DNA of 64,000 nucleotides, from assembly GCF_036227605.1 (NCBI RefSeq), contig NZ_CP109487.1, positions 6,819,501 to 6,883,500 of the forward strand, written 5' to 3'. This document shows, in pieces, positions 1 to 64,000 of this stretch. Source of the DNA: Streptomyces sp. NBC_01439 (lineage in GTDB: Bacteria > Actinomycetota > Actinomycetes > Streptomycetales > Streptomycetaceae). Under the pieces are notes generated by a model that had not been told where the DNA came from, ran no database searches, and worked only from the letters and a program-made list of their open reading frames with translations. The first letter of the stretch is position 1; the number at the start of each line of letters is the position of its first letter. The position numbers were made by a program, and so were the translations under genes.

Positions 1-456
1 AACAAAGTCCGTTCCGTGGCGGGATACGCGCAGGTCGTGCAGTCGGTCGACCGGCCGAAGCTCGTGACGGCCCTCTCGGCGGCCGCGGTCAACGCCGGCC
101 GGGAGCTCGGGTGCCTCGTGCAGATCGCCCTCGACGCGGAGTCGGGGGAGCGCGGGGCCCGCGGCGGCGCGGCGCCGGAGCAGCTCGCGGAGTTGGCGGA
201 CCTCGTGGCCGGGGCTCCGGGACTGCGCATCGACGGCCTGATGACGGTCGCTCCGCTGTCCGGCCCCTACGCGGGCCGCGAACGGGCCGCCTTCGAGCGG
301 CTGGTGGAATTGTCATCCCGCATGCGCGTGGACCATCCGACTGCCACGATGGTGTCGGCCGGGATGAGCGCAGACCTGGAACAGGCCGTGGCGGCCGGTG
401 CGACACATGTACGCGTCGGCACTGCGGTACTCGGCGCGAGAGCCCGGCTCGGGTAA
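1..456 (+). CDS. YggS/YlmE-family PLP homeostasis protein (5' truncated)
   Basis: The reading frame is open from the first base and ends at TAA 454-456, giving the C-terminal ~151 residues of a protein that is usually about 230-240 aa. The N-terminal part with the PLP-binding lysine lies outside the window. Recognisable family features are the NKVRSVAGYA stretch with SVDRPKLV at the start, the MTVAP strand, the GMSADLEQA motif, and the C-terminal phosphate-binding segment THVRVGTAVLGAR. The family binds pyridoxal phosphate and buffers PLP levels in the cytoplasm; no enzymatic reaction is established. Its place directly before sepF-yggT-divIVA is the standard arrangement behind ftsZ in actinobacteria, so this is the last part of the division and cell wall cluster. 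Confidence 0.93.
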   Translation, partial: NKVRSVAGYAQVVQSVDRPKLVTALSAAAVNAGRELGCLVQIALDAESGERGARGGAAPEQLAELADLVAGAPGLRIDGLMTVAPLSGPYAGRERAAFERLVELSSRMRVDHPTATMVSAGMSADLEQAVAAGATHVRVGTAVLGARARLG

Positions 457-605
457 CGTCGCGAAGAAAGTCGGACCACAGCAGAAAATATGGTCATTCC
501 CGCTGATGAGCGGGCAGACCTAGTGGATCGCGGGCAGTTGGTGACATTCGTGACACGGCGGCACCTGCGACAGGGCGATCCACCACAGAGCGGAGGACTC
601 GGAGA

Positions 606-1223
606 ATGGCCGGCGCGATGCGCAAGATGGCGGTCTACCTCGGCCTCGTGGAGGACGACCGGTACGACAACCCGGGGTACGACCCCGACGACGAGTTCGA
701 GCCCGAGCCGGAGATGGAACGGGCTCGGGAGCGGGATCGCCGACAGCAGCCCGCGCACCAAGCGCCCGTATCGGACGAACCGGTACGAGCGACACAGCCT
801 CCGGCGCAGCGTGAACCTATCCCAATTCCGGTGGAAAGCGGACGTCCTGCGCGAATCGCCCCCGTGGCATCCATCACACCTGATCGTACGAACCTGGAGA
901 AGAACGCCCCCGTGATCATGCCCAAGGTCGTCTCCGAGCGGGAGCCGTACCGCATCACGACGCTGCACCCCCGGACCTACAACGAGGCCCGTACCATCGG
1001 GGAACACTTCCGTGAGGGCACTCCGGTGATCATGAATCTCACGGAGATGGACGACACGGATGCGAAGCGTCTCGTGGACTTCGCCGCCGGACTCGTCTTC
1101 GGTCTGCACGGCAGCATTGAACGCGTGACACAGAAGGTGTTCCTGCTGTCGCCTGCTAACGTCGATGTCACGGCGGAGGACAAGGCCCGCATCGCGGAGG
1201 GCGGGTTCTTCAACCAAAGCTAG
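606..1223 (+). CDS. sepF: Cell division protein SepF
   Basis: The 205-aa protein begins with a short amphipathic, membrane-binding-type helix ([13 protein letters not shown]), continues with an acidic and Pro/Arg-rich linker (about residues 20-100), and ends in the SepF fold (about 110-205). The DUF552/SepF signature appears as [36 protein letters not shown] and [10 protein letters not shown]. SepF tethers FtsZ to the membrane and helps align Z-rings; in Streptomyces this means sporulation septa and cross-walls. A purine-rich GGAGGACTCGGAG stretch lies just before ATG 606. A second in-frame ATG four codons later is possible. It is 60 bp upstream of yggT and probably cotranscribed. Confidence 0.96.
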
Positions 1224-1283
1224 ACCGATCCGTCAGACACGGGGCCGGGAACACAGCGGGAGCAGGGGAGAGGGAAGCGCGGA

Positions 1284-1580
1284 ATGGGTGTCGCACTGCA
1301 AGTGATCTACTTCGCCTTGGGGTGCTTCCTCGTCGTGCTGATCTTCCGCCTGGTCATGGACTACGTGTTCCAGTTCGCACGTTCCTGGACACCCGGCAAG
1401 GCGATGGTGGTCGTACTGGAGGCCACCTACAGCGTCACCGATCCACCGCTCAAGCTTCTTCGGCGGGTCATTCCGCCGTTGCGTCTCGGGGGCGTGGCAC
1501 TCGACCTGTCCTTCTTCGTTCTGATGATCATCGTTTACATCCTCATCAGTTTCGTGCGCACCGCTGCGAGCGGCTTGTGA
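1284..1580 (+). CDS. YggT/YlmG family membrane protein
   Basis: This 98-aa protein has two hydrophobic segments (about residues 2-24 and 75-95) flanking a conserved loop with FARSWTPGKAM, SVTDPPLKLLRRVIPPLRLGG and the LDLSFF strand, which is the YggT family pattern. The PLKLLRRVIPP motif is diagnostic. It is an integral membrane protein of poorly defined function, genetically linked to sepF and divIVA in Gram-positive bacteria and cyanobacteria and implicated in division or envelope organisation. The ATG is preceded by a purine-rich AGGGGAGAGGGAAG stretch. It sits between sepF and divIVA, 82 bp before divIVA. Confidence 0.93.
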   Translation: MGVALQVIYFALGCFLVVLIFRLVMDYVFQFARSWTPGKAMVVVLEATYSVTDPPLKLLRRVIPPLRLGGVALDLSFFVLMIIVYILISFVRTAASGL

Positions 1581-1662
1581 ACGATGTGCTTCCCCGCGGG
1601 CGCGGGGACAGTCCCGATACGGTCTTGCCGACTGCCGACGACTACGTAGAGGTGAAGAAGAC

Positions 1663-2907
1663 ATGCCGCTGACTCCCGAGGACGTGCGGAACAAGCAGTT
1701 CACGACCGTCCGCCTCCGAGAAGGCTATGACGAGGACGAGGTCGATGCCTTCCTCGACGAGGTCGAGTCCGAACTGACGCGCCTGCTGCGCGAGAACGAG
1801 GACCTGCGCGCGAAGCTGGCCGCCGCCACGCGTGCCGCCGCGCAGAGCCAGCAGCAGCAGGGGATGCGCAAGGCCGAACCCCAGGACCAGCGAGGCCCCG
1901 GCGCCCCCGTGCCCGCCGCCATATCCGGCCCGCCGCAGCAGCAGCAGCAGATGGGCCCGCCGCAGCTCCAGGGCGGCCCGCCGCAGCTTCCGGGTGGCCA
2001 GCCGCAGCTTCCGCCGGGCCCCGGCGGCCAGGGCCAGCAGGGCCCCGGCCCGATGGGCGGCCCCATGGGCGGTCCCATGCAGCAGCACCCCATGGGTGGA
2101 CCCCAGGGCATGCAGCAGCAGCCCATGGGCGGCCCCCAGGGCATGCAGCAGCAGTCGATGGGCGGCCAGAACCCGCTCGGCCAGCAGATGCAGCCCATGG
2201 GCCAGCAGATGCAGCCGATGGGGCAGCAGATGCAGCCCATGGGTCAGCCCATGCAGCAGATGCAGCAGCCGCAGCTCCCGCAGCAGGGCCCCGGCGGCGA
2301 CAGCGCCGCGCGCGTCCTGTCGCTGGCGCAGCAGACCGCCGACCAGGCGATCGCGGAGGCCCGCTCCGAGGCCAACAAGATCGTCGGCGAGGCCCGGTCG
2401 CGCGCCGAGGGCCTGGAGCGGGACGCCCGCGCCAAGGCCGACGCGCTGGAGCGGGACGCGCAGGAGAAGCACCGCGTCGCGATGGGCTCCCTGGAGTCCG
2501 CCCGCGCCACGTTGGAGCGCAAGGTCGAGGACCTGCGGGGCTTCGAGCGTGAGTACCGTACGCGCCTGAAGTCCTACCTGGAGTCGCAGCTGCGCCAGCT
2601 GGAGACCCAGGCAGACGACTCGCTGGCCCCGCCGCGAAACCCGGCCGGTCCCGCGCTGCCGCCGTCGCCGTCGCCCTCGATGGCTCCGGCCGGTGCGATG
2701 GGCCACTCCATGGGCGGTCCCTCGATGGGTGGCCCGTCCCCCATGGGCGGTCCCTCCCCGATGGGTGCCCCGTCCTACGGCGGCAACCAGCAGCAGATGT
2801 CCCCGGCGATGACCCAGCCGATGGCTCCGGTGCGGCCGGCTGCGCCGCAGCCGATGCAGGCGCCGTCGCCGATGCGGGGCTTCCTGATCGACGAGGACGA
2901 CAACTAG
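1663..2907 (+). CDS. divIVA: DivIVA polar growth coiled-coil protein
   Basis: The 414-aa protein starts with the canonical DivIVA domain (PLTPEDVRNKQFTT, then YDEDEVDAFLDEVE; residues 1-55), whose N-terminus senses curved membrane. A long Gln/Pro/Gly/Met-rich linker follows (about 65-205) with tandem GQQMQPM heptapeptides near 175-195. A second long coiled coil (about 210-310, rich in ARSEANKI and ERDAQEKH) and a Met/Gly/Pro-rich tail ending GFLIDEDDN complete it. This two-coil architecture with a PQG-rich insert is typical of Streptomyces DivIVA, which is essential for tip extension and branching. AGGTGAAGAAG precedes the ATG. Repeat number in the linker varies easily because the DNA is a 21-bp tandem repeat. 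Confidence 0.97.
   Translation: MPLTPEDVRNKQFTTVRLREGYDEDEVDAFLDEVESELTRLLRENEDLRAKLAAATRAAAQSQQQQGMRKAEPQDQRGPGAPVPAAISGPPQQQQQMGPPQLQGGPPQLPGGQPQLPPGPGGQGQQGPGPMGGPMGGPMQQHPMGGPQGMQQQPMGGPQGMQQQSMGGQNPLGQQMQPMGQQMQPMGQQMQPMGQPMQQMQQPQLPQQGPGGDSAARVLSLAQQTADQAIAEARSEANKIVGEARSRAEGLERDARAKADALERDAQEKHRVAMGSLESARATLERKVEDLRGFEREYRTRLKSYLESQLRQLETQADDSLAPPRNPAGPALPPSPSPSMAPAGAMGHSMGGPSMGGPSPMGGPSPMGAPSYGGNQQQMSPAMTQPMAPVRPAAPQPMQAPSPMRGFLIDEDDN
2185..2250 (+). repeat. 21-bp coding tandem repeat in divIVA linker
   Basis: Three consecutive copies of a 21-base unit resembling CAGCAGATGCAGCCCATGGG encode the tandem GQQMQPM heptads. Further degenerate copies flank them. Such in-frame minisatellites can change copy number by slippage without frameshift. 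Confidence 0.8.
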
Positions 2908-3069
2908 GCGCCGCCGTTCTGCGGTCGGCAGCCGCGCTCTACGGGCCGGGCCCGGTTCCCCTTCGGGGGCACCGGGCCCGGCCCGTTTCCGTCCGCGGAG
3001 CCGTTGCCCTGGCCGGGCCGTTGCCCTGGCCGGGCCGTTGCCCTGGCCGGGCGGTGCGGGTCCCGTTCT

Positions 3070-3466
3070 GGGTGCGGGCCGGTGGTCGCGCCTCAATCGC
3101 CGGCGGGGCTGGGTTTGGCTTCGGGTGGGGCGGGGCCCCTCCGGGGGCTCTCCTCGGCTCGCGCCAGGCGGCCGTGGTCCTGCCGTTCGGCCTGGGTTGC
3201 GCGCTCGTCCTGCGGGGAGCCCCCGGAGTGTCCCCGCCCCACGGCCCGGTGTGAGGCGGCCGGGGTGGGGGTGTGGGGACGGTGGGGGGTGTCCCCGCAG
3301 GACGAGCGCGCAACCGCCGGGTACGGCCGAGATGGCCCGTCAGGCGCGAGCCGAGGAGACACCCCCCGGCGGCCCCGCATTCCCGCCCCCCGGTCCCGAC
3401 CCCGACCAGGGGGCCAAACCCAGCCCCGCCGGCGCTTGAGGCGCGGGGGCTCGGGGGCGGAGCCCC
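3070..3466. repeat. Large nested palindromic intergenic repeat, copy 1
   Basis: This ~397-bp element fills most of the 624-bp divIVA-ileS convergent gap and has a near-identical copy at 36740-37136. It is bounded by 33-base inverted arms with one mismatch (3087-3119 against 3413-3445; CGCGCCTCAATCGCCGGCG paired with CGCCGGCGCTTGAGGCGCG). Nested inside are a perfect 17-bp arm pair (3149-3165 with 3343-3359) and a perfect 24-bp arm pair (3195-3218 with 3292-3315). The right edge ends in a small hairpin, GGGGCTC...GAGCCCC. I see no convincing ORF: frames through it are open only because of the GC bias. It could be a non-autonomous (MITE-like) element or an expanded member of the short GCCTCAAxCGCCGGCG repeat family; the class is unknown to me. 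Confidence 0.85.
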
Positions 3467-3488
3467 AGGACACGTCGGGGTAGACGAA

Positions 3489-3521
3489 AGCGGCCCGCCC
3501 CCCGGGAGGGGACGGGCCGCT
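3489..3521 (-). terminator. ileS terminator
   Basis: The arms AGCGGCCCG (3489-3497) and CGGGCCGCT (3513-3521) form a GC-rich stem extended by CCC/GGG pairs. On the minus strand it is followed by TTTCGTC. It lies 11 bases after the ileS stop codon. Confidence 0.75.
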
Positions 3522-3531
3522 CGGGGCCGGG

Positions 3532-6690
<3,159 letters not shown>

Positions 6691-6967
6691 GAGGCTGAAC
6701 TCTTCCTCCGGCGGGGTGTCAATTCCGTCCGGAGGGACGAGAGCACTGCTGCTCCCGCGGTACCACCCTCCTTGGCCGCCGGACGGATCCGGTGGCCCCC
6801 TCATTGGGGTGCGAAGCCGGTTCTACTCGCCGTACGGGGATCCCGTGCGGGCTTTCTTCCGGCGGCTCAGGGGTGATCCTTCACATCGCGCTCGCCCCCG
6901 GGCTCTCACCGTCCCCGGGTCGCTCCTGGCTGCGTACGACGCTACTCGTCCCCGTCCATGCCTTTCG
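6691..6967 (-). promoter_or_regulatory. Isoleucine T-box riboswitch leader of ileS
   Basis: On the minus strand, 6769-6755 reads AGGGTGGTACCGCGG, the diagnostic T-box antiterminator/antisequestrator bulge that base-pairs with the uncharged tRNA acceptor end. Upstream, about 190 nt form hairpins; an ATC triplet at rc 6875-6877 (in GAAGGATCACC) is the candidate isoleucine specifier. Downstream, CCCTCCGG (rc ~6730-6737) can pair with CCGGAGGA around the Shine-Dalgarno of ileS, and no U-tract terminator lies between them. This fits the translational T-boxes with shortened stem I known before actinobacterial ileS genes. Uncharged tRNA-Ile would free the ribosome binding site. The exact stem boundaries and 5' end are inferred. 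Confidence 0.9.
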
Positions 6968-6975
6968 CTGGGCCC

Positions 6976-6981
6976 AGTGTA
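6976..6981 (-). promoter_or_regulatory. Candidate -10 of ileS promoter
   Basis: Minus-strand TACACT fits TAnnnT and would place transcription start near 6968, just before the T-box stem I. No good -35 hexamer is visible 16-18 nt upstream. Confidence 0.4.
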
Positions 6982-7290
6982 CGGGCCCGGGGGGCGCACG
7001 GCCGACCGGTTTACGGGGCCCCGTGCGGGGGCCGCAGGCCCAGCGTGGCGGCGCCCCGGGAAGGGGCCGCGGGCGACCCCGGCGCGCCGCCGGAGCAACC
7101 CGAATGGGCCTGCGGTGCCGCTTCCGACTCGGGTGGGGCGGGAGTGGCGGATTACCAGGGCTCCTGATGGGCACAACGGATGCAGGTTGACCTCGATGGA
7201 TGCGTGCCCCGTTGCCGCGGGGCCGGTGTCGATTTATCGTTCCGGCACGATTCACGAGCAAAGATCACAGTATGTGAAGGGGTCGCGGCC
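6982..7290. other. Intergenic region between ileS leader and TraR/DksA gene
   Basis: About 300 bp of divergent intergenic DNA. TTGACC at 7189-7194 on the plus strand is a possible -35 element but I cannot pair it with a good -10. The part nearest the gene (7221-7270) is AT-richer than its surroundings and probably contains the promoter. I see no RNA gene or ORF with support here. Confidence 0.4.
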
Positions 7291-8007
7291 ATGGTGGCGA
7301 AGAAGACCGCCGGGAGTACTGCCCAGAAGGCTGTCGGGAAGGCCGCTGGGAAGGCGGCGGTCTCCGAGGACGCGGCTCCCGCCAAGAAGGCGACCGCCGT
7401 CAAGAAGACGACCGCTGTCAAGAAGACGACCGCCGTCGAGAAGCGGACGGCCACGGCCAAGAAGGCCGTGGCCGAGGGGGCGGCACCTGCCGCGAAGAAG
7501 ACGGGAGTCCGGAAAGTGGTTGCCAAGAAGAGCGCGGGTACGGCGAGGAAGACGGCCGCGGCCGCCACCAGCGGACTCCCCAAGGCGCGGGCCACGGCGG
7601 CCCCGGCCCCCGGCGAGCTCGCCGTACGGCCGGGGGAGGACCCCTGGACCTCCAAGGAGGTCGAGGACGCCCGTGCGGAGCTCCTGGCGGAGGTGTTGCG
7701 GCTGCGGGCCGAGCTGGACGCCTCGGAGGCCGCGATCTCCGGCCTGATGCGGGACTCCGGGGACGGCGCGGGTGACGACCAGGCCGACACGGGTACGAAG
7801 AACATCACCCGCGAGTCGGAGCTGGCGCTCGCGGCGAACGCCACCTCGATGCTGGAGCAGACCGAGCGGGCCCTGGAACGGCTGGAGGCGGGCACGTACG
7901 GCCTCTGCGAGAACTGCGGGCAGCCCATCGGCAAGGCCAGGATGCAGGCCTTCCCCCGGGCCACGCTGTGCGTGGACTGCAAGCAGAAGCAGGAACGGCG
8001 CCACTAG
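7291..8007 (+). CDS. TraR/DksA-type zinc-finger protein with histone H1-like N-terminus
   Basis: This 238-aa protein has two parts. Residues 1 to about 115 are Lys/Ala-rich (AKKTAG, repeated VKKTTA, AAKKTG, AKKSAG), like bacterial histone H1-type tails that bind DNA. The C-terminal half is a DksA-like coiled coil ([31 protein letters not shown]) followed by a Zn ribbon with Cys206, Cys209, Cys227 and Cys230 (CENCGQPI...CVDC). DksA/TraR proteins bind the RNA polymerase secondary channel; whether this one does is untested. ATG 7291 is chosen because GAAGGGG lies upstream and the protein then begins MVAKK; the longer upstream frame lacks support. A strong hairpin terminator overlaps the stop codon. 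Confidence 0.88.
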
Positions 8008-8049
8008 GCCGTCTCTTCCGGCCGACAAGATCCGGAAGAGACGGCCTAG
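8004..8049 (+). terminator. Hairpin terminator after TraR/DksA gene
   Basis: A perfect 18-bp stem (8004-8021 with 8032-8049, CTAGGCCGTCTCTTCCGG) and a 10-nt loop. The TAG stop codon at 8005-8007 lies inside the left arm, so terminating ribosomes could affect folding. Confidence 0.85.
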
Positions 8050-8155
8050 ACCGGCCGGGGAGAGGTGGGGCGGGCGCCGCGCGGGGGCCCTGACGTACCC
8101 TCGTGTCCGTCAGGGTCCAGGAGGAGCCTGGTTCGAGCTAGTTCGAGGGACTCAC

Positions 8156-8716
8156 GTGACAGAGGCGGAGCGCATCATCGGTACGCCCGAGGTCGGGGAC
8201 GACACCCAGCCGGAGTCCGCCGGGCCCAAGGGGCGCCGTCGGATCACGGCTCTGCTCGTCGTGGCGGTGCTCGCCTACCTGCTCGACCTCGGCAGCAAGA
8301 TGCTGGTCGTGGCGAAGCTGGAGCACCAGCCGCCGATCGAGATCATCGGTGACCTGCTGAAGTTCGAGGCGGTCCGCAATCCGGGCGCCGCCTTCGGCTT
8401 CGGCGAGGCCTTCACCATCATCTTCACCTGCATCGCGGCTTCGGTGATCGTGGTGATCGTGCGGCTCGCCCGCAAGCTCTACAGCCTGCCGTGGGCGATC
8501 GCCCTGGGCCTGCTGCTGGGCGGCGCGCTGGGCAACCTGACCGACCGGATCTTCCGTTCGCCGGGCGTGTTCCGGGGCGCGGTCGTCGACTTCATCGCGC
8601 CCGCTCACTTCGCCGTCTTCAACCTCGCGGACTCGGCGATCGTGTGCGGCGGCATCCTGATCGTCCTGCTGTCCTTCAAGGGTCTGGACCCGGACGGGAC
8701 CGTCCACAAGGACTGA
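8156..8716 (+). CDS. lspA: Lipoprotein signal peptidase (signal peptidase II)
   Basis: The 186-aa integral membrane aspartyl protease removes signal peptides from prolipoproteins after Lgt has lipidated them. Four hydrophobic segments are visible. Conserved motifs are [26 protein letters not shown], and the two catalytic aspartates Asp145 (GAVVDFI) and Asp159 (FNLADSAI). GTG 8156 is preceded by GAGGGA at good spacing. The N-terminal ~30 residues are a polar extension ([12 protein letters not shown]) common in Streptomyces LspA. rluD follows after 41 bp. The partner enzyme lgt is at 46088 in this window. Confidence 0.96.
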
Positions 8717-8745
8717 TCGCGGGACGGCCCGTCCGCCCCGTCCGG

Positions 8746-8751
8746 CATACT
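8746..8751 (+). promoter_or_regulatory. -10 for leaderless rluD
   Basis: CATACT ends 6 nt before GTG 8758 and no Shine-Dalgarno is present, so transcription could start at the start codon itself. Confidence 0.5.
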
Positions 8752-8757
8752 CGACGG

Positions 8758-9699
8758 GTGAGTACGATTCCCGAGATCCGCACCCTGCCCGTTCCCGATG
8801 GCCTCGAGGGCGAGCGCGTCGACGCCGCCATCGCCCGTATGTTCGGTTTCTCCCGGACGAAGGCGGCCGAAATCGCGGCTGCGGGAAAGGTGACGGTCGA
8901 CGGCAGCGTCGTCGGGAAGTCCGAGCGCGTGCACGGTGGCGCCTGGCTCGAAGTCGAGATGCCCGCGCCGCCGCGCCCCGTCGAGCTCGTGGCCGAGCCC
9001 GTTCCCGGCATGGAGATCGTCCATGATGACGATGACATCGTCGTCATCATGAAGCCGGTGGGCGTCGCCGCCCACCCGAGCCCCGGCTGGACCGGCACCA
9101 CCGTCATCGGTGGCCTCGCCGCGGCCGGCTACCGCATCTCCACCTCCGGTGCGTCCGAGCGCCAGGGCATCGTGCACCGCCTCGACGTCGGCACGTCCGG
9201 CCTGATGGCCGTCGCGAAGTCGGAGCGCGCCTACACCTCGCTCAAGAACCAGTTCCGCGAGCGGATCGTCGACAAGCGTTACCACGCGCTGGTACAGGGC
9301 CACCCGGACCCGATGAGCGGCACGATCGACGCGCCGATCGGCCGCCACCCCAGCGCGGACTACAAGTGGGCCGTGATCCAGGACGGCAAGGCGTCCGTCA
9401 CCCACTACGACCTGATCGAGGCCTTCCGAGCCGCCTCGCTGCTCGACATCAAGCTGGAGACGGGGCGCACGCACCAGATCCGCGTGCACATGTCCGCGCA
9501 CCGGCACCCCTGCGTCGGCGACCTGACCTACGGCGCCGACCCGACCGTCGCCAAGCGGCTCGGCCTCACCCGGCAGTGGCTGCACGCGGTGCGCCTCGGC
9601 TTCGAGCACCCGTCGGACGGGCAGTGGGTCGAGTTCGAGAGCACCTACCCGGCGGACCTGCAGCACGCGCTGGACGTGATCCGGGCGGAGAGCGAGTGA
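8758..9699 (+). CDS. rluD: RluA/RluD-family 23S rRNA pseudouridine synthase
   Basis: The 313-aa enzyme isomerises uridine in structured RNA. It has an N-terminal S4 RNA-binding domain (about 15-75, [19 protein letters not shown]) and a PseudoU synthase 2 catalytic domain. The catalytic motif is [11 protein letters not shown] with Asp143. Other conserved blocks are [32 protein letters not shown] and [14 protein letters not shown] assign the RluD type from the S4 domain and motifs; the exact target uridines are not evident. GTG 8758 gives the first residues [11 protein letters not shown] and looks leaderless. The stop overlaps the next gene by 4 nt (GTGA), indicating translational coupling. Confidence 0.93.
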
Positions 9700-10187
9700 C
9701 CTCGCCGGCCGAGGGCGCGGTCGAGGCCGTCGTCGAGGTGCGGGTCGCGGCCTCGGAGGAGGACCTGAAGTCCTGCTTCGCGGTGCGGTCCGAGGTCTTC
9801 GTGGTCGAACAGTCGGTACCGGAGTCGATCGAGTACGACGCGTACGACGCGGACGCGGTGCACGTCCTGGCCGTGGGCGGGGACGGGGTGCCGCTGGGCA
9901 CCGGGCGGCTGCTGCACGGGGACGCGGCGCTGGCGAAGACCGGCGACCCGGCCGTCGGCTCGCTCGGCCGGCTCGCCGTCACCCGGTCCGCGCGCGGGTT
10001 GGGCGTCGGTGTGGCGCTGGTCCGCGCGATCGAGGCGGAAGCGGCCCGTCGGGGCCTGACGGCGGTCGACCTGGGCGCGCAGACGCATGCGCTGGGCTTC
10101 TACGAGCGGCTCGGCTACGTGGCCTACGGCCCGGAGTTCCAGGACGCGGGCATCCCACACCGCGCGATGCGCCGCCCCCTCCCGTAG
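9696..10187 (+). CDS. GNAT-family N-acetyltransferase
   Basis: This 163-aa protein has the GNAT fold: [21 protein letters not shown] at the N-terminus resembles the ElaA-like subfamily, and the acetyl-CoA-binding motif A is [18 protein letters not shown] (about 95-112). The C-terminus has the [16 protein letters not shown] motif with the typical aromatic residues. The acyl acceptor cannot be predicted. The GTG start overlaps the rluD stop as GTGA, so the two are cotranslated. A short palindromic repeat lies downstream. Confidence 0.9.
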
Positions 10188-10194
10188 CCGTTCA

Positions 10195-10260
10195 TAGCCC
10201 CGCCGGCGATTGAGGCGCGGGCGCGGAGCGCCGTCGGGGTTCGGGGCGCAGCCCCGACAC
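10195..10260. repeat. Short GCCGGCGxTTGAGGCGCG repeat unit
   Basis: The string AGCCCCGCCGGCGATTGAGGCGCG, followed by GTCGGGGTTCGGGGCGCAGCCCCGAC (itself a hairpin), matches the outer arm of the large repeats at 3413-3445 and 37083-37115. It lies between the GNAT and antiporter genes. Confidence 0.75.
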
Positions 10261-10308
10261 GGCCCCCACCCGCACGAGCCAAGCGCAGCGGACTGGCAGG
10301 GTGGGGGA

Positions 10309-11901
10309 GTGGATCAGCTTGCTCTGCTGTTCGTGCTCCTGCTCGGGGCCGTGGTCACGGTCCCGCTCGGGGACCGGCTGAAACTGCCCGCGCCCGTCCT
10401 GATGACCATCGGCGGGGTGATCCTCGCACTGGTGCCGGCCGTACCGAACGTCGAGATCCCGCCCGAGTTCATCCTGCCGCTGGTGTTGCCGCCGCTGCTC
10501 TACGCTTCCGTGCAGCGCACGTCCTGGCGACAGTTCGCCGCCAACGTGAGGCCCATCCTGCTGCTGGCCGTGGCCCTGGTGTTCGTCACCACCGGTGCCG
10601 TGGCCGCCGTCGCCAACGCCGTCGTGCCCGGGCTGCCGATCGCCGCCGCCCTGGCGCTCGGCGCGCTCGTCGCCCCGCCCGACCCGGTGGCCGCCACCGC
10701 CGTCGCCGGATCGCTCGGACTGCCCCGCCGCATGGTGTCGATCCTGGAGGGCGAGGGGCTCTTCAACGACGTGACCGCGATCGTGCTGTACCACGTGGCC
10801 GTCGCCGCCGTCGTGAGCGGCAGTTTCTCCTGGCCCGAGGCGCTCGGGGAGTTCGTGCTCTCCGCCGTGGTGGCCGTGGCCGTCGGGCTCGCGCTCGGCT
10901 GGATCGCCAACCGGCTCATGGGGCGGCTCGGCGACGCGACCCTGCAGATCGGGCTGACGCTGCTGGTGCCGTTCGTCGCGTACGTGGTGGCCGAGGAACT
11001 CGAGGGCTCGGGGGTGTTGGCCGTACTGACGACGGCCCTGTTCCTCGCCGAGTACGCGAGCGACGCCGACGACGTGCTGGGGCGCCTCGCCGGGCACACC
11101 TTCTGGGAGGTCGTCGACATGCTGGTCACCGGCGTGGCCTTCGGGCTGATCGGGCTGGAGCTGCACAACGTGTTCGGCACGGCCGAGGACCGGGTGTGGG
11201 AGATGGCCGGGTGGGCGGCGATCGTGGTCGCGGTGGTGGTCGGCGTGCGGCTGGTGTGGCTGCTGCCGGCCGGCTGGCTCGCCCAGCGGCTGCACCAGAG
11301 GCGCGACTACGACGAGGAGATCCCGCTGAGCTGGCGGGAGAGCGTGGTGATGTGGTGGGCCGGGATGCGCGGGGTCGCCTCGGTGGCGCTGGCGCTGGCC
11401 ATTCCGCTGCGGACGGACGCCGGTGAGCCCTTTCCCGGGCGGGACCAGATCATCTTCATCGCCTTCGCGGTGATCATGACGACCCTGGTGTGCCAGGGGC
11501 TGACCCTGCCGTGGCTGGTCCGCAGGCTCGGGGTGGAGGCCGACACGGACGCCGAGCGGGACGCGGAGCGCAAGCTGGCGATCCGCGCGGCCAAGGCCGC
11601 GAAGCGACGGCTGAAGGAGATCGAGGAGGTGGAGGAGCTTCCGGAGGACCTGGTCGAGCAGCTGTACCGGCGCGCCTACGACGTGGGGGCCCGGATCAGC
11701 CCCGACATGGTGGACGAGGAACGGCGCGAGGCGTACGCGAAGCGCGTGGAGCGGCTCCACGACGTCCAGCGGATCCAGCGGGAGATGATGTCGGCCGCCC
11801 GCCACGAGGTCCTGGCCGCCCGCAGCGAACCCGGGTCCGACCCGGAGATCGTGGACCGGGTGCTGCGCCACCTCGACGTCCGCAGCCTGCGGGCCCCTTG
11901 A
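10309..11901 (+). CDS. CPA1-type Na+/H+ antiporter
   Basis: The 530-aa protein has about 11-12 hydrophobic segments in residues 1-415 and a charged cytoplasmic tail (about 415-530, rich in Arg/Glu with ERDAERKLAIRAAKAAKRR). Family motifs include LPPLLYASVQRT, APPDPVAATAVAGSLGLPRRM, LEGEGLFNDVTAIVLY (the ND ion-binding pair) and WAGMRGVASVALALAIPL. It should exchange monovalent cations for protons across the plasma membrane and serve pH and salt homeostasis. GTG 10309 (VDQLALLFVLLL) starts the first membrane helix directly; the upstream open frame is repeat DNA. Confidence 0.92.
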   Translation: MDQLALLFVLLLGAVVTVPLGDRLKLPAPVLMTIGGVILALVPAVPNVEIPPEFILPLVLPPLLYASVQRTSWRQFAANVRPILLLAVALVFVTTGAVAAVANAVVPGLPIAAALALGALVAPPDPVAATAVAGSLGLPRRMVSILEGEGLFNDVTAIVLYHVAVAAVVSGSFSWPEALGEFVLSAVVAVAVGLALGWIANRLMGRLGDATLQIGLTLLVPFVAYVVAEELEGSGVLAVLTTALFLAEYASDADDVLGRLAGHTFWEVVDMLVTGVAFGLIGLELHNVFGTAEDRVWEMAGWAAIVVAVVVGVRLVWLLPAGWLAQRLHQRRDYDEEIPLSWRESVVMWWAGMRGVASVALALAIPLRTDAGEPFPGRDQIIFIAFAVIMTTLVCQGLTLPWLVRRLGVEADTDAERDAERKLAIRAAKAAKRRLKEIEEVEELPEDLVEQLYRRAYDVGARISPDMVDEERREAYAKRVERLHDVQRIQREMMSAARHEVLAARSEPGSDPEIVDRVLRHLDVRSLRAP

Positions 11902-12044
11902 GCGGGGAGCTGCCCGGGCGGTGAAGCCGCGCCCCGATCGCCGGCGGGGCCCCGAGACCGTCACCTGCGCGCCGGCGGCCCGCTGCCGCCGCACGCCGAG
12001 GACCTCGCCGAGGAGTGCGTTGCCGCGCTGCTCCCCACGGCTCC
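11902..12044. other. Short convergent intergenic region with possible gene remnant
   Basis: The 143-bp gap contains another CGCCGGCGGGGC repeat core (about 11939-11951). A stretch near 11955-12045 reads on the plus strand as HAEDLAEECVAALLP, protein-like but without start or neighbours. I consider it a possible relic, not a gene. Confidence 0.3.
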
Positions 12045-13088
12045 TCAGGGCGCCTCCGCGGCCGGGGTCGTGGCGATGCGGGGGAGGGCGTACGGGTGCT
12101 CGGCCACCAGCCAGGTGATCAGGCGTTCACGGACCGTGCAACGCAGCGTCCAGAGGTCGTCGGCGTCCTTCGCCGTGACCACGGCGCGGACCTGGACCGT
12201 GTGCGGTGTGGTGTCCGTCACGGCGAGGGAGCCGCCGCGGCCGTCCCACTCCGGGATTTCCGTCAGGACGTGCCGGAGCCGCTCCCGCATCAGATCGATC
12301 GGCGCGCCGTGGTCCAGGTGCCAGAAGACCGTGCCGGTCATCTGTGCGCCGCCGCGCGACCAGTTCTCGTAGGGCTTGCTCGTGAAATACGACACGGGCA
12401 TCGTGATGCGCCGCTCGTCCCAGGTGCGGACCGTCAGGAAGGTCAGGGTGATCTCCTCGACCCGGCCCCACTCCTCGTCGACCACCACCGTGTCGCCGAT
12501 GCGGACGGTGTCGCCGAAGGCGATCTGGAGGCCGGCGAAGAGGTTGCTGAGCGAGGCTTGGGCGGCGATGCCCGCCACGATGCCGAGGACGCCCGCGGAA
12601 GCCAGCAGCGAGGCGCCGAACGCACGCATCGGGGGGAAGGTCAGCAGCATCGCCGCCGCGGCGACCACGACCAGCACCGCGGTGACCACCCGCTGGATCA
12701 GCGTGACCTGGGTGCGCACCCGGCGCACCCGGGCCTCGTCCTCGGTCACCGCCGCGTAGCGCGCGTACGTCGAGTCGACCACGGCCGTCGCGATGCGCAC
12801 CGCGAGCCAGGCCGCGGAGGCGATCAGGACCAGGGTGAGGAACCGGCCGACGCCGAAGGCGTGGTCGGGCAGGATTCCGGCCCACCGGTGGGAGGCCCTG
12901 AGCAGCGAGGTGCACAGGACGACCTGGAAGGGCAGCCGGCAGCGGCGCAGCAGGCCCCACAGCGGGGTCTCGGTGTGCCGGGCGTCGGCCCGGCGCAGCA
13001 GCAGGTCCAGCAGCCAGCCCGCGATCAGGGTGGCGACCAGTGCGCCGCCGAGGACCGTGACGGGGCGCAGGACGTTCTCCATCTCCAT
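12045..13088 (-). CDS. MscS-family mechanosensitive channel
   Basis: The 347-aa protein has four hydrophobic segments in residues 1-175 and the pore-lining helix signature LLASAGVLGIVAGIAAQASLSNLFAGLQIAF (about residues 160-190), followed by the MscS beta domain (GDTVRIGDTVVVDEEWGRVEEITLTF) and a cytoplasmic mixed domain. The family opens under membrane tension to release osmolytes. Start MEMENVLRP at 13088 is the only good ATG before the first helix. Unlike E. coli MscS it has an extra N-terminal membrane pair. It is divergent from the small hydrolase gene at 13154. Confidence 0.93.
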   Translation of the reverse strand: MEMENVLRPVTVLGGALVATLIAGWLLDLLLRRADARHTETPLWGLLRRCRLPFQVVLCTSLLRASHRWAGILPDHAFGVGRFLTLVLIASAAWLAVRIATAVVDSTYARYAAVTEDEARVRRVRTQVTLIQRVVTAVLVVVAAAAMLLTFPPMRAFGASLLASAGVLGIVAGIAAQASLSNLFAGLQIAFGDTVRIGDTVVVDEEWGRVEEITLTFLTVRTWDERRITMPVSYFTSKPYENWSRGGAQMTGTVFWHLDHGAPIDLMRERLRHVLTEIPEWDGRGGSLAVTDTTPHTVQVRAVVTAKDADDLWTLRCTVRERLITWLVAEHPYALPRIATTPAAEAP

Positions 13089-13141
13089 GGGGACGAACGT
13101 AGCGGGAAGCGGTCCGCGGGCCCCGTGTCCTCGGCGGCTGG

Positions 13142-13147
13142 CACGAT
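13142..13147 (+). promoter_or_regulatory. -10 for leaderless hydrolase gene
   Basis: CACGAT ends 6 nt before ATG 13154. The GGAGG between them is too close to the ATG to act as a ribosome binding site. Confidence 0.4.
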
Positions 13148-13153
13148 GGAGGC

Positions 13154-13723
13154 ATGAACATCATGCTTTTCCATTCGACGTACGGGCTGCGGCCCGCGGT
13201 GCACGCGGCGGCCGACCGGCTGCGCGCGGCCGGGCACCAGGTCCAGGTGCCGGATCTCTTCGAGGGACGCACCTTCGGGACCGTCGAGGAGGGCATGGCC
13301 CACCAGGACGAGATCGGCCGTGACGAACTGCTGAAGCGCGCGGTGTCGGCCTCCGCCCCCTACTCGGACCAGGGGCTGGTCTACGCGGGCTTCTCCTTCG
13401 GCGGTTCGCTCGCCCAGCACCTGGCGATGGCCGACGAGAAGGCGCGCGGGCTGCTCCTCCTGCACGGGACGGCGGACCTGGAGGACGACGCCTCGGTGGA
13501 CGAGCTGCCCGTGCAGCTGCACATCGCGGACCCCGATCCCTTCGAGCCGCACGACTGGCTGACGGCCTGGTACCTGCGGATGCAGCGGGCGGGCGCCGAC
13601 GTGGAGGTCCACAGCTACCCGGGTGCCGGCCACCTGTTCACCGACCCGGAGCTGGACGACTACGACGCCGAGGCCGCCGAGCAGCTCTGGAAGGTCGCCC
13701 TCGGCTTCCTCGACAGCCTGTAG
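13154..13723 (+). CDS. Dienelactone hydrolase-family alpha/beta hydrolase
   Basis: The 189-aa single-domain hydrolase has the core strands NIMLFHSTYGLRPAV and VPDLFEGRTFGT, a nucleophile elbow GFSFGG (about residues 88-93) and a histidine in GAGHLFTDPELDDYD near residue 157. In classical dienelactone hydrolase the nucleophile is a cysteine; here it is serine, so the substrate is probably an ester or small amide and cannot be predicted. A strong terminator (13737-13770) follows and also serves the convergent protease gene. Confidence 0.87.
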   Translation: MNIMLFHSTYGLRPAVHAAADRLRAAGHQVQVPDLFEGRTFGTVEEGMAHQDEIGRDELLKRAVSASAPYSDQGLVYAGFSFGGSLAQHLAMADEKARGLLLLHGTADLEDDASVDELPVQLHIADPDPFEPHDWLTAWYLRMQRAGADVEVHSYPGAGHLFTDPELDDYDAEAAEQLWKVALGFLDSL

Positions 13724-13736
13724 GCGTGCAGACGGA

Positions 13737-13770
13737 AGGGCCCGGCCCGGCGGATGCCGGACCGGGCCCT
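13737..13770. terminator. Bidirectional hairpin terminator
   Basis: AGGGCCCGGCCCGG (13737-13750) pairs with CCGGACCGGGCCCT (13757-13770) around a 6-nt loop, between the convergent hydrolase and M43 protease genes. Confidence 0.85.
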
Positions 13771-13783
13771 CGTCGTCGGTGGG

Positions 13784-14782
13784 TCAGCCCGCGCGGTACG
13801 CGGTCCAGCTGCTCGACATGCGAGCGACCTGGCCCGCGGTGAACTGGTACATGCAGGAGTCGTACGTGTAGTCCATGAAGTTGCGGATCGGGTCCGCGCC
13901 CGGCTTGCTCGCGCAGCTGTCGCGCCCGGTCGGGCACTCGTACGCGGCGCTCTTCTCGGCCGGGGTGTCGGAGACGTAGTCGCCGTTGCCGCTGCAGCCG
14001 CCCTGGAAGGTGTGGTAGAGCCCCAGCCAGTGGCCGACCTCGTGGGTGGCGGTGTCACCCTCGTTGTAGTTGGCGGAGGAGCCGCCCGGCAGCGAGCTGT
14101 CGAGCACGACCACGCCGTCCATCTTGGGGCTGGAGGCGTAGGACGTCGGGAAGGTCGCCCAGCCGAGCAGGCCGCCGGAGAGCTTGGCGGTGTAGAAGTT
14201 GAGCGCGCCCGGTCCGCCCTTGCGCAGGGTGTTCTTCATGTCCTTCTCGGCCTGGGAGCCGGAAGCCAGGTTGTACCAGGTGGCGTTGTCCGTGTAGTCG
14301 GTGGCCGCCAGGGTGAACTGGAAGTTCGTGTTGACGTTGCCGGCGCCCTGGCCGCCGTAGGCCGCGTTGAGGACCGCGAGCTGCTTGCTGACGTCCGTGG
14401 CCGTGAGCTTCCCGGTGGTGCCGGAGTGCACGACGTGGAAGTACACCGGGATGTTCACGACGGCCTCGGCGGCCGCCAGGCTGCGCTGCGGCTGGTTCTT
14501 GAGGGCCTTGTCCAGCTTCGACTTGAGGTCGGCGTCCATGGACTGCGCCTGCGCGTCGCTGATCGCGTTGGGCTCGTCCGCGTGTTCGTCGTGGGCGCGG
14601 GCGACGCGGGCGTTCGCGGCGCCGGAGGCGGCGGGCTGGTCGGCGCAGACCTCGGTGGGGGAGGCGGAGGCCGCGAGCGTGGTGGGGGACGCCAGCGGGG
14701 TGAAGGCCAGGGTTCCGGCCAGAACCGCCGTGCCCATCAGGCTGCGGCGGAGAAGGGGGGATATGCGGGCAACTGCGCGCAC
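13784..14782 (-). CDS. Secreted M43-family zinc metalloprotease (pappalysin-like)
   Basis: The 332-aa precursor has a Sec-type signal peptide (Arg-rich start, hydrophobic core about 15-30, Ala-rich cleavage near 38-41). The zinc site is His247-Glu248-x2-His251-x5-His257 ([11 protein letters not shown]), the metzincin motif, with the Met-turn at Met303 ([10 protein letters not shown]). Cysteines C263, C283, C290 and C310 probably form disulfides as in M43 peptidases. Residues 45-105 look like a short propeptide. The enzyme is expected to be extracellular. GTG 14782 is preceded by GAGGAG. Upstream lie a palindrome and a promoter-like sequence reported separately. Confidence 0.93.
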
Positions 14783-14826
14783 GTGTGCTCCTCGCGTGGG
14801 GGTGCGGGGTGGTGGGGGGTGGTGGC

Positions 14827-14843
14827 CTGAAGATCTTCTTCAG
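14827..14843. promoter_or_regulatory. Operator-like palindrome upstream of M43 protease
   Basis: CTGAAGA-TCT-TCTTCAG has perfect 7-bp arms. It lies between the predicted -10 and the start codon, an ideal place for a repressor. Confidence 0.45.
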
Positions 14844-14852
14844 CTGGCGCGA

Positions 14853-14883
14853 AGCTTATGTGTGCATGACATATTCAGGTCAA
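14853..14883 (-). promoter_or_regulatory. Candidate M43 protease promoter
   Basis: Minus-strand TTGACC (rc 14878-14883) is followed after 19 nt by TAAGCT (rc 14853-14858). The region is strikingly AT-rich for this genome. The spacing is one or two bases longer than optimal. Confidence 0.45.
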
Positions 14884-14919
14884 GTGCCTTGCGTAAAAGA
14901 TTTGTTGCTTCTGATGCGC

Positions 14920-14951
14920 ATGGGGCGCCTGGTATGTACCAGACGCCCCAT
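14920..14951 (-). terminator. PhoD gene terminator
   Basis: ATGGGGCGCCTGGTA and TACCAGACGCCCCAT form a nearly perfect stem (one mismatch) 24 bases after the phoD stop codon. Confidence 0.8.
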
Positions 14952-14974
14952 GTGGCAGGAGAATTGACGGTCGA

Positions 14975-16636
14975 TCAGCGGACGGGCTGGTGCACCCGCT
15001 CCACCGTCTGGGTCCCGTTCAGCGTCCGGTACGACCGGCTCCACGCGGACGTGGCACCCGGCTGCCGCTTGTCGGACACCACGTAGTAGTCCATCTGCGA
15101 GCGCTCCGCCGTCACGTCCAGCACGCCGTAGCCGTGTGCGTCCATGTCGAGCCACTTCACGTGCCAGTTGGCGGCCTTGATGGCCGATTCGGCGACCAGC
15201 GAGAGGGTGTCCGGCAGGACGTGCAGGATGTCGTCGAGGTTGTCGGAGGTCACCGAAGTGACCACGAACTCGGTCGCCGCCGTGCCCGAGCCCGGGTACG
15301 TGGCCATGTTCATCGGGACCTCGTTCGCCCAGGCCATGTGGATGTCACCGGTCAGGAACACGGTGTTCTTGATGCCCCGGTCCTTCAGGTGTCCCAGCAG
15401 CTCCTTGCGGTCGTCCGTGTAGCCGTCCCACTGGTCCGCGCTGATCGCGATGCCGCCCTCGGGCAGGCCGAGCAACTTGGTGAGCGGCTTCAGCAGGTGC
15501 GCGGGGAGCGATCCGAAGGCCACCGGCGAGATCATCACGGAGGTGCCGACCAGCTTCCAGGTCGCCTCCGAGCCCGCGAGGCCCGACTTGAGCCAGTCCA
15601 GCTGGGCCCGCCCGGTGATGGTGCGCTCCGGGTCGTCCACCGAGCCGCTGCCGACCTTGGTCTGCTGCGAGCGGAAGGAGCGCAGGTCCAACAGGTGCAG
15701 GTCGGCGAGGGTGCCGAAGCGCAGCCGGCGGTAGACGGTGCCCGCGATGGAGGCGCGGACGGGCATCCACTCGAAGTACGCCTGCTTGGCGGCGGCGGCG
15801 CGGGCCGCCCACTCGCCCTCGGCCCCCGGGGTGTGGTTCTCGGCGCCGCCGGCCCAGGCGTCGTTGGCGAACTCGTGGTCGTCCCAGATGGCGATGATCG
15901 GGTGCGCGTGGTGCAGGGCCTGGAGGTCGGCGTCCGTCTTGTACTTGCCGTGGCGCGTGCGGTAGTCGGCGAGCGAGACGATCTCGTGCTTCGGCTCGTG
16001 CGGGCGTACGACGTACTTCGCCTCCGGATATCCCCCGGACTGGTACTCGTAGATGTAGTCGCCCAGGTGCAGGATCGCGTGCAGGTCCGTGCGGGCCGCC
16101 AGGTGGCGGTAGGCGGAGAAGTAGCCGGACTCCCAGTTGGCGCAGGAGACCACGCCGAAGCGGACCCCCTCGGTCGTCGTCTCGTGGGCCGGGGTGGTCA
16201 GGGTGCGCCCGACGGGGGAGGAGGTGCTGCCGGCGGTGAACCGGTACCAGTACGGCGTCTGCGGCTGCAGCCCGCGCACGTCCACCTTGACCGTGTGGTC
16301 GGTGGCGGCGCTCGCGGTGACGGTGCCGGAGCCGACGATGCGGGTGAAGCCCTTGTCGGCCGCCACTTCCCAGTTCACCTGGGTGGCCGGGCCGAGCCCG
16401 GAGCCGGGAACGGCTTCGGGCGTCGGGGTGACGCGGGTCCAGAGCAGGACCCCGTCGGGCAGCGGGTCGCCCGAGGCGACGCCGTGGAGGAAGGCGGGAG
16501 CGGTGCCCGCCGCGTGGGCGGCCGATGCGCCCAGCGAGGTGAGGGGGGCCAGTGCGGCCGTGGCCGCGGCGGCCAGAACGACCGTGCGACGGCGGGGAGT
16601 TGCCGCGGACTGGGAGGAGGTGAGATGACTGGTCAC
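14975..16636 (-). CDS. phoD: PhoD-type alkaline phosphatase / phosphodiesterase
   Basis: The 553-aa precursor carries a Tat signal peptide (twin arginines in [13 protein letters not shown], Ala-rich c-region ending SAAHA near residue 42). A fibronectin-like N-terminal domain (about 45-155) precedes the metallophosphatase domain. Metal-binding motifs are [35 protein letters not shown] and LTGDIHMAW. PhoD enzymes use Fe3+ and Ca2+, fold in the cytoplasm, and hydrolyse phosphomono- or diesters outside the cell. GTG 16636 is preceded by TAATATGATC, so a -10 very close to the start is possible. Streptomyces phoD genes are usually PhoP-controlled, but a PHO box here is not clear. Confidence 0.94.
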
Positions 16637-16688
16637 GGATGATCATATTACCGACGGGTACACCTCTTCGAACAGATGCGTGCATGCA

Positions 16689-16723
16689 AAGGGCGGGCGA
16701 ACTCTGGGAGTTCGCCCGCCCTT
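16689..16723 (-). terminator. Terminator of the DsbA-like gene
   Basis: A perfect 16-bp stem, AAGGGCGGGCGAACTC with GAGTTCGCCCGCCCTT, and a 3-nt loop, between phoD and the thioredoxin-fold gene. Confidence 0.85.
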
Positions 16724-16766
16724 CGAGGAGGCCCGTCCGGACGGTGATTTCCGGATCGCCCCGGGA

Positions 16767-17564
16767 TCAGCCCTGCAGGGCCTTGTCGATCGCCGCCGTG
16801 AACAGCTCCGCCGTCTGCGGAGTGTCGATCTTCTTGCCGTCCATCTTCAGGGTCGGCGTGCCCTTCACCCCGGACTTGTCGAAGGACTTCGACATCTCCA
16901 GCGCCCACCGGTCGTACGTACCGTCCTCGACGGCTTTCTTGAACTCGGCGTTGCCCTTGAGCGCCGGGACCGTGTCCGCGACCTTCAGCAGGTAGTCGTC
17001 CTTGGCGAAGCTGTCGACGCTCTCCTCGGGGTGCAGGTCCTTGGAGTACAGCGCGCCCTTGTACTGCAGGAAGGCCTCCGGGCTGACGTTCAGCGCCGCG
17101 CCCAGGGCGCTCAGCGCGTTCTTCGAGCCCTCGCCCTTGACGGCGTTGTCGATGAAGGTGGCGCCGATGTACTGGAGCTTGTACTTGCCCGCGTCCACGT
17201 CCTTCTTGATCTGCTCGCCGGCCGCCTGCTCGAAGGCGGCGCAGGCCGGGCAGCGCGAGTCCTCGTACAGCTCCAGGGTCTTCTTGGCGTCGGGCTTGCC
17301 GATGACGACCGTGGTGCCGTCCTCGCCCTCGGTGTTCTTCGGCTTGACCAGCTCGGCCGTGGCGGCCTTCTCCCAGTGGGTGGGCTGGTTGGACTGGACG
17401 ACCGCGTAGCCGATGGCGCCGACCAGGCCGAGGGCCGCGACCACCGCGCCCGCCACGACGACCTGGCGGCGCACCTTGTCCTTCTTGGCCTGGGCCTCGC
17501 GCTCGGCGCGCAGGCGCTCGCGGGCCGCTGCCTTGTTCGCCTGGCTGTTGCGTGAACTCATCAT
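16767..17564 (-). CDS. Membrane-anchored DsbA-like thiol-disulfide oxidoreductase
   Basis: The 265-aa protein has a basic cytoplasmic N-terminus (1-33), one membrane helix (about 34-56, QVVVAGAVVAALGLVGAIGYAVV) and an extracytoplasmic thioredoxin fold of the DsbA/Thioredoxin_4 type. The active site is CPAC (Cys105, Cys108) and the cis-proline loop is VKGTPTLK. It should form or shuffle disulfides in exported proteins, for instance the cysteine-rich M43 protease nearby (inference). Start ATG 17564 or the next ATG 17561; GGAG lies upstream. The upstream membrane gene ends 45 bp before, so the two are probably cotranscribed. A paralogue is at 44992. Confidence 0.9.
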   Translation of the reverse strand: MMSSRNSQANKAAARERLRAEREAQAKKDKVRRQVVVAGAVVAALGLVGAIGYAVVQSNQPTHWEKAATAELVKPKNTEGEDGTTVVIGKPDAKKTLELYEDSRCPACAAFEQAAGEQIKKDVDAGKYKLQYIGATFIDNAVKGEGSKNALSALGAALNVSPEAFLQYKGALYSKDLHPEESVDSFAKDDYLLKVADTVPALKGNAEFKKAVEDGTYDRWALEMSKSFDKSGVKGTPTLKMDGKKIDTPQTAELFTAAIDKALQG

Positions 17565-17609
17565 GATCTCCGTGGGGTGTGACGTGTGGAAGGGACTGCC
17601 GTACGTGCG

Positions 17610-18296
17610 TCAGGCGCGGGCGAGCGCGCCGAGCACGGGGGGTCCCCGCCGTCCCACGGAGTGTGCCGGGAAGCGGGTGCGGGCCCCGGCGGCCGGGCGG
17701 ACCGACCGCAGCAGCGCCCGCGCCGGCCGGCGGACCACCGCGACCGAGGTCGCCGCCAGCAGCAGCGGCCGGAACGCGAAGGCGGCCACCGCCCGCAACA
17801 GCCGGCCCAGTGCCCGCTCGCCGTGCCGCAGCCAGGCCGCGGCCAGCAGCCCGACCGAGACGTGGGCGCCGAGCAGCAGCCAGGGCGTGTACGGCCCCGG
17901 CGAGGACAGCAGCGCGGCCGCGTCGGCCGGCCCGGTCACCTCGGTCAGCGGCCCGCCCACCGGCGTGCCGCCGCACAGGGCGTCCAGACCCATGGCGCGC
18001 AGCGGGCCCGCGACGGGTCCGCCGGCCGGGCCGTAACAGAGGTGCTGTCCGGTGGTGAAGACGGTGTCGGCGGCCAGCTCCAGCGGTACGAGCAGCCCGG
18101 CGATGGGGCCGAAGCCCCGTTCACGGCCCGCCAGCGCGTAGGCGATCGCGAACACACCCGCGAAGGCCCCGGCCACCAGCGTGCGCGGCAGCGGGACCTG
18201 GGACATCAGGACGTGCGAGCCCGAGGAGAGCAGTACGACGAGCGCGCTGAACAGCGCGGCCCGCAGCCCCCTGAGTCCCGTCCCGGAAATGTCCAT
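17610..18296 (-). CDS. Uncharacterised multi-pass membrane protein
   Basis: I do not recognise a named family. The 228-aa protein has about five hydrophobic segments (near 12-30, 38-56, 63-80, 135-155 and 165-185) and an Arg-rich cytoplasmic tail ending GPPVLGALARA. Between segments three and four is an extracellular loop rich in Gly/Pro with two cysteines (HLCYGPAGG, DALCGGTPVGG), which could be oxidised. It lies directly upstream of the DsbA-like gene on the same strand, suggesting a redox-linked or envelope role. Base composition is like its neighbours. Confidence 0.7.
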   Translation of the reverse strand: MDISGTGLRGLRAALFSALVVLLSSGSHVLMSQVPLPRTLVAGAFAGVFAIAYALAGRERGFGPIAGLLVPLELAADTVFTTGQHLCYGPAGGPVAGPLRAMGLDALCGGTPVGGPLTEVTGPADAAALLSSPGPYTPWLLLGAHVSVGLLAAAWLRHGERALGRLLRAVAAFAFRPLLLAATSVAVVRRPARALLRSVRPAAGARTRFPAHSVGRRGPPVLGALARA

Positions 18297-18335
18297 CCTC
18301 GCGAGTGTGCCATGCGTTCCTGTGGAACGAGCGGC

Positions 18336-19661
18336 TCAGGGAGTGAGACGCCCGTTACGGAAGAGGTCCACGAAGATCTGGTGGTCGGCGCGCGCCCGGG
18401 CCCCGTACGCGTGGGCGAAGTCCACGAGCAGCGCCGCGAAGCCGTCCTCGTCGGCGGCGATCGCCGCGTCGATGGCCCGCTCGGTGGAGAAGGGCACCAG
18501 GGACTGCCCGCTCTCGGCCTCGTCGGCCGACGCGTGCATGGTCGCGGTCGCCCGGCCGAGATCGGCGACGACGGCCGCGATCTCCTCCGGGTCGTCCAGG
18601 TCCGACCAGTCCAGGTCCACCGCGTACGGGGAGACCTCCGCCACCAGCTGCCCGGCCCCGTCCAGCTCCGTCCAGCCCAGCCACGGGTCCGCGTGCGCCT
18701 GCAGGGCGCGCTGCGAGATGACCGTGCGGTGCCCCTCGTGCTGGAAGTACTCCCGCACCGCCCGGTCCGTGATGTGCCGGGAGGCCGCCGGGGTCTGCGC
18801 CTGCTTGAGGTAGATCACGACGTCGTTCTCCAGGGCGTCGCTGTGCCCCTCCAGCAGGATGTTGTAGGAGGGCAGGCCCGCCGAGCCGATGCCGACGCCC
18901 CGGCGCCCCACCACGTCCTTGACCCGGTAGGAGTCCGGACGCACGAGGGACTCGTCGGGGAGGGTCTCCAGGTACCCGTCGAAGGCGGCCAGCACCTTGT
19001 AGCGGGTGGCGGCGTCCAGCTCGATCGAGCCGCCGCCGGAGCTGAAGCGGCGCTCGTAGTCCCGTATCTCCGTCATGGAGTCCAGCAGGGAGAAACGGGT
19101 CCGGGAGCGGGCCGAGCGCAGCGCGTCCAGCAGCGGGCCCTCGGCGGTGTCCAGGGTGAAGGAGGGCACCTCCTCGTGCTTCGCGCCCGCCGCCAGCCGG
19201 TGGATCCGCTCCCGGTAGGCACCCGCGTAGATGCGCACCAGCTCGCTTATCTGGTCGTCGCTGAGCGCCTTGGTGTAGCCGATCAGGGCGACGGAGGCGG
19301 CGAACCGCTTCAGGTCCCAGGTGAAGGGGCCGACGTAGGCCTCGTCGAAGTCGTTCACGTTGAAGACGAGCCGACCGTTGGAGTCCATGTACGTGCCGAA
19401 GTTCTCGGCGTGCAGGTCTCCGTGGATCCACACCCGGCCCGTCCGCTCGTCCAGGTAGGGGCCGCCGTGCCGGTCCCGCTCCAGGTCGGAGTAGAAGAGA
19501 CAGGCGGTACCCCGGTAGAAGGCGAAGGCCGAAGCCGCCATCTTGCGGAATTTGACCTGGAAGGCAGCGGGGTCGGCGGCGAGCAGCTCACCGAACGCGG
19601 TGTCGAACACGTCGAGGATCTGCTCGGCGCGCTGCTCGTCGGTCGTCTCGGGGACCGCCAT
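18336..19661 (-). CDS. DUF2252 family protein
   Basis: The 441-aa cytoplasmic protein matches the DUF2252 pattern: KMAASAFAFYRGTACLFY, VWIHGDLHAENFGTY (an aminoglycoside phosphotransferase-like HGDLHxxN catalytic loop), NVNDFDEAYVGPFTWDLKR (a DFD-like metal motif), KDVVGRRGVGIGSAGLPSYNIL and the C-terminal FAHAYGARARADH. These resemble kinase-fold enzymes, but no substrate is established. The start ATG 19661 (MAVPETTDEQ) is chosen because GGAGGAA lies 7 nt upstream; a longer start at 19682 lacks a good site. It is divergent from dnaE, which starts 170 bp away. Confidence 0.88.
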   Translation of the reverse strand: MAVPETTDEQRAEQILDVFDTAFGELLAADPAAFQVKFRKMAASAFAFYRGTACLFYSDLERDRHGGPYLDERTGRVWIHGDLHAENFGTYMDSNGRLVFNVNDFDEAYVGPFTWDLKRFAASVALIGYTKALSDDQISELVRIYAGAYRERIHRLAAGAKHEEVPSFTLDTAEGPLLDALRSARSRTRFSLLDSMTEIRDYERRFSSGGGSIELDAATRYKVLAAFDGYLETLPDESLVRPDSYRVKDVVGRRGVGIGSAGLPSYNILLEGHSDALENDVVIYLKQAQTPAASRHITDRAVREYFQHEGHRTVISQRALQAHADPWLGWTELDGAGQLVAEVSPYAVDLDWSDLDDPEEIAAVVADLGRATATMHASADEAESGQSLVPFSTERAIDAAIAADEDGFAALLVDFAHAYGARARADHQIFVDLFRNGRLTP

Positions 19662-19833
19662 GGCGGGTTCCTCCTGGTGCACGGGCTGTTTCAGGTTCCG
19701 ACCGACTGGACGCCGGATCGGTCCTCCTGGTTCTGCAACGCCCGACCGTACCGGTCAGTGCCCGTGATCTGTCACCCGGCCGACGTAGGATTCGAAGTTG
19801 CCCCCCGCCCCCCGCCCTCGGAGGACCCGCGCC

Positions 19834-22800
19834 GTGACAAAGCCGCCGTTCACGCACCTGCACGTCCACACCCAGTACTCGCTGCTGGACGGTGCCGCGC
19901 GGCTGAAGGACATGTTCAACGCGTGCAACGAGATGGGCATGACGCACATCGCCATGTCCGACCACGGCAATCTGCACGGCGCCTATGACTTCTTCCACAC
20001 CGCGCAGAAGGCCGGCATCACGCCGATCATCGGCATCGAGGCGTACGTCGCCCCCGAGTCCCGGCGCAACAAGCGGCGCATCCAGTGGGGCCAGCCCCAC
20101 CAGAAGCGCGACGACGTCTCCGGTTCCGGCGGTTACACCCACAAGACGATCTGGGCGGCGAACTCCACCGGCCTGCACAACCTCTTCCGGCTGTCCTCCG
20201 ACGCGTACGCCGAGGGCTGGCTCACCAAGTGGCCGCGCATGGACAAGGAGACCATCAGCCAGTGGTCCGAGGGGCTGATCGCCTCCACCGGCTGCCCCTC
20301 CGGCGAGGTCCAGACCCGGCTGCGCCTCGGCCAGTTCGACGAGGCCCTCAAGGCCGCCTCCGACTACCAGGACATCTTCGGCAAGGGCCGCTACTTCCTG
20401 GAGCTGATGGACCACGGCATCGAGATCGAGCGCCGGGTGCGCGACGGGCTGCTGGAGATCGGCAAGAAGCTCGGCATCCCGCCGCTGGTCACCAACGACT
20501 CGCACTACACCTACGCGCACGAGGCCGGCGCCCACGACGCCCTGCTCTGCATCCAGACCGGCAAGAACCTCTCGGACCCGGACCGCTTCCGCTTCGACGG
20601 CACCGGCTACTACCTGAAGTCCACCGACGAGATGTACGCGGTCGACTCCTCGGACGCCTGGCAGGAGGGCTGCGCCAACACCCTCCTCGTCGCCGAGCAG
20701 ATCGACACGACCGGCATGTTCGAGGCCAAGAACCTCATGCCGAGGTTCGAGATCCCCGAAGAGGGCTACACCGAGATCACCTGGTTCAAGGAGGAAGTGC
20801 GGCGCGGCATGGCCCGCCGCTACCCCGGAGGGGTACCCGACGACCGCCAGAAGCAGGCCGAGTACGAGCTGGACGTCATCATCCAGATGGGGTTCCCGGG
20901 CTACTTCCTCGTCGTCGCCGACTTCATCATGTGGGCGAAGAACAACGGCATCGCGGTGGGCCCCGGCCGAGGCTCCGCGGCCGGCTCGATCGTCGCGTAC
21001 GCCATGGGCATCACCGACCTCGACCCGATCGAGCACGGGCTGATCTTCGAGCGGTTCCTGAACCCCGAGCGCGTCTCCATGCCCGACGTCGACATCGACT
21101 TCGACGAGCGCCGGCGCGTCGAGGTGATCCGGTACGTGACCGAGAAGTACGGCGAGGACAAGGTCGCCATGATCGGCACGTACGGCAAGATCAAGGCGAA
21201 GAACGCCATCAAGGACTCCGCACGCGTCCTCGGCTACCCGTACGCCATGGGCGACCGCCTCACCAAGGCGATGCCCGCCGACGTCCTCGGCAAGGGCATC
21301 GACCTCAACGGCATCACCGACCCCTCGCACCCGCGCTACAGCGAGGCGGGCGAGATCCGGGCGATGTACGAGAACGAGCCGGACGTGAAGAAGGTCATCG
21401 ACACCGCCAGGGGTGTGGAGGGCCTGGTCCGGCAGATGGGCGTGCACGCGGCCGGCGTGATCATGTCCAGCGAGCCGATCGTCGACCACGCCCCGGTCTG
21501 GGTGCGGCACACCGACGGCGTGACGATCACGCAGTGGGACTACCCCCAGTGCGAGTCACTCGGCCTGATCAAGATGGACTTCCTGGGCCTGCGCAACCTG
21601 ACCATCATGGACGACGCCGTCAAGATGGTGAAGGCCAACAAGGGCATCGAGCTCGACCTCCTCGCCCTCCCGCTGGACGACCCCAAGACGTACGAGCTGC
21701 TCTGCCGCGGTGACACGCTCGGCGTCTTCCAGTTCGACGGCGGCCCCATGCGCTCGCTGCTGCGCCTGATGAAGCCCGACAACTTCGAGGACATCTCCGC
21801 CGTCTCGGCCCTGTACCGGCCGGGCCCGATGGGCATGAACTCGCACACCAACTACGCCCTGCGCAAGAACAAGCAGCAGGAGATCACTCCGATCCACCCG
21901 GAGCTGGAGGAGCCCCTCAGGGAGGTCCTCGACATCACCTACGGCCTCATCGTGTACCAGGAGCAGGTGCAGAAGGCCGCCCAGATCGTCGCCGGGTACT
22001 CGCTCGGCGAGGCCGACATCCTGCGCCGTGTGATGGGCAAGAAGAAGCCCGACGAGCTGGCGAAGAACTTCACCATCTTCCAGGAGGGCGCACGCGGGAA
22101 CGGCTTCAGCGACAAGGCCATCCAGGCCCTGTGGGACGTGCTGGTGCCGTTCGCCGGCTACGCCTTCAACAAGGCGCACTCCTCCGCGTACGGCCTGGTC
22201 ACATACTGGACCGCCTACCTCAAGGCGAACTACCCGGCCGAGTACATGGCGGGGCTCCTCACCTCGGTCAAGGACGACAAGGACAAGTCCGCGATCTACC
22301 TGAACGAGTGCCGGCGCATGGGCATCAAGGTGCTGCCGCCGAACGTCAACGAGTCGGAGTCGAACTTCGCCGCCCAGGGCGACGACGTGATCCTCTTCGG
22401 GCTCACCGCGGTGCGCAACGTCGGCCAGAACGTCGTCGAGTCGATCATCAAGAGCAGGAAGGCCAAGGGGAAGTACTCCACCTTCCCCGACTTCCTGGAC
22501 AAGGTCGAGGCCGTCGTCTGCAACAAGCGCACCGTCGAGTCGCTGATCAAGGCCGGCGCCTTCGACGAGATGGGCCACACCCGCAAGGGCCTGGTCGCGC
22601 ACCACGAGTCGATGATCGACAACGTGGTCGCGGTCAAGCGCAAGGAGGCCGAGGGACAGTTCGACCTGTTCGGCGGGATGGGTGACGAGAACGCGAGCGA
22701 CGAGCCCGGCTTCGGCCTCGACGTGGAGTTCTCCGACGTCGAGTGGGAGAAGTCCTACCTGCTCGCCCAGGAGCGCGAGATGCTCGGCCTCTACGTCTCC

Positions 22801-23379
22801 GACCACCCGCTCTTCGGCCTGGAGCACGTGCTCTCCGACAAGACGGACGCCGGCATCTCCCAGCTGACCGGCGGCGAGCACTCCGACGGCGCCGTCGTCA
22901 CCATCGGCGGCATCATCTCGGGCCTCCAGCGCAAGATGACCAAGCAGGGCAACGCCTGGGCCATCGCCACCGTCGAGGACCTGGCCGGCTCCATCGAATG
23001 CATGTTCTTCCCGGCGACCTACCAGCTCGTCTCCACCCAGCTGGTCGAGGACACCGTGGTCTTCGTCAAGGGCCGCCTCGACAAGCGCGAGGACGTCCCC
23101 CGCCTGGTCGCCATGGAGATGATGGTCCCCGACCTCTCCTCGGCCGGCACCAACGCCCCGGTGGTCCTCACCATCCCCACCGTCAAGGTCACGCCGCCGA
23201 TGGTGACCCGTCTGGGCGAGATCCTGCGCCACCACAAGGGCAACACCGAGGTGCGGATCAAGCTCCAGGGGCCGCGGACCACCACCGTGCTCCGCCTCGA
23301 CCGGCACCGCGTCCAGCCCGATCCGGCGCTCTTCGGCGACCTCAAGGTGCTGCTCGGACCGTCCTGCCTGGCCGGATAG
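19834..23379 (+). CDS. dnaE: DNA polymerase III alpha subunit (replicative)
   Basis: The 1181-aa C-family polymerase copies the chromosome. Domains in order: PHP domain (HLHVHTQYSLLDGA, MSDHGNLHGAYDFF; 5-280), palm with the catalytic triad (GPGRGSAAGS, PDVDIDFDERRR near 415, and the third Asp in FQFDGGPMR), thumb/fingers, HhH region (FNKAHSSAYGLVTYWTAYLKA) and an OB-fold (about 1000-1080, VVTIGGIISGLQRKMTKQGN). There is no intact exonuclease domain beyond PHP. GTG 19834 is preceded by GGAGGA with 8-nt spacing; an upstream in-frame TTG at 19798 is unlikely. This appears to be the essential DnaE1; actinobacteria often carry a second DnaE2 elsewhere. Confidence 0.97.
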   Translation: MTKPPFTHLHVHTQYSLLDGAARLKDMFNACNEMGMTHIAMSDHGNLHGAYDFFHTAQKAGITPIIGIEAYVAPESRRNKRRIQWGQPHQKRDDVSGSGGYTHKTIWAANSTGLHNLFRLSSDAYAEGWLTKWPRMDKETISQWSEGLIASTGCPSGEVQTRLRLGQFDEALKAASDYQDIFGKGRYFLELMDHGIEIERRVRDGLLEIGKKLGIPPLVTNDSHYTYAHEAGAHDALLCIQTGKNLSDPDRFRFDGTGYYLKSTDEMYAVDSSDAWQEGCANTLLVAEQIDTTGMFEAKNLMPRFEIPEEGYTEITWFKEEVRRGMARRYPGGVPDDRQKQAEYELDVIIQMGFPGYFLVVADFIMWAKNNGIAVGPGRGSAAGSIVAYAMGITDLDPIEHGLIFERFLNPERVSMPDVDIDFDERRRVEVIRYVTEKYGEDKVAMIGTYGKIKAKNAIKDSARVLGYPYAMGDRLTKAMPADVLGKGIDLNGITDPSHPRYSEAGEIRAMYENEPDVKKVIDTARGVEGLVRQMGVHAAGVIMSSEPIVDHAPVWVRHTDGVTITQWDYPQCESLGLIKMDFLGLRNLTIMDDAVKMVKANKGIELDLLALPLDDPKTYELLCRGDTLGVFQFDGGPMRSLLRLMKPDNFEDISAVSALYRPGPMGMNSHTNYALRKNKQQEITPIHPELEEPLREVLDITYGLIVYQEQVQKAAQIVAGYSLGEADILRRVMGKKKPDELAKNFTIFQEGARGNGFSDKAIQALWDVLVPFAGYAFNKAHSSAYGLVTYWTAYLKANYPAEYMAGLLTSVKDDKDKSAIYLNECRRMGIKVLPPNVNESESNFAAQGDDVILFGLTAVRNVGQNVVESIIKSRKAKGKYSTFPDFLDKVEAVVCNKRTVESLIKAGAFDEMGHTRKGLVAHHESMIDNVVAVKRKEAEGQFDLFGGMGDENASDEPGFGLDVEFSDVEWEKSYLLAQEREMLGLYVSDHPLFGLEHVLSDKTDAGISQLTGGEHSDGAVVTIGGIISGLQRKMTKQGNAWAIATVEDLAGSIECMFFPATYQLVSTQLVEDTVVFVKGRLDKREDVPRLVAMEMMVPDLSSAGTNAPVVLTIPTVKVTPPMVTRLGEILRHHKGNTEVRIKLQGPRTTTVLRLDRHRVQPDPALFGDLKVLLGPSCLAG

Positions 23380-23395
23380 CGCCCCCGACGGTACG

Positions 23396-23438
23396 CGCGG
23401 AAGGGCCCGCCCGGTGACATCGGGCGGGCCCTTCCGCG
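23396..23438. terminator. Strong bidirectional terminator after dnaE
   Basis: A perfect 18-bp stem, CGCGGAAGGGCCCGCCCG with CGGGCGGGCCCTTCCGCG, and a 7-nt loop. It separates convergent dnaE and the 54-aa gene. Confidence 0.88.
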
Positions 23439-23452
23439 TACGAGTACGGCCG

Positions 23453-23617
23453 TCAGTTGTGGCCGAACTTCTTCTCCTTGCGCTTGTGCGCCATGTCCAT
23501 CGGGCTCGGCGCCGAGGAGGAGGGCATCGACTCGGTCTCCGAGGTGCCCTTGGCCGGATCCTGCCCCGACCGGGGCTGCTGCTTGGCGGGCTGCTTCTGG
23601 TTCTTGTTCTTGGCCAT
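23453..23617 (-). CDS. Small basic conserved protein, 54 aa
   Basis: The frame ATG 23617 to TGA 23453 encodes 54 residues that begin MAKNKNQKQPAKQQ and end MAHKRKEKKFGHN. It is Lys/Gln-rich, lacks hydrophobic segments, and has the low-complexity middle typical of an intrinsically disordered, nucleic-acid-binding-type peptide. GGAGGCTCC precedes the ATG (rc 23620-23628), a good ribosome binding site. It ends next to the shared terminator 23396-23438. I recall similar tiny proteins annotated as hypothetical in other Streptomyces, but the function is unknown. Confidence 0.72.
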   Translation of the reverse strand: MAKNKNQKQPAKQQPRSGQDPAKGTSETESMPSSSAPSPMDMAHKRKEKKFGHN

Positions 23618-23837
23618 GGTGGAGCCTCCGTGAGGGTCTAGGGGCCAGGACCGCCTTCACACTCACATAACGCCAGAAACCGCGCATTTTGGATCATTAC
23701 TGCGCGTAGCGGATGGCTCCCGCCCCGTCGACCGTGAGATCCGCCACGCCGATGATCGAGTTCCGGCCTTCAACACCCTTGGGGTCGGGCAGACTCGGGG
23801 AACCGCCGCAAAGCACAGAGGACCCCCAGGGAAGAGG

Positions 23838-25145
23838 GTGGAACGCGTGGACCGCTGCGTCGTCCTGGTGGATGCCGGCTACCTGCTGGGTGCCGCCGCC
23901 AGCCTTCTCGCCGGGGAGCCCTCCCGCTCCCGGATCACCATCGACCATGCCGCCCTCATCCAGGGCCTGCGCGAGCGGGCCGAGGCCGACACCGAACAGC
24001 CCCTGCTGCGCATCTACTGGTTCGACGGAGCGCCCGACCGGGTGCCCCAGCCCGAACACCGGCGGCTGCGCGTCATGCCCCGCGTCACCGTCCGGCTCGG
24101 CGCCCTAACCCGCAGCGACGGCCGCTGGGCGCAGAAGGGCGTCGACGCCGCCATGCACGCCGAACTCACCGAGCTGGCCCGCAACCGGGCCTGCTCCGAC
24201 GTGGTCCTGGTCACCGGCGACGGCGACCTGCTGCCCGGCCTGATGTCCGCCAAGGAACACGGCGTCGCCGTCCACCTGTGGGCCGTCCAGGCCGCCGACG
24301 GGGACTACAACCAGTCCGAGGACCTCGTCGCCGAGGCCGACGAACGCCGGGTCCTGGACCGGGCCTGGATCACCCGGGCCGTCCGCGCCAAGGACCTCAC
24401 CGGACTGTGCTCCCCGCCGCCCGCACCGCGCCCCGACATCGCCGCCATCCTCTCGGCCCCGCTGCCCGAGGCGGCGCTCGCCGAGGCCGCCCGCAACGGC
24501 GCCGCCGCCAACGGGACGGAAGACCGCGACGGAGCCCCCGTACCGGCACCCGCCACCCCCGGGGGCAAGCCGGTGCCCACCCCCAAGGACCTGGCCGGTG
24601 CGCTGCGCGCCACCGGCCAGCAGGGCCACCCGCAGACCGGGCCGAGCGGCGCCCACGCCCCCGCCAGCGCCCTGCGCTGGTCCTCCGACAAGGGGTGGAT
24701 CGACCGGGCCGGACCGCTGGGCGAGCCCGCCGAGACCGCTTCGCTGCCCACCCTCGCCCAACTCACCAGCGCCGAACAGCGCTGGGCGGACCGCGAGGAG
24801 GACATCACCACCGTCGGCGGAGACCCGTTCGAGGTGGGACAGGTGTTCGCCCGACGCTGGATGGAGCGGCTCCCGGAGACCGTGCACCTGCAGAAGCTGG
24901 CCGCGATGTACCCGCGGATCCCGCACCGGATCGACGGCGAACTGCTGCGCTACGCGGCCCGGTTCGGGCTGCTCGCGCACAAGGACGACCAGATCGACGA
25001 GCACGACCGGTACGCCATCCGCGCCGGGTTCTGGCGGGAGATCGACGTCCGGGCCGCCGCCGAACACGTGGCCGCCGGACCGGCCACCGAGTCCGGAGCC
25101 GGCCCCGGCGAGCTCGCGGCCCCGCTGACCCCGACGGCCGAGTAG
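23838..25145 (+). CDS. NYN (PIN-like) domain protein
   Basis: The 435-aa protein has an N-terminal NYN domain (residues 3-175) of the PIN-like nuclease fold. The acidic catalytic positions are visible as VVLVDAGYLLGAA, KGVDAAMHAEL and VLVTGDGDLLPGL. The middle (about 195-290) is a Pro/Ala-rich linker. The C-terminal part (about 300-420) is a winged-helix-like region with FEVGQVFARRWMERLPETV and RIDGELLRYAARFGLLAH, like LOTUS/OST-HTH-type RNA-binding extensions. RNA cleavage is the likely activity but the target is unknown. GTG 23838 has weak support; GTG 23847 (VDRCVVLVDAG) with GAAGAGGG upstream is an equally good start. Confidence 0.85.
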   Translation: MERVDRCVVLVDAGYLLGAAASLLAGEPSRSRITIDHAALIQGLRERAEADTEQPLLRIYWFDGAPDRVPQPEHRRLRVMPRVTVRLGALTRSDGRWAQKGVDAAMHAELTELARNRACSDVVLVTGDGDLLPGLMSAKEHGVAVHLWAVQAADGDYNQSEDLVAEADERRVLDRAWITRAVRAKDLTGLCSPPPAPRPDIAAILSAPLPEAALAEAARNGAAANGTEDRDGAPVPAPATPGGKPVPTPKDLAGALRATGQQGHPQTGPSGAHAPASALRWSSDKGWIDRAGPLGEPAETASLPTLAQLTSAEQRWADREEDITTVGGDPFEVGQVFARRWMERLPETVHLQKLAAMYPRIPHRIDGELLRYAARFGLLAHKDDQIDEHDRYAIRAGFWREIDVRAAAEHVAAGPATESGAGPGELAAPLTPTAE

Positions 25146-25173
25146 GGCCGAGAACCCCGTAGGCTGCTCCCTC

Positions 25174-26211
25174 GTGAGTACGGGCACAGCACAGGCGCGA
25201 GAAGGCACGGCAGCGGCCGCGGGAGCGGCGCCGGACGTCATCTTCACGGTGCGTGACCTGGTCAAGACGTATCCCGCGGTACGCGGCCGGCGCGGGGCCC
25301 CCGCCCTGCCCGAGACCCGCGCCAACGACGGGATCTGCCTGGACGTCCGGCGCGGCGAGATCTTCGGACTGCTCGGCCCCAACGGCGCCGGCAAGTCCAC
25401 CCTGGTCCGCCAGCTCACCGGCCTGATGCGGCCGGACTCCGGCTCGGTGACCCTGCTCGGCCACGACCTCGTGGGCCACCCCGGACGGGCCTCCCGGCTG
25501 CTCGCCTACCTGGGGCAGGAGTCCACCGCCCTGGACGAGCTCACGGTGGCGCTGGCCGCCGAGACCACCGCCCGGCTGCGCGGACAGGGCGCCCGCGCCG
25601 CCCGGGCCGAGCGCGACGCCGTACTGGAGGAGCTCGGGCTGACCCCGATCGCCGGACGGCCCCTGAAGAAACTTTCCGGCGGCCAGCGCCGCCTCGCCTG
25701 CTTCGCCACCGCTCTGGTGGGGGAGCGGCCCGTACTGGTCCTCGACGAGCCCACCACCGGCATGGACCCGGTCGCCCGCCGGGCCGTGTGGTCCGCCGTC
25801 GACCGGCGGCGCGCGCAACACGGCGCGACGGTCCTGCTCGTCACCCACAACGTCATCGAGGCCGAGACCGTCCTCGACCGGGTCGCCGTCATCGACCAGG
25901 GCAAGGTCATCGCCTGCGACACCCCGGCCGGACTGAAGGCCACCGTCTCGGGCGAGGTCCGGCTGGACCTGGTCTGGCGCGAAAGCGCTCCGCTGGAGGT
26001 CCCGGAGGTCGCCGAGCTGCGCGACCGGGCGGTCGAGTCCGGGCGCCGCTGGGTGCTCCGGCTGGCCCCGGACGAGGCGAGGGCGGCGGTGGCCTCGGTC
26101 ACCGGGGGCCCGGCCTTCGCCGCGCTCGACGACTTCACCCTGGCCACCCCCAGCCTCGAAGACGTGTACCTGGCCCTCGGCGGCAAGACGAAAGGGCTGG
26201 TGAAGTCGTGA
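25174..26211 (+). CDS. ABC transporter ATP-binding protein (DrrA/ABC-2 type)
   Basis: The 345-aa ATPase has Walker A GPNGAGKST, Q-loop LGQESTALDELT, signature LSGGQRRLAC, Walker B PVLVLDEPTTG and H-loop LLVTHNV. The N-terminal 22 residues are an Ala/Gly-rich extension. A DrrA-like C-terminal domain (about 260-345) follows. It energises the membrane protein encoded next, whose GTG overlaps its stop (GTGA, 26208-26211). Substrate is not predictable; the family exports drugs or lipids. TAGGCT ends 8 nt before GTG 25174, without a Shine-Dalgarno, so the mRNA may be leaderless. Confidence 0.92.
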   Translation: MSTGTAQAREGTAAAAGAAPDVIFTVRDLVKTYPAVRGRRGAPALPETRANDGICLDVRRGEIFGLLGPNGAGKSTLVRQLTGLMRPDSGSVTLLGHDLVGHPGRASRLLAYLGQESTALDELTVALAAETTARLRGQGARAARAERDAVLEELGLTPIAGRPLKKLSGGQRRLACFATALVGERPVLVLDEPTTGMDPVARRAVWSAVDRRRAQHGATVLLVTHNVIEAETVLDRVAVIDQGKVIACDTPAGLKATVSGEVRLDLVWRESAPLEVPEVAELRDRAVESGRRWVLRLAPDEARAAVASVTGGPAFAALDDFTLATPSLEDVYLALGGKTKGLVKS

Positions 26212-27080
26212 GCGACCGTTCAACGGGGGCCGTCCGGGCCGTGCTCGCGCCCGATGCCGTGCCCTCGCCCCCGGCGGCCGCCGCGCCGGCGGGCGCCGCC
26301 GACGACCTCGCACAGACACTGCAGCCCGCGCCGCTGGCGCCCGGCGCGCGGTTCTTCCCCGCCCTGGCCGCCGTCTACCGGGCCCAGCTGTCCCGGGCCC
26401 GGGTGGCCCGGATCCCGCTGCTGTTCGTCGCCACCTTCCAGTCCGTCGGGATCATGATCCTGATGCGGGGCGTGGTCGACGGGGGCTCGGAGGCCCGCGC
26501 CGTCGTCGCCGGCTCCTCGGTGCTCGTCGTCGCCTTCGTCGCCCTAAACCTGCTCGCCCAGTACTTCGGGCAGCTGCGGGCCGGCGGCGGGCTCGACCAC
26601 TACGCCACCCTGCCCGTGCCGCCGGCGTCGGTGGTGCTGGGCGCGGCCGCCGCGTACGCCTCCTTCACGCTGCCGGGGACCCTGGTCACCGCCGTCTTCG
26701 GATGCCTGCTGTTCGGGCTGCCGATGAGCGGACTGTGGATCCTGGCCGCGGTGGTACCGCTGGCCGGGGCCGCGCTGGCCGGGCTCGGCGCGGCGCTGGG
26801 ACTGCTCGCACCGCGGCAGGAGCTGGCCACCCTCGCGGGGCAGCTCGGCATGTCGGCGGCGCTGCTGCTCGGGGTGCTGCCGCCCGAGCGGATGCCGGGG
26901 GTGATCGTATGGGCCCGGGACCTGCTGCCGTCCACGTACGGCGTCGAGGCGTTCGCCCGTACGTTCGCTCCGGAGCCGGACTGGGCCGCCGTCGCCTTCG
27001 ACCTGGGCGTGTGCGGGGCCGTCGGGGTCCTCTCGCTCACCGTCGCGACCTGGGCGTACCGCCGGGCGGCCGTCCGCTGA
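26208..27080 (+). CDS. ABC-2 type transporter permease
   Basis: The 290-aa protein has a ~50-residue polar N-terminus rich in Ala/Pro, then six hydrophobic segments (about 65-85, 100-118, 140-165, 172-195, 205-222, 268-288). The pattern FQSVGIMILMRGVV, AGGGLDHYATLPVPPASV and DLLPSTYGVEAFARTF is that of ABC-2 permeases such as DrrB. It forms the membrane half of the exporter with the preceding ATPase, to which it is translationally coupled. A promoter for the downstream gene lies at 27116-27121. Confidence 0.9.
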   Translation: MSDRSTGAVRAVLAPDAVPSPPAAAAPAGAADDLAQTLQPAPLAPGARFFPALAAVYRAQLSRARVARIPLLFVATFQSVGIMILMRGVVDGGSEARAVVAGSSVLVVAFVALNLLAQYFGQLRAGGGLDHYATLPVPPASVVLGAAAAYASFTLPGTLVTAVFGCLLFGLPMSGLWILAAVVPLAGAALAGLGAALGLLAPRQELATLAGQLGMSAALLLGVLPPERMPGVIVWARDLLPSTYGVEAFARTFAPEPDWAAVAFDLGVCGAVGVLSLTVATWAYRRAAVR

Positions 27081-27115
27081 CACGGTCCGCCGACGCTGCT
27101 GCCGAGCACACCTGG

Positions 27116-27121
27116 CACGAT
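27116..27121 (+). promoter_or_regulatory. -10 for leaderless membrane protein gene
   Basis: CACGAT ends exactly 6 nt before GTG 27128; the intervening bases are GTGGGG. Confidence 0.4.
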
Positions 27122-27127
27122 GTGGGG

Positions 27128-27802
27128 GTGACCGAAGCCGTGACCCCGCAGTCCCCGCTCGACCCGCCGTCGCTCCCGACCGAGAAGCCGGGGGCCGCCT
27201 CCGGGGCGATCACCCCGGAGGACGTCCGGGACGGGGCCGTCGTCGCCCTGCTCGTCGGGGCGGCCGGACTGCTCCTCGGCCTGCTGTGGCTGTGGCTGGC
27301 CCCCCGGGTGCAGTACGTCTCCAACGGGGAGGCCGTGTTCCTGCACAACAGCGAGAGCGAGGCGCGGATCGCCTCCGACGGCACCTTCTTCCTGCTGTCG
27401 CTGGGGCTGGGCGTGCTCACCGCCGTCGGCACCTTCCTGTGGCGCCGGGCCGGCGGTGTGCCGCTGGTGATCGGGCTGGCCGTCGGGTCCTGCTTCGGAG
27501 CACTGGTGGGATGGCGGTTCGGACTGTGGCTGGGCCCGTCGTCGGACCTCGTCGCGGCCGCGAAGCAGGCGGGCAAGGGGGTTCCGTTCGACGCGCCGCT
27601 GGAGCTGCTCGCGCACGGGGCGCTGTTGGTCTGGCCAATGACCGCCGTGCTGCTGCACCTGGGGCTGACCGCGTTGTGGACGCCGCGGGAACCGGATCCC
27701 GAGCCCGTGCTCGGCTGGTCGGGGTTCTACCAGGCACCGACGTCGGCGACGCCGCCGCCCGCCGATGCCGCTCCCTCGGCACCGGAGGCCCCGCGGTCCT
27801 GA
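27128..27802 (+). CDS. Uncharacterised membrane protein (possibly DUF2567)
   Basis: The 224-aa protein has a polar N-terminus (1-38), then four hydrophobic segments (about 39-60, 92-108, 113-133, 155-178) and a Pro/Ala-rich cytoplasmic tail ending APSAPEAPRS. Between helices one and two is an exposed loop (VQYVSNGEAVFLHNSESEARIASDGTFF). This layout resembles DUF2567 proteins of actinobacteria, but I am not sure of the family. It follows the ABC permease by 47 bp, with a likely promoter of its own. A 50-bp-period palindromic repeat follows the stop. Confidence 0.7.
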   Translation: MTEAVTPQSPLDPPSLPTEKPGAASGAITPEDVRDGAVVALLVGAAGLLLGLLWLWLAPRVQYVSNGEAVFLHNSESEARIASDGTFFLLSLGLGVLTAVGTFLWRRAGGVPLVIGLAVGSCFGALVGWRFGLWLGPSSDLVAAAKQAGKGVPFDAPLELLAHGALLVWPMTAVLLHLGLTALWTPREPDPEPVLGWSGFYQAPTSATPPPADAAPSAPEAPRS

Positions 27803-27830
27803 CCCCGCCGGGGCTCCGCCCCCGGACCTC

Positions 27831-27954
27831 GCGCCTCAAACGCCGGCGGGGCTGAAGGATCGGGGATCCGCCCCGGACCCGCGCCTCAAGCGCCGGCGAG
27901 GCTGGGAGAGCCGGGCTTCGCCCCGTGCCCGCGCCTCAAACGCCGGCAGGGCTA
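27831..27954. repeat. Three-unit 50-bp-period palindromic repeat
   Basis: GCGCCTCAAACGCCGGCGGGGCTG at 27831, GCGCCTCAAGCGCCGGCGAGGCTG at 27881 and GCGCCTCAAACGCCGGCAGGGCTA at 27931 start exactly 50 bp apart. Each is followed by a GGCTTCGCCCC-like hairpin. The same core is the outer arm of the large repeats at 3087 and 36756. The TAG stop codon of the ybaK gene (27952-27954, minus strand) lies inside the third unit. Confidence 0.85.
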
Positions 27955-28449
27955 GTTCTGACGGGCGATCGGGGCCAAGGTGGCCGAGGTGAGGGTGGTC
28001 AGGTCCGACGGGGAGAGTTCGATCTCCAGGCCGCGGCGCCCCGCCGAGCAGCAGATCGTGGGGTGCGCCGAGGCCGAGGCGTCGATCACCGTGCGCAGCC
28101 GCTTGCGCTGCCCCAACGGGGAGATGCCGCCGAGGACGTAGCCCGTGGTGCGCTCCGCCAGGGTCGGGTCGGCCATCGCCGCACGCTTGCCGCCGACCGC
28201 CGTCGCCAGGGCCTTCAGGTCCAGTGACCCCGAGACCGGGACCACCGCCACCGTCAGGACCCCGTCCACGTCCGCGACCAGGGTCTTGAAGACCTGCGCG
28301 GGCGAGACGCCGAGCGCCTGCGCCGCCTCCTCCCCGTACGAGGGATGGGCCGGGTCGTGCTCGTACGCGTGCGTGGTGAACGGCACGCCCGCCGCCGTCA
28401 GGGCGACGATCGCCGGGGTGCCCGCCGCCTGCTTGGACTTCTTCGCCAT
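27952..28449 (-). CDS. ybaK: YbaK/EbsC-family Cys-tRNA(Pro) deacylase
   Basis: The 165-aa protein hydrolyses mischarged Cys-tRNA(Pro) in trans. The family motifs are THAYEHDPAHPSYGEEAAQALG, VFKTLVADVDG, VVPVSGSLDLKALA, GKRAAMADP and the conserved Gly-rich loop TGYVLGGISPLGQRKRL. The lysine in FKTLV and the aspartate in ADVDG region are typical substrate-binding positions. Start MAKKSKQ at 28449. It follows the LON-substrate-domain gene by 8 bp on the same strand, and the two are conserved neighbours in actinobacteria. Confidence 0.93.
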   Translation of the reverse strand: MAKKSKQAAGTPAIVALTAAGVPFTTHAYEHDPAHPSYGEEAAQALGVSPAQVFKTLVADVDGVLTVAVVPVSGSLDLKALATAVGGKRAAMADPTLAERTTGYVLGGISPLGQRKRLRTVIDASASAHPTICCSAGRRGLEIELSPSDLTTLTSATLAPIARQN

Positions 28450-28457
28450 GTGTGTGC

Positions 28458-29195
28458 TCAGTTCGGGCTCGTCGGGGCACGGGTCAGGTCCACCGCCGGA
28501 AGGGACGGGAGGTGACGGATCACCGCCGTCTCCGTACGCAGCAACTTCAGCTCCTCCGCCAGCCGGGTCGCGGTGTCCGGGGCCTGGAGCAGCCGCTGCT
28601 TCGCCGGGATGTCCAGCACCGCCGCCGCAGCCACCAGGTAGGAGACCACCGAGGGCTCGTCGGGGAGCTCCGCGCCCGTCAGGGACCGCTCGCGGGCCCC
28701 TGCCAGCCGCTTCTGGTAGTTGCGGAAGGCCCGCAGCACGCCCTCGGCCAGGACGCCCGCGCCGTCGCCCGCGTCCTCCGGGAGCTCTTCCAGCTCAGCC
28801 GTCAGGAAGGGGCCCGAGGCGTCGACCGAGACCAGGCGGACCCGCGTCGTACCGGTCGCCAGGACCTCGAAGCTGCCGTCCTCCCGCTCCCGGACGGTCG
28901 CCGCGTCGGCGATGCAGCCCACCCGGTGGAAGGCCTGGATCGGGTCGGGGCCGAAGCCCGCCGCCGGGCCCCGCTCGGGCAGGGACGTCTGGTCCGGCAG
29001 GCCGGGCGCGGTCGGCGCGACCTCCCGGCCGTCGCGGATCGCGACGACCGCGAAACGGCGCGGCTCGTCCTCACCCGCCTTCAACAGCTCGCGCATCATG
29101 GCGCGATAACGCTCCTCGAAGATGTTCAGCGGGAGGACGAGTCCCGGGAACAGCACCGAATTCAGCGGGAAGAGGGGCAGGCGAACGGTGGTCAC
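28458..29195 (-). CDS. LON peptidase substrate-binding domain protein
   Basis: The 245-aa protein consists of the Lon N-terminal (LAN/PUA-like) domain and a helical extension without ATPase or protease domains. Motifs: RLPLFPLNSVLFPGLVLPLNIFEERY, FAVVAIRDG, GCIADAATVREREDGSFEVLATGTTRVRL and the C-terminal LLQAPDTATRLAEELKLLRTE. It may bind unfolded proteins; no activity is established for stand-alone versions. GTG 29195 (VTTVRLPLFPL) is preferred over the upstream frame because a TACCCT -10 sits 7 nt upstream and the family normally begins there. Confidence 0.9.
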   Translation of the reverse strand: MTTVRLPLFPLNSVLFPGLVLPLNIFEERYRAMMRELLKAGEDEPRRFAVVAIRDGREVAPTAPGLPDQTSLPERGPAAGFGPDPIQAFHRVGCIADAATVREREDGSFEVLATGTTRVRLVSVDASGPFLTAELEELPEDAGDGAGVLAEGVLRAFRNYQKRLAGARERSLTGAELPDEPSVVSYLVAAAAVLDIPAKQRLLQAPDTATRLAEELKLLRTETAVIRHLPSLPAVDLTRAPTSPN

Positions 29196-29202
29196 GACGC
29201 AC

Positions 29203-29208
29203 AGGGTA
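29203..29208 (-). promoter_or_regulatory. -10 for leaderless LON-domain gene
   Basis: Minus-strand TACCCT (perfect TAnnnT) ends 7 nt before GTG 29195. Confidence 0.5.
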
Positions 29209-29291
29209 ATCGCCCGGGCCACCGAGGGTGTCCGGCGTTTGAGGGGCGGACGGCGTCACGTGCCCCGTCCGCCGGACGACCCCCGCCCCCG

Positions 29292-30887
29292 TCACCCCCG
29301 CCGCAGGAGCCGGGAAGCCCCCGCCGCCACCGTCGTGGCCAGGATCCAGCCCATGACGACCAAGCCCGCCGCCCCCCACTGCCAGCCGCCCTCCAGCTTC
29401 CACTGACCCTGCTGCCCGAGGTCGATCACCGGAAGCAGCAGGTCCAGCGCGTACAGGGCGGCGCTCCACTGCGGATGCTCGTCCTCCTTGATCGCCGGCG
29501 GGTGGAGCTGCGAGAACAGCAGCGCCCCCGCCGCCCACAGCACCGCCATCCACAGCGCGGCCCGGCCCGGCCGGTAGCCGTAGACCACCGTCCAGTCCTG
29601 GAGGTACCCCCACGCCTTCGGCCCCAGCGGCAGCGTGGCCCGGCGCCGCCGCTGCTTGGCCAGCAGCACCTCGCGGGCGTCCTGGTCCTCGCCGCTCGCC
29701 CGCAGTACGGCGGCCAGCCGCTCGTACGGCTCCGGCGAGTACTCGGGAGTGGCGGCCTCCAGCCACTCCAGGCGGCGGGAGAGCGGGAAGTGCCCCCGGG
29801 GCGCGAGGTTCTCGTAGACGAAGCCCTCGATGGACAGCCCGCCCGGGCCCGGCCAGCTCGTGGACGTGTCGACCAGCTTGACCACCTTGGCCCCGGACAC
29901 CACCACCCGGCCCTGCTCCGGCCGCTCGCCGACGAACCGGAACTCGGGGGTCTGGATCCGGCGCAGCGATATCTCCTGCTCGGGCGTGAGCGTGAACCGC
30001 GCCCCGTAGAAGTCGATGGCGTCACCGAAGCGGCCGTCGTCCAGCCGCAACCCGCCCCGGCACTCGAAGTGCTGGGCCCGCCGGCCCCGGGTGGGCGTCG
30101 GCCCCAGCCCGTACGGGGGAGTGGAGGAACCCCCGTACGCCGCGTAGTCCAACGCGATGGAGGTCAGGTACAGGGTCCGCTCGACGGTCAGCTGCGGGGC
30201 GTTCAGCGCGAACCGTCCCTGCGGGTTGCGCAGGCGGGCCCCCCGCAGGTTCATCGACACGCCGACCTTCGCGCCGCGCAGGCTCACCTCCCCGTACGTC
30301 TCCAGCAGCTCCCCCTGTAAGTCCTGCGCCACCGACATCCCGTCCGCGGAGATCGCCCGGCCCTTGTTGTCGCGCTGCACCACGGCCTGGCTGACCAGCA
30401 GGTCGGTGCCGATCTGCGCGTCGGTCAGCCGGATCCCGCGCGCCACCCGGCAGCGCGGCAGGTGCAGATCGCCCTCGGTGTGCAGCCGGGCCGCCTCCAG
30501 CCGCGGTATCGCGCAGTTGATCAGGCGCAGCGTGCCGAAGCGGGCCTCGGACAGCTGGATCTCGCTGTCGAAGCGGCAGGACTGGAGCTCCACGTACGGG
30601 GCCACCGCGCCACCGGACAGTTCCAGCCGCCCGCTGATCCGCACCCCGCGCAGCTTGAGGGAGGCCACCCGGCCCGGCACGGGCGGCGGACCGTGCAGCA
30701 GCAGCCGGGCGACCACCCGGGCGCGGACGCTGCGCTCGGGCCCCCAGACGTGCTCGGCGTGCGGATCGTCGCGGTCGGCGGCGCGGGCGCTGAGATCGCA
30801 GACGCTGCCCGTGCGGTAGGCGTCCCACATGCGGCGTTCGGAAGCGGTGAGATCCGCCGGTTCCTCGTCCGTGCGCGCCTCGGTCAC
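29292..30887 (-). CDS. Beta-helix repeat protein with C-terminal membrane domain
   Basis: I do not recognise a named family. The 531-aa protein has a helical N-terminus (TASERRMWDAYRTG), then about 11 parallel beta-helix rungs (residues ~75-345; e.g. LKLRGVRISGRLELSGG, LRLINCAIPRLEA, VSLRGAKVGVSMNLRGARL), like polymer-forming or pentapeptide-type coils. A cytoplasmic region (LERLEWL..., AVLRASGEDQDAREVLLAKQRRRR) and two membrane segments (about 430-450 and 505-525) end it. Homologues are sometimes labelled oxidoreductase, which nothing in the sequence supports. It is divergent from hisD with a palindrome between them. Confidence 0.75.
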   Translation of the reverse strand: MTEARTDEEPADLTASERRMWDAYRTGSVCDLSARAADRDDPHAEHVWGPERSVRARVVARLLLHGPPPVPGRVASLKLRGVRISGRLELSGGAVAPYVELQSCRFDSEIQLSEARFGTLRLINCAIPRLEAARLHTEGDLHLPRCRVARGIRLTDAQIGTDLLVSQAVVQRDNKGRAISADGMSVAQDLQGELLETYGEVSLRGAKVGVSMNLRGARLRNPQGRFALNAPQLTVERTLYLTSIALDYAAYGGSSTPPYGLGPTPTRGRRAQHFECRGGLRLDDGRFGDAIDFYGARFTLTPEQEISLRRIQTPEFRFVGERPEQGRVVVSGAKVVKLVDTSTSWPGPGGLSIEGFVYENLAPRGHFPLSRRLEWLEAATPEYSPEPYERLAAVLRASGEDQDAREVLLAKQRRRRATLPLGPKAWGYLQDWTVVYGYRPGRAALWMAVLWAAGALLFSQLHPPAIKEDEHPQWSAALYALDLLLPVIDLGQQGQWKLEGGWQWGAAGLVVMGWILATTVAAGASRLLRRG

Positions 30888-30953
30888 GGCGGCCCCCCTC
30901 CGCTGTCATCTCCGTGTACGGGGAAAGCTATCGGGCGCCTGTGACATCCGGGG

Positions 30954-30976
30954 CCCGTATCAGCCAGTGATACGGG
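30954..30976. promoter_or_regulatory. Palindrome between beta-helix gene and hisD
   Basis: CCCGTATCA-GCCAG-TGATACGGG has perfect 9-bp arms and a 5-bp spacer (centre-to-centre about 14 bp). It is in the 126-bp divergent gap, 38 bp before hisD, as expected for a dimeric regulator site. Confidence 0.5.
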
Positions 30977-31013
30977 CGAACGGTGGCGCGAAGCGGTCTG
31001 AGAGAATTGTGGG

Positions 31014-32336
31014 GTGATCTCTCGTATCGACCTGCGCGGTGACGCCCTCCCCGAGGGCGGCGCCCTGCGCTCCCTGCTGCCCCGTGCCGAGTTCGACGTA
31101 GAAGCCGCCCTGGAGAAGGTGCGGCCCATCTGCGAGGACGTCCATCATCGTGGCACGGCGGCGCTGATCGAGTACGCGCAGAAGTTCGACGGCGTCGAGC
31201 TCTCGCAGGTCCGGGTACCCGCGGAGGCCATCAAGGCCGCCCTGGAACAGCTGGACCCGGCCGTCCGCGCCGCCCTGGAGGAGTCGATCCGGCGCGCCCG
31301 GATCGTGCACCGCAATCAGCGCCGCACCGAGCACACCACCCAGGTGGTCCCCGGCGGCACCGTGACCGAGAAGTGGGTTCCCGTGGAACGCGTGGGGCTC
31401 TACGCCCCGGGCGGCCGCTCGGTCTACCCGTCCTCCGTCGTCATGAACGTCGTACCGGCCCAGGAGGCGGGCGTCGAGTCGATCGCGCTCGCGTCCCCGC
31501 CGCAGCGTGAGTTCGGCGGACTGCCGCACCCGACGATCCTCGCCGCGTGCGCGCTGCTCGGCGTGGACGAGGTGTACGCGGCCGGCGGCGCCGTGGCCGT
31601 CGCGATGTTCGCGTACGGCATGGAGGACTGCCTGCCGGTCAACATGGTGACCGGCCCCGGCAACATCTGGGTCGCCGCCGCCAAGCGCTACTTCACCGGG
31701 AAGATCGGCATCGACACCGAAGCCGGCCCGACCGAGATCGCCGTCCTCGCCGACTCCACGGCCGACCCGGTGCACGTCGCCGCCGACCTGATCAGCCAGG
31801 CCGAGCACGACCCGCTGGCCGCCGCCGTGCTCGTCACGGACTCCGCGGAGCTCGCGGACGCCGTCGAGCAGGAGCTGGCGCCGCAGGTCGCCGCGACCAA
31901 GCACGTCGAGGACCGGATCAAGCCGGCGCTGGCCGGTAAGCAGTCCGCGATCGTGCTGGTCGACAGCCTGGAGGACGGCCTCAAGGTCGTCGACGCGTAC
32001 GGCGCCGAGCACCTGGAGATCCAGACCGCCGACGCCGCCTCCTGGGCCGCCCGCGTCCGCAACGCCGGCGCCGTCTTCGTCGGCCCGTGGGCCCCGGTCT
32101 CCCTGGGCGACTACTGCGCCGGCTCGAACCACGTGCTGCCCACCGGCGGCTGCGCCTGCCACTCCTCCGGCCTGTCCGTGCAGTCCTTCCTGCGCGGCAT
32201 CCACATCGTCGACTACACGCGCGACGCCCTCGCCGAGGTCACCCACCACGTGGTGACGCTGGCCGAGGCCGAGGACCTGCCCGCGCACGGCGCCGCCCTG
32301 AAGGCACGCTTCGGATGGAAGGTCCCGAACCAGTGA
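31014..32336 (+). CDS. hisD: Histidinol dehydrogenase
   Basis: The 440-aa enzyme catalyses the last two steps of histidine synthesis (histidinol to histidine, NAD+ and Zn2+ dependent). Motifs are [58 protein letters not shown], the catalytic Glu-His pair in [10 protein letters not shown], and [23 protein letters not shown] 31014 follows a GAGAAT -10 by 6 nt with no Shine-Dalgarno, so the operon transcript may be leaderless. The stop overlaps hisC by GTGA. First gene of an eight-gene coupled operon. Confidence 0.97.
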
Positions 32337-33442
32337 GCATCGGAATCGACGACCTCCCCATCCGGGACGAGCTGCGCGGCAAGTCTCCGTACGGAGCCCC
32401 GCAGCTCGACGTGCCCGTCCAGCTGAACACCAACGAGAACCCGTACGAGCTGCCCGAGGAGCTCGTGCGGCGCATCGCCGAGCGCGTCTCCGAGGCGGCC
32501 CGCACCCTCAACCGCTACCCCGACCGGGACGCGGTCGAGCTGCGCACCGAGCTCGCCGCCTACCTCACCCGTACCGGCAAGCACCCGGTCGCACGGGAGA
32601 ACGTCTGGGCCGCCAACGGCTCCAACGAGGTCATCCAGCAGCTGCTGCAGACCTTCGGCGGACCCGGCCGCACCGCGCTCGGCTTCGAGCCCTCCTACTC
32701 GATGCACGCGCTGATCTCCCGCGGCACCGGCACCGGCTGGATCTCCGGGCCGCGCCGCGAGGACTTCACGATCGACGTGGAGGCGGCCGAGCAGGCGATC
32801 ACCGAGAACGCCCCCGACGTCGTCTTCATCACCTCGCCCAACAACCCCACGGGCACCGCGGTCGACGCCGAGACGGTCCTCGCCCTCTACGAGGCGGCGC
32901 AGGCGGCCAAGCCTTCCCTGGTGATCGTCGACGAGGCGTACGTGGAGTTCAGCCACCGCGACTCGCTGCTGCCCCTCATCGAGGGCCGCCCGAACCTGGT
33001 GGTCTCCCGGACCATGTCCAAGGCCTTCGGCGCGGCCGGCCTGCGCCTGGGCTACCTGGCGGCGCACCCCGCCGTCGTCGACGCCGTCCAGCTGGTGCGC
33101 CTGCCGTACCACCTGTCGGCCGTCACCCAGGCCACCGCACTGGCCGCCCTGGAACACACCGACACCCTGCTCGGCTACGTCGAGCAGCTCAAGGCCGAAC
33201 GCGACCGCCTGGTCGCCGAACTGCGGGCCATCGGATTCGAGGTCACCGATTCCGACGCGAACTTCATCCAGTTCGGGAAGTTCGCGGACTCGCACACCGC
33301 CTGGCAGAAGATCCTCGACCAGGGCGTCCTGGTCCGCGACAACGGCGTACCGGGATGGCTGCGGGTCACCGCCGGCACCCCGGCGGAGAACGACGCGTTC
33401 CTGGAAGCGGTTCGCGCACTGAAGAAGGAGCAGCACGCATGA
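32333..33442 (+). CDS. hisC: Histidinol-phosphate aminotransferase
   Basis: The 369-aa PLP enzyme converts imidazole acetol phosphate and glutamate to histidinol phosphate. Motifs: [56 protein letters not shown], and the PLP lysine in [23 protein letters not shown] 32333 overlaps the hisD stop and is preceded by GGAAGG; an ATG at 32315 inside hisD is an alternative. The stop overlaps hisB (ATGA). Confidence 0.96.
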
Positions 33443-34032
33443 GCCGCATCGGACGGGTCGAACGGACCACCAAGGAGACTTCGGTCGTCGTCGAGATAAA
33501 CCTCGACGGCACCGGCCAGGTCGACGTCTCGACGGGCGTGGGCTTCTACGACCACATGCTCGACCAGCTCGGCCGCCACGGCCTCTTCGACCTCACCGTC
33601 AAGACCGAGGGCGACCTGCACATCGACAGCCACCACACCATCGAGGACAGCGCGCTCGCGCTGGGCGCCGCCTTCAAGCAGGCCCTCGGTGACAAGGTCG
33701 GCATCTACCGCTTCGGCAACTGCACCGTGCCGCTCGACGAGTCCCTCGCCCAGGTGACCGTCGACCTGTCCGGCCGCCCCTACCTCGTGCACACCGAGCC
33801 CGAGAACATGGCGCCGATGATCGGCACGTACGACACGACGATGACCCGGCACATCTTCGAGTCCTTCGTCGCGCAGGCCCAGATCGCCCTGCACGTCCAC
33901 GTCCCGTACGGCCGCAACGCCCACCACATCGTGGAGTGCCAGTTCAAGGCCCTCGCCCGGGCGCTGCGCTACGCCGCCGAGTTCGACCCGCGCGCGGCCG
34001 GCATCCTGCCCTCCACGAAGGGCGCCCTCTAG
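33439..34032 (+). CDS. hisB: Imidazoleglycerol-phosphate dehydratase
   Basis: The 197-aa monofunctional IGPD has the duplicated metal-binding motifs [32 protein letters not shown], and [19 protein letters not shown] with Mn-binding His and Glu residues. It dehydrates imidazole glycerol phosphate to imidazole acetol phosphate. There is no fused histidinol-phosphatase, as expected in actinobacteria; that activity must come from elsewhere. ATG 33439 overlaps hisC. Confidence 0.96.
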
Positions 34033-34034
34033 CC

Positions 34035-34202
34035 GTGAACGGCCTGAACACCATCCTGATCGTCCTCGGCCTGTTCCTGGCCGGGGGCGTCTACTCCTTC
34101 CAGAAGCAGAAGATGCCCAAGTCGGTCATCATCCTGCTGGCTCTGGCCTCCGCGATGTGTCTGGCCGCCGGAGTCCTGCGAATCCAGGGAATTTGGGAAT
34201 GA
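34035..34202 (+). CDS. Small two-helix membrane protein inside the his operon
   Basis: This 55-aa protein ([18 protein letters not shown]...) has two hydrophobic segments (about 4-21 and 29-47) joined by a basic turn, [13 protein letters not shown] 34035 lies 2 bp after the hisB stop, and its own stop overlaps hisH (ATGA), so it is translated within the operon. I know no function. Its conservation between hisB and hisH in Streptomyces (my memory, unchecked) suggests a real gene, possibly coupling histidine synthesis to the membrane. Confidence 0.7.
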
Positions 34203-34849
34203 GCGCAGTCCGCCCCACCAAGAACGTCGTCGTCTTCGACTACGGCTTCGGAAACGTCCGCTCCGCCGAGCGGGCCCTCGCCCGCGTCGGCGCGAACGTC
34301 GAGATCACCCGCGACTACGACAAGGCCATGGACGCCGACGGACTCCTCGTCCCCGGCGTCGGCGCCTTCTCCGCCTGCATGCAGGGCCTCAAGGACGCCC
34401 GCGGTGACTGGATCATCGGCCGCCGGCTCTCCGGCGGCCGCCCGGTCATGGGCATCTGCGTCGGCATGCAGATCCTCTTCGAACGCGGCATCGAGCACGG
34501 CGTCGAGACCGAGGGCCTCGACGAGTGGCCCGGCACGGTCGGCCCGCTCAAGGCCCCGATCGTCCCCCACATGGGCTGGAACACCGTCGAAGCCCCGGCC
34601 GACAGCCAGGCCTTCAAGGGAATGGACGCCGACGCCCGGTTCTACTTCGTGCACTCCTACGCGGCGCACGACTGGAGCCTCGAAATCACCAACCCGGCGA
34701 TCCGCGCCCCCAAGGTCACCTGGGCCACCCACGGCGAGCGCTTCGTGGCGGCGGTGGAGAACCGGGCCCTGTGGGCCACGCAGTTCCACCCCGAGAAGTC
34801 CGGCGACGCCGGCGCCCAGCTCCTCACCAACTGGATCGAGACCCTGTGA
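34199..34849 (+). CDS. hisH: Imidazole glycerol phosphate synthase, glutaminase subunit
   Basis: The 216-aa class I glutamine amidotransferase delivers ammonia to HisF. It has the [15 protein letters not shown] start, the nucleophile Cys in [13 protein letters not shown], and the His-Glu pair in [12 protein letters not shown]. The HisF partner is encoded two genes further. ATG 34199 overlaps the preceding stop; the HisH stop overlaps the next ATG as TGATG. Confidence 0.96.
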
Positions 34850-35577
34850 TGACCGCACCCACGCTCGAACTCCTGCCCGCGGTCGACGTCCGCGACGGAC
34901 AGGCCGTCCGCCTTGTGCACGGGGTCTCCGGCAGCGAGACCTCCTACGGCTCCCCGCTGGACGCGGCCCTCGCCTGGCAGCGCTCCGGCGCCGAATGGCT
35001 GCACCTGGTCGACCTGGACGCCGCCTTCGGCACCGGCGACAACCGCGCCCTGGTCGCCGAGATCACCCGCGCCATGGACATCAAGGTCGAGCTCTCCGGC
35101 GGCATCCGCGACGACGCCTCGCTCGCCGCGGCCCTCGCCACCGGCTGCACCCGCGTCAACCTGGGCACCGCCGCCCTGGAGACCCCCGAGTGGGCCGCCA
35201 AGGCCATCGCCGAGCACGGCGACAAGATCGCGATCGGCCTCGACGTGCGCGGCACCACCCTCAAGGGCCGCGGCTGGACCAGCGAGGGCGGCGACCTCTA
35301 CGAGACCCTCGCCCGCCTGGACTCCGAGGGCTGCGCCCGGTACGTCGTCACCGACATCGGCAAGGACGGCACGCTGACCGGCCCCAACCTGGAGCTGCTG
35401 AAGAACGTCTGCGCCGCCACCGACCGGCCCGTCGTCGCCTCCGGCGGCATCTCCTCCCTCGACGACCTGCGGGCGCTGTCCGAACTGGTTCCGCTGGGCG
35501 TCGAGGGCGCGATCGTCGGCAAGGCCCTGTACGCCAAGGCCTTCACCCTGGAAGAAGCCCTGAAGGTGGTATCCGCA
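34849..35577 (+). CDS. priA: Phosphoribosyl isomerase A (dual HisA/TrpF)
   Basis: The 243-aa (beta/alpha)8 barrel isomerises ProFAR in histidine synthesis. In Streptomyces and mycobacteria it also isomerises phosphoribosyl anthranilate, replacing TrpF. Motifs are [18 protein letters not shown] (catalytic Asp), [17 protein letters not shown], the phosphate loop [12 protein letters not shown], and [19 protein letters not shown] (second Asp). No trpF is present among the trp genes in this window, which supports the dual role. ATG 34849 overlaps the hisH stop; the feature end excludes nothing but the stop TGA at 35578-35580. Confidence 0.94.
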
Positions 35578-35963
35578 TGAGTTCCGACGCCGTACGCCGC
35601 ATCTCCTCCGGCGGCCCCTATGAGGACGTCATCGCGTACTCCCGCGCCGTGCAGCTGCCGAACGGCCTGGTCCTGGTCTCCGGCTGCACCGCGGCCGACG
35701 CGGGTGGCCCGTACGACCAGACCGTCGCCGCCTTCGGCGTCGCCTTCAAGGCGCTCGCCCAGGCCGGCCTCGGCCCCGAGGACGTCGTGCGCACCCGCAT
35801 GTACCTGACGCACGCCCGGGACGTGGACGAGGTGGGCCGCGCCCACAAGGAACTCTTCGACGCGGTCCGCCCGGCCGCGACCATGCTCATCGTCTCCGGC
35901 TTCGTCGACCCCAGCATGGTCGTCGAGGTGGAGGTCGAGGCGTTCAAGGCGGTGGCGGAATGA
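35577..35963 (+). CDS. RidA/YjgF family protein in his operon
   Basis: The 128-aa Rid protein has the family motifs [46 protein letters not shown] and the C-terminal [11 protein letters not shown]; an Arg in VRTRMYL corresponds to the imine-binding arginine of active RidA. These proteins hydrolyse reactive enamine/imine intermediates such as 2-aminoacrylate that damage PLP enzymes. Its position between priA and hisF, with ATGA overlaps on both sides, suggests protection of HisC or of unstable his intermediates (inference). Confidence 0.88.
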
Positions 35964-36715
35964 CCCTCGCCGTACGCGTGATCCCCTGCCTGGACGTGGA
36001 CAACGGCCGGGTCGTCAAGGGCGTCAACTTCCAGAACCTGCGCGACGCGGGCGACCCGGTGGAGATGGCGAAGCTGTACGACGCCGAGGGCGCCGACGAG
36101 CTGACCTTCCTCGACATCACCGCGTCCTCCGGGAACCGCGAAACCACCTACGACGTGGTGCGCCGCACCGCCGAGCAGGTCTTCATCCCGCTCACGGTGG
36201 GCGGCGGCGTCCGCACGGCCGACGACGTCGACAAGCTGCTGCGGGCCGGCGCGGACAAGGTCGGCGTGAACACCGCCGCCATCGTCCGCCCCGAGCTGAT
36301 CCAGGAGATCGCGGAGCGCTTCGGCCGGCAGGTCCTCGTCCTGTCCGTCGACGCGCGCCGCACCGCTGCCGGAACCTTCGAGGTCACCACGCACGGCGGC
36401 CGGCAGGGCACCGGCATCGACGCGGTCGAGTGGGCGCACCGGGCGGCCGAACTGGGTGCGGGCGAGATCCTGCTCAACTCGATGGACGCGGACGGCACCA
36501 AGGACGGCTACGACGTCGAGATGATCGCGGCGGTCCGCAAGCACGTCACGGTCCCGGTGATCGCCTCGGGCGGCGCGGGCCGCCTCGCCGATTTCGCCCC
36601 GGCGATCGAGGCGGGTGCCGATGCGGTGCTCGCGGCGTCGGTCTTCCACTTCGGCGACCTGCGCATCTCGGAGGTCAAGTCGGCCCTCCGCGAAGCGGGC
36701 CACCCGGTCCGCTGA
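35960..36715 (+). CDS. hisF: Imidazole glycerol phosphate synthase, cyclase subunit
   Basis: The 251-aa barrel accepts ammonia from HisH and makes imidazole glycerol phosphate and AICAR. Motifs include [19 protein letters not shown] (catalytic Asp), [63 protein letters not shown] and [28 protein letters not shown]. Last gene of the coupled his operon; the large palindromic repeat follows at 36740. Confidence 0.97.
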
Positions 36716-36739
36716 TCCCGCCCGGGGGTTGCGGTTCCG

Positions 36740-37136
36740 GGTGCGGGCCGGTGGCCGCGCCTCAATCGCCGGCGGGGCTGGGTTTGGCTTCGGGTGGGGC
36801 GGTGCCCCTCCGGGGGCTCTCCTCGGCTCGCGCCAGGCGGCCGTGGTCCTGCCGTTCGGCCTGGGTTGCGCGCTCGTCCTGCGGGGAGCCCCCGGAGTGT
36901 CCCCGCCCCCGCGGCCCGGTGTGAGGCGGCCCGGGGTGGGGGTGTGGGGACGGTGGGGGGTGTCCCCGCAGGACGAGCGCGCAACCGCCGGGTACGGCCG
37001 AGATGGCCCGTCAGGCGCGAGCCGAGGAGACACCCCCCGGCGGCCCCGCACCCCCGCCCCCCGGTCCCACCCCGACCAGGGGGCCAAACCCAGCCCCGCC
37101 GGCGCTTGAGGCGCGGGGGCTCGGGGGCGGAGCCCC
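36740..37136. repeat. Large nested palindromic intergenic repeat, copy 2
   Basis: A near-identical copy of 3070-3466 in the same orientation, again in a convergent gap (hisF against the TIGR03085 gene). Outer arms are at 36756-36788 and 37083-37115; the inner 24-bp arm pair starts at 36864. Differences from copy 1 are a few substitutions and single-base indels in C/G runs, mostly near the apex and near 37045-37075. It fills most of the 468-bp intergenic space, and I see no other feature there. Confidence 0.88.
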
Positions 37137-37183
37137 CGCAGCGGCGCCGCACCCGGCATGGGATCCGCACCCGGCCGGCCAGG

Positions 37184-37816
37184 CTAGAGGCCCAGGGACG
37201 CCACCGTGAGCTTGGCCACGGCCTCCTTCTCGCCTTCCAGCGTCACCGACGCAGAGGCCTGACGGCCGAAGCAGAACAGCGTCAGCTCCCCCGGCTCGCC
37301 GGTCACCGTCACCACCGGCGCACCCTTATGCGCCACCACCGTCCGCCCGTCCGGGCGCCTCAGGACCAGGCCCACCGGCGAACGGCGGCCCGTCAGGCGT
37401 GCCAGTTTCTCCAGCCGGGACCACAGCGCGTCCGAGAAGACCCGGTCCAGTTCCCGCGGGGACCAGTCCGGCTGCGCCCGGCGGACGTCCTCCGCGTGGA
37501 CGTAGAACTCGACCGCGTTCGCCGCCTCGTCGATCTGCTTCAGCGCGTACACCGACATCCTCGGCGGGCCGGTCCTGATCAGTTGGATCAGTTCCTCGTA
37601 CGGCTTGGCCGCGTACTCCTCCATCGCCTTGTCCAGGCGGGCCTTCAGCACGTTCAGCAGCAGGCCGCCCGCCGCGTCGGGCCGCCGTTCGCGGACCACC
37701 ACGTGCGCGGCCAGGTCCCGACAGGTCCAGCCGGCGCACAGCGTGGGGGCCTCCGGACCGGCCGCCTCCAACAGGTCCGCCAGGAGCAGGCGTTCACGCT
37801 TCGCATGGGTAGACAT
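37184..37816 (-). CDS. TIGR03085 family (maleylpyruvate isomerase-like) metal-binding protein
   Basis: The 210-aa protein has the DinB/MDMPI N-terminal four-helix fold: [45 protein letters not shown], with the His in AAHVV and [13 protein letters not shown] as likely metal ligands. The C-terminal half ([37 protein letters not shown]) is an SCP2-like sterol-binding-type fold. A mycothiol-dependent or metal-binding role is likely but no substrate is known. ATG 37816 ([11 protein letters not shown]) is the family start. Divergent from hisI, 91 bp apart. Confidence 0.88.
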
Positions 37817-37895
37817 GCGGGCCAGCCTACGGCGGGAACCCGCCGAACACCCGCTCATCAGGCGGACGCGGATCATCACCCCCGCCCCGGCCCGG

Positions 37896-37901
37896 CACAA
37901 T
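37896..37901 (+). promoter_or_regulatory. -10 for leaderless hisI
   Basis: CACAAT ends 6 nt before ATG 37908; no Shine-Dalgarno is visible. Confidence 0.5.
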
Positions 37902-37907
37902 GTCCAC

Positions 37908-38276
37908 ATGAGTACGTCCCCCCGCCCCGGCAACCTCGACCCCGCCATCGCCGCACGCCTCAAGCGTTCCGCGGACGGGCTGGTCCCGGCCATCGCCCAG
38001 CAGTACGACACCGGTGAGGTGCTCATGCTCGGCTGGATGGACGACGAGGCCCTGCACCGCACCCTGACCACCGGACGCTGCACCTACTGGTCCCGCAGCC
38101 GCCAGGAGTACTGGGTGAAGGGGGACACTTCCGGCCACTTCCAGCACGTGAAATCCGTCGCGCTCGACTGCGACGCCGACACCGTGCTCGTCCGGGTCGA
38201 CCAGGTCGGAGCGGCCTGCCACACCGGGGCGCGCACCTGTTTCGACGAAGATGTCCTCCTCCGCGCAGCCGACTAG
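37908..38276 (+). CDS. hisI: Phosphoribosyl-AMP cyclohydrolase
   Basis: The 122-aa enzyme opens the adenine ring of PR-AMP in histidine synthesis. Motifs: [34 protein letters not shown], and the zinc/magnesium site [18 protein letters not shown]...[12 protein letters not shown] with its conserved cysteines. It is monofunctional: the pyrophosphohydrolase HisE is not fused and is not in the window. trpE starts 14 bp after its stop but seems to have its own promoter. Confidence 0.95.
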
Positions 38277-38277
38277 G

Positions 38278-38283
38278 TAGGGT
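38278..38283 (+). promoter_or_regulatory. -10 for leaderless trpE
   Basis: TAGGGT (perfect TAnnnT) ends 7 nt before ATG 38291, just after the hisI stop codon. There is no Shine-Dalgarno and no room for a leader peptide. Confidence 0.55.
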
Positions 38284-38290
38284 CCCCGAA

Positions 38291-39781
38291 ATGGATCTTG
38301 AGACGTTCCGCAAGCTCGCGGCCGACCGCCGCGTCATCCCCGTGAGCCGCAAGCTGCTGGCCGACGGGGACACCCCCGTCGGGCTCTACCGCAAGCTGGC
38401 AGCCGAACGCCCCGGCACCTTCCTCCTGGAGTCCGCCGAGAACGGCCGCTCCTGGTCCCGGTACTCCTTCATCGGGGTCCGCAGCGACGCCACCCTGACC
38501 GCCCGGGACGGCCGGGCGCACTGGATCGGCACCCCGCCCGTCGGCGTACCCACCGACGGCGACCCCCTCGACGCCCTGCGCGCCACCGTCGAGGCCCTGC
38601 ACACCCCCCGCGACCTCGCGGGCGCCATGCCCCCCTTCACCGGCGGCATGGTCGGCTACCTCGGCTACGACATCGTGCGCCGCCTGGAGCGCATCGGCGA
38701 GCACACCGCCGACGACCTGGAGCTGCCCGAGCTGACCATGCTGCTCACCTCCGACCTGGCGGTCCTGGATCACTGGGACGGCACCGTCCAGCTCATCGCC
38801 AACGCCATCAACCACAACGACCTCGACTCCGGGGTCGACGAGGCGTACGCGGACGCCGTGGCCCGCCTCGACGCGATGGAGGCCGACCTCGCGCGGCCCG
38901 CCCCCTACGTGCCGGCCGCGCTGCCCGCCTCCGAGCTGCCCGAGTTCTCCGCCCTGTGGGGCGGCGAGAAGTACCAGGCGGCCGTCGAGGACATCAAGGA
39001 ACGCATCCGGGCCGGCGAAGCCTTCCAGGTGGTGCCCTCGCAGCGGTTCGAGACCGAGTGCCGGGCCTCCGCCCTGGACGTCTACCGCGTGCTGCGGGCC
39101 ACCAACCCGTCCCCGTACATGTACCTCTTCCGCTTCGAGAACGGCTTCGACGTGGTCGGCTCCAGTCCCGAGGCGCTGGTCAAGGTCGAGGACGGGCGGG
39201 CCATGGTCCACCCCATCGCCGGCACCCGCCACCGGGGTGCGACCCCGCAGGAGGACAACGACCTCGCCGACGAGCTGATGGCCGATCCGAAGGAGCGGGC
39301 CGAGCACCTGATGCTCGTCGACCTGGGCCGCAACGACCTCGGCCGGGTCTGCGAGCCGGGATCGGTGGAGGTCGTCGACTTCATGTCGATCGAGCGCTAC
39401 TCCCACGTCATGCACATCGTCTCCACCGTGACGGGGCGCGTGGCCGAGGGGAAGACCGCCTTCGACGTGCTCACCGCCTGCTTCCCGGCCGGCACCCTCT
39501 CCGGCGCCCCCAAGCCGCGCGCCATGCAGATCATCGAGGAGCTGGAGCCCTCCCGCCGCGGCCTCTACGGCGGCTGCGTGGGCTACCTGGACTTCGCCGG
39601 GGACTCCGACACGGCCATCGCCATCCGCACCGCGCTGCTGCGCGACGGCACGGCGTACGTGCAGGCTGGAGCCGGTGTCGTCGCGGACTCGGTGCCCGAG
39701 CTGGAGGACAACGAGTGCCGCAACAAGGCGGCCGCCGTGCTGCGCGCGGTGGGAGCGGCGAACCGCCTGACCGGCTCCTGA
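38291..39781 (+). CDS. trpE: Anthranilate synthase component I
   Basis: The 496-aa enzyme makes anthranilate from chorismate with ammonia from TrpG, which is not encoded here. The N-terminal domain has the tryptophan-binding [16 protein letters not shown] motif (feedback inhibition). The chorismate-binding domain (about 230-490) has [72 protein letters not shown] and [10 protein letters not shown]. It is a stand-alone TrpE, not a TrpEG fusion. Probably leaderless, so attenuation by a leader peptide is unlikely for this copy. Confidence 0.96.
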
Positions 39782-39804
39782 GGGCGTAGGGGATAGTGGG
39801 GTAC

Positions 39805-40476
39805 GTGAGTGCCGTACCCCCGCCCCGAAACGACGCCGACACACCGTCCGAGCCCGAGGCCCCCGACAGCCGAGGCGGCCGCCGCAGCGTGGCCGTCGCC
39901 CTGCTGCTCGGCGCCCTCGGCGCCACTGTCGTCCTGCTCGCCTCCGGCCGGACCTGGGCCCGGGGCACCGCCGCCATCGGCAGCGACTCGCTCCAGCTGG
40001 CCGCCGACGGGCGGGCCGTCACCGGCCTGCCCGCGGCGCTGGCCATCGTGGGCCTCGCCGCACTGGTCGCCGTCTTCGCCGTGCGCGGCCGGAGCCGGCT
40101 GCTGGTGTCGGGGCTGCTCGCGCTCAGCGGCCTGGGCGCGGCGCTGTCGGCCGCGTTCGGCGCCGACGGCCGCAGCGCCCTGGACGCGCAGGCCGCCCGT
40201 ACGACCGCCGACAGCGCCGCGCACGTGGCCGGGCTGACCCAGACGACCTGGCCCTACGTGACGGCCGCCGGCGCGGTCCTGATCCTGGCGGCCGGCCTGC
40301 TGGCGCTGCGCTTCGGCCGTAGCTGGCCCTCCATGGGAGGCCGCTACGAGCGTGACGGCAGCCCGCGCGCCCGGACTGTCGCGGCGGTTGATCCGGACCG
40401 GCCGGAGGATCTGTGGAAGGCTCTGGACCGCGGCGAGGACCCGACCACCGACCCGGGCGCCGGCCGCGGCCACTGA
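39805..40476 (+). CDS. Trp biosynthesis-associated membrane protein (TIGR02234)
   Basis: This ~223-aa protein has a polar N-terminus (1-27), four hydrophobic segments (about 28-48, 77-94, 100-120 and 152-172) and a charged tail (RYERDGSPRARTVAAVDPDRPEDLWKALDRGEDP). The conserved features LLLGALGATVVLLASGRTWARG and the C-terminal DLWKALDRGEDPT tail are the TIGR02234 pattern, found next to trpE in actinobacteria. No activity is established. GTG 39805 follows GATAGT by 7 nt; an in-frame GTG at 39796 is an alternative start. Confidence 0.87.
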   Translation: MSAVPPPRNDADTPSEPEAPDSRGGRRSVAVALLLGALGATVVLLASGRTWARGTAAIGSDSLQLAADGRAVTGLPAALAIVGLAALVAVFAVRGRSRLLVSGLLALSGLGAALSAAFGADGRSALDAQAARTTADSAAHVAGLTQTTWPYVTAAGAVLILAAGLLALRFGRSWPSMGGRYERDGSPRARTVAAVDPDRPEDLWKALDRGEDPTTDPGAGRGH

Positions 40477-40514
40477 CCGGGCCGACCGACCGGGCCCGCT
40501 GACCCGACCCCCCT

Positions 40515-40531
40515 GGACGGCGAAGCCGTCC
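40515..40531 (+). terminator. Short hairpin before the HGxxPAAW gene
   Basis: GGACGGC-GAA-GCCGTCC, a 7-bp stem with a triloop, after the TIGR02234 gene. GACAAT at 40539-40544 right behind it is a possible -10 for the next gene. Confidence 0.5.
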
Positions 40532-40595
40532 GGTGCGGGACAATGGTCGCCGAGCGTTCGACACAGCAGCGCGACAGAGCAACGAGGAGCAACTC

Positions 40596-40847
40596 ATGGC
40601 GGGCACTAGCCACGGACACACCCCGGCCGCCTGGACCGGTGTCATCATCGCCTTCATCGGTTTCTGCATCTCCGGCGCCTTCATGGTGCTCGCGAACCCG
40701 CTCGGCTTCTGGGCCGGTCTCGTCGTCGTCGCGCTCGGCGGTGTCGTCGGCCTGGGGATGCGGGCCGCGGGCATGGGCATGCCGAAGCCCGCGCACAAGG
40801 ACCTCGCCGAGGTCATCGCCGCTTCCAAGGTTCCCGCCAAGGTCTGA
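40596..40847 (+). CDS. HGxxPAAW-family small membrane protein
   Basis: The 83-aa protein begins MAGTSHGHTPAAWTGVII, the defining HGxxPAAW motif at residues 6-13. Two membrane helices follow (about 14-33 and 38-56), then a cytoplasmic tail KPAHKDLAEVIAASK. The family is restricted to actinobacterial trp loci, and its function is unknown. AGGAGC precedes ATG 40596. A strong terminator follows. Confidence 0.9.
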   Translation: MAGTSHGHTPAAWTGVIIAFIGFCISGAFMVLANPLGFWAGLVVVALGGVVGLGMRAAGMGMPKPAHKDLAEVIAASKVPAKV

Positions 40848-40882
40848 GCGCGCGAGCAGCGCGGTCCGTAGCGACGCAGCCG

Positions 40883-40912
40883 AAAGGCGCGGCCCCGCCG
40901 GGCTGCGCCTTT
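40883..40912 (+). terminator. Rho-independent terminator
   Basis: AAAGGCGCGGCCC pairs with GGGCTGCGCCTTT, and the stem is followed by a short T run. The next annotated ATG (40917) lies only 5 nt beyond, which favours a start further in at 40938. Confidence 0.75.
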
Positions 40913-40916
40913 TGTC

Positions 40917-41423
40917 ATGAGCGGAGAGAATCAGCAGGTGGACGCCTCTCGTACGCCCGATGCCCCGCCGTCACCGGCACCCGTGCCCGCGGAGCCGGGG
41001 CAGCCCGCCGGTCGGCCGTCCCCGTCCCGCGTCCGGCGGCTCGCCGTCCCGGTGTCCTACCTGGCCGGGGTCACCGCGGCGTTCGCCTACGTGGGCGCCG
41101 TGGACCCCAACGAGCCCGGCCACTACCCGGTGTGCCCGCTGTTCCGGCTGACGGGCGCCCTGTGTCCGGGCTGCGGCGGCCTGCGCAGCGCCCACGCCTT
41201 CGCGAACGGCGATCTGGTCACCGCGCTCGGGGCGAACGCGCTCGCGGTCGCGGGCTATTTCGTCTTCGCCGCCTTCATGGCCCTGTGGCTGGTCCGCGCG
41301 TTCCGCGGCGGGCCGACCCCGAGGATCGTGCTGCGTCCGAGGTACTGGTGGGCGCTCGGTGCGCTGGCGTTGGTTTTCGCCCTCGTTCGAAATTTCCCCT
41401 TCGGCTCCGCACTGGCGCCCTGA
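40917..41423 (+). CDS. DUF2752 membrane protein
   Basis: The 168-aa protein (or 161 aa from GTG 40938, which has GGAGAG upstream) has a Pro-rich N-terminus, three hydrophobic segments (about 44-62, 95-120 and 143-160) and the DUF2752 signature CPLFRLTGALCPGCGGLRSAHA (residues 74-95), with three conserved cysteines that could bind metal or be redox active. Function unknown. It precedes trpC and is the third small membrane protein in the trp locus. Confidence 0.87.
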   Translation: MSGENQQVDASRTPDAPPSPAPVPAEPGQPAGRPSPSRVRRLAVPVSYLAGVTAAFAYVGAVDPNEPGHYPVCPLFRLTGALCPGCGGLRSAHAFANGDLVTALGANALAVAGYFVFAAFMALWLVRAFRGGPTPRIVLRPRYWWALGALALVFALVRNFPFGSALAP

Positions 41424-41595
41424 GCCCCCTGGGCAGGCCCGATGAAGCACGGATTCCGAATGTCCAGTTACTGGGACGACGTCAACCGGGTGCGGAGGGC
41501 AACGCCTCCTACGGATACCATTTGAATGCCGACCTTGCTTTTCTACTCGTCTGCAAGGCGGCCGACCGTCATCGACCCGGAAGGGGGCCGCTCGC

Positions 41596-42405
41596 GTGAG
41601 TGTGCTCGACGAGATCATCGAAGGGGTCCGCGAAGACCTTGCCGAACGGCAGGCCCGCGTGAGCCTCGACGAGCTCAAGGAGCGTGCCGCCAAGGCGCCC
41701 CAGGCCAAGGACGGCGTCGCTGCCCTGCGCGGCGACAGCGTCAAGGTGATCTGCGAGGTCAAGCGCTCCAGCCCCTCCAAGGGCGCGCTGGCCGCCATCG
41801 CCGATCCGGCCGGGCTCGCCGCTGACTACGAGGCTGGCGGTGCGGCGGTCATCTCCGTCCTCACCGAGCAGCGCCGGTTCGGCGGCTCGCTGGCCGACCT
41901 GGAGGCCGTCCGCGCCCGCGTGGACATCCCGATCCTGCGCAAGGACTTCATCGTCACGGCGTACCAGCTCTGGGAGGCCCGCGCCTACGGCGCCGACCTC
42001 GCCCTGCTGATCGTCGCGGCCCTGGAACAGGAGGCCCTCGTCTCCCTCATCGAGCGGGCCGAGTCCATCGGCCTCACCCCGCTCGTCGAGGTCCACGACG
42101 AGGAGGAAGTGGAGCGCGCGGTCGCCGCCGGTGCCAAGATCATCGGCGTCAACGCCCGCAACCTCAAGGACCTCAAGGTCGACCGCTCCACCTTCGAGCG
42201 CGTCGTCGGCGAGATCCCGGACCACATCGTCAAGATCGCCGAGTCCGGCATCCGTGGCCCGCACGACCTGATCGCCTACGCCAACGAGGGCGCCGACGCC
42301 GTCCTCGTCGGGGAGTCCCTGGTGACCGGCCGCGACCCGAAGGCGGCCGTGGCCGACCTCGTCGCCGCCGGCGCACACCCCGCCCTGCGCCACGGGCGGA
42401 GCTGA
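41596..42405 (+). CDS. trpC: Indole-3-glycerol phosphate synthase
   Basis: The 269-aa barrel enzyme converts CdRP to indole glycerol phosphate. Motifs are [16 protein letters not shown] (catalytic Lys), [57 protein letters not shown] and [11 protein letters not shown]. It is monofunctional, with no fused TrpF. GTG 41596 is preceded by GGAAGGGGG. The 172-bp upstream gap contains an ATG-TGA frame of 27 codons (41442-41525) with one Trp codon, which is not a convincing attenuator. Confidence 0.96.
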
Positions 42406-42414
42406 CCCGCACCC

Positions 42415-42624
42415 ATGACCCATGACCGCTCCTACGTCCGCACCCGGCCGGGCTCCCGCCCGGTCGGCGTGCCGACGGCGCACGCGCCCCTGGCGCGCGG
42501 CTGCCGCCCCCGCGGCTGCCGCGCCCCGGCCCGGCGCGTTCACGGGCGGCGGGTCCGGTACGTGATCGGCTCCGAGCCCGGCCAGGTCAACGGCATGCGA
42601 TGGCGCCGCGGAGGCGCGCTGTAA
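42415..42624 (+). CDS. trpM: TrpM-like small basic protein
   Basis: The 69-aa Arg-rich protein ([18 protein letters not shown]... ending MRWRRGGAL) lies between trpC and trpB, exactly where S. coelicolor has trpX/trpM. From literature memory, TrpM is a 63-aa protein that modulates tryptophan synthesis and differentiation. No hydrophobic segment or enzyme motif is present; the middle is Arg/Pro/Cys-rich ([14 protein letters not shown]). There is no strong ribosome binding site before the ATG, 10 bp after the trpC stop. High arginine content could also arise from GC-rich non-coding DNA, so position carries much of the weight. Confidence 0.68.
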
Positions 42625-42829
42625 CGAGGGCCGCCGCGGCCCGGTACGCGAGACGTACCGCGCCGCGCGCAGCTTCCGTACGGCCTGCAGTCCCCGGCCG
42701 CCGGCTCGGGGCGCGGGCCGCCCGGCACCGTACGCACGACATCCCCCAGCGGGGTGTCCGCTGCACGGGCGGGCGGCGCAATACGGTGAATCCACCCCGC
42801 CGCATCTCGCACCCGTAGGAGCACTGGAC
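42625..42829 (+). other. trpM-trpB intergenic region
   Basis: About 205 bp with high palindromic content. TACGGT (42782-42787) is a weak -10 candidate for trpB. No leader peptide rich in Trp codons is visible. Confidence 0.35.
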
Positions 42830-44071
42830 ATGTCCAGCGAGTTCTTCATTCCGGACCCGGAGGGTCACGTTCCCAACGCCGAGGGCTACTTCGGCGACTT
42901 CGGCGGCAAGTTCATCCCGGAGGCGCTCGTCGCCGCCGTGGACGAGGTCGCCGTCGAGTACGAGAAGGCCAAGGGCGACCCGTCCTTCACGGCCGAGCTC
43001 AATGACCTCATGGTCAACTACACCGGCCGCCCGAGCGCCCTCACCGAGGTGCCCCGCTTCGCCGAGCACGCCGGCGGCGCCCGGATCTTCCTCAAACGCG
43101 AGGACCTCAACCACACCGGCTCGCACAAGATCAACAACGTGCTGGGTCAGGCGCTCCTCACCAAGCGCATGGGCAAGACCCGCGTCATCGCCGAGACCGG
43201 GGCCGGGCAGCACGGCGTGGCCACCGCCACCGCCTGCGCGCTCTTCGGCCTCGACTGCACCATCTACATGGGCGAGATCGACACCCAGCGCCAGGCCCTC
43301 AACGTGGCCCGCATGCGCATGCTGGGCGCCGAGGTCATCGCCGTGAAGTCCGGCTCCCGGACGCTCAAGGACGCGATCAACGAGGCGTTCCGCGACTGGG
43401 TCGCCAACGTGGACCGGACCCACTACCTCTTCGGCACGGTCGCCGGCCCCCACCCCTTCCCGGCCATGGTCCGCGACTTCCACCGGGTCATCGGCGTCGA
43501 GGCCCGCCGCCAGATCCTGGAGCGCGCCGGCCGGCTGCCGGACGCCGTCGCGGCCTGCGTCGGCGGCGGCTCCAACGCCATCGGTCTCTTCCACGCCTTC
43601 ATCCCGGACACCGGCGTCCGCCTCGTCGGCTTCGAGCCCGCCGGACACGGCGTCGAGACCGGCGAGCACGCGGCCACGCTGACCGCCGGCGAGCCCGGGA
43701 TCCTGCATGGCTCCCGCTCCTACGTCCTCCAGGACGAGGAGGGCCAGATCACCGAGCCGTACTCCATCTCGGCCGGCCTGGACTACCCGGGCATCGGCCC
43801 GGAGCACTCCTACCTCAAGGACTCCGGCCGCGGCGAGTACCGCGCGGTCACCGACGACGCGGCGATGCAGGCCCTGCGCCTCCTCTCGCGCACCGAGGGG
43901 ATCATCCCGGCGATCGAGTCGGCGCACGCCCTCGCGGGCGCCCTCGACCTGGGCAAGGAGCTGGGCAAGGACGGCCTGCTGGTCGTCAACCTGTCCGGTC
44001 GCGGCGACAAGGACATGGACACGGCGGCCCGCTACTTCGGGCTGTACGACGGCGAGGGGGAGAACAAGTGA
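42830..44071 (+). CDS. trpB: Tryptophan synthase beta chain
   Basis: The 413-aa PLP enzyme condenses indole and serine to tryptophan. Motifs are [35 protein letters not shown] (PLP lysine), [35 protein letters not shown] and [14 protein letters not shown]. It forms an alpha2-beta2 complex with TrpA. GTAGGAG precedes the ATG. Its stop overlaps trpA by GTGA (44068-44071). Confidence 0.97.
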
Positions 44072-44883
44072 GCACCGGAAACCTCCAGTTGCTGAGCGAC
44101 ACCCTCGCCAAGGCGAAGTCCGAGGACCGCGCGGCCCTCGTCGCCTACCTGCCGGCGGGCTTCCCGACCGTCGACGGCGCCATCGAGGCGGTCAAGGCCG
44201 TCATCGAGGGCGGCGCGGACGTGGTCGAGATCGGCCTCCCGCACAGCGACCCGGTGCTGGACGGCGCGATCATCCAGACCGCCGACGACATCGCCCTGCG
44301 CGGCGGCGTCAAGATCGCCGACGTGATCCGCACGGTCCGCGAGGCCCACGAGGCGACCGGGGCCCCGGTCCTGGTGATGACCTACTGGAACCCCATCGAC
44401 CGCTACGGCGTCGAGCGGTTCACGGCCGAGCTGGCAGCGGCCGGCGGCGCCGGCTGCATCCTGCCCGACCTGCCGGTGCAGGAGTCCGCGCTGTGGCGCG
44501 AGCACGCGGAGAAGCACGGTCTGGCGACCGTCTTCGTCGTGGCTCCCAGCAGCAAGGACGCGCGCCTGGCCACCATCACGGCGGCCGGCTCCGGCTTCGT
44601 CTACGCCGCCTCCCTCATGGGGGTCACCGGCACCCGCGAGTCCGTCGGCAACCAGGCCCAGGACCTGGTCCGACGCACCCGCGCCACCACCGAGCTCCCG
44701 GTCTGCGTCGGCCTCGGCGTCTCCAACGCCGCACAGGCCGAGGAGGTCGCGGGCTTCGCCGACGGCGTCATCGTCGGCTCGGCCTTCGTGAAGCTGCTCC
44801 TGGACGCACCGGACCTGCCGGCCGGACTGGACGCCGTACGGGCACTCGCCGGCGAGCTCGCGCAAGGCGTGCGCCGGAGCTGA
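44068..44883 (+). CDS. trpA: Tryptophan synthase alpha chain
   Basis: The 271-aa barrel cleaves indole glycerol phosphate to indole, which is channelled to TrpB. Motifs: [41 protein letters not shown] (catalytic Glu in VEIG; the classical PxSDPxADGP motif here reads PHSDPVLDG), [28 protein letters not shown] (second catalytic Asp), and [15 protein letters not shown] strong hairpin follows the stop. Confidence 0.96.
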
Positions 44884-44948
44884 CGCGCGTTCGACGAGAG
44901 CCACGGATGTCTGATCGGGTCCCATAGCCCGATCGGGTGGAAGTGCGG

Positions 44949-44976
44949 GCGGGGAGGCACGCGAGTGCCTCCCCGC
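44949..44976 (+). terminator. trpA terminator
   Basis: A perfect 12-bp stem GCGGGGAGGCAC/GTGCCTCCCCGC with a GCGA tetraloop, followed by TTCGTTT. It ends only 15 nt before the next start codon (44992), so it may also act as leader structure for that gene. Confidence 0.8.
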
Positions 44977-44991
44977 TTCGTTTGGCGGAAC

Positions 44992-46008
44992 GTGAGCGAG
45001 AAGAACGACGGTGCGAACCGCGATGCGACGAAACGATCGGCCCGGGAACGACTCCTCGTGGAGCGCGAGCGGCAGAGGACCCGGGACAAGCGCCGGCGGA
45101 CCCTCGTCGTGGCGGCGGCGGTGGTCGGCGTCCTCGGCCTGGCGACCGTCGTCGGCGTGATCGCCGCCAACACCGGCAAGGAAGGCTCCGGCAAGGCGGG
45201 CCCGGTGGTCGCCCCGTCCGGCGCCACCGGGAAGGACGCCCTCGCCATCCAGGCGGGCAAGCCCGAGGCGAAGTCCTCCCTCACCGTGTGGGAGGACTTC
45301 CGCTGCCCCTCCTGCAAGTTCTTCGAGGACAACTACCGCGACGTCATCCACGACCTGGAGGCCAAGGGGCTGCTCAAGGTCGACTACCACCTGGTCACGC
45401 TCATCGACCGGAGGATGGGCGGCAGCGGCTCGCTGAAGGCGGCCAACGCGGCCGCCTGCGCGCAGGACGCCGGCAAGTTCACCGAGTACCACGACCTCCT
45501 GTTCCAGAACCAGCCGCAGGAAATCGACGACGCCTTCGGCAAGAACGCCAAGCTGCTGGAACTGGCCGGCAAGGTCGACGGGCTGGACACCCCCGAGTTC
45601 CGCGCGTGCGTCGAGGACGGCACGCACAACAGCTGGGTGGCCAAGTCGGACGCAGCCTTCACCGCCGGACAGTTCCGCGGCACCCCGACCGTGCTGCTCA
45701 ACGGCAAGGACATCCTGTCCGACCAGGCCAACCAGGTGACCCCGCAGAAGCTGAAGGAACAGGTGGAAGCCGCCGCCAAGGGCTCGGGGGGCGCGGCCAC
45801 CGGGGCCGGGGCCGGGGCGGGGGCCGGGAAGGCCTCACCGTCGAGCAGCGCGACCCCCGGATCCGGCGCGAAGGCCGGGGCGAAGGCATCGCCGTCGGCC
45901 TCGCGCACGGGATCGGGCGGGTCGTCCGACGGATCCTCGACCCGGTCCACCGGCGGGACCTCCAGCGGGTCCTCCAACGGCTCATCCAGCGGGTCCGCCC
46001 AGGACTGA
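44992..46008 (+). CDS. Membrane-anchored DsbA-like protein with Ser/Gly-rich tail
   Basis: The 338-aa protein (from GTG 44992, VSEKNDGANRD) has a basic N-terminus (1-36), a membrane helix (about 38-60) and a DsbA-type domain with active-site CPSC in VWEDFRCPSCKFFEDNYR and the cis-Pro loop FRGTPTVLLNG. A disordered Gly/Ala/Ser tail of ~80 residues (260-338) follows and probably spans the cell wall. It differs from the paralogue at 16767 by the tail and by CPSC instead of CPAC. It lies between trpA and lgt, and the DsbA-Lgt pairing suggests work on exported cysteine-containing proteins and lipoproteins (inference). Confidence 0.9.
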   Translation: MSEKNDGANRDATKRSARERLLVERERQRTRDKRRRTLVVAAAVVGVLGLATVVGVIAANTGKEGSGKAGPVVAPSGATGKDALAIQAGKPEAKSSLTVWEDFRCPSCKFFEDNYRDVIHDLEAKGLLKVDYHLVTLIDRRMGGSGSLKAANAAACAQDAGKFTEYHDLLFQNQPQEIDDAFGKNAKLLELAGKVDGLDTPEFRACVEDGTHNSWVAKSDAAFTAGQFRGTPTVLLNGKDILSDQANQVTPQKLKEQVEAAAKGSGGAATGAGAGAGAGKASPSSSATPGSGAKAGAKASPSASRTGSGGSSDGSSTRSTGGTSSGSSNGSSSGSAQD

Positions 46009-46042
46009 AAGCGGCCCGTTCCAGGTCTGGATTTGGTTTCGT

Positions 46043-46079
46043 CTTGCCGGGCGGGTTGCGGTGCGCACCGCCCGGCAAG
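46043..46079 (+). terminator. Hairpin between DsbA-like gene and lgt
   Basis: CTTGCCGGGCGG (46043-46054) pairs with CCGCCCGGCAAG (46068-46079). The right arm overlaps the only candidate Shine-Dalgarno (AAGG) of lgt, so it could also act as a translational switch. CAAGGT, 6 nt before the ATG, may instead be a -10 for leaderless lgt. Confidence 0.6.
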
Positions 46080-46087
46080 GTAGCGTC

Positions 46088-47071
46088 ATGTCTGCCATGG
46101 ACCTTGCTTACATCCCCAGTCCGTCGACCGGCGTGATCCATCTCGGACCGATCCCGCTCCGCGGCTACGCGTTCTGCATCATCATCGGCGTCTTCGTCGC
46201 CGTCTGGCTCGGCAACAAGCGATGGATCGCGCGCGGCGGAAAGCCGGGCACGGTCGCGGACATCGCCGTGTGGGCCGTGCCCTTCGGCCTGGTCGGTGGG
46301 CGCCTCTACCACGTGATCACCGACTACCAGCTCTACTTCGGCGCGGGCCGCAACTGGGTCGACGCCTTCAAGATCTGGGAGGGCGGACTCGGCATCTGGG
46401 GCGCCATCGCGCTCGGCGCGGTGGGTGCTTGGATCGGCTGTCGGCTGCGCGGGATCCCGCTGCCGGCCTGGGCGGACGCCCTGGCCCCCGGTATCGCGCT
46501 GGCCCAGGCCTGCGGACGCTGGGGCAACTGGTTCAACCAGGAGCTGTACGGCCGGGCCACTGACCTGCCGTGGGCGGTCGAGATCAGCGCGGGCCCGAAC
46601 CGGGACGCCGGGACCTACCACCCGACCTTCCTGTACGAGTCGCTGTGGTGCGTCGGCGTCGCGTTCCTCGTGATCTGGGCCGACCGCCGCTTCAAGCTCG
46701 GCCACGGACGGGCCTTCGCCCTGTACGTCGCCGCGTACTGCGTCGGCCGCGGCTGGATCGAGTACATGCGCGTCGACGAGGCGCACCACATCCTGGGCGT
46801 CCGGCTGAACGTCTGGACCTCGATCGTCGTCTTCGTCCTGGCGGTCGTCTACCTGGTGCTGTCGGCGAAGCTGCGGCCGGGCCGCGAGTCGGTCGTCGAG
46901 CCGGACACCTCCGGCGGCGAGGACGGCGGCAAGGACGGCGACGACGCGGCTCCGGAGCCGGGGCCGAGTCCTCGGACGCCGCGTCGCCCGCGCACTGCCA
47001 AGGCCGCTGGACCCGTCCTGACGAAGGACGCCCCCGCCGGGGCCGAGACCCCGGAGGCGGGCAAGCGCTGA
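46088..47071 (+). CDS. lgt: Prolipoprotein diacylglyceryl transferase
   Basis: The 327-aa enzyme transfers diacylglyceryl from phosphatidylglycerol to the lipobox cysteine of preprolipoproteins. Seven hydrophobic segments are visible. Signatures: IPLRGYAFCIIIGVF, GLVGGRLYHVITD (essential Tyr-His), GGLGIWGAI, GRWGNWFNQELYGRATDLPW (the Lgt signature) and HPTFLYESLW. The C-terminal ~55 residues are a charged cytoplasmic tail (KDGDDAAPEPGPSP). ATG 46088 (MSAMDLAY) or 46097. Works before LspA (8156). Confidence 0.96.
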   Translation: MSAMDLAYIPSPSTGVIHLGPIPLRGYAFCIIIGVFVAVWLGNKRWIARGGKPGTVADIAVWAVPFGLVGGRLYHVITDYQLYFGAGRNWVDAFKIWEGGLGIWGAIALGAVGAWIGCRLRGIPLPAWADALAPGIALAQACGRWGNWFNQELYGRATDLPWAVEISAGPNRDAGTYHPTFLYESLWCVGVAFLVIWADRRFKLGHGRAFALYVAAYCVGRGWIEYMRVDEAHHILGVRLNVWTSIVVFVLAVVYLVLSAKLRPGRESVVEPDTSGGEDGGKDGDDAAPEPGPSPRTPRRPRTAKAAGPVLTKDAPAGAETPEAGKR

Positions 47072-47084
47072 CCTCAACGCTCCA

Positions 47085-47121
47085 CGAAGGGGGTGCCGCG
47101 TACGACGCGGCACCCCCTTCG
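47085..47121 (+). terminator. lgt terminator
   Basis: A perfect 16-bp stem (CGAAGGGGGTGCCGCG with CGCGGCACCCCCTTCG) with a 5-nt loop, 14 bp after the lgt stop. Confidence 0.85.
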
Positions 47122-47137
47122 CGTTGCCCGCCGTTGG

Positions 47138-47200
47138 TTCCGGCCCGCCGGCGTTTGAGACGGGGGTCGGGAGCGGAGCCCCGGGACACGGTGCCGCGCA
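47138..47200. repeat. Degenerate GCCGGCGTTTGAG repeat unit
   Basis: GGCCCGCCGGCGTTTGAGACGGGGGTCGGGAGCGGAGCCCCGGGACAC resembles the repeat core seen at 3413, 10195 and 27831. It sits in the convergent lgt/CitE-like gene gap. Confidence 0.65.
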
Positions 47201-47254
47201 CGGTATCGGCGGGTGCCCCGCGGAGCCCGCGCGGCCGGAGCCCCCCGGGCGGGG

Positions 47255-48070
47255 TCAGTGGACCGCAGTGCGCGCGGCGAGCGCAAGGGTGCGGTGCGCC
47301 GCCGCCACGACCGCCGGGTCCACGAACCGGCCGTCCGGCAGGGCCAGCGCCCCCGGGGTGGCGCGGGCCGCGCTCAGCACCTCCACGGCGGCGCTGACCT
47401 CCTCGGGCGCCGGGAGGTAGGCCCGCTCGATCACCGGGAGCTGGCGCGGATGGATCGCCGCCCGACCGAGGAAGCCCAGGGAGCGGCCGCGGGCGCACGA
47501 GACCGCCAGCGACTCCAGGTCCCGGATGTCGGGGAACACCGACTGCGCCGGGGGCGCGAGCCCCGCGGCCCGGGCCGCGACCACCACCCGGGAGCGGCAC
47601 CAGTCCAGGCCCGTCTCCGCGCTGACGGCCAGGTCGGCCCGCAGGTCCGCCTCGCCGAGGGAGAGCCCGCGCAGGGCGGGGTGCGCGCGGGCGATCTCGT
47701 ACGCGCGCTCCACCCCCACGGCCGATTCGAGCAGGGCGTACAGGCTCACCCCGCCGGTGCGGTCGGCGACGGCCGCGATCTGCCCGGGGGCGCTGATCTT
47801 GGGCAGCCGCAGCCCCGCGAGGCCGTGCAGCCCGCCCAGCGCATTCAGGTCGGCGCCGCCCCAGGGGGAGTCCAGTGCGTTGACGCGGACGTGGACGGGG
47901 AGCGGGGGCCGCTCGGCGAGCAGATCGGCGGTTGCGGCGCGGGCGTACTCCTTGCGCGAGGCCGGTACCGCGTCCTCCAGGTCGACGATGACGGCGTCCG
48001 CCCCGCAGCCGAGGGCCTTGGCGACCACCTCCGGGCGGTCGCCGGGCGCGTACAGCCAGGTCAGGATCAC
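47255..48070 (-). CDS. CitE-like HpcH/HpaI aldolase/lyase
   Basis: The 271-aa barrel belongs to the CitE/citramalyl-CoA lyase family: LTWLYAPGDRPEVVAKALGCGADAVIVDLEDAVP (with the Mg-binding Asp/Glu), VRVNALDSPWGGADL, LRLPKISAP, ALLESAVGVERA (catalytic Glu), SLGEADLRADLAV and GRAAIHPRQLPVIERAY. It should cleave a CoA thioester such as citramalyl- or malyl-CoA. The ATG overlaps the stop of the CoA-transferase gene (ATGA), implying consecutive action: CoA transfer, then C-C cleavage. Last gene of the ADPRH cluster transcript. Confidence 0.88.
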   Translation of the reverse strand: MILTWLYAPGDRPEVVAKALGCGADAVIVDLEDAVPASRKEYARAATADLLAERPPLPVHVRVNALDSPWGGADLNALGGLHGLAGLRLPKISAPGQIAAVADRTGGVSLYALLESAVGVERAYEIARAHPALRGLSLGEADLRADLAVSAETGLDWCRSRVVVAARAAGLAPPAQSVFPDIRDLESLAVSCARGRSLGFLGRAAIHPRQLPVIERAYLPAPEEVSAAVEVLSAARATPGALALPDGRFVDPAVVAAAHRTLALAARTAVH

Positions 48071-49539
48071 AGGGCCCCCTCGGTCCGCAGTGCGGTGATC
48101 TCGGCCCCGGTCAGCCCGAGCTCGGTCAGGACCTCGTCGGTGTCCGCGCCGTGCGGGCGGCCCGCCCAGCGGATCCCGCCGGGGGTCTCGGAGAGCCGGA
48201 AGAGGATGTTCTGCATGCGGAGCGGGCCCAACTCCGGGTCCTCGACCTCGGTGACCGAGTCGAGGGCCGCGAACTGCGGGTCGGCCAGCACGTCCCGGAC
48301 GTCGTAGACCTGGGCGACGGCCGCCTCGGCGTCCTCGAACGCGGCGACCACTTCCTCCGCCTTGTGCCGGGCGATCCAGCCGCCGACGGCGTCGTCCAGG
48401 ACGTCCGCGTGCCGGGCCCGCCCGGCGCTGCTCGCGAACCAGGGCTCGGCGATCAGCTCGGGCCGGCCGACCAGCCGCACGACCCGCTCGGCGATGGACT
48501 GCGCCGAAGCGGAGACCGCCAGCCAGCGCCCGTCGGCGCTGCGGTAGGTGTTGCGGGGGGCGTTGTTCGCGGAGCGGTTGCCGGTGCGCGGCTGGACGTA
48601 GCCGAGCTGGTCGTACCAGAGCGGGTGCGGGCCGAGCACGGTGAGGATCGGCTCGACGATCGCGAGGTCCACGACCTGACCGTGCCCGGTGCGGTCCCGC
48701 CCGGCGAGGGCGGTCATCACGGCGTACGCGCAGGTCAGCGCTGCGATCGAGTCAGCGAGTCCGAAGGGCGGCAGGGTCGGCGGCCCGTCCGGCTCCCCGG
48801 TGATCGCGGCGAATCCGCTCATCGCCTCGGCGAGCGTGCCGAAGCCCGGGCGGTGGGAGTACGGGCCGTGCTGGCCGAAGGCCGTGACGCGCGCCAGGAC
48901 CAGGCGCGGATTGACGGCGGACAGCTCGGGCCAGCCCAGACCCCACTTCTCCAGGGTGCCGGGGCGGAAGTTCTCGACGACCACGTCGGCGGTGGCGGCG
49001 AGGCGCAGCAGGGTGTCCCGGCCGCCCGGGGTGGACAGGTCGAGGGTCATCGTCCGCTTGTTCCGGCCGAGGAGCTTCCACCACAGGCCGATCCCGTTCT
49101 TGGCGGGGCCGTGGCCGCGGGAGGGGTCGGGGCGGTCGGGGTGCTCGACCTTGACGACCTCGGCGCCGAAGTCGCCGAGCAGGGTGGCGGTCAGCGGACC
49201 CGCGAAGAGGGTGGCCAGGTCGATCACGCGGAGCCCCGTCAGAGGTCCCTGACCTGGCCGGGCGTCGGCGGGTGGGGGCTCGGCCACGGGGCGGGGGGTC
49301 GGGGCGACGGCTCGATGCGGGCCTGCGTTCTGCCGCCCCGCGTTCTGCCGCCCCGCGTTCTGCCACCCTGCGTTCTGCCGCCCTGCGGCTTCGCCGGGGG
49401 CGGCGGCTTCGGTGGGGCCGGGCGCGCGCCGGGGCGTCTCCTCGGGTGCCGAACGGTGCCCGGGGCCGGACGGTGCGGCGGCGGTGCGGTCGGCACCCTG
49501 CGGGGATCGCCCCGACACGCTCTCGTCCCCTGGGGTCAC
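48067..49539 (-). CDS. Class III (CaiB/BaiF) CoA-transferase with repeat-containing N-terminus
   Basis: The 490-aa ORF has a ~95-residue low-complexity N-terminus with four (R/W)QNAG pentapeptides at 54-73, and then the CaiB fold: GLRVIDLATLFAGPLTATLLGDFGAEVVKVE, LLGRNKRTMTLDLSTPGGRD, VVVENFRPGTLEKWGLG, the catalytic Asp in GQVVDLAIVEP, and AAVAQVYDVRDVLADPQ. The family swaps CoA between carboxylic acids. The GTG 49539 overlaps the kinase stop (GTGA). True translation could begin nearer GQGPLTGLRVID (about residue 96), the family's usual start; the extension is therefore uncertain. Confidence 0.87.
   Translation of the reverse strand: MTPGDESVSGRSPQGADRTAAAPSGPGHRSAPEETPRRAPGPTEAAAPGEAAGRQNAGWQNAGRQNAGRQNAGPHRAVAPTPRPVAEPPPADARPGQGPLTGLRVIDLATLFAGPLTATLLGDFGAEVVKVEHPDRPDPSRGHGPAKNGIGLWWKLLGRNKRTMTLDLSTPGGRDTLLRLAATADVVVENFRPGTLEKWGLGWPELSAVNPRLVLARVTAFGQHGPYSHRPGFGTLAEAMSGFAAITGEPDGPPTLPPFGLADSIAALTCAYAVMTALAGRDRTGHGQVVDLAIVEPILTVLGPHPLWYDQLGYVQPRTGNRSANNAPRNTYRSADGRWLAVSASAQSIAERVVRLVGRPELIAEPWFASSAGRARHADVLDDAVGGWIARHKAEEVVAAFEDAEAAVAQVYDVRDVLADPQFAALDSVTEVEDPELGPLRMQNILFRLSETPGGIRWAGRPHGADTDEVLTELGLTGAEITALRTEGAL
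49323..49388 (-). repeat. 15-bp tandem repeat in CoA-transferase N-terminal extension
   Basis: Four tandem 15-bp units like CTGCGTTCTGCCGCC (plus strand), with a partial fifth, encode RQNAG/WQNAG on the minus strand. Divisible by three, so copy number changes keep frame. Confidence 0.85.
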
Positions 49540-50513
49540 GAGGCGGCTCCGGTCACGGACTCGCCGGCGGCGGGACGGCGGTCGTCGGCGCGGCCCACCT
49601 GACCGTGCTCCGGCTCCCGCCTGGCCAGGGCGAAGGCGTCGGTTTCGGTGCGGGTCGGCATCGAGTCCTGGGCTCCCGGGCGCTGGACGGAGAGCGCGGC
49701 CGCCGCCGAGGCCCAGCGCAGGGCCTCGGGCATCGGCCGGCGCTCGCCCAGGGCCACGGCGAGGGCGCCGACGAAGGTGTCCCCGGCGGCGGTCGTGTCC
49801 ATGGCCCGCACCCGGGGCGCGGGCACCGTCAGCGGCTCCATGCCGCGGGCGGCGTACAGCGCCCCGGCCGCTCCGAGGGTGATCACCACCTCGGGTACCT
49901 CGGCCAGCAGGGCTTCGGCTGCCCGGAGCGGGTCGGTGAGTCCGGTGAGGGCGGCCGCCTCGTGTTCGTTCGGGACGAGGAGGTCGGTGGCGGCGAGCAG
50001 ATCGGCGGGCAGCGGCTGCGCCGGGGCCGGGGTGAGCACCGTACGGACGCCGTGCGCGCGGGCGGCGCGGGCCCCGGCGAGGACGGCGGAGAGGGGCAGT
50101 TCGAGTTGGAGGAGCAGGGATCCGGCGGCGGCGATCCGGGCCTCGTCCCCCGGCTCGAGGCCGGTGACCGCGGCGTTCGCGCCGGCGATGACGATGATGC
50201 TGTTGCCGCCCTCGTCGTCCACCGTGATGTGGGCGGTGCCGCTGGCGCCCTCGACGGTGCGCAGGCCCGCGGTGTCGACCCGGGCCGCGGTGAGCGCGGA
50301 GCGCAGCCGTACGCCGAACTCGTCGGCCCCGACCGCGCCGATCATCACCACCTCCCCGCCGGAGCGGGCGGCGGCGACGGCCTGGTTGGCGCCCTTGCCG
50401 CCGGGGACCGTGCGGAAGGCCCGGCCGGTGACGGTCTCCCCGAGGCGGGGAGCCTTGGGGACGTAGGCGACGAGGTCCATGTTCGTACTGCCGAGCACGG
50501 CAATGGCCGTCAT
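49536..50513 (-). CDS. rbsK: Ribokinase (PfkB family)
   Basis: The 325-aa kinase matches ribokinase: VLGSTNMDLVAYVPKAPRLGETVTG, GGKGANQAVAAARSGG, MIGAVGADEFG, NSIIVIAGANAAV, VPNEHEAAALTG, VVITLGAAGALY and the catalytic MDTTAAGDTFVGALAVAL (Asp in GD). It would phosphorylate ribose or a related pentose/nucleoside released by the upstream ADP-ribosylglycohydrolases (inference). It overlaps both neighbours by 4 nt. No ribose transporter is linked, suggesting an intracellular source of ribose. Confidence 0.88.
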   Translation of the reverse strand: MTAIAVLGSTNMDLVAYVPKAPRLGETVTGRAFRTVPGGKGANQAVAAARSGGEVVMIGAVGADEFGVRLRSALTAARVDTAGLRTVEGASGTAHITVDDEGGNSIIVIAGANAAVTGLEPGDEARIAAAGSLLLQLELPLSAVLAGARAARAHGVRTVLTPAPAQPLPADLLAATDLLVPNEHEAAALTGLTDPLRAAEALLAEVPEVVITLGAAGALYAARGMEPLTVPAPRVRAMDTTAAGDTFVGALAVALGERRPMPEALRWASAAAALSVQRPGAQDSMPTRTETDAFALARREPEHGQVGRADDRRPAAGESVTGAAS

Positions 50514-52513
50514 GAGCGTGCTGCCTCCTGTGCGGTGAGGTGGGCGAGGGTGTCGAAGCCGATGCCGTCGAAGCCGGGGACGGTGGTGGCGAGGCGGTTC
50601 TTCAAGGGTGCGGTCCAGCGGTGCGGGAGCGCGTCCGGGGAGCCGGCGAGCAGCCCGGCGAGGGCGCCGGCGGTGGCTCCGTTGGAGTCGGTGTCCCAGC
50701 CGCCGGACACGGCGCGGCAGACGGAGCGGGAGAAGTCCCCGTCGGCGTGGGTGAGGGCGGCGGCGATCAGTGCGGTGTTGGGGACGGCGTGGACCCAGTG
50801 GTAGTGCCCGTAGTGGGCGTGCAGTCGGTCGACGACGAGGTCGAAGTCCGCCTCCTGCCCGGCGGCCCGGATTCCGAAGCGGACGGCCTCGGCGAGGCGC
50901 GAACGGGGCGGTACGAAGGCCAGCCCGGTCCGCAGCGCGGTGTGCACGTCCGACCGGCCGGTGGCGGCGGTGGCGGTGGCGGCCGCGACGAAGAGGGCGG
51001 CGTAGACGCCGTTGCCGGTGTGGGTCAGGGTGGCGTCCCGGTAGGCCTGGGCCGCGGCGGCGGCCGGATCGCCCGGATTGGTCCAGCCGTGGACGTCGGC
51101 GCGGATGAGGGCGCCGATCCACTCGCGGAAGGGGTTGTGGTGGGTGGCGGTGACGGGCGGCTCCAGGCCGAGAAGGAGATTGCGGTAGGCGATGCGCTCG
51201 GCGGTGAAGGTCCGCCCGGCCGGCAGCTCGTCGAGCCACAGGCGGGCCACGTCGGCGGTGGTGAAGCCCTTGCCGTGGCGCTGGAGCAGGAGCAGCCCGA
51301 GGAGGGGGTAGTTGAGGTCGTCGTCCTCGGGCATGCCGTCGATGTTCTCGGCGAGGGAGGTGGGGGCGGAGCGGCGGTTCCAGGGGTAGGCGGCCAGGAC
51401 CTCCGGCAGGACGCCGCGTTCGCTGAACCAGTCGTCCAGCGGCCAGTTGCCGGCGGCGCGGGCGAGCGCCCGGATCCCCTCCAGGGGCAGCTTCTCGACG
51501 GGCTTCCCGAGCAGGCACCCGACGGCCCGCCCGAGCCAGGCGGCTTCCAGCCGGGCCCGCAGGGTGGCCTCCGGCCCGGTCTGCGGGGTGGCCTCCGGCC
51601 CGGTCTGCGGCACGGCTCCGGGCCCCGCGCCCGGCTGCCCCGCCGCGCGGGGCGGGGCAGCCCCGAGCGCGGAGGGCCGCACGTGTTCCCGCCCTGCGGG
51701 CGGTGTCCCTGCTGCGCGGTGCGGGACGCGGCCGGGGACCGGCCCCGTGCTCGTGGGCGCCTGCTCCGGGTGGGAGCGGACGTGGCCGTAGTCGCGGCCC
51801 GCGGGCCACGGCCGCTCCGCCGCGGGGGACGGTGCCGGGGCGGGCCCCGCGGGAGGCGGTCCGGGGTCCGGGGCGGTGCCCCGGACCCCGCCGCCTGCGG
51901 CCGGGCCTGCGGGCGGAGCCGCCTTCCTGCTGCCCGGATGCGGCTCGCGGGTTCGGCCGTCGGGGCGGGCGGGTGGCCGTGCCGCCGGGTGTTCGGGATC
52001 CCGATCGGGCCGAGTGCCCGCTGTGCCGTTCGGGGCAGCTCCCGGGATGGTGGGCCGCACGTGTTCCTGCCCTACCGGCGGCGCCCCTGCTGCGCCGGGC
52101 CGAGCCGTGACGTCGGGGTCGGGCCGTGGAGCCGGGGTCGGGAGTTCGACGGGTGGCTGGGAGGCTTTCGCGGCCGGGGGCCAGGTGGCCCGGATGTCGG
52201 GCCAGGATCCGGGCTCGTCGGGTGCGGAACGGGCCGGGAGCTGCGCCAGGTCGTCGAGGAGGCGGGAGGCCAGGGCGCGCAGCTCCGGCGGGACCGGGGT
52301 GGGGGAGGCGCCGGCGCGGTCGGGGGCGGGGTGGCCGCCCGCCGCGAGCCAGGCGCGGAGGGCGGCGGCCGGGTTCCGGCCGTCCTCCGCGGCCTGGCGC
52401 AGCTCGTGCCCGACGAGGTCCTCGGGCTGGGCCCAGGTCAGCCGGAGGGCTTCGCCCACCGGGTCCGGCGCGTACGTAGGTGCGGCCGGGGCGGGCCCGG
52501 TGGCGTCCGTCAC
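50510..52513 (-). CDS. ADP-ribosylglycohydrolase-fold protein with long disordered N-terminus
   Basis: The 667-aa protein has a short helical N-terminal domain (about 15-95), then ~240 residues of Pro/Ala/Gly-rich linker containing VRP and GREHVRP-type repeats, and an ADPRH domain (about 340-667). Motifs differ from the classical enzyme: GRAVGCLLGKPVEKL in place of GDALG, MPEDDDLNYPLL in place of TDDT, THTGNGVYAALF, and an intact GGWDTDSNGATAGALAG metal site. Substrate specificity should therefore differ. GTG 52513 overlaps the upstream stop (GTGA). The linker is unusually long for the family. Confidence 0.83.
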   Translation of the reverse strand: MTDATGPAPAAPTYAPDPVGEALRLTWAQPEDLVGHELRQAAEDGRNPAAALRAWLAAGGHPAPDRAGASPTPVPPELRALASRLLDDLAQLPARSAPDEPGSWPDIRATWPPAAKASQPPVELPTPAPRPDPDVTARPGAAGAPPVGQEHVRPTIPGAAPNGTAGTRPDRDPEHPAARPPARPDGRTREPHPGSRKAAPPAGPAAGGGVRGTAPDPGPPPAGPAPAPSPAAERPWPAGRDYGHVRSHPEQAPTSTGPVPGRVPHRAAGTPPAGREHVRPSALGAAPPRAAGQPGAGPGAVPQTGPEATPQTGPEATLRARLEAAWLGRAVGCLLGKPVEKLPLEGIRALARAAGNWPLDDWFSERGVLPEVLAAYPWNRRSAPTSLAENIDGMPEDDDLNYPLLGLLLLQRHGKGFTTADVARLWLDELPAGRTFTAERIAYRNLLLGLEPPVTATHHNPFREWIGALIRADVHGWTNPGDPAAAAAQAYRDATLTHTGNGVYAALFVAAATATAATGRSDVHTALRTGLAFVPPRSRLAEAVRFGIRAAGQEADFDLVVDRLHAHYGHYHWVHAVPNTALIAAALTHADGDFSRSVCRAVSGGWDTDSNGATAGALAGLLAGSPDALPHRWTAPLKNRLATTVPGFDGIGFDTLAHLTAQEAARS

Positions 52514-53655
52514 CGGTCCGCCGCGATCGCGGTGAAGGCCGCCTCGTGGGAGCGGCGGCGGGAGCGGTCGAGCGCGAAGATCTCCCGGGCCACCGCGGCC
52601 AGCGCCTCGGCCGGGGCGTGCAGGTCGAGGCGGCTGGCCTCGGCGACCTGCTTGGCCCAGGCGGCCGGGACCGCGGCCTCGCCGCCCAGGGCTCCGGCGA
52701 TCGCCCCCGCCATGGTGGCGATGGAGTCGCAGTCCCGGCCGTAGTTGACCGCGCCGAGCACCGCGGTCTCGTACCGTCCGTCCGCGACGAGCAGCATCCC
52801 GAGCGCGACCGGGAGTTCCTCGATGGCATGGAGGCGGGAGGGACGGCGGGCGTCGAGCGACGGGCTTCGGTAGTCCGGCCCGACCGAGTCGTACGGGGTC
52901 ACCGCCGCCCGCAGCGGGGCCAGCGCCGACTCGAAGTCCCGGTGGCCGGCGGCCACTTCGCGGACGGCCGCGATCGCGTTGCGCGTGCCGTCCTTGGCCA
53001 GGGACAGGGCGGTGTCGACCACCGAGGCGGCCGTCGCCCCGGGCACGCACGCGGCCGCCACCGCCGCCGCGAACACGCCCGCAGCCTCCCGCCCGTACGA
53101 GGACTGGTGCGCACCGGCGACGTCCAGCGCCTCCGCGTACGCGCCCGCCGGATTGCCCGCGTTGGCGATCCCCACCGGGGCCATGTACATCGCCGCACCG
53201 CAGTTGACGATGTTGCCGCTGCCGGCCTCGCGGGGGTCGGCGTGCGCGTAGTGCAGCCGGGTCACGATCCACTTCTCGGCGAGGAAGATCCGCTGCAACG
53301 GCAGGGCCTCTGCCTCCAGTTCCGGGATCCAGCGGGGCGTGGACATCAGGTCGGGGACCAGGTGCTCGGCGATCGCGTAGGCGTCGAGGTGGTCCCGTAC
53401 GGCCTCGTAGACCCGTACCAGCGCGTGCGTCATCAGGGTGTCGTCCGTGACGTGCCCGTCGCCCTTGTGGTACGGGGCGATGGGGCGGGCCGTGCGCCAG
53501 TCCTTGTACCAGGGGCCGACGATGCCGTGCACGCGACCGCCGTGCCGTTCCACGATCTGGTCCGGGGTCCAGCCCTCCACCGGGCCGCCGAGCGCATCGC
53601 CGACGGCGGCTCCGACGAGGGCGCCGCGGGCCCGGTCCTCCAACGTGAGCGTCAT
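52510..53655 (-). CDS. ADP-ribosylglycohydrolase (canonical motifs)
   Basis: The 381-aa protein has all expected metal-site motifs: GAAVGDALGGPVEGW, GHVTDDTLMTHALV, NCGAAMYMAPVGIANAG and GRDCDSIATMAGAIAGALGG. Family members hydrolyse N- or O-glycosidic bonds of ADP-ribose (from protein Arg/Ser) or related ribosides, with two Mg ions. Cytoplasmic; no signal. It starts 7 bp after the stop of the gene upstream and overlaps the next. Extra insertions near 215-260 (TPYDSVGPDYRSP) could shape the substrate pocket. Confidence 0.9.
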   Translation of the reverse strand: MTLTLEDRARGALVGAAVGDALGGPVEGWTPDQIVERHGGRVHGIVGPWYKDWRTARPIAPYHKGDGHVTDDTLMTHALVRVYEAVRDHLDAYAIAEHLVPDLMSTPRWIPELEAEALPLQRIFLAEKWIVTRLHYAHADPREAGSGNIVNCGAAMYMAPVGIANAGNPAGAYAEALDVAGAHQSSYGREAAGVFAAAVAAACVPGATAASVVDTALSLAKDGTRNAIAAVREVAAGHRDFESALAPLRAAVTPYDSVGPDYRSPSLDARRPSRLHAIEELPVALGMLLVADGRYETAVLGAVNYGRDCDSIATMAGAIAGALGGEAAVPAAWAKQVAEASRLDLHAPAEALAAVAREIFALDRSRRRSHEAAFTAIAADR

Positions 53656-53662
53656 GTCCGAA

Positions 53663-55225
53663 TCATCCCTTGGGTGAGGTGAGTTCCGTGGCCGCGAGGA
53701 GCGCGGCGAGTTCCACGAGGTCGGTGCCGGCGAGGCGGGGGAGGGCGCAGCCGGAGAGGGTGCGGCAGGCTTCGCGCCAGGCGGCGGGGATCGAGTCGCC
53801 GCCGCCGAGGACGCCGGTCAGCGCGCCGGCCAGGGCGGGGGCGGAGTCCGCGACGCGGGACAGGCAGGCGGCGGCCGGGACGGCCTCGGTCATCCTGCCG
53901 CGGGCGGCCGTGGCGAGGGCGAGGGCCACGGGGACGGTCTCGGCGGCGGCGATCCCGTAGCTGTAGACGTGGTCGACGATCTCGTGTTCGAGGGTGGGGA
54001 CGATGCCGAAGGCGCCGCCGTCCTTGTGGGTACGGGCGAGGCGGACGGCGTGCCGGGCGTTGCGGCCGATCTCGGTGGCCGCGGGGAGCTGGGCGAGGGC
54101 GGCGTCCACGGCGGCGTCCACGGCGTCGGCGGCGTCGGCGGCGTCGGCGGCGGAGGGGGTGGTGAGGGCGGTGGCGATGGCGGCGGCCATGGCGCGGGCG
54201 CCGTGCACCCCGTCGCCGTCCTGGGTGTAGCGGGCGTCGAACTCGGCGAGGTCGGCGGCGGCGCGGGCGTCGCCGGGATGCACGACGGCGAGGACGCAGG
54301 CGCGGACGCAGGCGGCGTCGTCGAAGTAGTGCGGGTTGTCGTGGCCGGTGGCGGGCGGGCGCAGGCCGGTGGCGAGGTTGCCGAGGCCGGCGCGGACGGA
54401 GATCCGGGCGCGGAGGGGGAGGACGGCGGACTCGACCTCGGGCGCGCGTTCCGCTGCCGCGGCGACTTCGGAGGCCAGGGCGTTCCACGCGAGGTCGATG
54501 GCGGCGCGCATGCGACGGGACCGGGAGAGGTCACTGAGGAGGACGCCGGCGGCGGTGAGCACGGACTCGGCGACGAACGCAGCCCATTCGGCGTCGTCGG
54601 AGGGCCCGAGGCGAAGGGGTTCGGGGGGCTGGTTGAGGGCGATGGGGACGGGGAGGGTGGTGGTGGCGTTCTGCTCGGCGAAGGTGTCGAGTTCGCGGGT
54701 CAGGCGGCGGGTCCACTCGGGCATCCGGCTGGCGCGGTGGCGGGCGGCGGGCCACCCGGCCGCGTCGCCGGCGGCGAGCCCGAGGAGGAGCCCCTCGATC
54801 GGCCGCACCCCTGCCGGTTCCCCTGCGGGGGGCTCGGCGGGTCGTTCCGGGGTCCGGACCCCGGTCCCGGCCGGGGCCCTCTGCCCGGCCCGGACCACGA
54901 TCCGGGACCCCGTCCCGGGGTGGGGTGCGAGGACGCTCCCCACCCCGCCGCCCTCCGCACCCGGGGGCAGCACCCCGGGCCGCTGCTCGGCCGGAGCCGG
55001 CCCGGCCCCCGTGACCAGCCGCATCGCGGGCAGCACCCGAGCCGACGCTCCGACCGGGGCCCGATCGTTCGGGGGCCGGCCTACCGGCTCGGCCGGGGCC
55101 GGGGCCGTACCCGGGGCCGGGCAGCCGGGCTCCGGCGCGCGTGGGGCCGCACCCGGGGGCGGGCTCTCGGGGCCCCGGTCCGCCGGGGGTGGCGCCAGCG
55201 TTTGGTCGTCCGGCGAGGGGGTCAT
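53663..55225 (-). CDS. Divergent ADP-ribosylglycohydrolase-fold protein with degenerate metal site
   Basis: The 520-aa protein has a Pro/Gly/Ala-rich N-terminus (1-145) and a C-terminal ADPRH-like domain. LLLGLAAGDAAGWPAARHRA corresponds to the first motif; SDDAEWAAFV to TDDT; QDGDGVHGARAMAAAI to the central motif. The last motif is RVADSAPALAGALTGVLGGG, in which the second acidic residue of the usual DxD is missing. Catalysis may be lost or changed; it may serve as a partner of the other three enzymes. ATG 55225 overlaps the upstream stop (ATGA). Confidence 0.8.
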   Translation of the reverse strand: MTPSPDDQTLAPPPADRGPESPPPGAAPRAPEPGCPAPGTAPAPAEPVGRPPNDRAPVGASARVLPAMRLVTGAGPAPAEQRPGVLPPGAEGGGVGSVLAPHPGTGSRIVVRAGQRAPAGTGVRTPERPAEPPAGEPAGVRPIEGLLLGLAAGDAAGWPAARHRASRMPEWTRRLTRELDTFAEQNATTTLPVPIALNQPPEPLRLGPSDDAEWAAFVAESVLTAAGVLLSDLSRSRRMRAAIDLAWNALASEVAAAAERAPEVESAVLPLRARISVRAGLGNLATGLRPPATGHDNPHYFDDAACVRACVLAVVHPGDARAAADLAEFDARYTQDGDGVHGARAMAAAIATALTTPSAADAADAADAVDAAVDAALAQLPAATEIGRNARHAVRLARTHKDGGAFGIVPTLEHEIVDHVYSYGIAAAETVPVALALATAARGRMTEAVPAAACLSRVADSAPALAGALTGVLGGGDSIPAAWREACRTLSGCALPRLAGTDLVELAALLAATELTSPKG

Positions 55226-56217
55226 CGGACGGCCTCGCATTCCGGGGTGAGGAGGTCCGCGATGTCCAGGACGTGGTAGCCCCGCATCGAGGGGAGGCAG
55301 CTGCCGCGTACCGGGCCGATGGCCGAGGACCAGGCGGCGGGGATCGCACCGGCGCCCGACAGCGCGCCGGCCAGGGCGCCCGCCACCGCCGCGGTGGTGT
55401 CGGCGTCGCGGCCCATGTTCACGGCGGTGAGGACGGAGGACGGGAAGTCGCCCCGGCAGGCGGCGAAGGCCCCGAAGGCCAGGCCCACCGCCTCCGGGGC
55501 CAGGTCGGTCCACGGGTAGCCGCCGATGACCACCGCCGAGCGCACCGCCCGTTCGCCGCGCGGGGCGGCGGTGACCGCCCGGCGCAGGGAGCGGGCCGTC
55601 CAGGAGTCGGACGGGATGACGGACAGGGCCGCGGAGATCGCCGAGGCGGGGGAGCCGCCGGCCATGGCGGCGGCCACGCCCGCCGCGACCGCCTGGCCGC
55701 CGTAGATGCCCTCCCCGTCGTGGCTGACCGAGCCGTCGACGGCGACGAGCCGGGCCGCTTCCGCGGGCCGGCCCGCGGCGAAGACGCCGAACGGCGCGGC
55801 CCGCATGGCCAGGCCGTCCGACCACGCGTGCCGGTGTTGGGCGGAGATGGGTGCGGCCAGGCCCCGCCGGAGGTTCTCCAAGGTGCCGCGCTCGGAGAAC
55901 CCGGCGCCCCGGAAGGGGCCTTCGTCGAGGTCGGCGATCCAGTGGTGCCAGGCCCGCTCCACGTGGGAGACGGTGAGCGCCGAGCCGTGCCGGGCCAGCA
56001 ACAGCCCCGAGAAGATCGCGTACTCGGTGTCGTCCGTGCCCGCCGGGTCCTCCGACACGAAACCTTCGATGCGGCCCCATTTCGCCCGGATCTGCGAAGG
56101 CTTCATGTTCTCCGCGGGGGCGCCCAGCGCGTCACCCACGGCGAGTCCGAGAAGAGCGCCCCTGGCCCGTTCGAGGAGGACCTGCGGATTGCATGCAATC
56201 AGCTTCATCGGCTCCAT
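55222..56217 (-). CDS. ADP-ribosylglycohydrolase (first gene of cluster)
   Basis: The 331-aa enzyme has complete motifs: GLAVGDALGAPAENM, AGTDDTEYAIFSGLLLA, HDGEGIYGGQAVAAGVAAAM and NMGRDADTTAAVAGALAGALSG. It lacks the disordered N-terminal extensions of its neighbours. The start ATG 56217 (MEPMKLIAC) has GGGAGAGG 6 nt upstream; ATG 56208 is a second choice. It is the promoter-proximal gene of a seven-gene coupled cluster (to 47255). The 250-bp gap to the divergent VIT1 gene must hold the promoter. Confidence 0.9.
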   Translation of the reverse strand: MEPMKLIACNPQVLLERARGALLGLAVGDALGAPAENMKPSQIRAKWGRIEGFVSEDPAGTDDTEYAIFSGLLLARHGSALTVSHVERAWHHWIADLDEGPFRGAGFSERGTLENLRRGLAAPISAQHRHAWSDGLAMRAAPFGVFAAGRPAEAARLVAVDGSVSHDGEGIYGGQAVAAGVAAAMAGGSPASAISAALSVIPSDSWTARSLRRAVTAAPRGERAVRSAVVIGGYPWTDLAPEAVGLAFGAFAACRGDFPSSVLTAVNMGRDADTTAAVAGALAGALSGAGAIPAAWSSAIGPVRGSCLPSMRGYHVLDIADLLTPECEAVR

Positions 56218-56467
56218 GGCGCGCCTCTCCCACATCGGATGGGGCTCATCATGAGCCCTTGGGGGATTTGTGCCATGGCATGTGGTTTGTCGCCCACCGC
56301 GAAACACCCCGCGAACACCCCCGTCACCCGGTCGCCGACCCGCAAAAGCCCAGGTAAGTACGGCCTTCCTTGCTGGCGGGCGGCAGAAATCGTGCGTAGT
56401 TTCGAGGTGTTCAGGGGGAGCGGGGCGCGTTGTGGCGTCCGTTCGCAGATTTGGGGAGATTCCACGC

Positions 56468-57199
56468 ATGTCCATCATCGACATCGAAGCACCGCTGCAC
56501 ACCGCGCACCGCGACAACCACACCCACCGCGACGTCAACGGTGGATGGCTGAGGCCGGCCGTCTTCGGCGCCATGGACGGACTCGTCTCGAACCTCGCCC
56601 TGATGACCGGTGTGGCCGGCGGCGCCGTCGCCCCGCAGACCGTCGTCATCACCGGGCTGGCGGGTCTCGCGGCCGGCGCCTTCTCGATGGCGGCCGGCGA
56701 ATACACCTCCGTCGCCTCGCAGCGCGAACTGGTCCTCGCCGAACTGGACGTGGAGCGCCAGCAGTTGCGCAGGCACCCGGTCGACGAGATGGAGGAGCTC
56801 GCCGAGCTCTACGTCTCCCGCGGCGTCGAGCCGCCGCTCGCCCGCGAGGTCGCCATGCAGCTGTCGCGCGATCCCGAGCAGGCGCTGGAGATCCACGCCC
56901 GCGAGGAGCTCGGGATCGACCCCGACGACCTGCCCTCGCCGCTGGTCGCGGCGGTCTCGTCGTTCGGTTCCTTCGCGCTGGGCGCGCTGCTCCCCGTCCT
57001 GCCGTACCTGCTCGGCGCCACGACCCTGTGGCCCGCGGTGCTGCTCGCGCTGGTCGGTCTCTTCGCCTGCGGCGCGGTCGTCTCCCGGGTCACCGCCCGG
57101 TCCTGGTGGTACAGCGGCGTCCGTCAGCTGGCCCTGGGTGGCGCGGCCGCGGGTGTGACGTACATCCTGGGAACCTGGATCGGTGGAGCCGTAGGCTGA
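56468..57199 (+). CDS. VIT1/CCC1-family iron/manganese transporter
   Basis: The 243-aa membrane protein has five hydrophobic segments, two before (about 35-75) and three after (about 155-240) a cytoplasmic metal-binding domain (about 85-150). Motifs: GGWLRPAVFGAMDGLVSNLALMTGVAGG, AGAFSMAAGEYTSVASQRELVLAEL (conserved Gly-Glu-Tyr) and PLAREVAMQLSRDPEQALEIHAREELGID. It would move Fe2+/Mn2+ out of the cytoplasm. No clear iron-box is visible upstream. ATG 56468 follows GGGGAG. Confidence 0.92.
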   Translation: MSIIDIEAPLHTAHRDNHTHRDVNGGWLRPAVFGAMDGLVSNLALMTGVAGGAVAPQTVVITGLAGLAAGAFSMAAGEYTSVASQRELVLAELDVERQQLRRHPVDEMEELAELYVSRGVEPPLAREVAMQLSRDPEQALEIHAREELGIDPDDLPSPLVAAVSSFGSFALGALLPVLPYLLGATTLWPAVLLALVGLFACGAVVSRVTARSWWYSGVRQLALGGAAAGVTYILGTWIGGAVG

Positions 57200-57515
57200 C
57201 CGCGGCTGGAGTGAGACACTATGCAGTACCCAACATAAGTAGTTCATTACCCGGCGGTTTCAATTCCGTGTCCGCCGGGAATCAGACCAGGACTCCGGGC
57301 AACGATGCCCGTCCTGCATCCGGACCTCCGCCCCGCGAAGAACCCTTGGCGCGCCGCGGAAGTCCGCTCTTTCTGCCTCGTGCAGTGTCCGCATGCTGGA
57401 ATGACGTATCCGCTTCTCGGGATTGTCGTCATCATGTAATCTGCACGAAATTTCGCAGAGGGCCAACGTCGTCCCTCGGCTATGCACATATGCCACGACG
57501 ACGACGGGAGAGCCG
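57200..57515. other. Region between VIT1 gene and gltB
   Basis: The 316-bp gap holds a hairpin terminator (CCCGGCGG 57250-57257 with CCGCCGGG 57272-57279), a GlnR-like half-box and a promoter region near 57423-57455. An AT-rich stretch at 57220-57250 has no assigned role. No ORF with support. Confidence 0.55.
57436..57451 (+). promoter_or_regulatory. GlnR-like half-box and -10 region before gltB
   Basis: GTAAT-CTGCAC-GAAAT matches the GTnAC-n6-GAAAC half-site of GlnR at 4 of 5 and 4 of 5 bases with exact spacing. It overlaps TAATCT (57437-57442), a good -10. CGAAATTTCG (57446-57455) is also a perfect palindrome. A second half-site is not obvious. Confidence 0.4.
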
Positions 57516-62106
<4,591 letters not shown>

Positions 62107-62114
<8 letters not shown>

Positions 62115-63567
62115 CCCGAAGGGCTTCCTCACCACCCCGCGCGAGACCGCCTGTACCCGTCCCGTCGCCGATCGGCTGAAGGACTGGAACGAGGTCTACG
62201 TCCCGGGCTCGCTGCTGCCGATCATCAGCAAGCAGGCCGGCCGCTGCATGGACTGCGGCATCCCGTTCTGCCACAACGGGTGCCCGCTCGGGAACCTGAT
62301 CCCGGAGTGGAACGACTTCTCGTACCGCGAGGACTGGACCGCCGCCTCCGAGCGCCTGCACGCGACGAACAACTTCCCGGAGTTCACCGGGCGGCTGTGC
62401 CCGGCCCCCTGCGAGTCGGCGTGCGTGCTCGGCATCAACCAGCCCGCCGTGACCATCAAGAACGTCGAAGTCTCGATCATCGACAAGGCGTGGGACAACG
62501 GCGACGTCACCCCGCAGGCGCCGGACCGGCTGTCCGGCAAGACGGCCGCCGTCATCGGCTCGGGCCCGGCCGGTCTCGCCGCCGCCCAGCAGCTGACCCG
62601 GGCCGGCCACACCGTGGTCGTGTACGAGCGCGCGGACCGCATCGGCGGCCTGCTGCGCTACGGCATCCCCGAGTTCAAGATGGAGAAGGTGCACATCAAC
62701 CGCCGCATCGAGCAGATGCGCGCGGAGGGCACCAAGTTCCGCACCGGCATCGAGGTCGGCCGCGACATCACCGCCACCGACCTGCGCAAGCGGTTCGACG
62801 CGGTGGTCATCGCGGCGGGCGCGACCGTCTCCCGCGACCTGCCGGTCCCGGGCCGCGAGCTGAACGGCATCCACTTCGCGATGGAGTACCTGCCGCTCGC
62901 CAACAAGGTCCAGGAGGGCGACTTCATGGCGCCCCCCATCACGGCCGAGGGCAAGCACGTGATCGTCATCGGCGGCGGCGACACCGGCGCGGACTGCGTG
63001 GGCACCGCCCACCGCCAGGGCGCGGCCTCGGTCACGCAGCTGGAGATCATGCCCAAGCCGGGCGAGGACCGCAACGCGAACCAGCCCTGGCCGACCTTCC
63101 CGATGCTCTACAAGGTCACCTCGGCCCACGAGGAGGGCGGCGAGCGGGTCTACTCCGTCTCCACCACCCACTTCGAGGGCGACGAGGACGGCAACGTCCA
63201 GGCCCTCCACCTGGTCGAGGTCGCCTTCGAGGACGGCAAGCTCGTCCAGAAGCCCGGCACCGAGCGCGTCCTCCCCGCGCAGCTGGTCACCCTGGCGATG
63301 GGCTTCACGGGCACCGACCAGGCGAACGGCCTCACCCAGCAGTTCGGCCTGGAGATGGACGCCCGCGGCAACATCGACCGCGACGCCTCCTACGCGACCA
63401 ACGTGGACGGCGTCTTCGTCGCCGGCGACGCGGGCCGCGGCCAGTCGCTCATCGTCTGGGCCATCGCGGAGGGCCGCTCGGCCGCCCGCGGCGTGGACCG
63501 CTTCCTGACCGGCAGCAGCGCCCTCCCGTACCCGGTCAAGCCGACGGACCGCTCGCTGACCGTCTGA
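62107..63567 (+). CDS. gltD: Glutamate synthase small subunit
   Basis: The 486-aa NADPH-oxidising subunit feeds electrons to GltB. Four-cysteine clusters: [17 protein letters not shown] (about 38-54) and [16 protein letters not shown] (about 98-113). FAD-binding [23 protein letters not shown]-binding [17 protein letters not shown], and the [18 protein letters not shown] motif near the end. ATG 62107 lies inside gltB's last codons. A cUUCGg terminator follows. Confidence 0.97.
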
Positions 63568-63579
63568 CCGCAGCAGTCC

Positions 63580-63599
63580 CCCTCCCCTTCGGGGGAGGG
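63580..63599 (+). terminator. gltBD terminator
   Basis: CCCTCCCC-TTCG-GGGGAGGG, an 8-bp stem with a UUCG tetraloop closed by C-G, 13 bp after the gltD stop. Confidence 0.75.
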
Positions 63600-63644
63600 A
63601 CCCCTCATACGGTCCGCACAATGACGTGCGGAACTCCCGACACC

Positions 63645-63680
63645 GCGCCCGCCACGTCCCCGACCAGGGGTGGCGGGCGC
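63645..63680 (-). terminator. Terminator of the GntR-type gene
   Basis: GCGCCCGCCAC (63645-63655) pairs with GTGGCGGGCGC (63670-63680), with an inner CCCC/GGGG pairing, 17 bp past the stop of the minus-strand gene. Confidence 0.7.
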
Positions 63681-63696
63681 TGTGGCGTGTTCGGGG

Positions 63697-64000
63697 TCAG
63701 GTTTCGTGTGTGAACTCGTACCGAAGCTCATAGAGGTGGCCGGCCTTGACCATGACAGTGACTTCGACAGGCCGGTCGCCTTCGCCGTAGACGGTGCGGA
63801 GGGTACGCAGCACCGGCAGCTCACCGGGGAGGCGCAGGGCCGTGTACTGCTCCTGCGTCGCCACGCGGGCGGAGACCCGGTCCACGCTGTGGCGCGGCGG
63901 GAAGCCGAGTGCGGTCAGCAGGGTCGGTGTGCCACCCCGGATCCGACGCGGCTCGGCAAGTGCCGTGGCGCGCGCGATGCCCAGGGGGTAGTACGAGGCG
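63697..64000 (-). CDS. GntR-family regulator, UTRA domain (5' truncated by window end)
   Basis: The minus-strand frame is open from the window end to TGA 63697, giving the last ~101 residues. It has the C-terminal part of a UTRA ligand-binding domain of HutC/FarR-type GntR regulators: [83 protein letters not shown]. The winged-helix DNA-binding domain would lie beyond 64000. Ligand and target genes are unknown. It is convergent with gltD. Confidence 0.85.

Follow-up and report, generated by a model that had tools for sequence, protein, structure and literature searches.

Four ADP-ribosylhydrolase-fold proteins in a conserved Streptomyces gene cluster that looks like the enzyme half of a sugar-conjugate catabolic operon

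Seven adjacent genes of Streptomyces sp. NBC_01439 (GCF_036227605.1, contig NZ_CP109487.1) encode four proteins of the ADP-ribosylhydrolase (ARH) fold, a ribokinase-type kinase, a CoA-transferase and a CitE-like lyase. We found that in relatives outside Streptomyces these enzymes are adjoined by a LacI regulator and a sugar ABC importer, both gone from most Streptomyces loci, a linkage that the preliminary description of this DNA did not contain. Since the relatives carry the regulator and the importer before the enzymes, the genes in the window resemble the enzyme part of an ancient catabolic operon from which the importer was lost. The window is the whole stretch analysed, 64,000 nt (forward-strand positions 6,819,501-6,883,500 of the contig), with the cluster at 47255..56217. 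The cluster probably supplies the intracellular enzymes of an operon that breaks down a pentofuranoside conjugate, most simply a riboside.

Gene layout and conservation in Streptomyces

The seven genes, A to G, are tightly packed on the minus strand and run from 56217 to 47255.

56217-55222, minus strand: gene A, ARH/DraG-fold hydrolase, 331 aa, predicted active-site residues present (Glu; TDDT; RDADT)
55225-53663, minus strand: gene B, degenerate ARH-fold protein, 520 aa, with a Pro/Ala-rich N-terminus of ~140 aa
53655-52510, minus strand: gene C, ARH-fold hydrolase, 381 aa
52513-50510, minus strand: gene D, ARH-fold hydrolase, 667 aa
50513-49536, minus strand: gene E, ribokinase-type PfkB kinase, 325 aa
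49539-48067, minus strand: gene F, class III (CaiB/FRC-type) CoA-transferase, 490 aa including a low-complexity N-terminus of ~95 aa
48070-47255, minus strand: gene G, CitE-like C-C lyase, 271 aa

The coupled layout given in the preliminary description was borne out, with 4-nt overlaps (ATGA or GTGA) at junctions A/B, C/D, D/E, E/F and F/G and a 7-nt gap between B and C. That description had made its single-pathway idea depend on whether the genes co-occur in other genomes; the comparison was carried out, and the genes were found to be kept together. From 487 confirmed relatives of B the best 80 supplied the Streptomyces loci, a sample that therefore favours B-bearing loci. The order of A, B, C, D, F and G was identical in all 69 of the 80 loci that have all six genes, a conservation beyond chance. 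Not all six were visible in the other 11 of these best 80; ten end at a contig end, and the last, L079, appears to hold purine-synthesis-type genes instead of A in its 6.8 kb of upstream sequence. Of 78 Streptomyces loci among the same best 80, 11 lack E or keep only a remnant of it. Loss tends to be joint: when C, D and F were compared, the orthologues of D and F were also missing in 17 of the 19 Streptomyces genomes without C, and one genome, G146, has retained A and D and lost B and C. A draw of 296 genomes from across the phylum contained C in eight, all of them Streptomyces.

The LacI regulator and the importer were scored in the 69 Streptomyces loci, again from the best 80 of 487, that show A plus gltB or VIT1; four carry them upstream of the enzymes, with the importer between gltB and A (L023, L028, L036 and L049). 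No importer adjoins A in Streptomyces sp. NBC_01439, and a genome-wide search for a lost importer, which covered this genome alone, found no close homologue elsewhere in it (best matches 24% for the binding protein and 36% for a permease).

The region upstream of A has the following features.

56218..56467, minus strand: divergent region between A and the VIT1 start (gene-finder call), containing TGGCACAAAT
56275-56266, minus strand: element TGGCACAAAT, the pattern counted before A

Read on one strand, the 400 bp preceding the A match contain this pattern in 52 of 69 Streptomyces loci (from the best 80 of 487 relatives of B), whereas only 56 of 3570 background stretches of 400 bp from these loci do. 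An operator-like inverted repeat with 8-bp arms at 56258-56242 was set aside because it is present in 8 of 69 Streptomyces loci from the best 80 of 487.

Importer-bearing operons in relatives

Outside Streptomyces we compared 24 loci: an orthologue of C was present in 30 non-Streptomyces genomes, of which 23 were read, and Nonomuraea was added. All were found with C as the query, and C is thus present in 24 of 24 by selection. A LacI regulator and a sugar ABC importer lie upstream of the enzymes in 23 loci, and the remaining locus ends at a contig end. The operon order is LacI-permease-permease-binding protein-A-B-C-D-E-(X)-F-G, where a PDB sequence search with the extra gene X matched its C-terminal part only, as FGE-like. 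The importer proteins of one such operon are BPD_transp_1 and SBP_bac_1. With a linked LacI, two permeases and a binding protein, these operons belong to what we class as CUT1 sugar ABC-transporter catabolic operons with LacI regulators. In layout and in protein families the ancestral form agrees with this class; the differences are that the hydrolases here have the ARH fold rather than that of a recognised glycoside hydrolase family, that acid-degrading genes are added, and that the copy in this genome is without the importer.

The enzyme genes behave as modules. A+B and D are gained and lost separately, and natural loci exist with C+D or with C+A+B as the ARH set. Kinase E is often absent, being missing from five of the 24 loci, one explained by a contig end and four not. 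F-G are present in 20 of 24, among them three short operons (L196, L197 and L198) that are without D, E or A-B. A shorter form in a Nanopelagicaceae MAG reads LacI-P2-P1-SBP-C-A-B-F-G.

Diverged forms were found on plasmids, where C matched 22 records, of which six were read, and A matched one, from Nonomuraea. Rhizobial plasmids carry LacI, two permeases, a binding protein, C-like and D-like genes and UgpC, followed by F-G in Ensifer and by a ribokinase in Agrobacterium; among five rhizobial-order records, F-G were present in one and a ribokinase at the operon end in one. The rhizobial importer is annotated as a carbohydrate ABC permease. Mycolicibacterium and Deinococcus plasmids have D-like ARH proteins with carbohydrate importers and a ribokinase. 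The permeases of all three groups match the actinobacterial ones at 24-35% identity, and their binding proteins gave no match to the actinobacterial one at E 1e-4.

Predicted functions of the encoded proteins

In a Pfam profile search A, B, C and D matched PF03747 with 206.6, 114.8, 174.6 and 168.4 bits, respectively (cut-off 26.2). The preliminary description was right to count four ADP-ribosylhydrolase-fold proteins, but they are not equivalent enzymes, as B is without key active-site residues. We take the Glu, T/S-D-D and D-x-D-T/S motifs to be the metal-site ligands of the ARH/DraG family. By sequence alignment, the Glu, TDD and DxDT residues of A align with DraG (2woe/2woc); RDADT is found in 95 of 95 A sequences and a TDDTE-type motif in 94 of 95. 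C has TDDTL in 104 of 105 sequences and RD-x-DS in all 105, with the Glu present in aligned examples. Judged from these motifs, A and C would each possess the metal site of an ARH/DraG ADP-ribosylhydrolase. D has PEDDDL in 101 of 101 sequences, with Glu for the Thr of TDD, and WDTDS in 95 of 101; the motif Glu is kept in those aligned examples that cover the site. D begins with a conserved part of ~95 aa, followed by a linker in Streptomyces and then the ARH core. A PDB sequence search with D gave no match at E 0.001, and a low-confidence AF2 model of a D orthologue from L062 (mean pLDDT 63.2) matches the 1t5j, DraG and ARH3 folds.

B differs from the other three. The first Asp of its DxD motif is lost in 102 of 102 sequences, and the Glu is substituted in all 69 sequences that cover the site (the other 33 do not cover it); across the 102 sequences B has lost the ligand motif that A and C keep and that D mostly keeps. 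A low-confidence AF2 model of B (mean pLDDT 64.8) matches the ARH3 and DraG folds. Since the Asp is lost throughout, B is probably a non-catalytic protein, and a partner of A. The earlier idea of four hydrolases acting in steps does not hold in that form: B is probably not an active enzyme, and some natural loci manage with C+D or C+A+B.

E contains a PfkB domain (Pfam) and scores best as a ribokinase, reaching 310.4 bits with the NCBIfam model TIGR02152 (cut-off 299.65). F matched CoA_transf_3 (PF02515, 402.8 bits), and an Asp of F aligns with the formyl-CoA transferase sequence and with 10uh and 4ed9; we presume this to be the class III CoA-transferase active-site Asp, and the two features together place F in that class. 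F reached no specific NCBIfam model, the best being succinate-glutarate/formyl-CoA transferase (224.5 versus a cut-off of 750). G matched HpcH_HpaI (PF03328, 103.6 bits), and its Arg/Glu/Asp residues align with CitE-type chains. Its scores lie below the specific NCBIfam cut-offs, with RipC the best (147.9 versus 375) and citE lower (129.3 versus 443.4).

A CoA-transferase works with a CitE-type C-C lyase in RipABC itaconate degradation and in the citramalyl-CoA and malyl-CoA lyase pathways. The cluster resembles these in its enzyme pair and in RipC being the best model for G, but the seven genes are without a hydratase, the scores are far under the RipC and citE cut-offs, and F fits no specific model. 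An assignment of F-G as itaconate or HMG enzymes specifically was rejected because neither reaches a specific model. The neighbourhoods of homologues point to branched or hydroxy-dicarboxylates, yet disagree among themselves.

Proposed pathway and alternatives

We propose that in the ancestral form a LacI repressor would control a CUT1-type ABC importer bringing the conjugate into the cell. The hydrolases A, C and D would then cut furanosidic bonds, with a cis-2,3-diol bound at their two-metal site, and the degenerate copy B would pair with A in a structural or substrate-presenting role. The pentose set free would be phosphorylated by E or by a housekeeping kinase, and the acid, most likely a 3-hydroxy-dicarboxylic acid of the malate, citramalate or HMG kind, would be activated by F and split by G. 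Importer and regulator are gone from most Streptomyces loci, including this one, so the substrate there would be made in the cell or enter by another route. Of the single catabolic pathway in the preliminary description, the gene content fits sugar release with acid degradation, but the linkage of the kinase and that of F-G are weaker than was assumed. Also against the proposal are the lack of a close importer homologue in this genome, the low similarity of the rhizobial, Mycolicibacterium and Deinococcus importers to the actinobacterial one, and the scores of F and G below every specific NCBIfam cut-off.

The sugar may be a furanose other than ribose (e.g. apiose, arabinofuranose or another cis-diol furanose) from a plant or microbial glycoside, with E as its kinase. 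E passes TIGR02152 and not PRK11142 (279.6 versus 341 bits), and a Sphingopyxis plasmid carries in one run a ribokinase, an X-like protein, a GH127 beta-L-arabinofuranosidase-type protein and a CoA-transferase. We regard this as possible but on the unlikely side, in view of the best score of E, as a ribokinase, and of the recurring operon genes, which include no recognised gene of an apiose or arabinose pathway.

It is rather unlikely that the operon imports and degrades a nucleoside or modified nucleoside, with the ARH enzymes cutting the N-glycosidic bond and the ribokinase taking the ribose. Simpler arrangements of similar parts speak for it. According to the portion of the source available (PMC10819704), E. 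coli yegTUV encodes a predicted nucleoside symporter, an ARH protein and a sugar kinase under the regulator YegW (GgaR); unlike the cluster, it has a single ARH, a nucleoside:H+ symporter-family transporter, a GntR regulator and, in that portion, no CoA enzymes. A staphylococcal trio (SERP2216-2218 type) joins an ARH protein, a permease and a ribokinase, and differs in having one ARH, a permease of the cytosine/purines/allantoin family and, as described in the available part of PMC3637587, no CoA-transferase or lyase. In contrast, the importer linked to the cluster genes is of carbohydrate type (SBP_bac_1, and the rhizobial annotation), the genes that recur in the operon include none for base degradation, and F-G require an acid.

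We also doubt that F-G are an independent organic-acid module parked beside a riboside module. A second F-G pair lies in L159 among organic-acid genes (RraA-like, DUF1932 dehydrogenase, IclR and DctM) and in three loci, L188, L189 and L208, F-G do not adjoin the hydrolases (no more than 1.9 kb beyond D is visible in L189); F-G may therefore serve another acid. Haloarchaeal F homologues adjoin HMG-CoA lyase and isopropylmalate-dehydratase-type genes. Against this stand the 20 of 24 outside loci with F-G, short operons included, and their recurrence with C-like and D-like genes in Ensifer.

Bacterial ARH proteins are commonly taken to remove ADP-ribosylation, and the fold and motifs found here are also compatible with ADP-ribosyl hydrolysis. 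The cluster shares with DraG, ARH1 and ARH3 (PF03747) the fold and the Glu, TDD and DxDT of A, most of which C and D keep, but B is without the ligands, D has PEDDDL and an extra N-terminal part, and the context is sugar import and catabolism. The accessible text of PMC9411070 lists eight uncharacterised DraG/ARH homologues in S. coelicolor, with SCO2028-SCO2031 among the homologues listed (SCO2028-SCO2030 likewise in that of PMC5087735), and SCO5809, an ARH protein outside the cluster, removes phosphate-linked ADP-ribose from RNA (PMC11833690, in part). SCO2028 and SCO2030, which by gene order would be A and C, were inactive on U-alpha-ADP-ribose, the only ADP-ribose substrate tried on them in the accessible part of PMC13036486, where no positive control is seen for either. 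A role of the ARH proteins in freeing proteins or nucleic acids from ADP-ribosylation, in signalling or defence, with the kinase and CoA enzymes as chance neighbours or recycling the derived ribose, has the family name, the fold, the DraG-like residues of A and these homologues behind it but is improbable, given that inactivity, the loss of ligands in B, a Pfam search that found no ADP-ribosyltransferase among the seven genes, and the linkage to sugar importer, LacI and CoA enzymes kept in several families and in rhizobia.

For the pentofuranoside-conjugate reading we put forward a wider form, possible but less likely than not: the ARH-fold proteins may be an unrecognised class of intracellular furanosidases. 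A catalytic member, its conserved pseudoenzyme partner and one or two more proteins of the fold would here take apart a widespread pentofuranoside-hydroxyacid conjugate, the sugar passing to the ribokinase and the acid to the CoA-transferase and CitE-type lyase. The core operon would be common to the streamlined Nanopelagicaceae and soil actinomycetes and diverged in rhizobia, and the importer-free Streptomyces version would serve an internal or differently imported metabolite. If the four ARH proteins do belong to a sugar-conjugate operon, part of the supposed richness of Streptomyces in ADP-ribosylation reversal would be an artefact of naming, a protein family named for ADP-ribose would also work in sugar catabolism, and a new substrate class for the fold would become testable. 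There may then also be a compound, consumed by Nanopelagicaceae and by soil bacteria, still to be identified, and the importer-bearing relatives offer a direct handle on it, as their binding protein could be used to fish out the substrate.

Organization and active sites of the cluster

The genome that holds the window is a single contig of 9.58 Mb, and its closest relatives are Streptomyces. The preliminary description had reported a coupled cluster of seven genes there, and gene calls, Pfam matches and gene junctions confirmed it. Five of the junctions are 4-nt overlaps; between B and C lie 7 nt. A, B, C and D have the ADP-ribosylglycohydrolase (ARH) fold, and E, F and G are, respectively, a ribokinase-type PfkB kinase, a class III CoA-transferase and a CitE-like lyase. 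The genome has eight PF03747 matches, four of them inside the cluster. The cluster is bordered at one end by gltB and a VIT1 gene, and at its other end by lgt and trp genes (lgt, gltB and trp named from translations).

Features of the cluster and its upstream region
56217 to 47255, minus strand: seven genes in the order A-B-C-D-E-F-G
56242-56258: inverted repeat GGGCTCAT-G-ATGAGCCC, shortly before A
56266-56275, minus strand: element TGG[CG]A[CG]ANAT, upstream of A

The Glu, TDDT and DADT residues of A align with those of DraG. RDADT was found in 95/95 and a TDDTE-type motif in 94/95 sequences of A, TDDTL in 104/105 and RD-x-DS in 105/105 of C, and PEDDDL in 101/101 and WDTDS in 95/101 of D; in DraG and ARH3 the corresponding residues are metal ligands. 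In B, the first Asp of D-x-D is replaced in all 102 sequences (Val in 86, Leu in 13, Asn, Thr and Lys in one each) and the Glu in each of the 69 sequences that extend over its position; an SDD-type motif is retained in 100 of the 102. A low-confidence model of B matched the ARH3 and DraG folds with a probability of 1.00 and a TM of about 0.4-0.6; in the fold search with this model, one chain only, from another entry, passed E 0.001. In F, an Asp that aligns with the one in formyl-CoA transferase is retained, and G has kept the CitE-type Arg, Glu and Asp.

Long Pro/Ala-rich stretches occur here in B (55225-54800), D (about 52150-51600) and F (49539-49250). The comparison covered B and D, whose orthologues from other families align without such stretches. 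About 95 aa at the N-terminus of D (about 52460-52170) are conserved across the aligned orthologues from five other families, and no Pfam domain was found in this part.

Of 69 Streptomyces loci, 52 have the element TGG[CG]A[CG]ANAT in the 400 bp that precede the A match, compared with 56 of 3570 background stretches, and in 36 of the 52 it lies 41-73 nt before the match. It may be a promoter or operator. The inverted repeat is present in 8 of the 69 loci.

In the available text of published work, SCO2028-SCO2031 of S. coelicolor are given as uncharacterised DraG/ARH homologues (PMC9411070), and SCO2028-SCO2030 are given elsewhere (PMC5087735). From gene order, SCO2028-SCO2031 would correspond to A-D, with the kinase missing as in locus L055. 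Activity of purified SCO2028 and SCO2030 on U-alpha-ADP-ribose was undetectable, the accessible portion of the report presenting a positive control for neither (PMC13036486). SCO5809, an ARH-like protein encoded outside the cluster, acts on phosphate-linked ADP-ribose (PMC11833690). Related small operons are on record from E. coli (yegTUV, PMC10819704) and staphylococci (PMC3637587); in the open-licence literature, so far as its text was available, we recognised no description of an A-G operon.

Conservation, loss and the importer

Among the best 80 Streptomyces loci retrieved with B as the query, 69 have the six genes A, B, C, D, F and G in this order. Ten of the other 11 end at a contig border, and one (L079) is without A. 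In L079 (1-7000), unrelated genes precede B, reflecting rearrangement or misassembly. Of the 78 Streptomyces loci having both D and F, 11 contain E only as a remnant or not at all.

An order-level draw of 99 genomes comprised 84 same-genus rows, the NBC_01439 genome included, and 15 genomes of other families. A full-length C orthologue was found in 63 of the 84 (partial in two, absent in 19) and in 0 of the 15. Two C-less genomes keep other parts: G102 has pieces of D and F where a contig breaks off, and in G146 D, F and A persist after the loss of B and C. In the other 17, no D orthologue reaches 77% (two carry a homologue at 46-47%), and F gave no match at E 1e-100 in 16, the 17th, G078, having a 66% match. 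Therefore, loss of C in this draw usually coincides with loss of D and F, the two other genes followed. A and B are unpaired in Streptomyces in L079 (B without A) and G146 (A without B), and a shortened B persists without A in the damaged cluster L165. Natural damage to the cluster was seen in L164 (C and D shortened), in L165 (A lost; B, C, F and G shortened) and in L166 (B and C absent).

In a class-wide draw of 345 genomes, C matched at E 1e-40 in 55, of which 30 are non-Streptomyces and span five other families. We examined 24 outside loci, 23 from those 30 and one from Nonomuraea gerenzanensis. C is in every one by selection, since it served as the query. A LacI regulator, two ABC permeases (P1 and P2) and a solute-binding protein (SBP) accompany the cluster at 23, and the 24th ends at a contig border; Pfam matches for the operon of genome G059 were LacI, BPD_transp_1 and SBP_bac_1. 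A occurs with B in 22 loci, and both are missing in two (one ending at a contig border); D is present in 23, E in 19, and F with G in 20. Four (L023, L028, L036 and L049) of the 69 Streptomyces loci showing A together with gltB or VIT1 still have this regulator and importer between gltB and A, which argues for an ancestral importer that most of the genus has lost from its place beside A. Elsewhere in the NBC_01439 genome, the importer has no close homologue.

Gene X and short forms of the operon
L119, 7687-9609, and relatives: gene X, about 640 aa, C-terminal FGE-sulfatase-type domain, in 11/24 outside loci
L196: LacI-P2-P1-SBP-C-D-X-F-G; A, B and E missing
L197: LacI-P2-P1-SBP-C-A-B-F-G; D, E and X missing
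L198: F-G-LacI-P2-P1-SBP-C-D-A-B; E and X missing

From these gene contents, the core of the short forms is therefore the importer with C, F and G; A and B travel together, D or A and B can each be missing, and the kinase is dispensable. F-G does not adjoin the hydrolases in L188, L189 (1.9 kb visible past D) and L208, which counts against a strict core. C of L197 is identical to a protein of a Candidatus Nanopelagicaceae bacterium. A relative of X in Spirosoma adjoins a GH28 gene. A second F-G pair (L159, 5586-12153) lies with a DctM-type permease, an RraA-like aldolase, an IclR regulator and an NAD_binding_2/DUF1932 dehydrogenase.

Relatives beyond Actinomycetota

On rhizobial plasmids, LacI, two permeases, a solute-binding protein and UgpC occur with an ARH protein 43-45% identical to C and a second ARH protein of about 700 aa, which is about 30% identical to D and has an additional half at its C-terminus; the latter protein is absent from the Pseudochrobactrum gene table. 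The operon of Ensifer sp. PDNC004 continues with a CoA-transferase 45% identical to F and a CoA ester lyase 33% identical to G, and that of Agrobacterium ends with a ribokinase 41% identical to E. Each arrangement was found in one of five rhizobial-order records (Pseudochrobactrum from its gene table). Identity between the rhizobial and actinobacterial permeases is 24-29% across most of the protein, and the binding proteins do not match at E 1e-4, which points to the rhizobial operon being a diverged form. Plasmids of Mycolicibacterium arabiense and Deinococcus aetherius have a D-like ARH protein (40% and 37%) with a sugar importer and a ribokinase, and a Sphingopyxis plasmid has the following run.

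L221: TonB receptor, then (2327-8376) ribokinase-X-like-GH127-type protein-CoA-transferase

The recurring elements in these cases are an importer, a furanose-type hydrolase, a ribokinase and CoA enzymes. Other ARH proteins, about 680-710 aa long, adjoin LacI and a solute-binding protein on an Enterobacter plasmid (L218, 6726-11185) and UgpC on an Agrobacterium plasmid (L219, 8815-11926).

Proposed function

ARH enzymes act on furanosyl bonds adjoining a cis-diol, and ribokinase takes free ribose. F and G would turn a 3-hydroxy acid into its CoA ester and then cleave it. The gene context points to carbohydrate catabolism, and the simplest joint reading would be that a pentofuranoside conjugate with an acid part is imported and then dismantled. 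The earlier proposal that the seven genes form a single pathway has strong comparative support, with imported furanoside conjugates now taking the place of ADP-ribose.

In haloarchaea, F homologues have HMG-CoA lyase and isopropylmalate-dehydratase-type genes as neighbours; in Rhodococcus, the neighbours are a CoA ester lyase and PrpF. As a lead, these neighbours suggest a branched or hydroxy-dicarboxylate as the acid part. Dispensability of the kinase is explicable if a housekeeping ribokinase replaces E, and it also leaves room for a sugar other than ribose. Our confidence is low that ribose and a specific acid are the parts of the substrate, and moderate to good that the cluster would be a catabolic operon.
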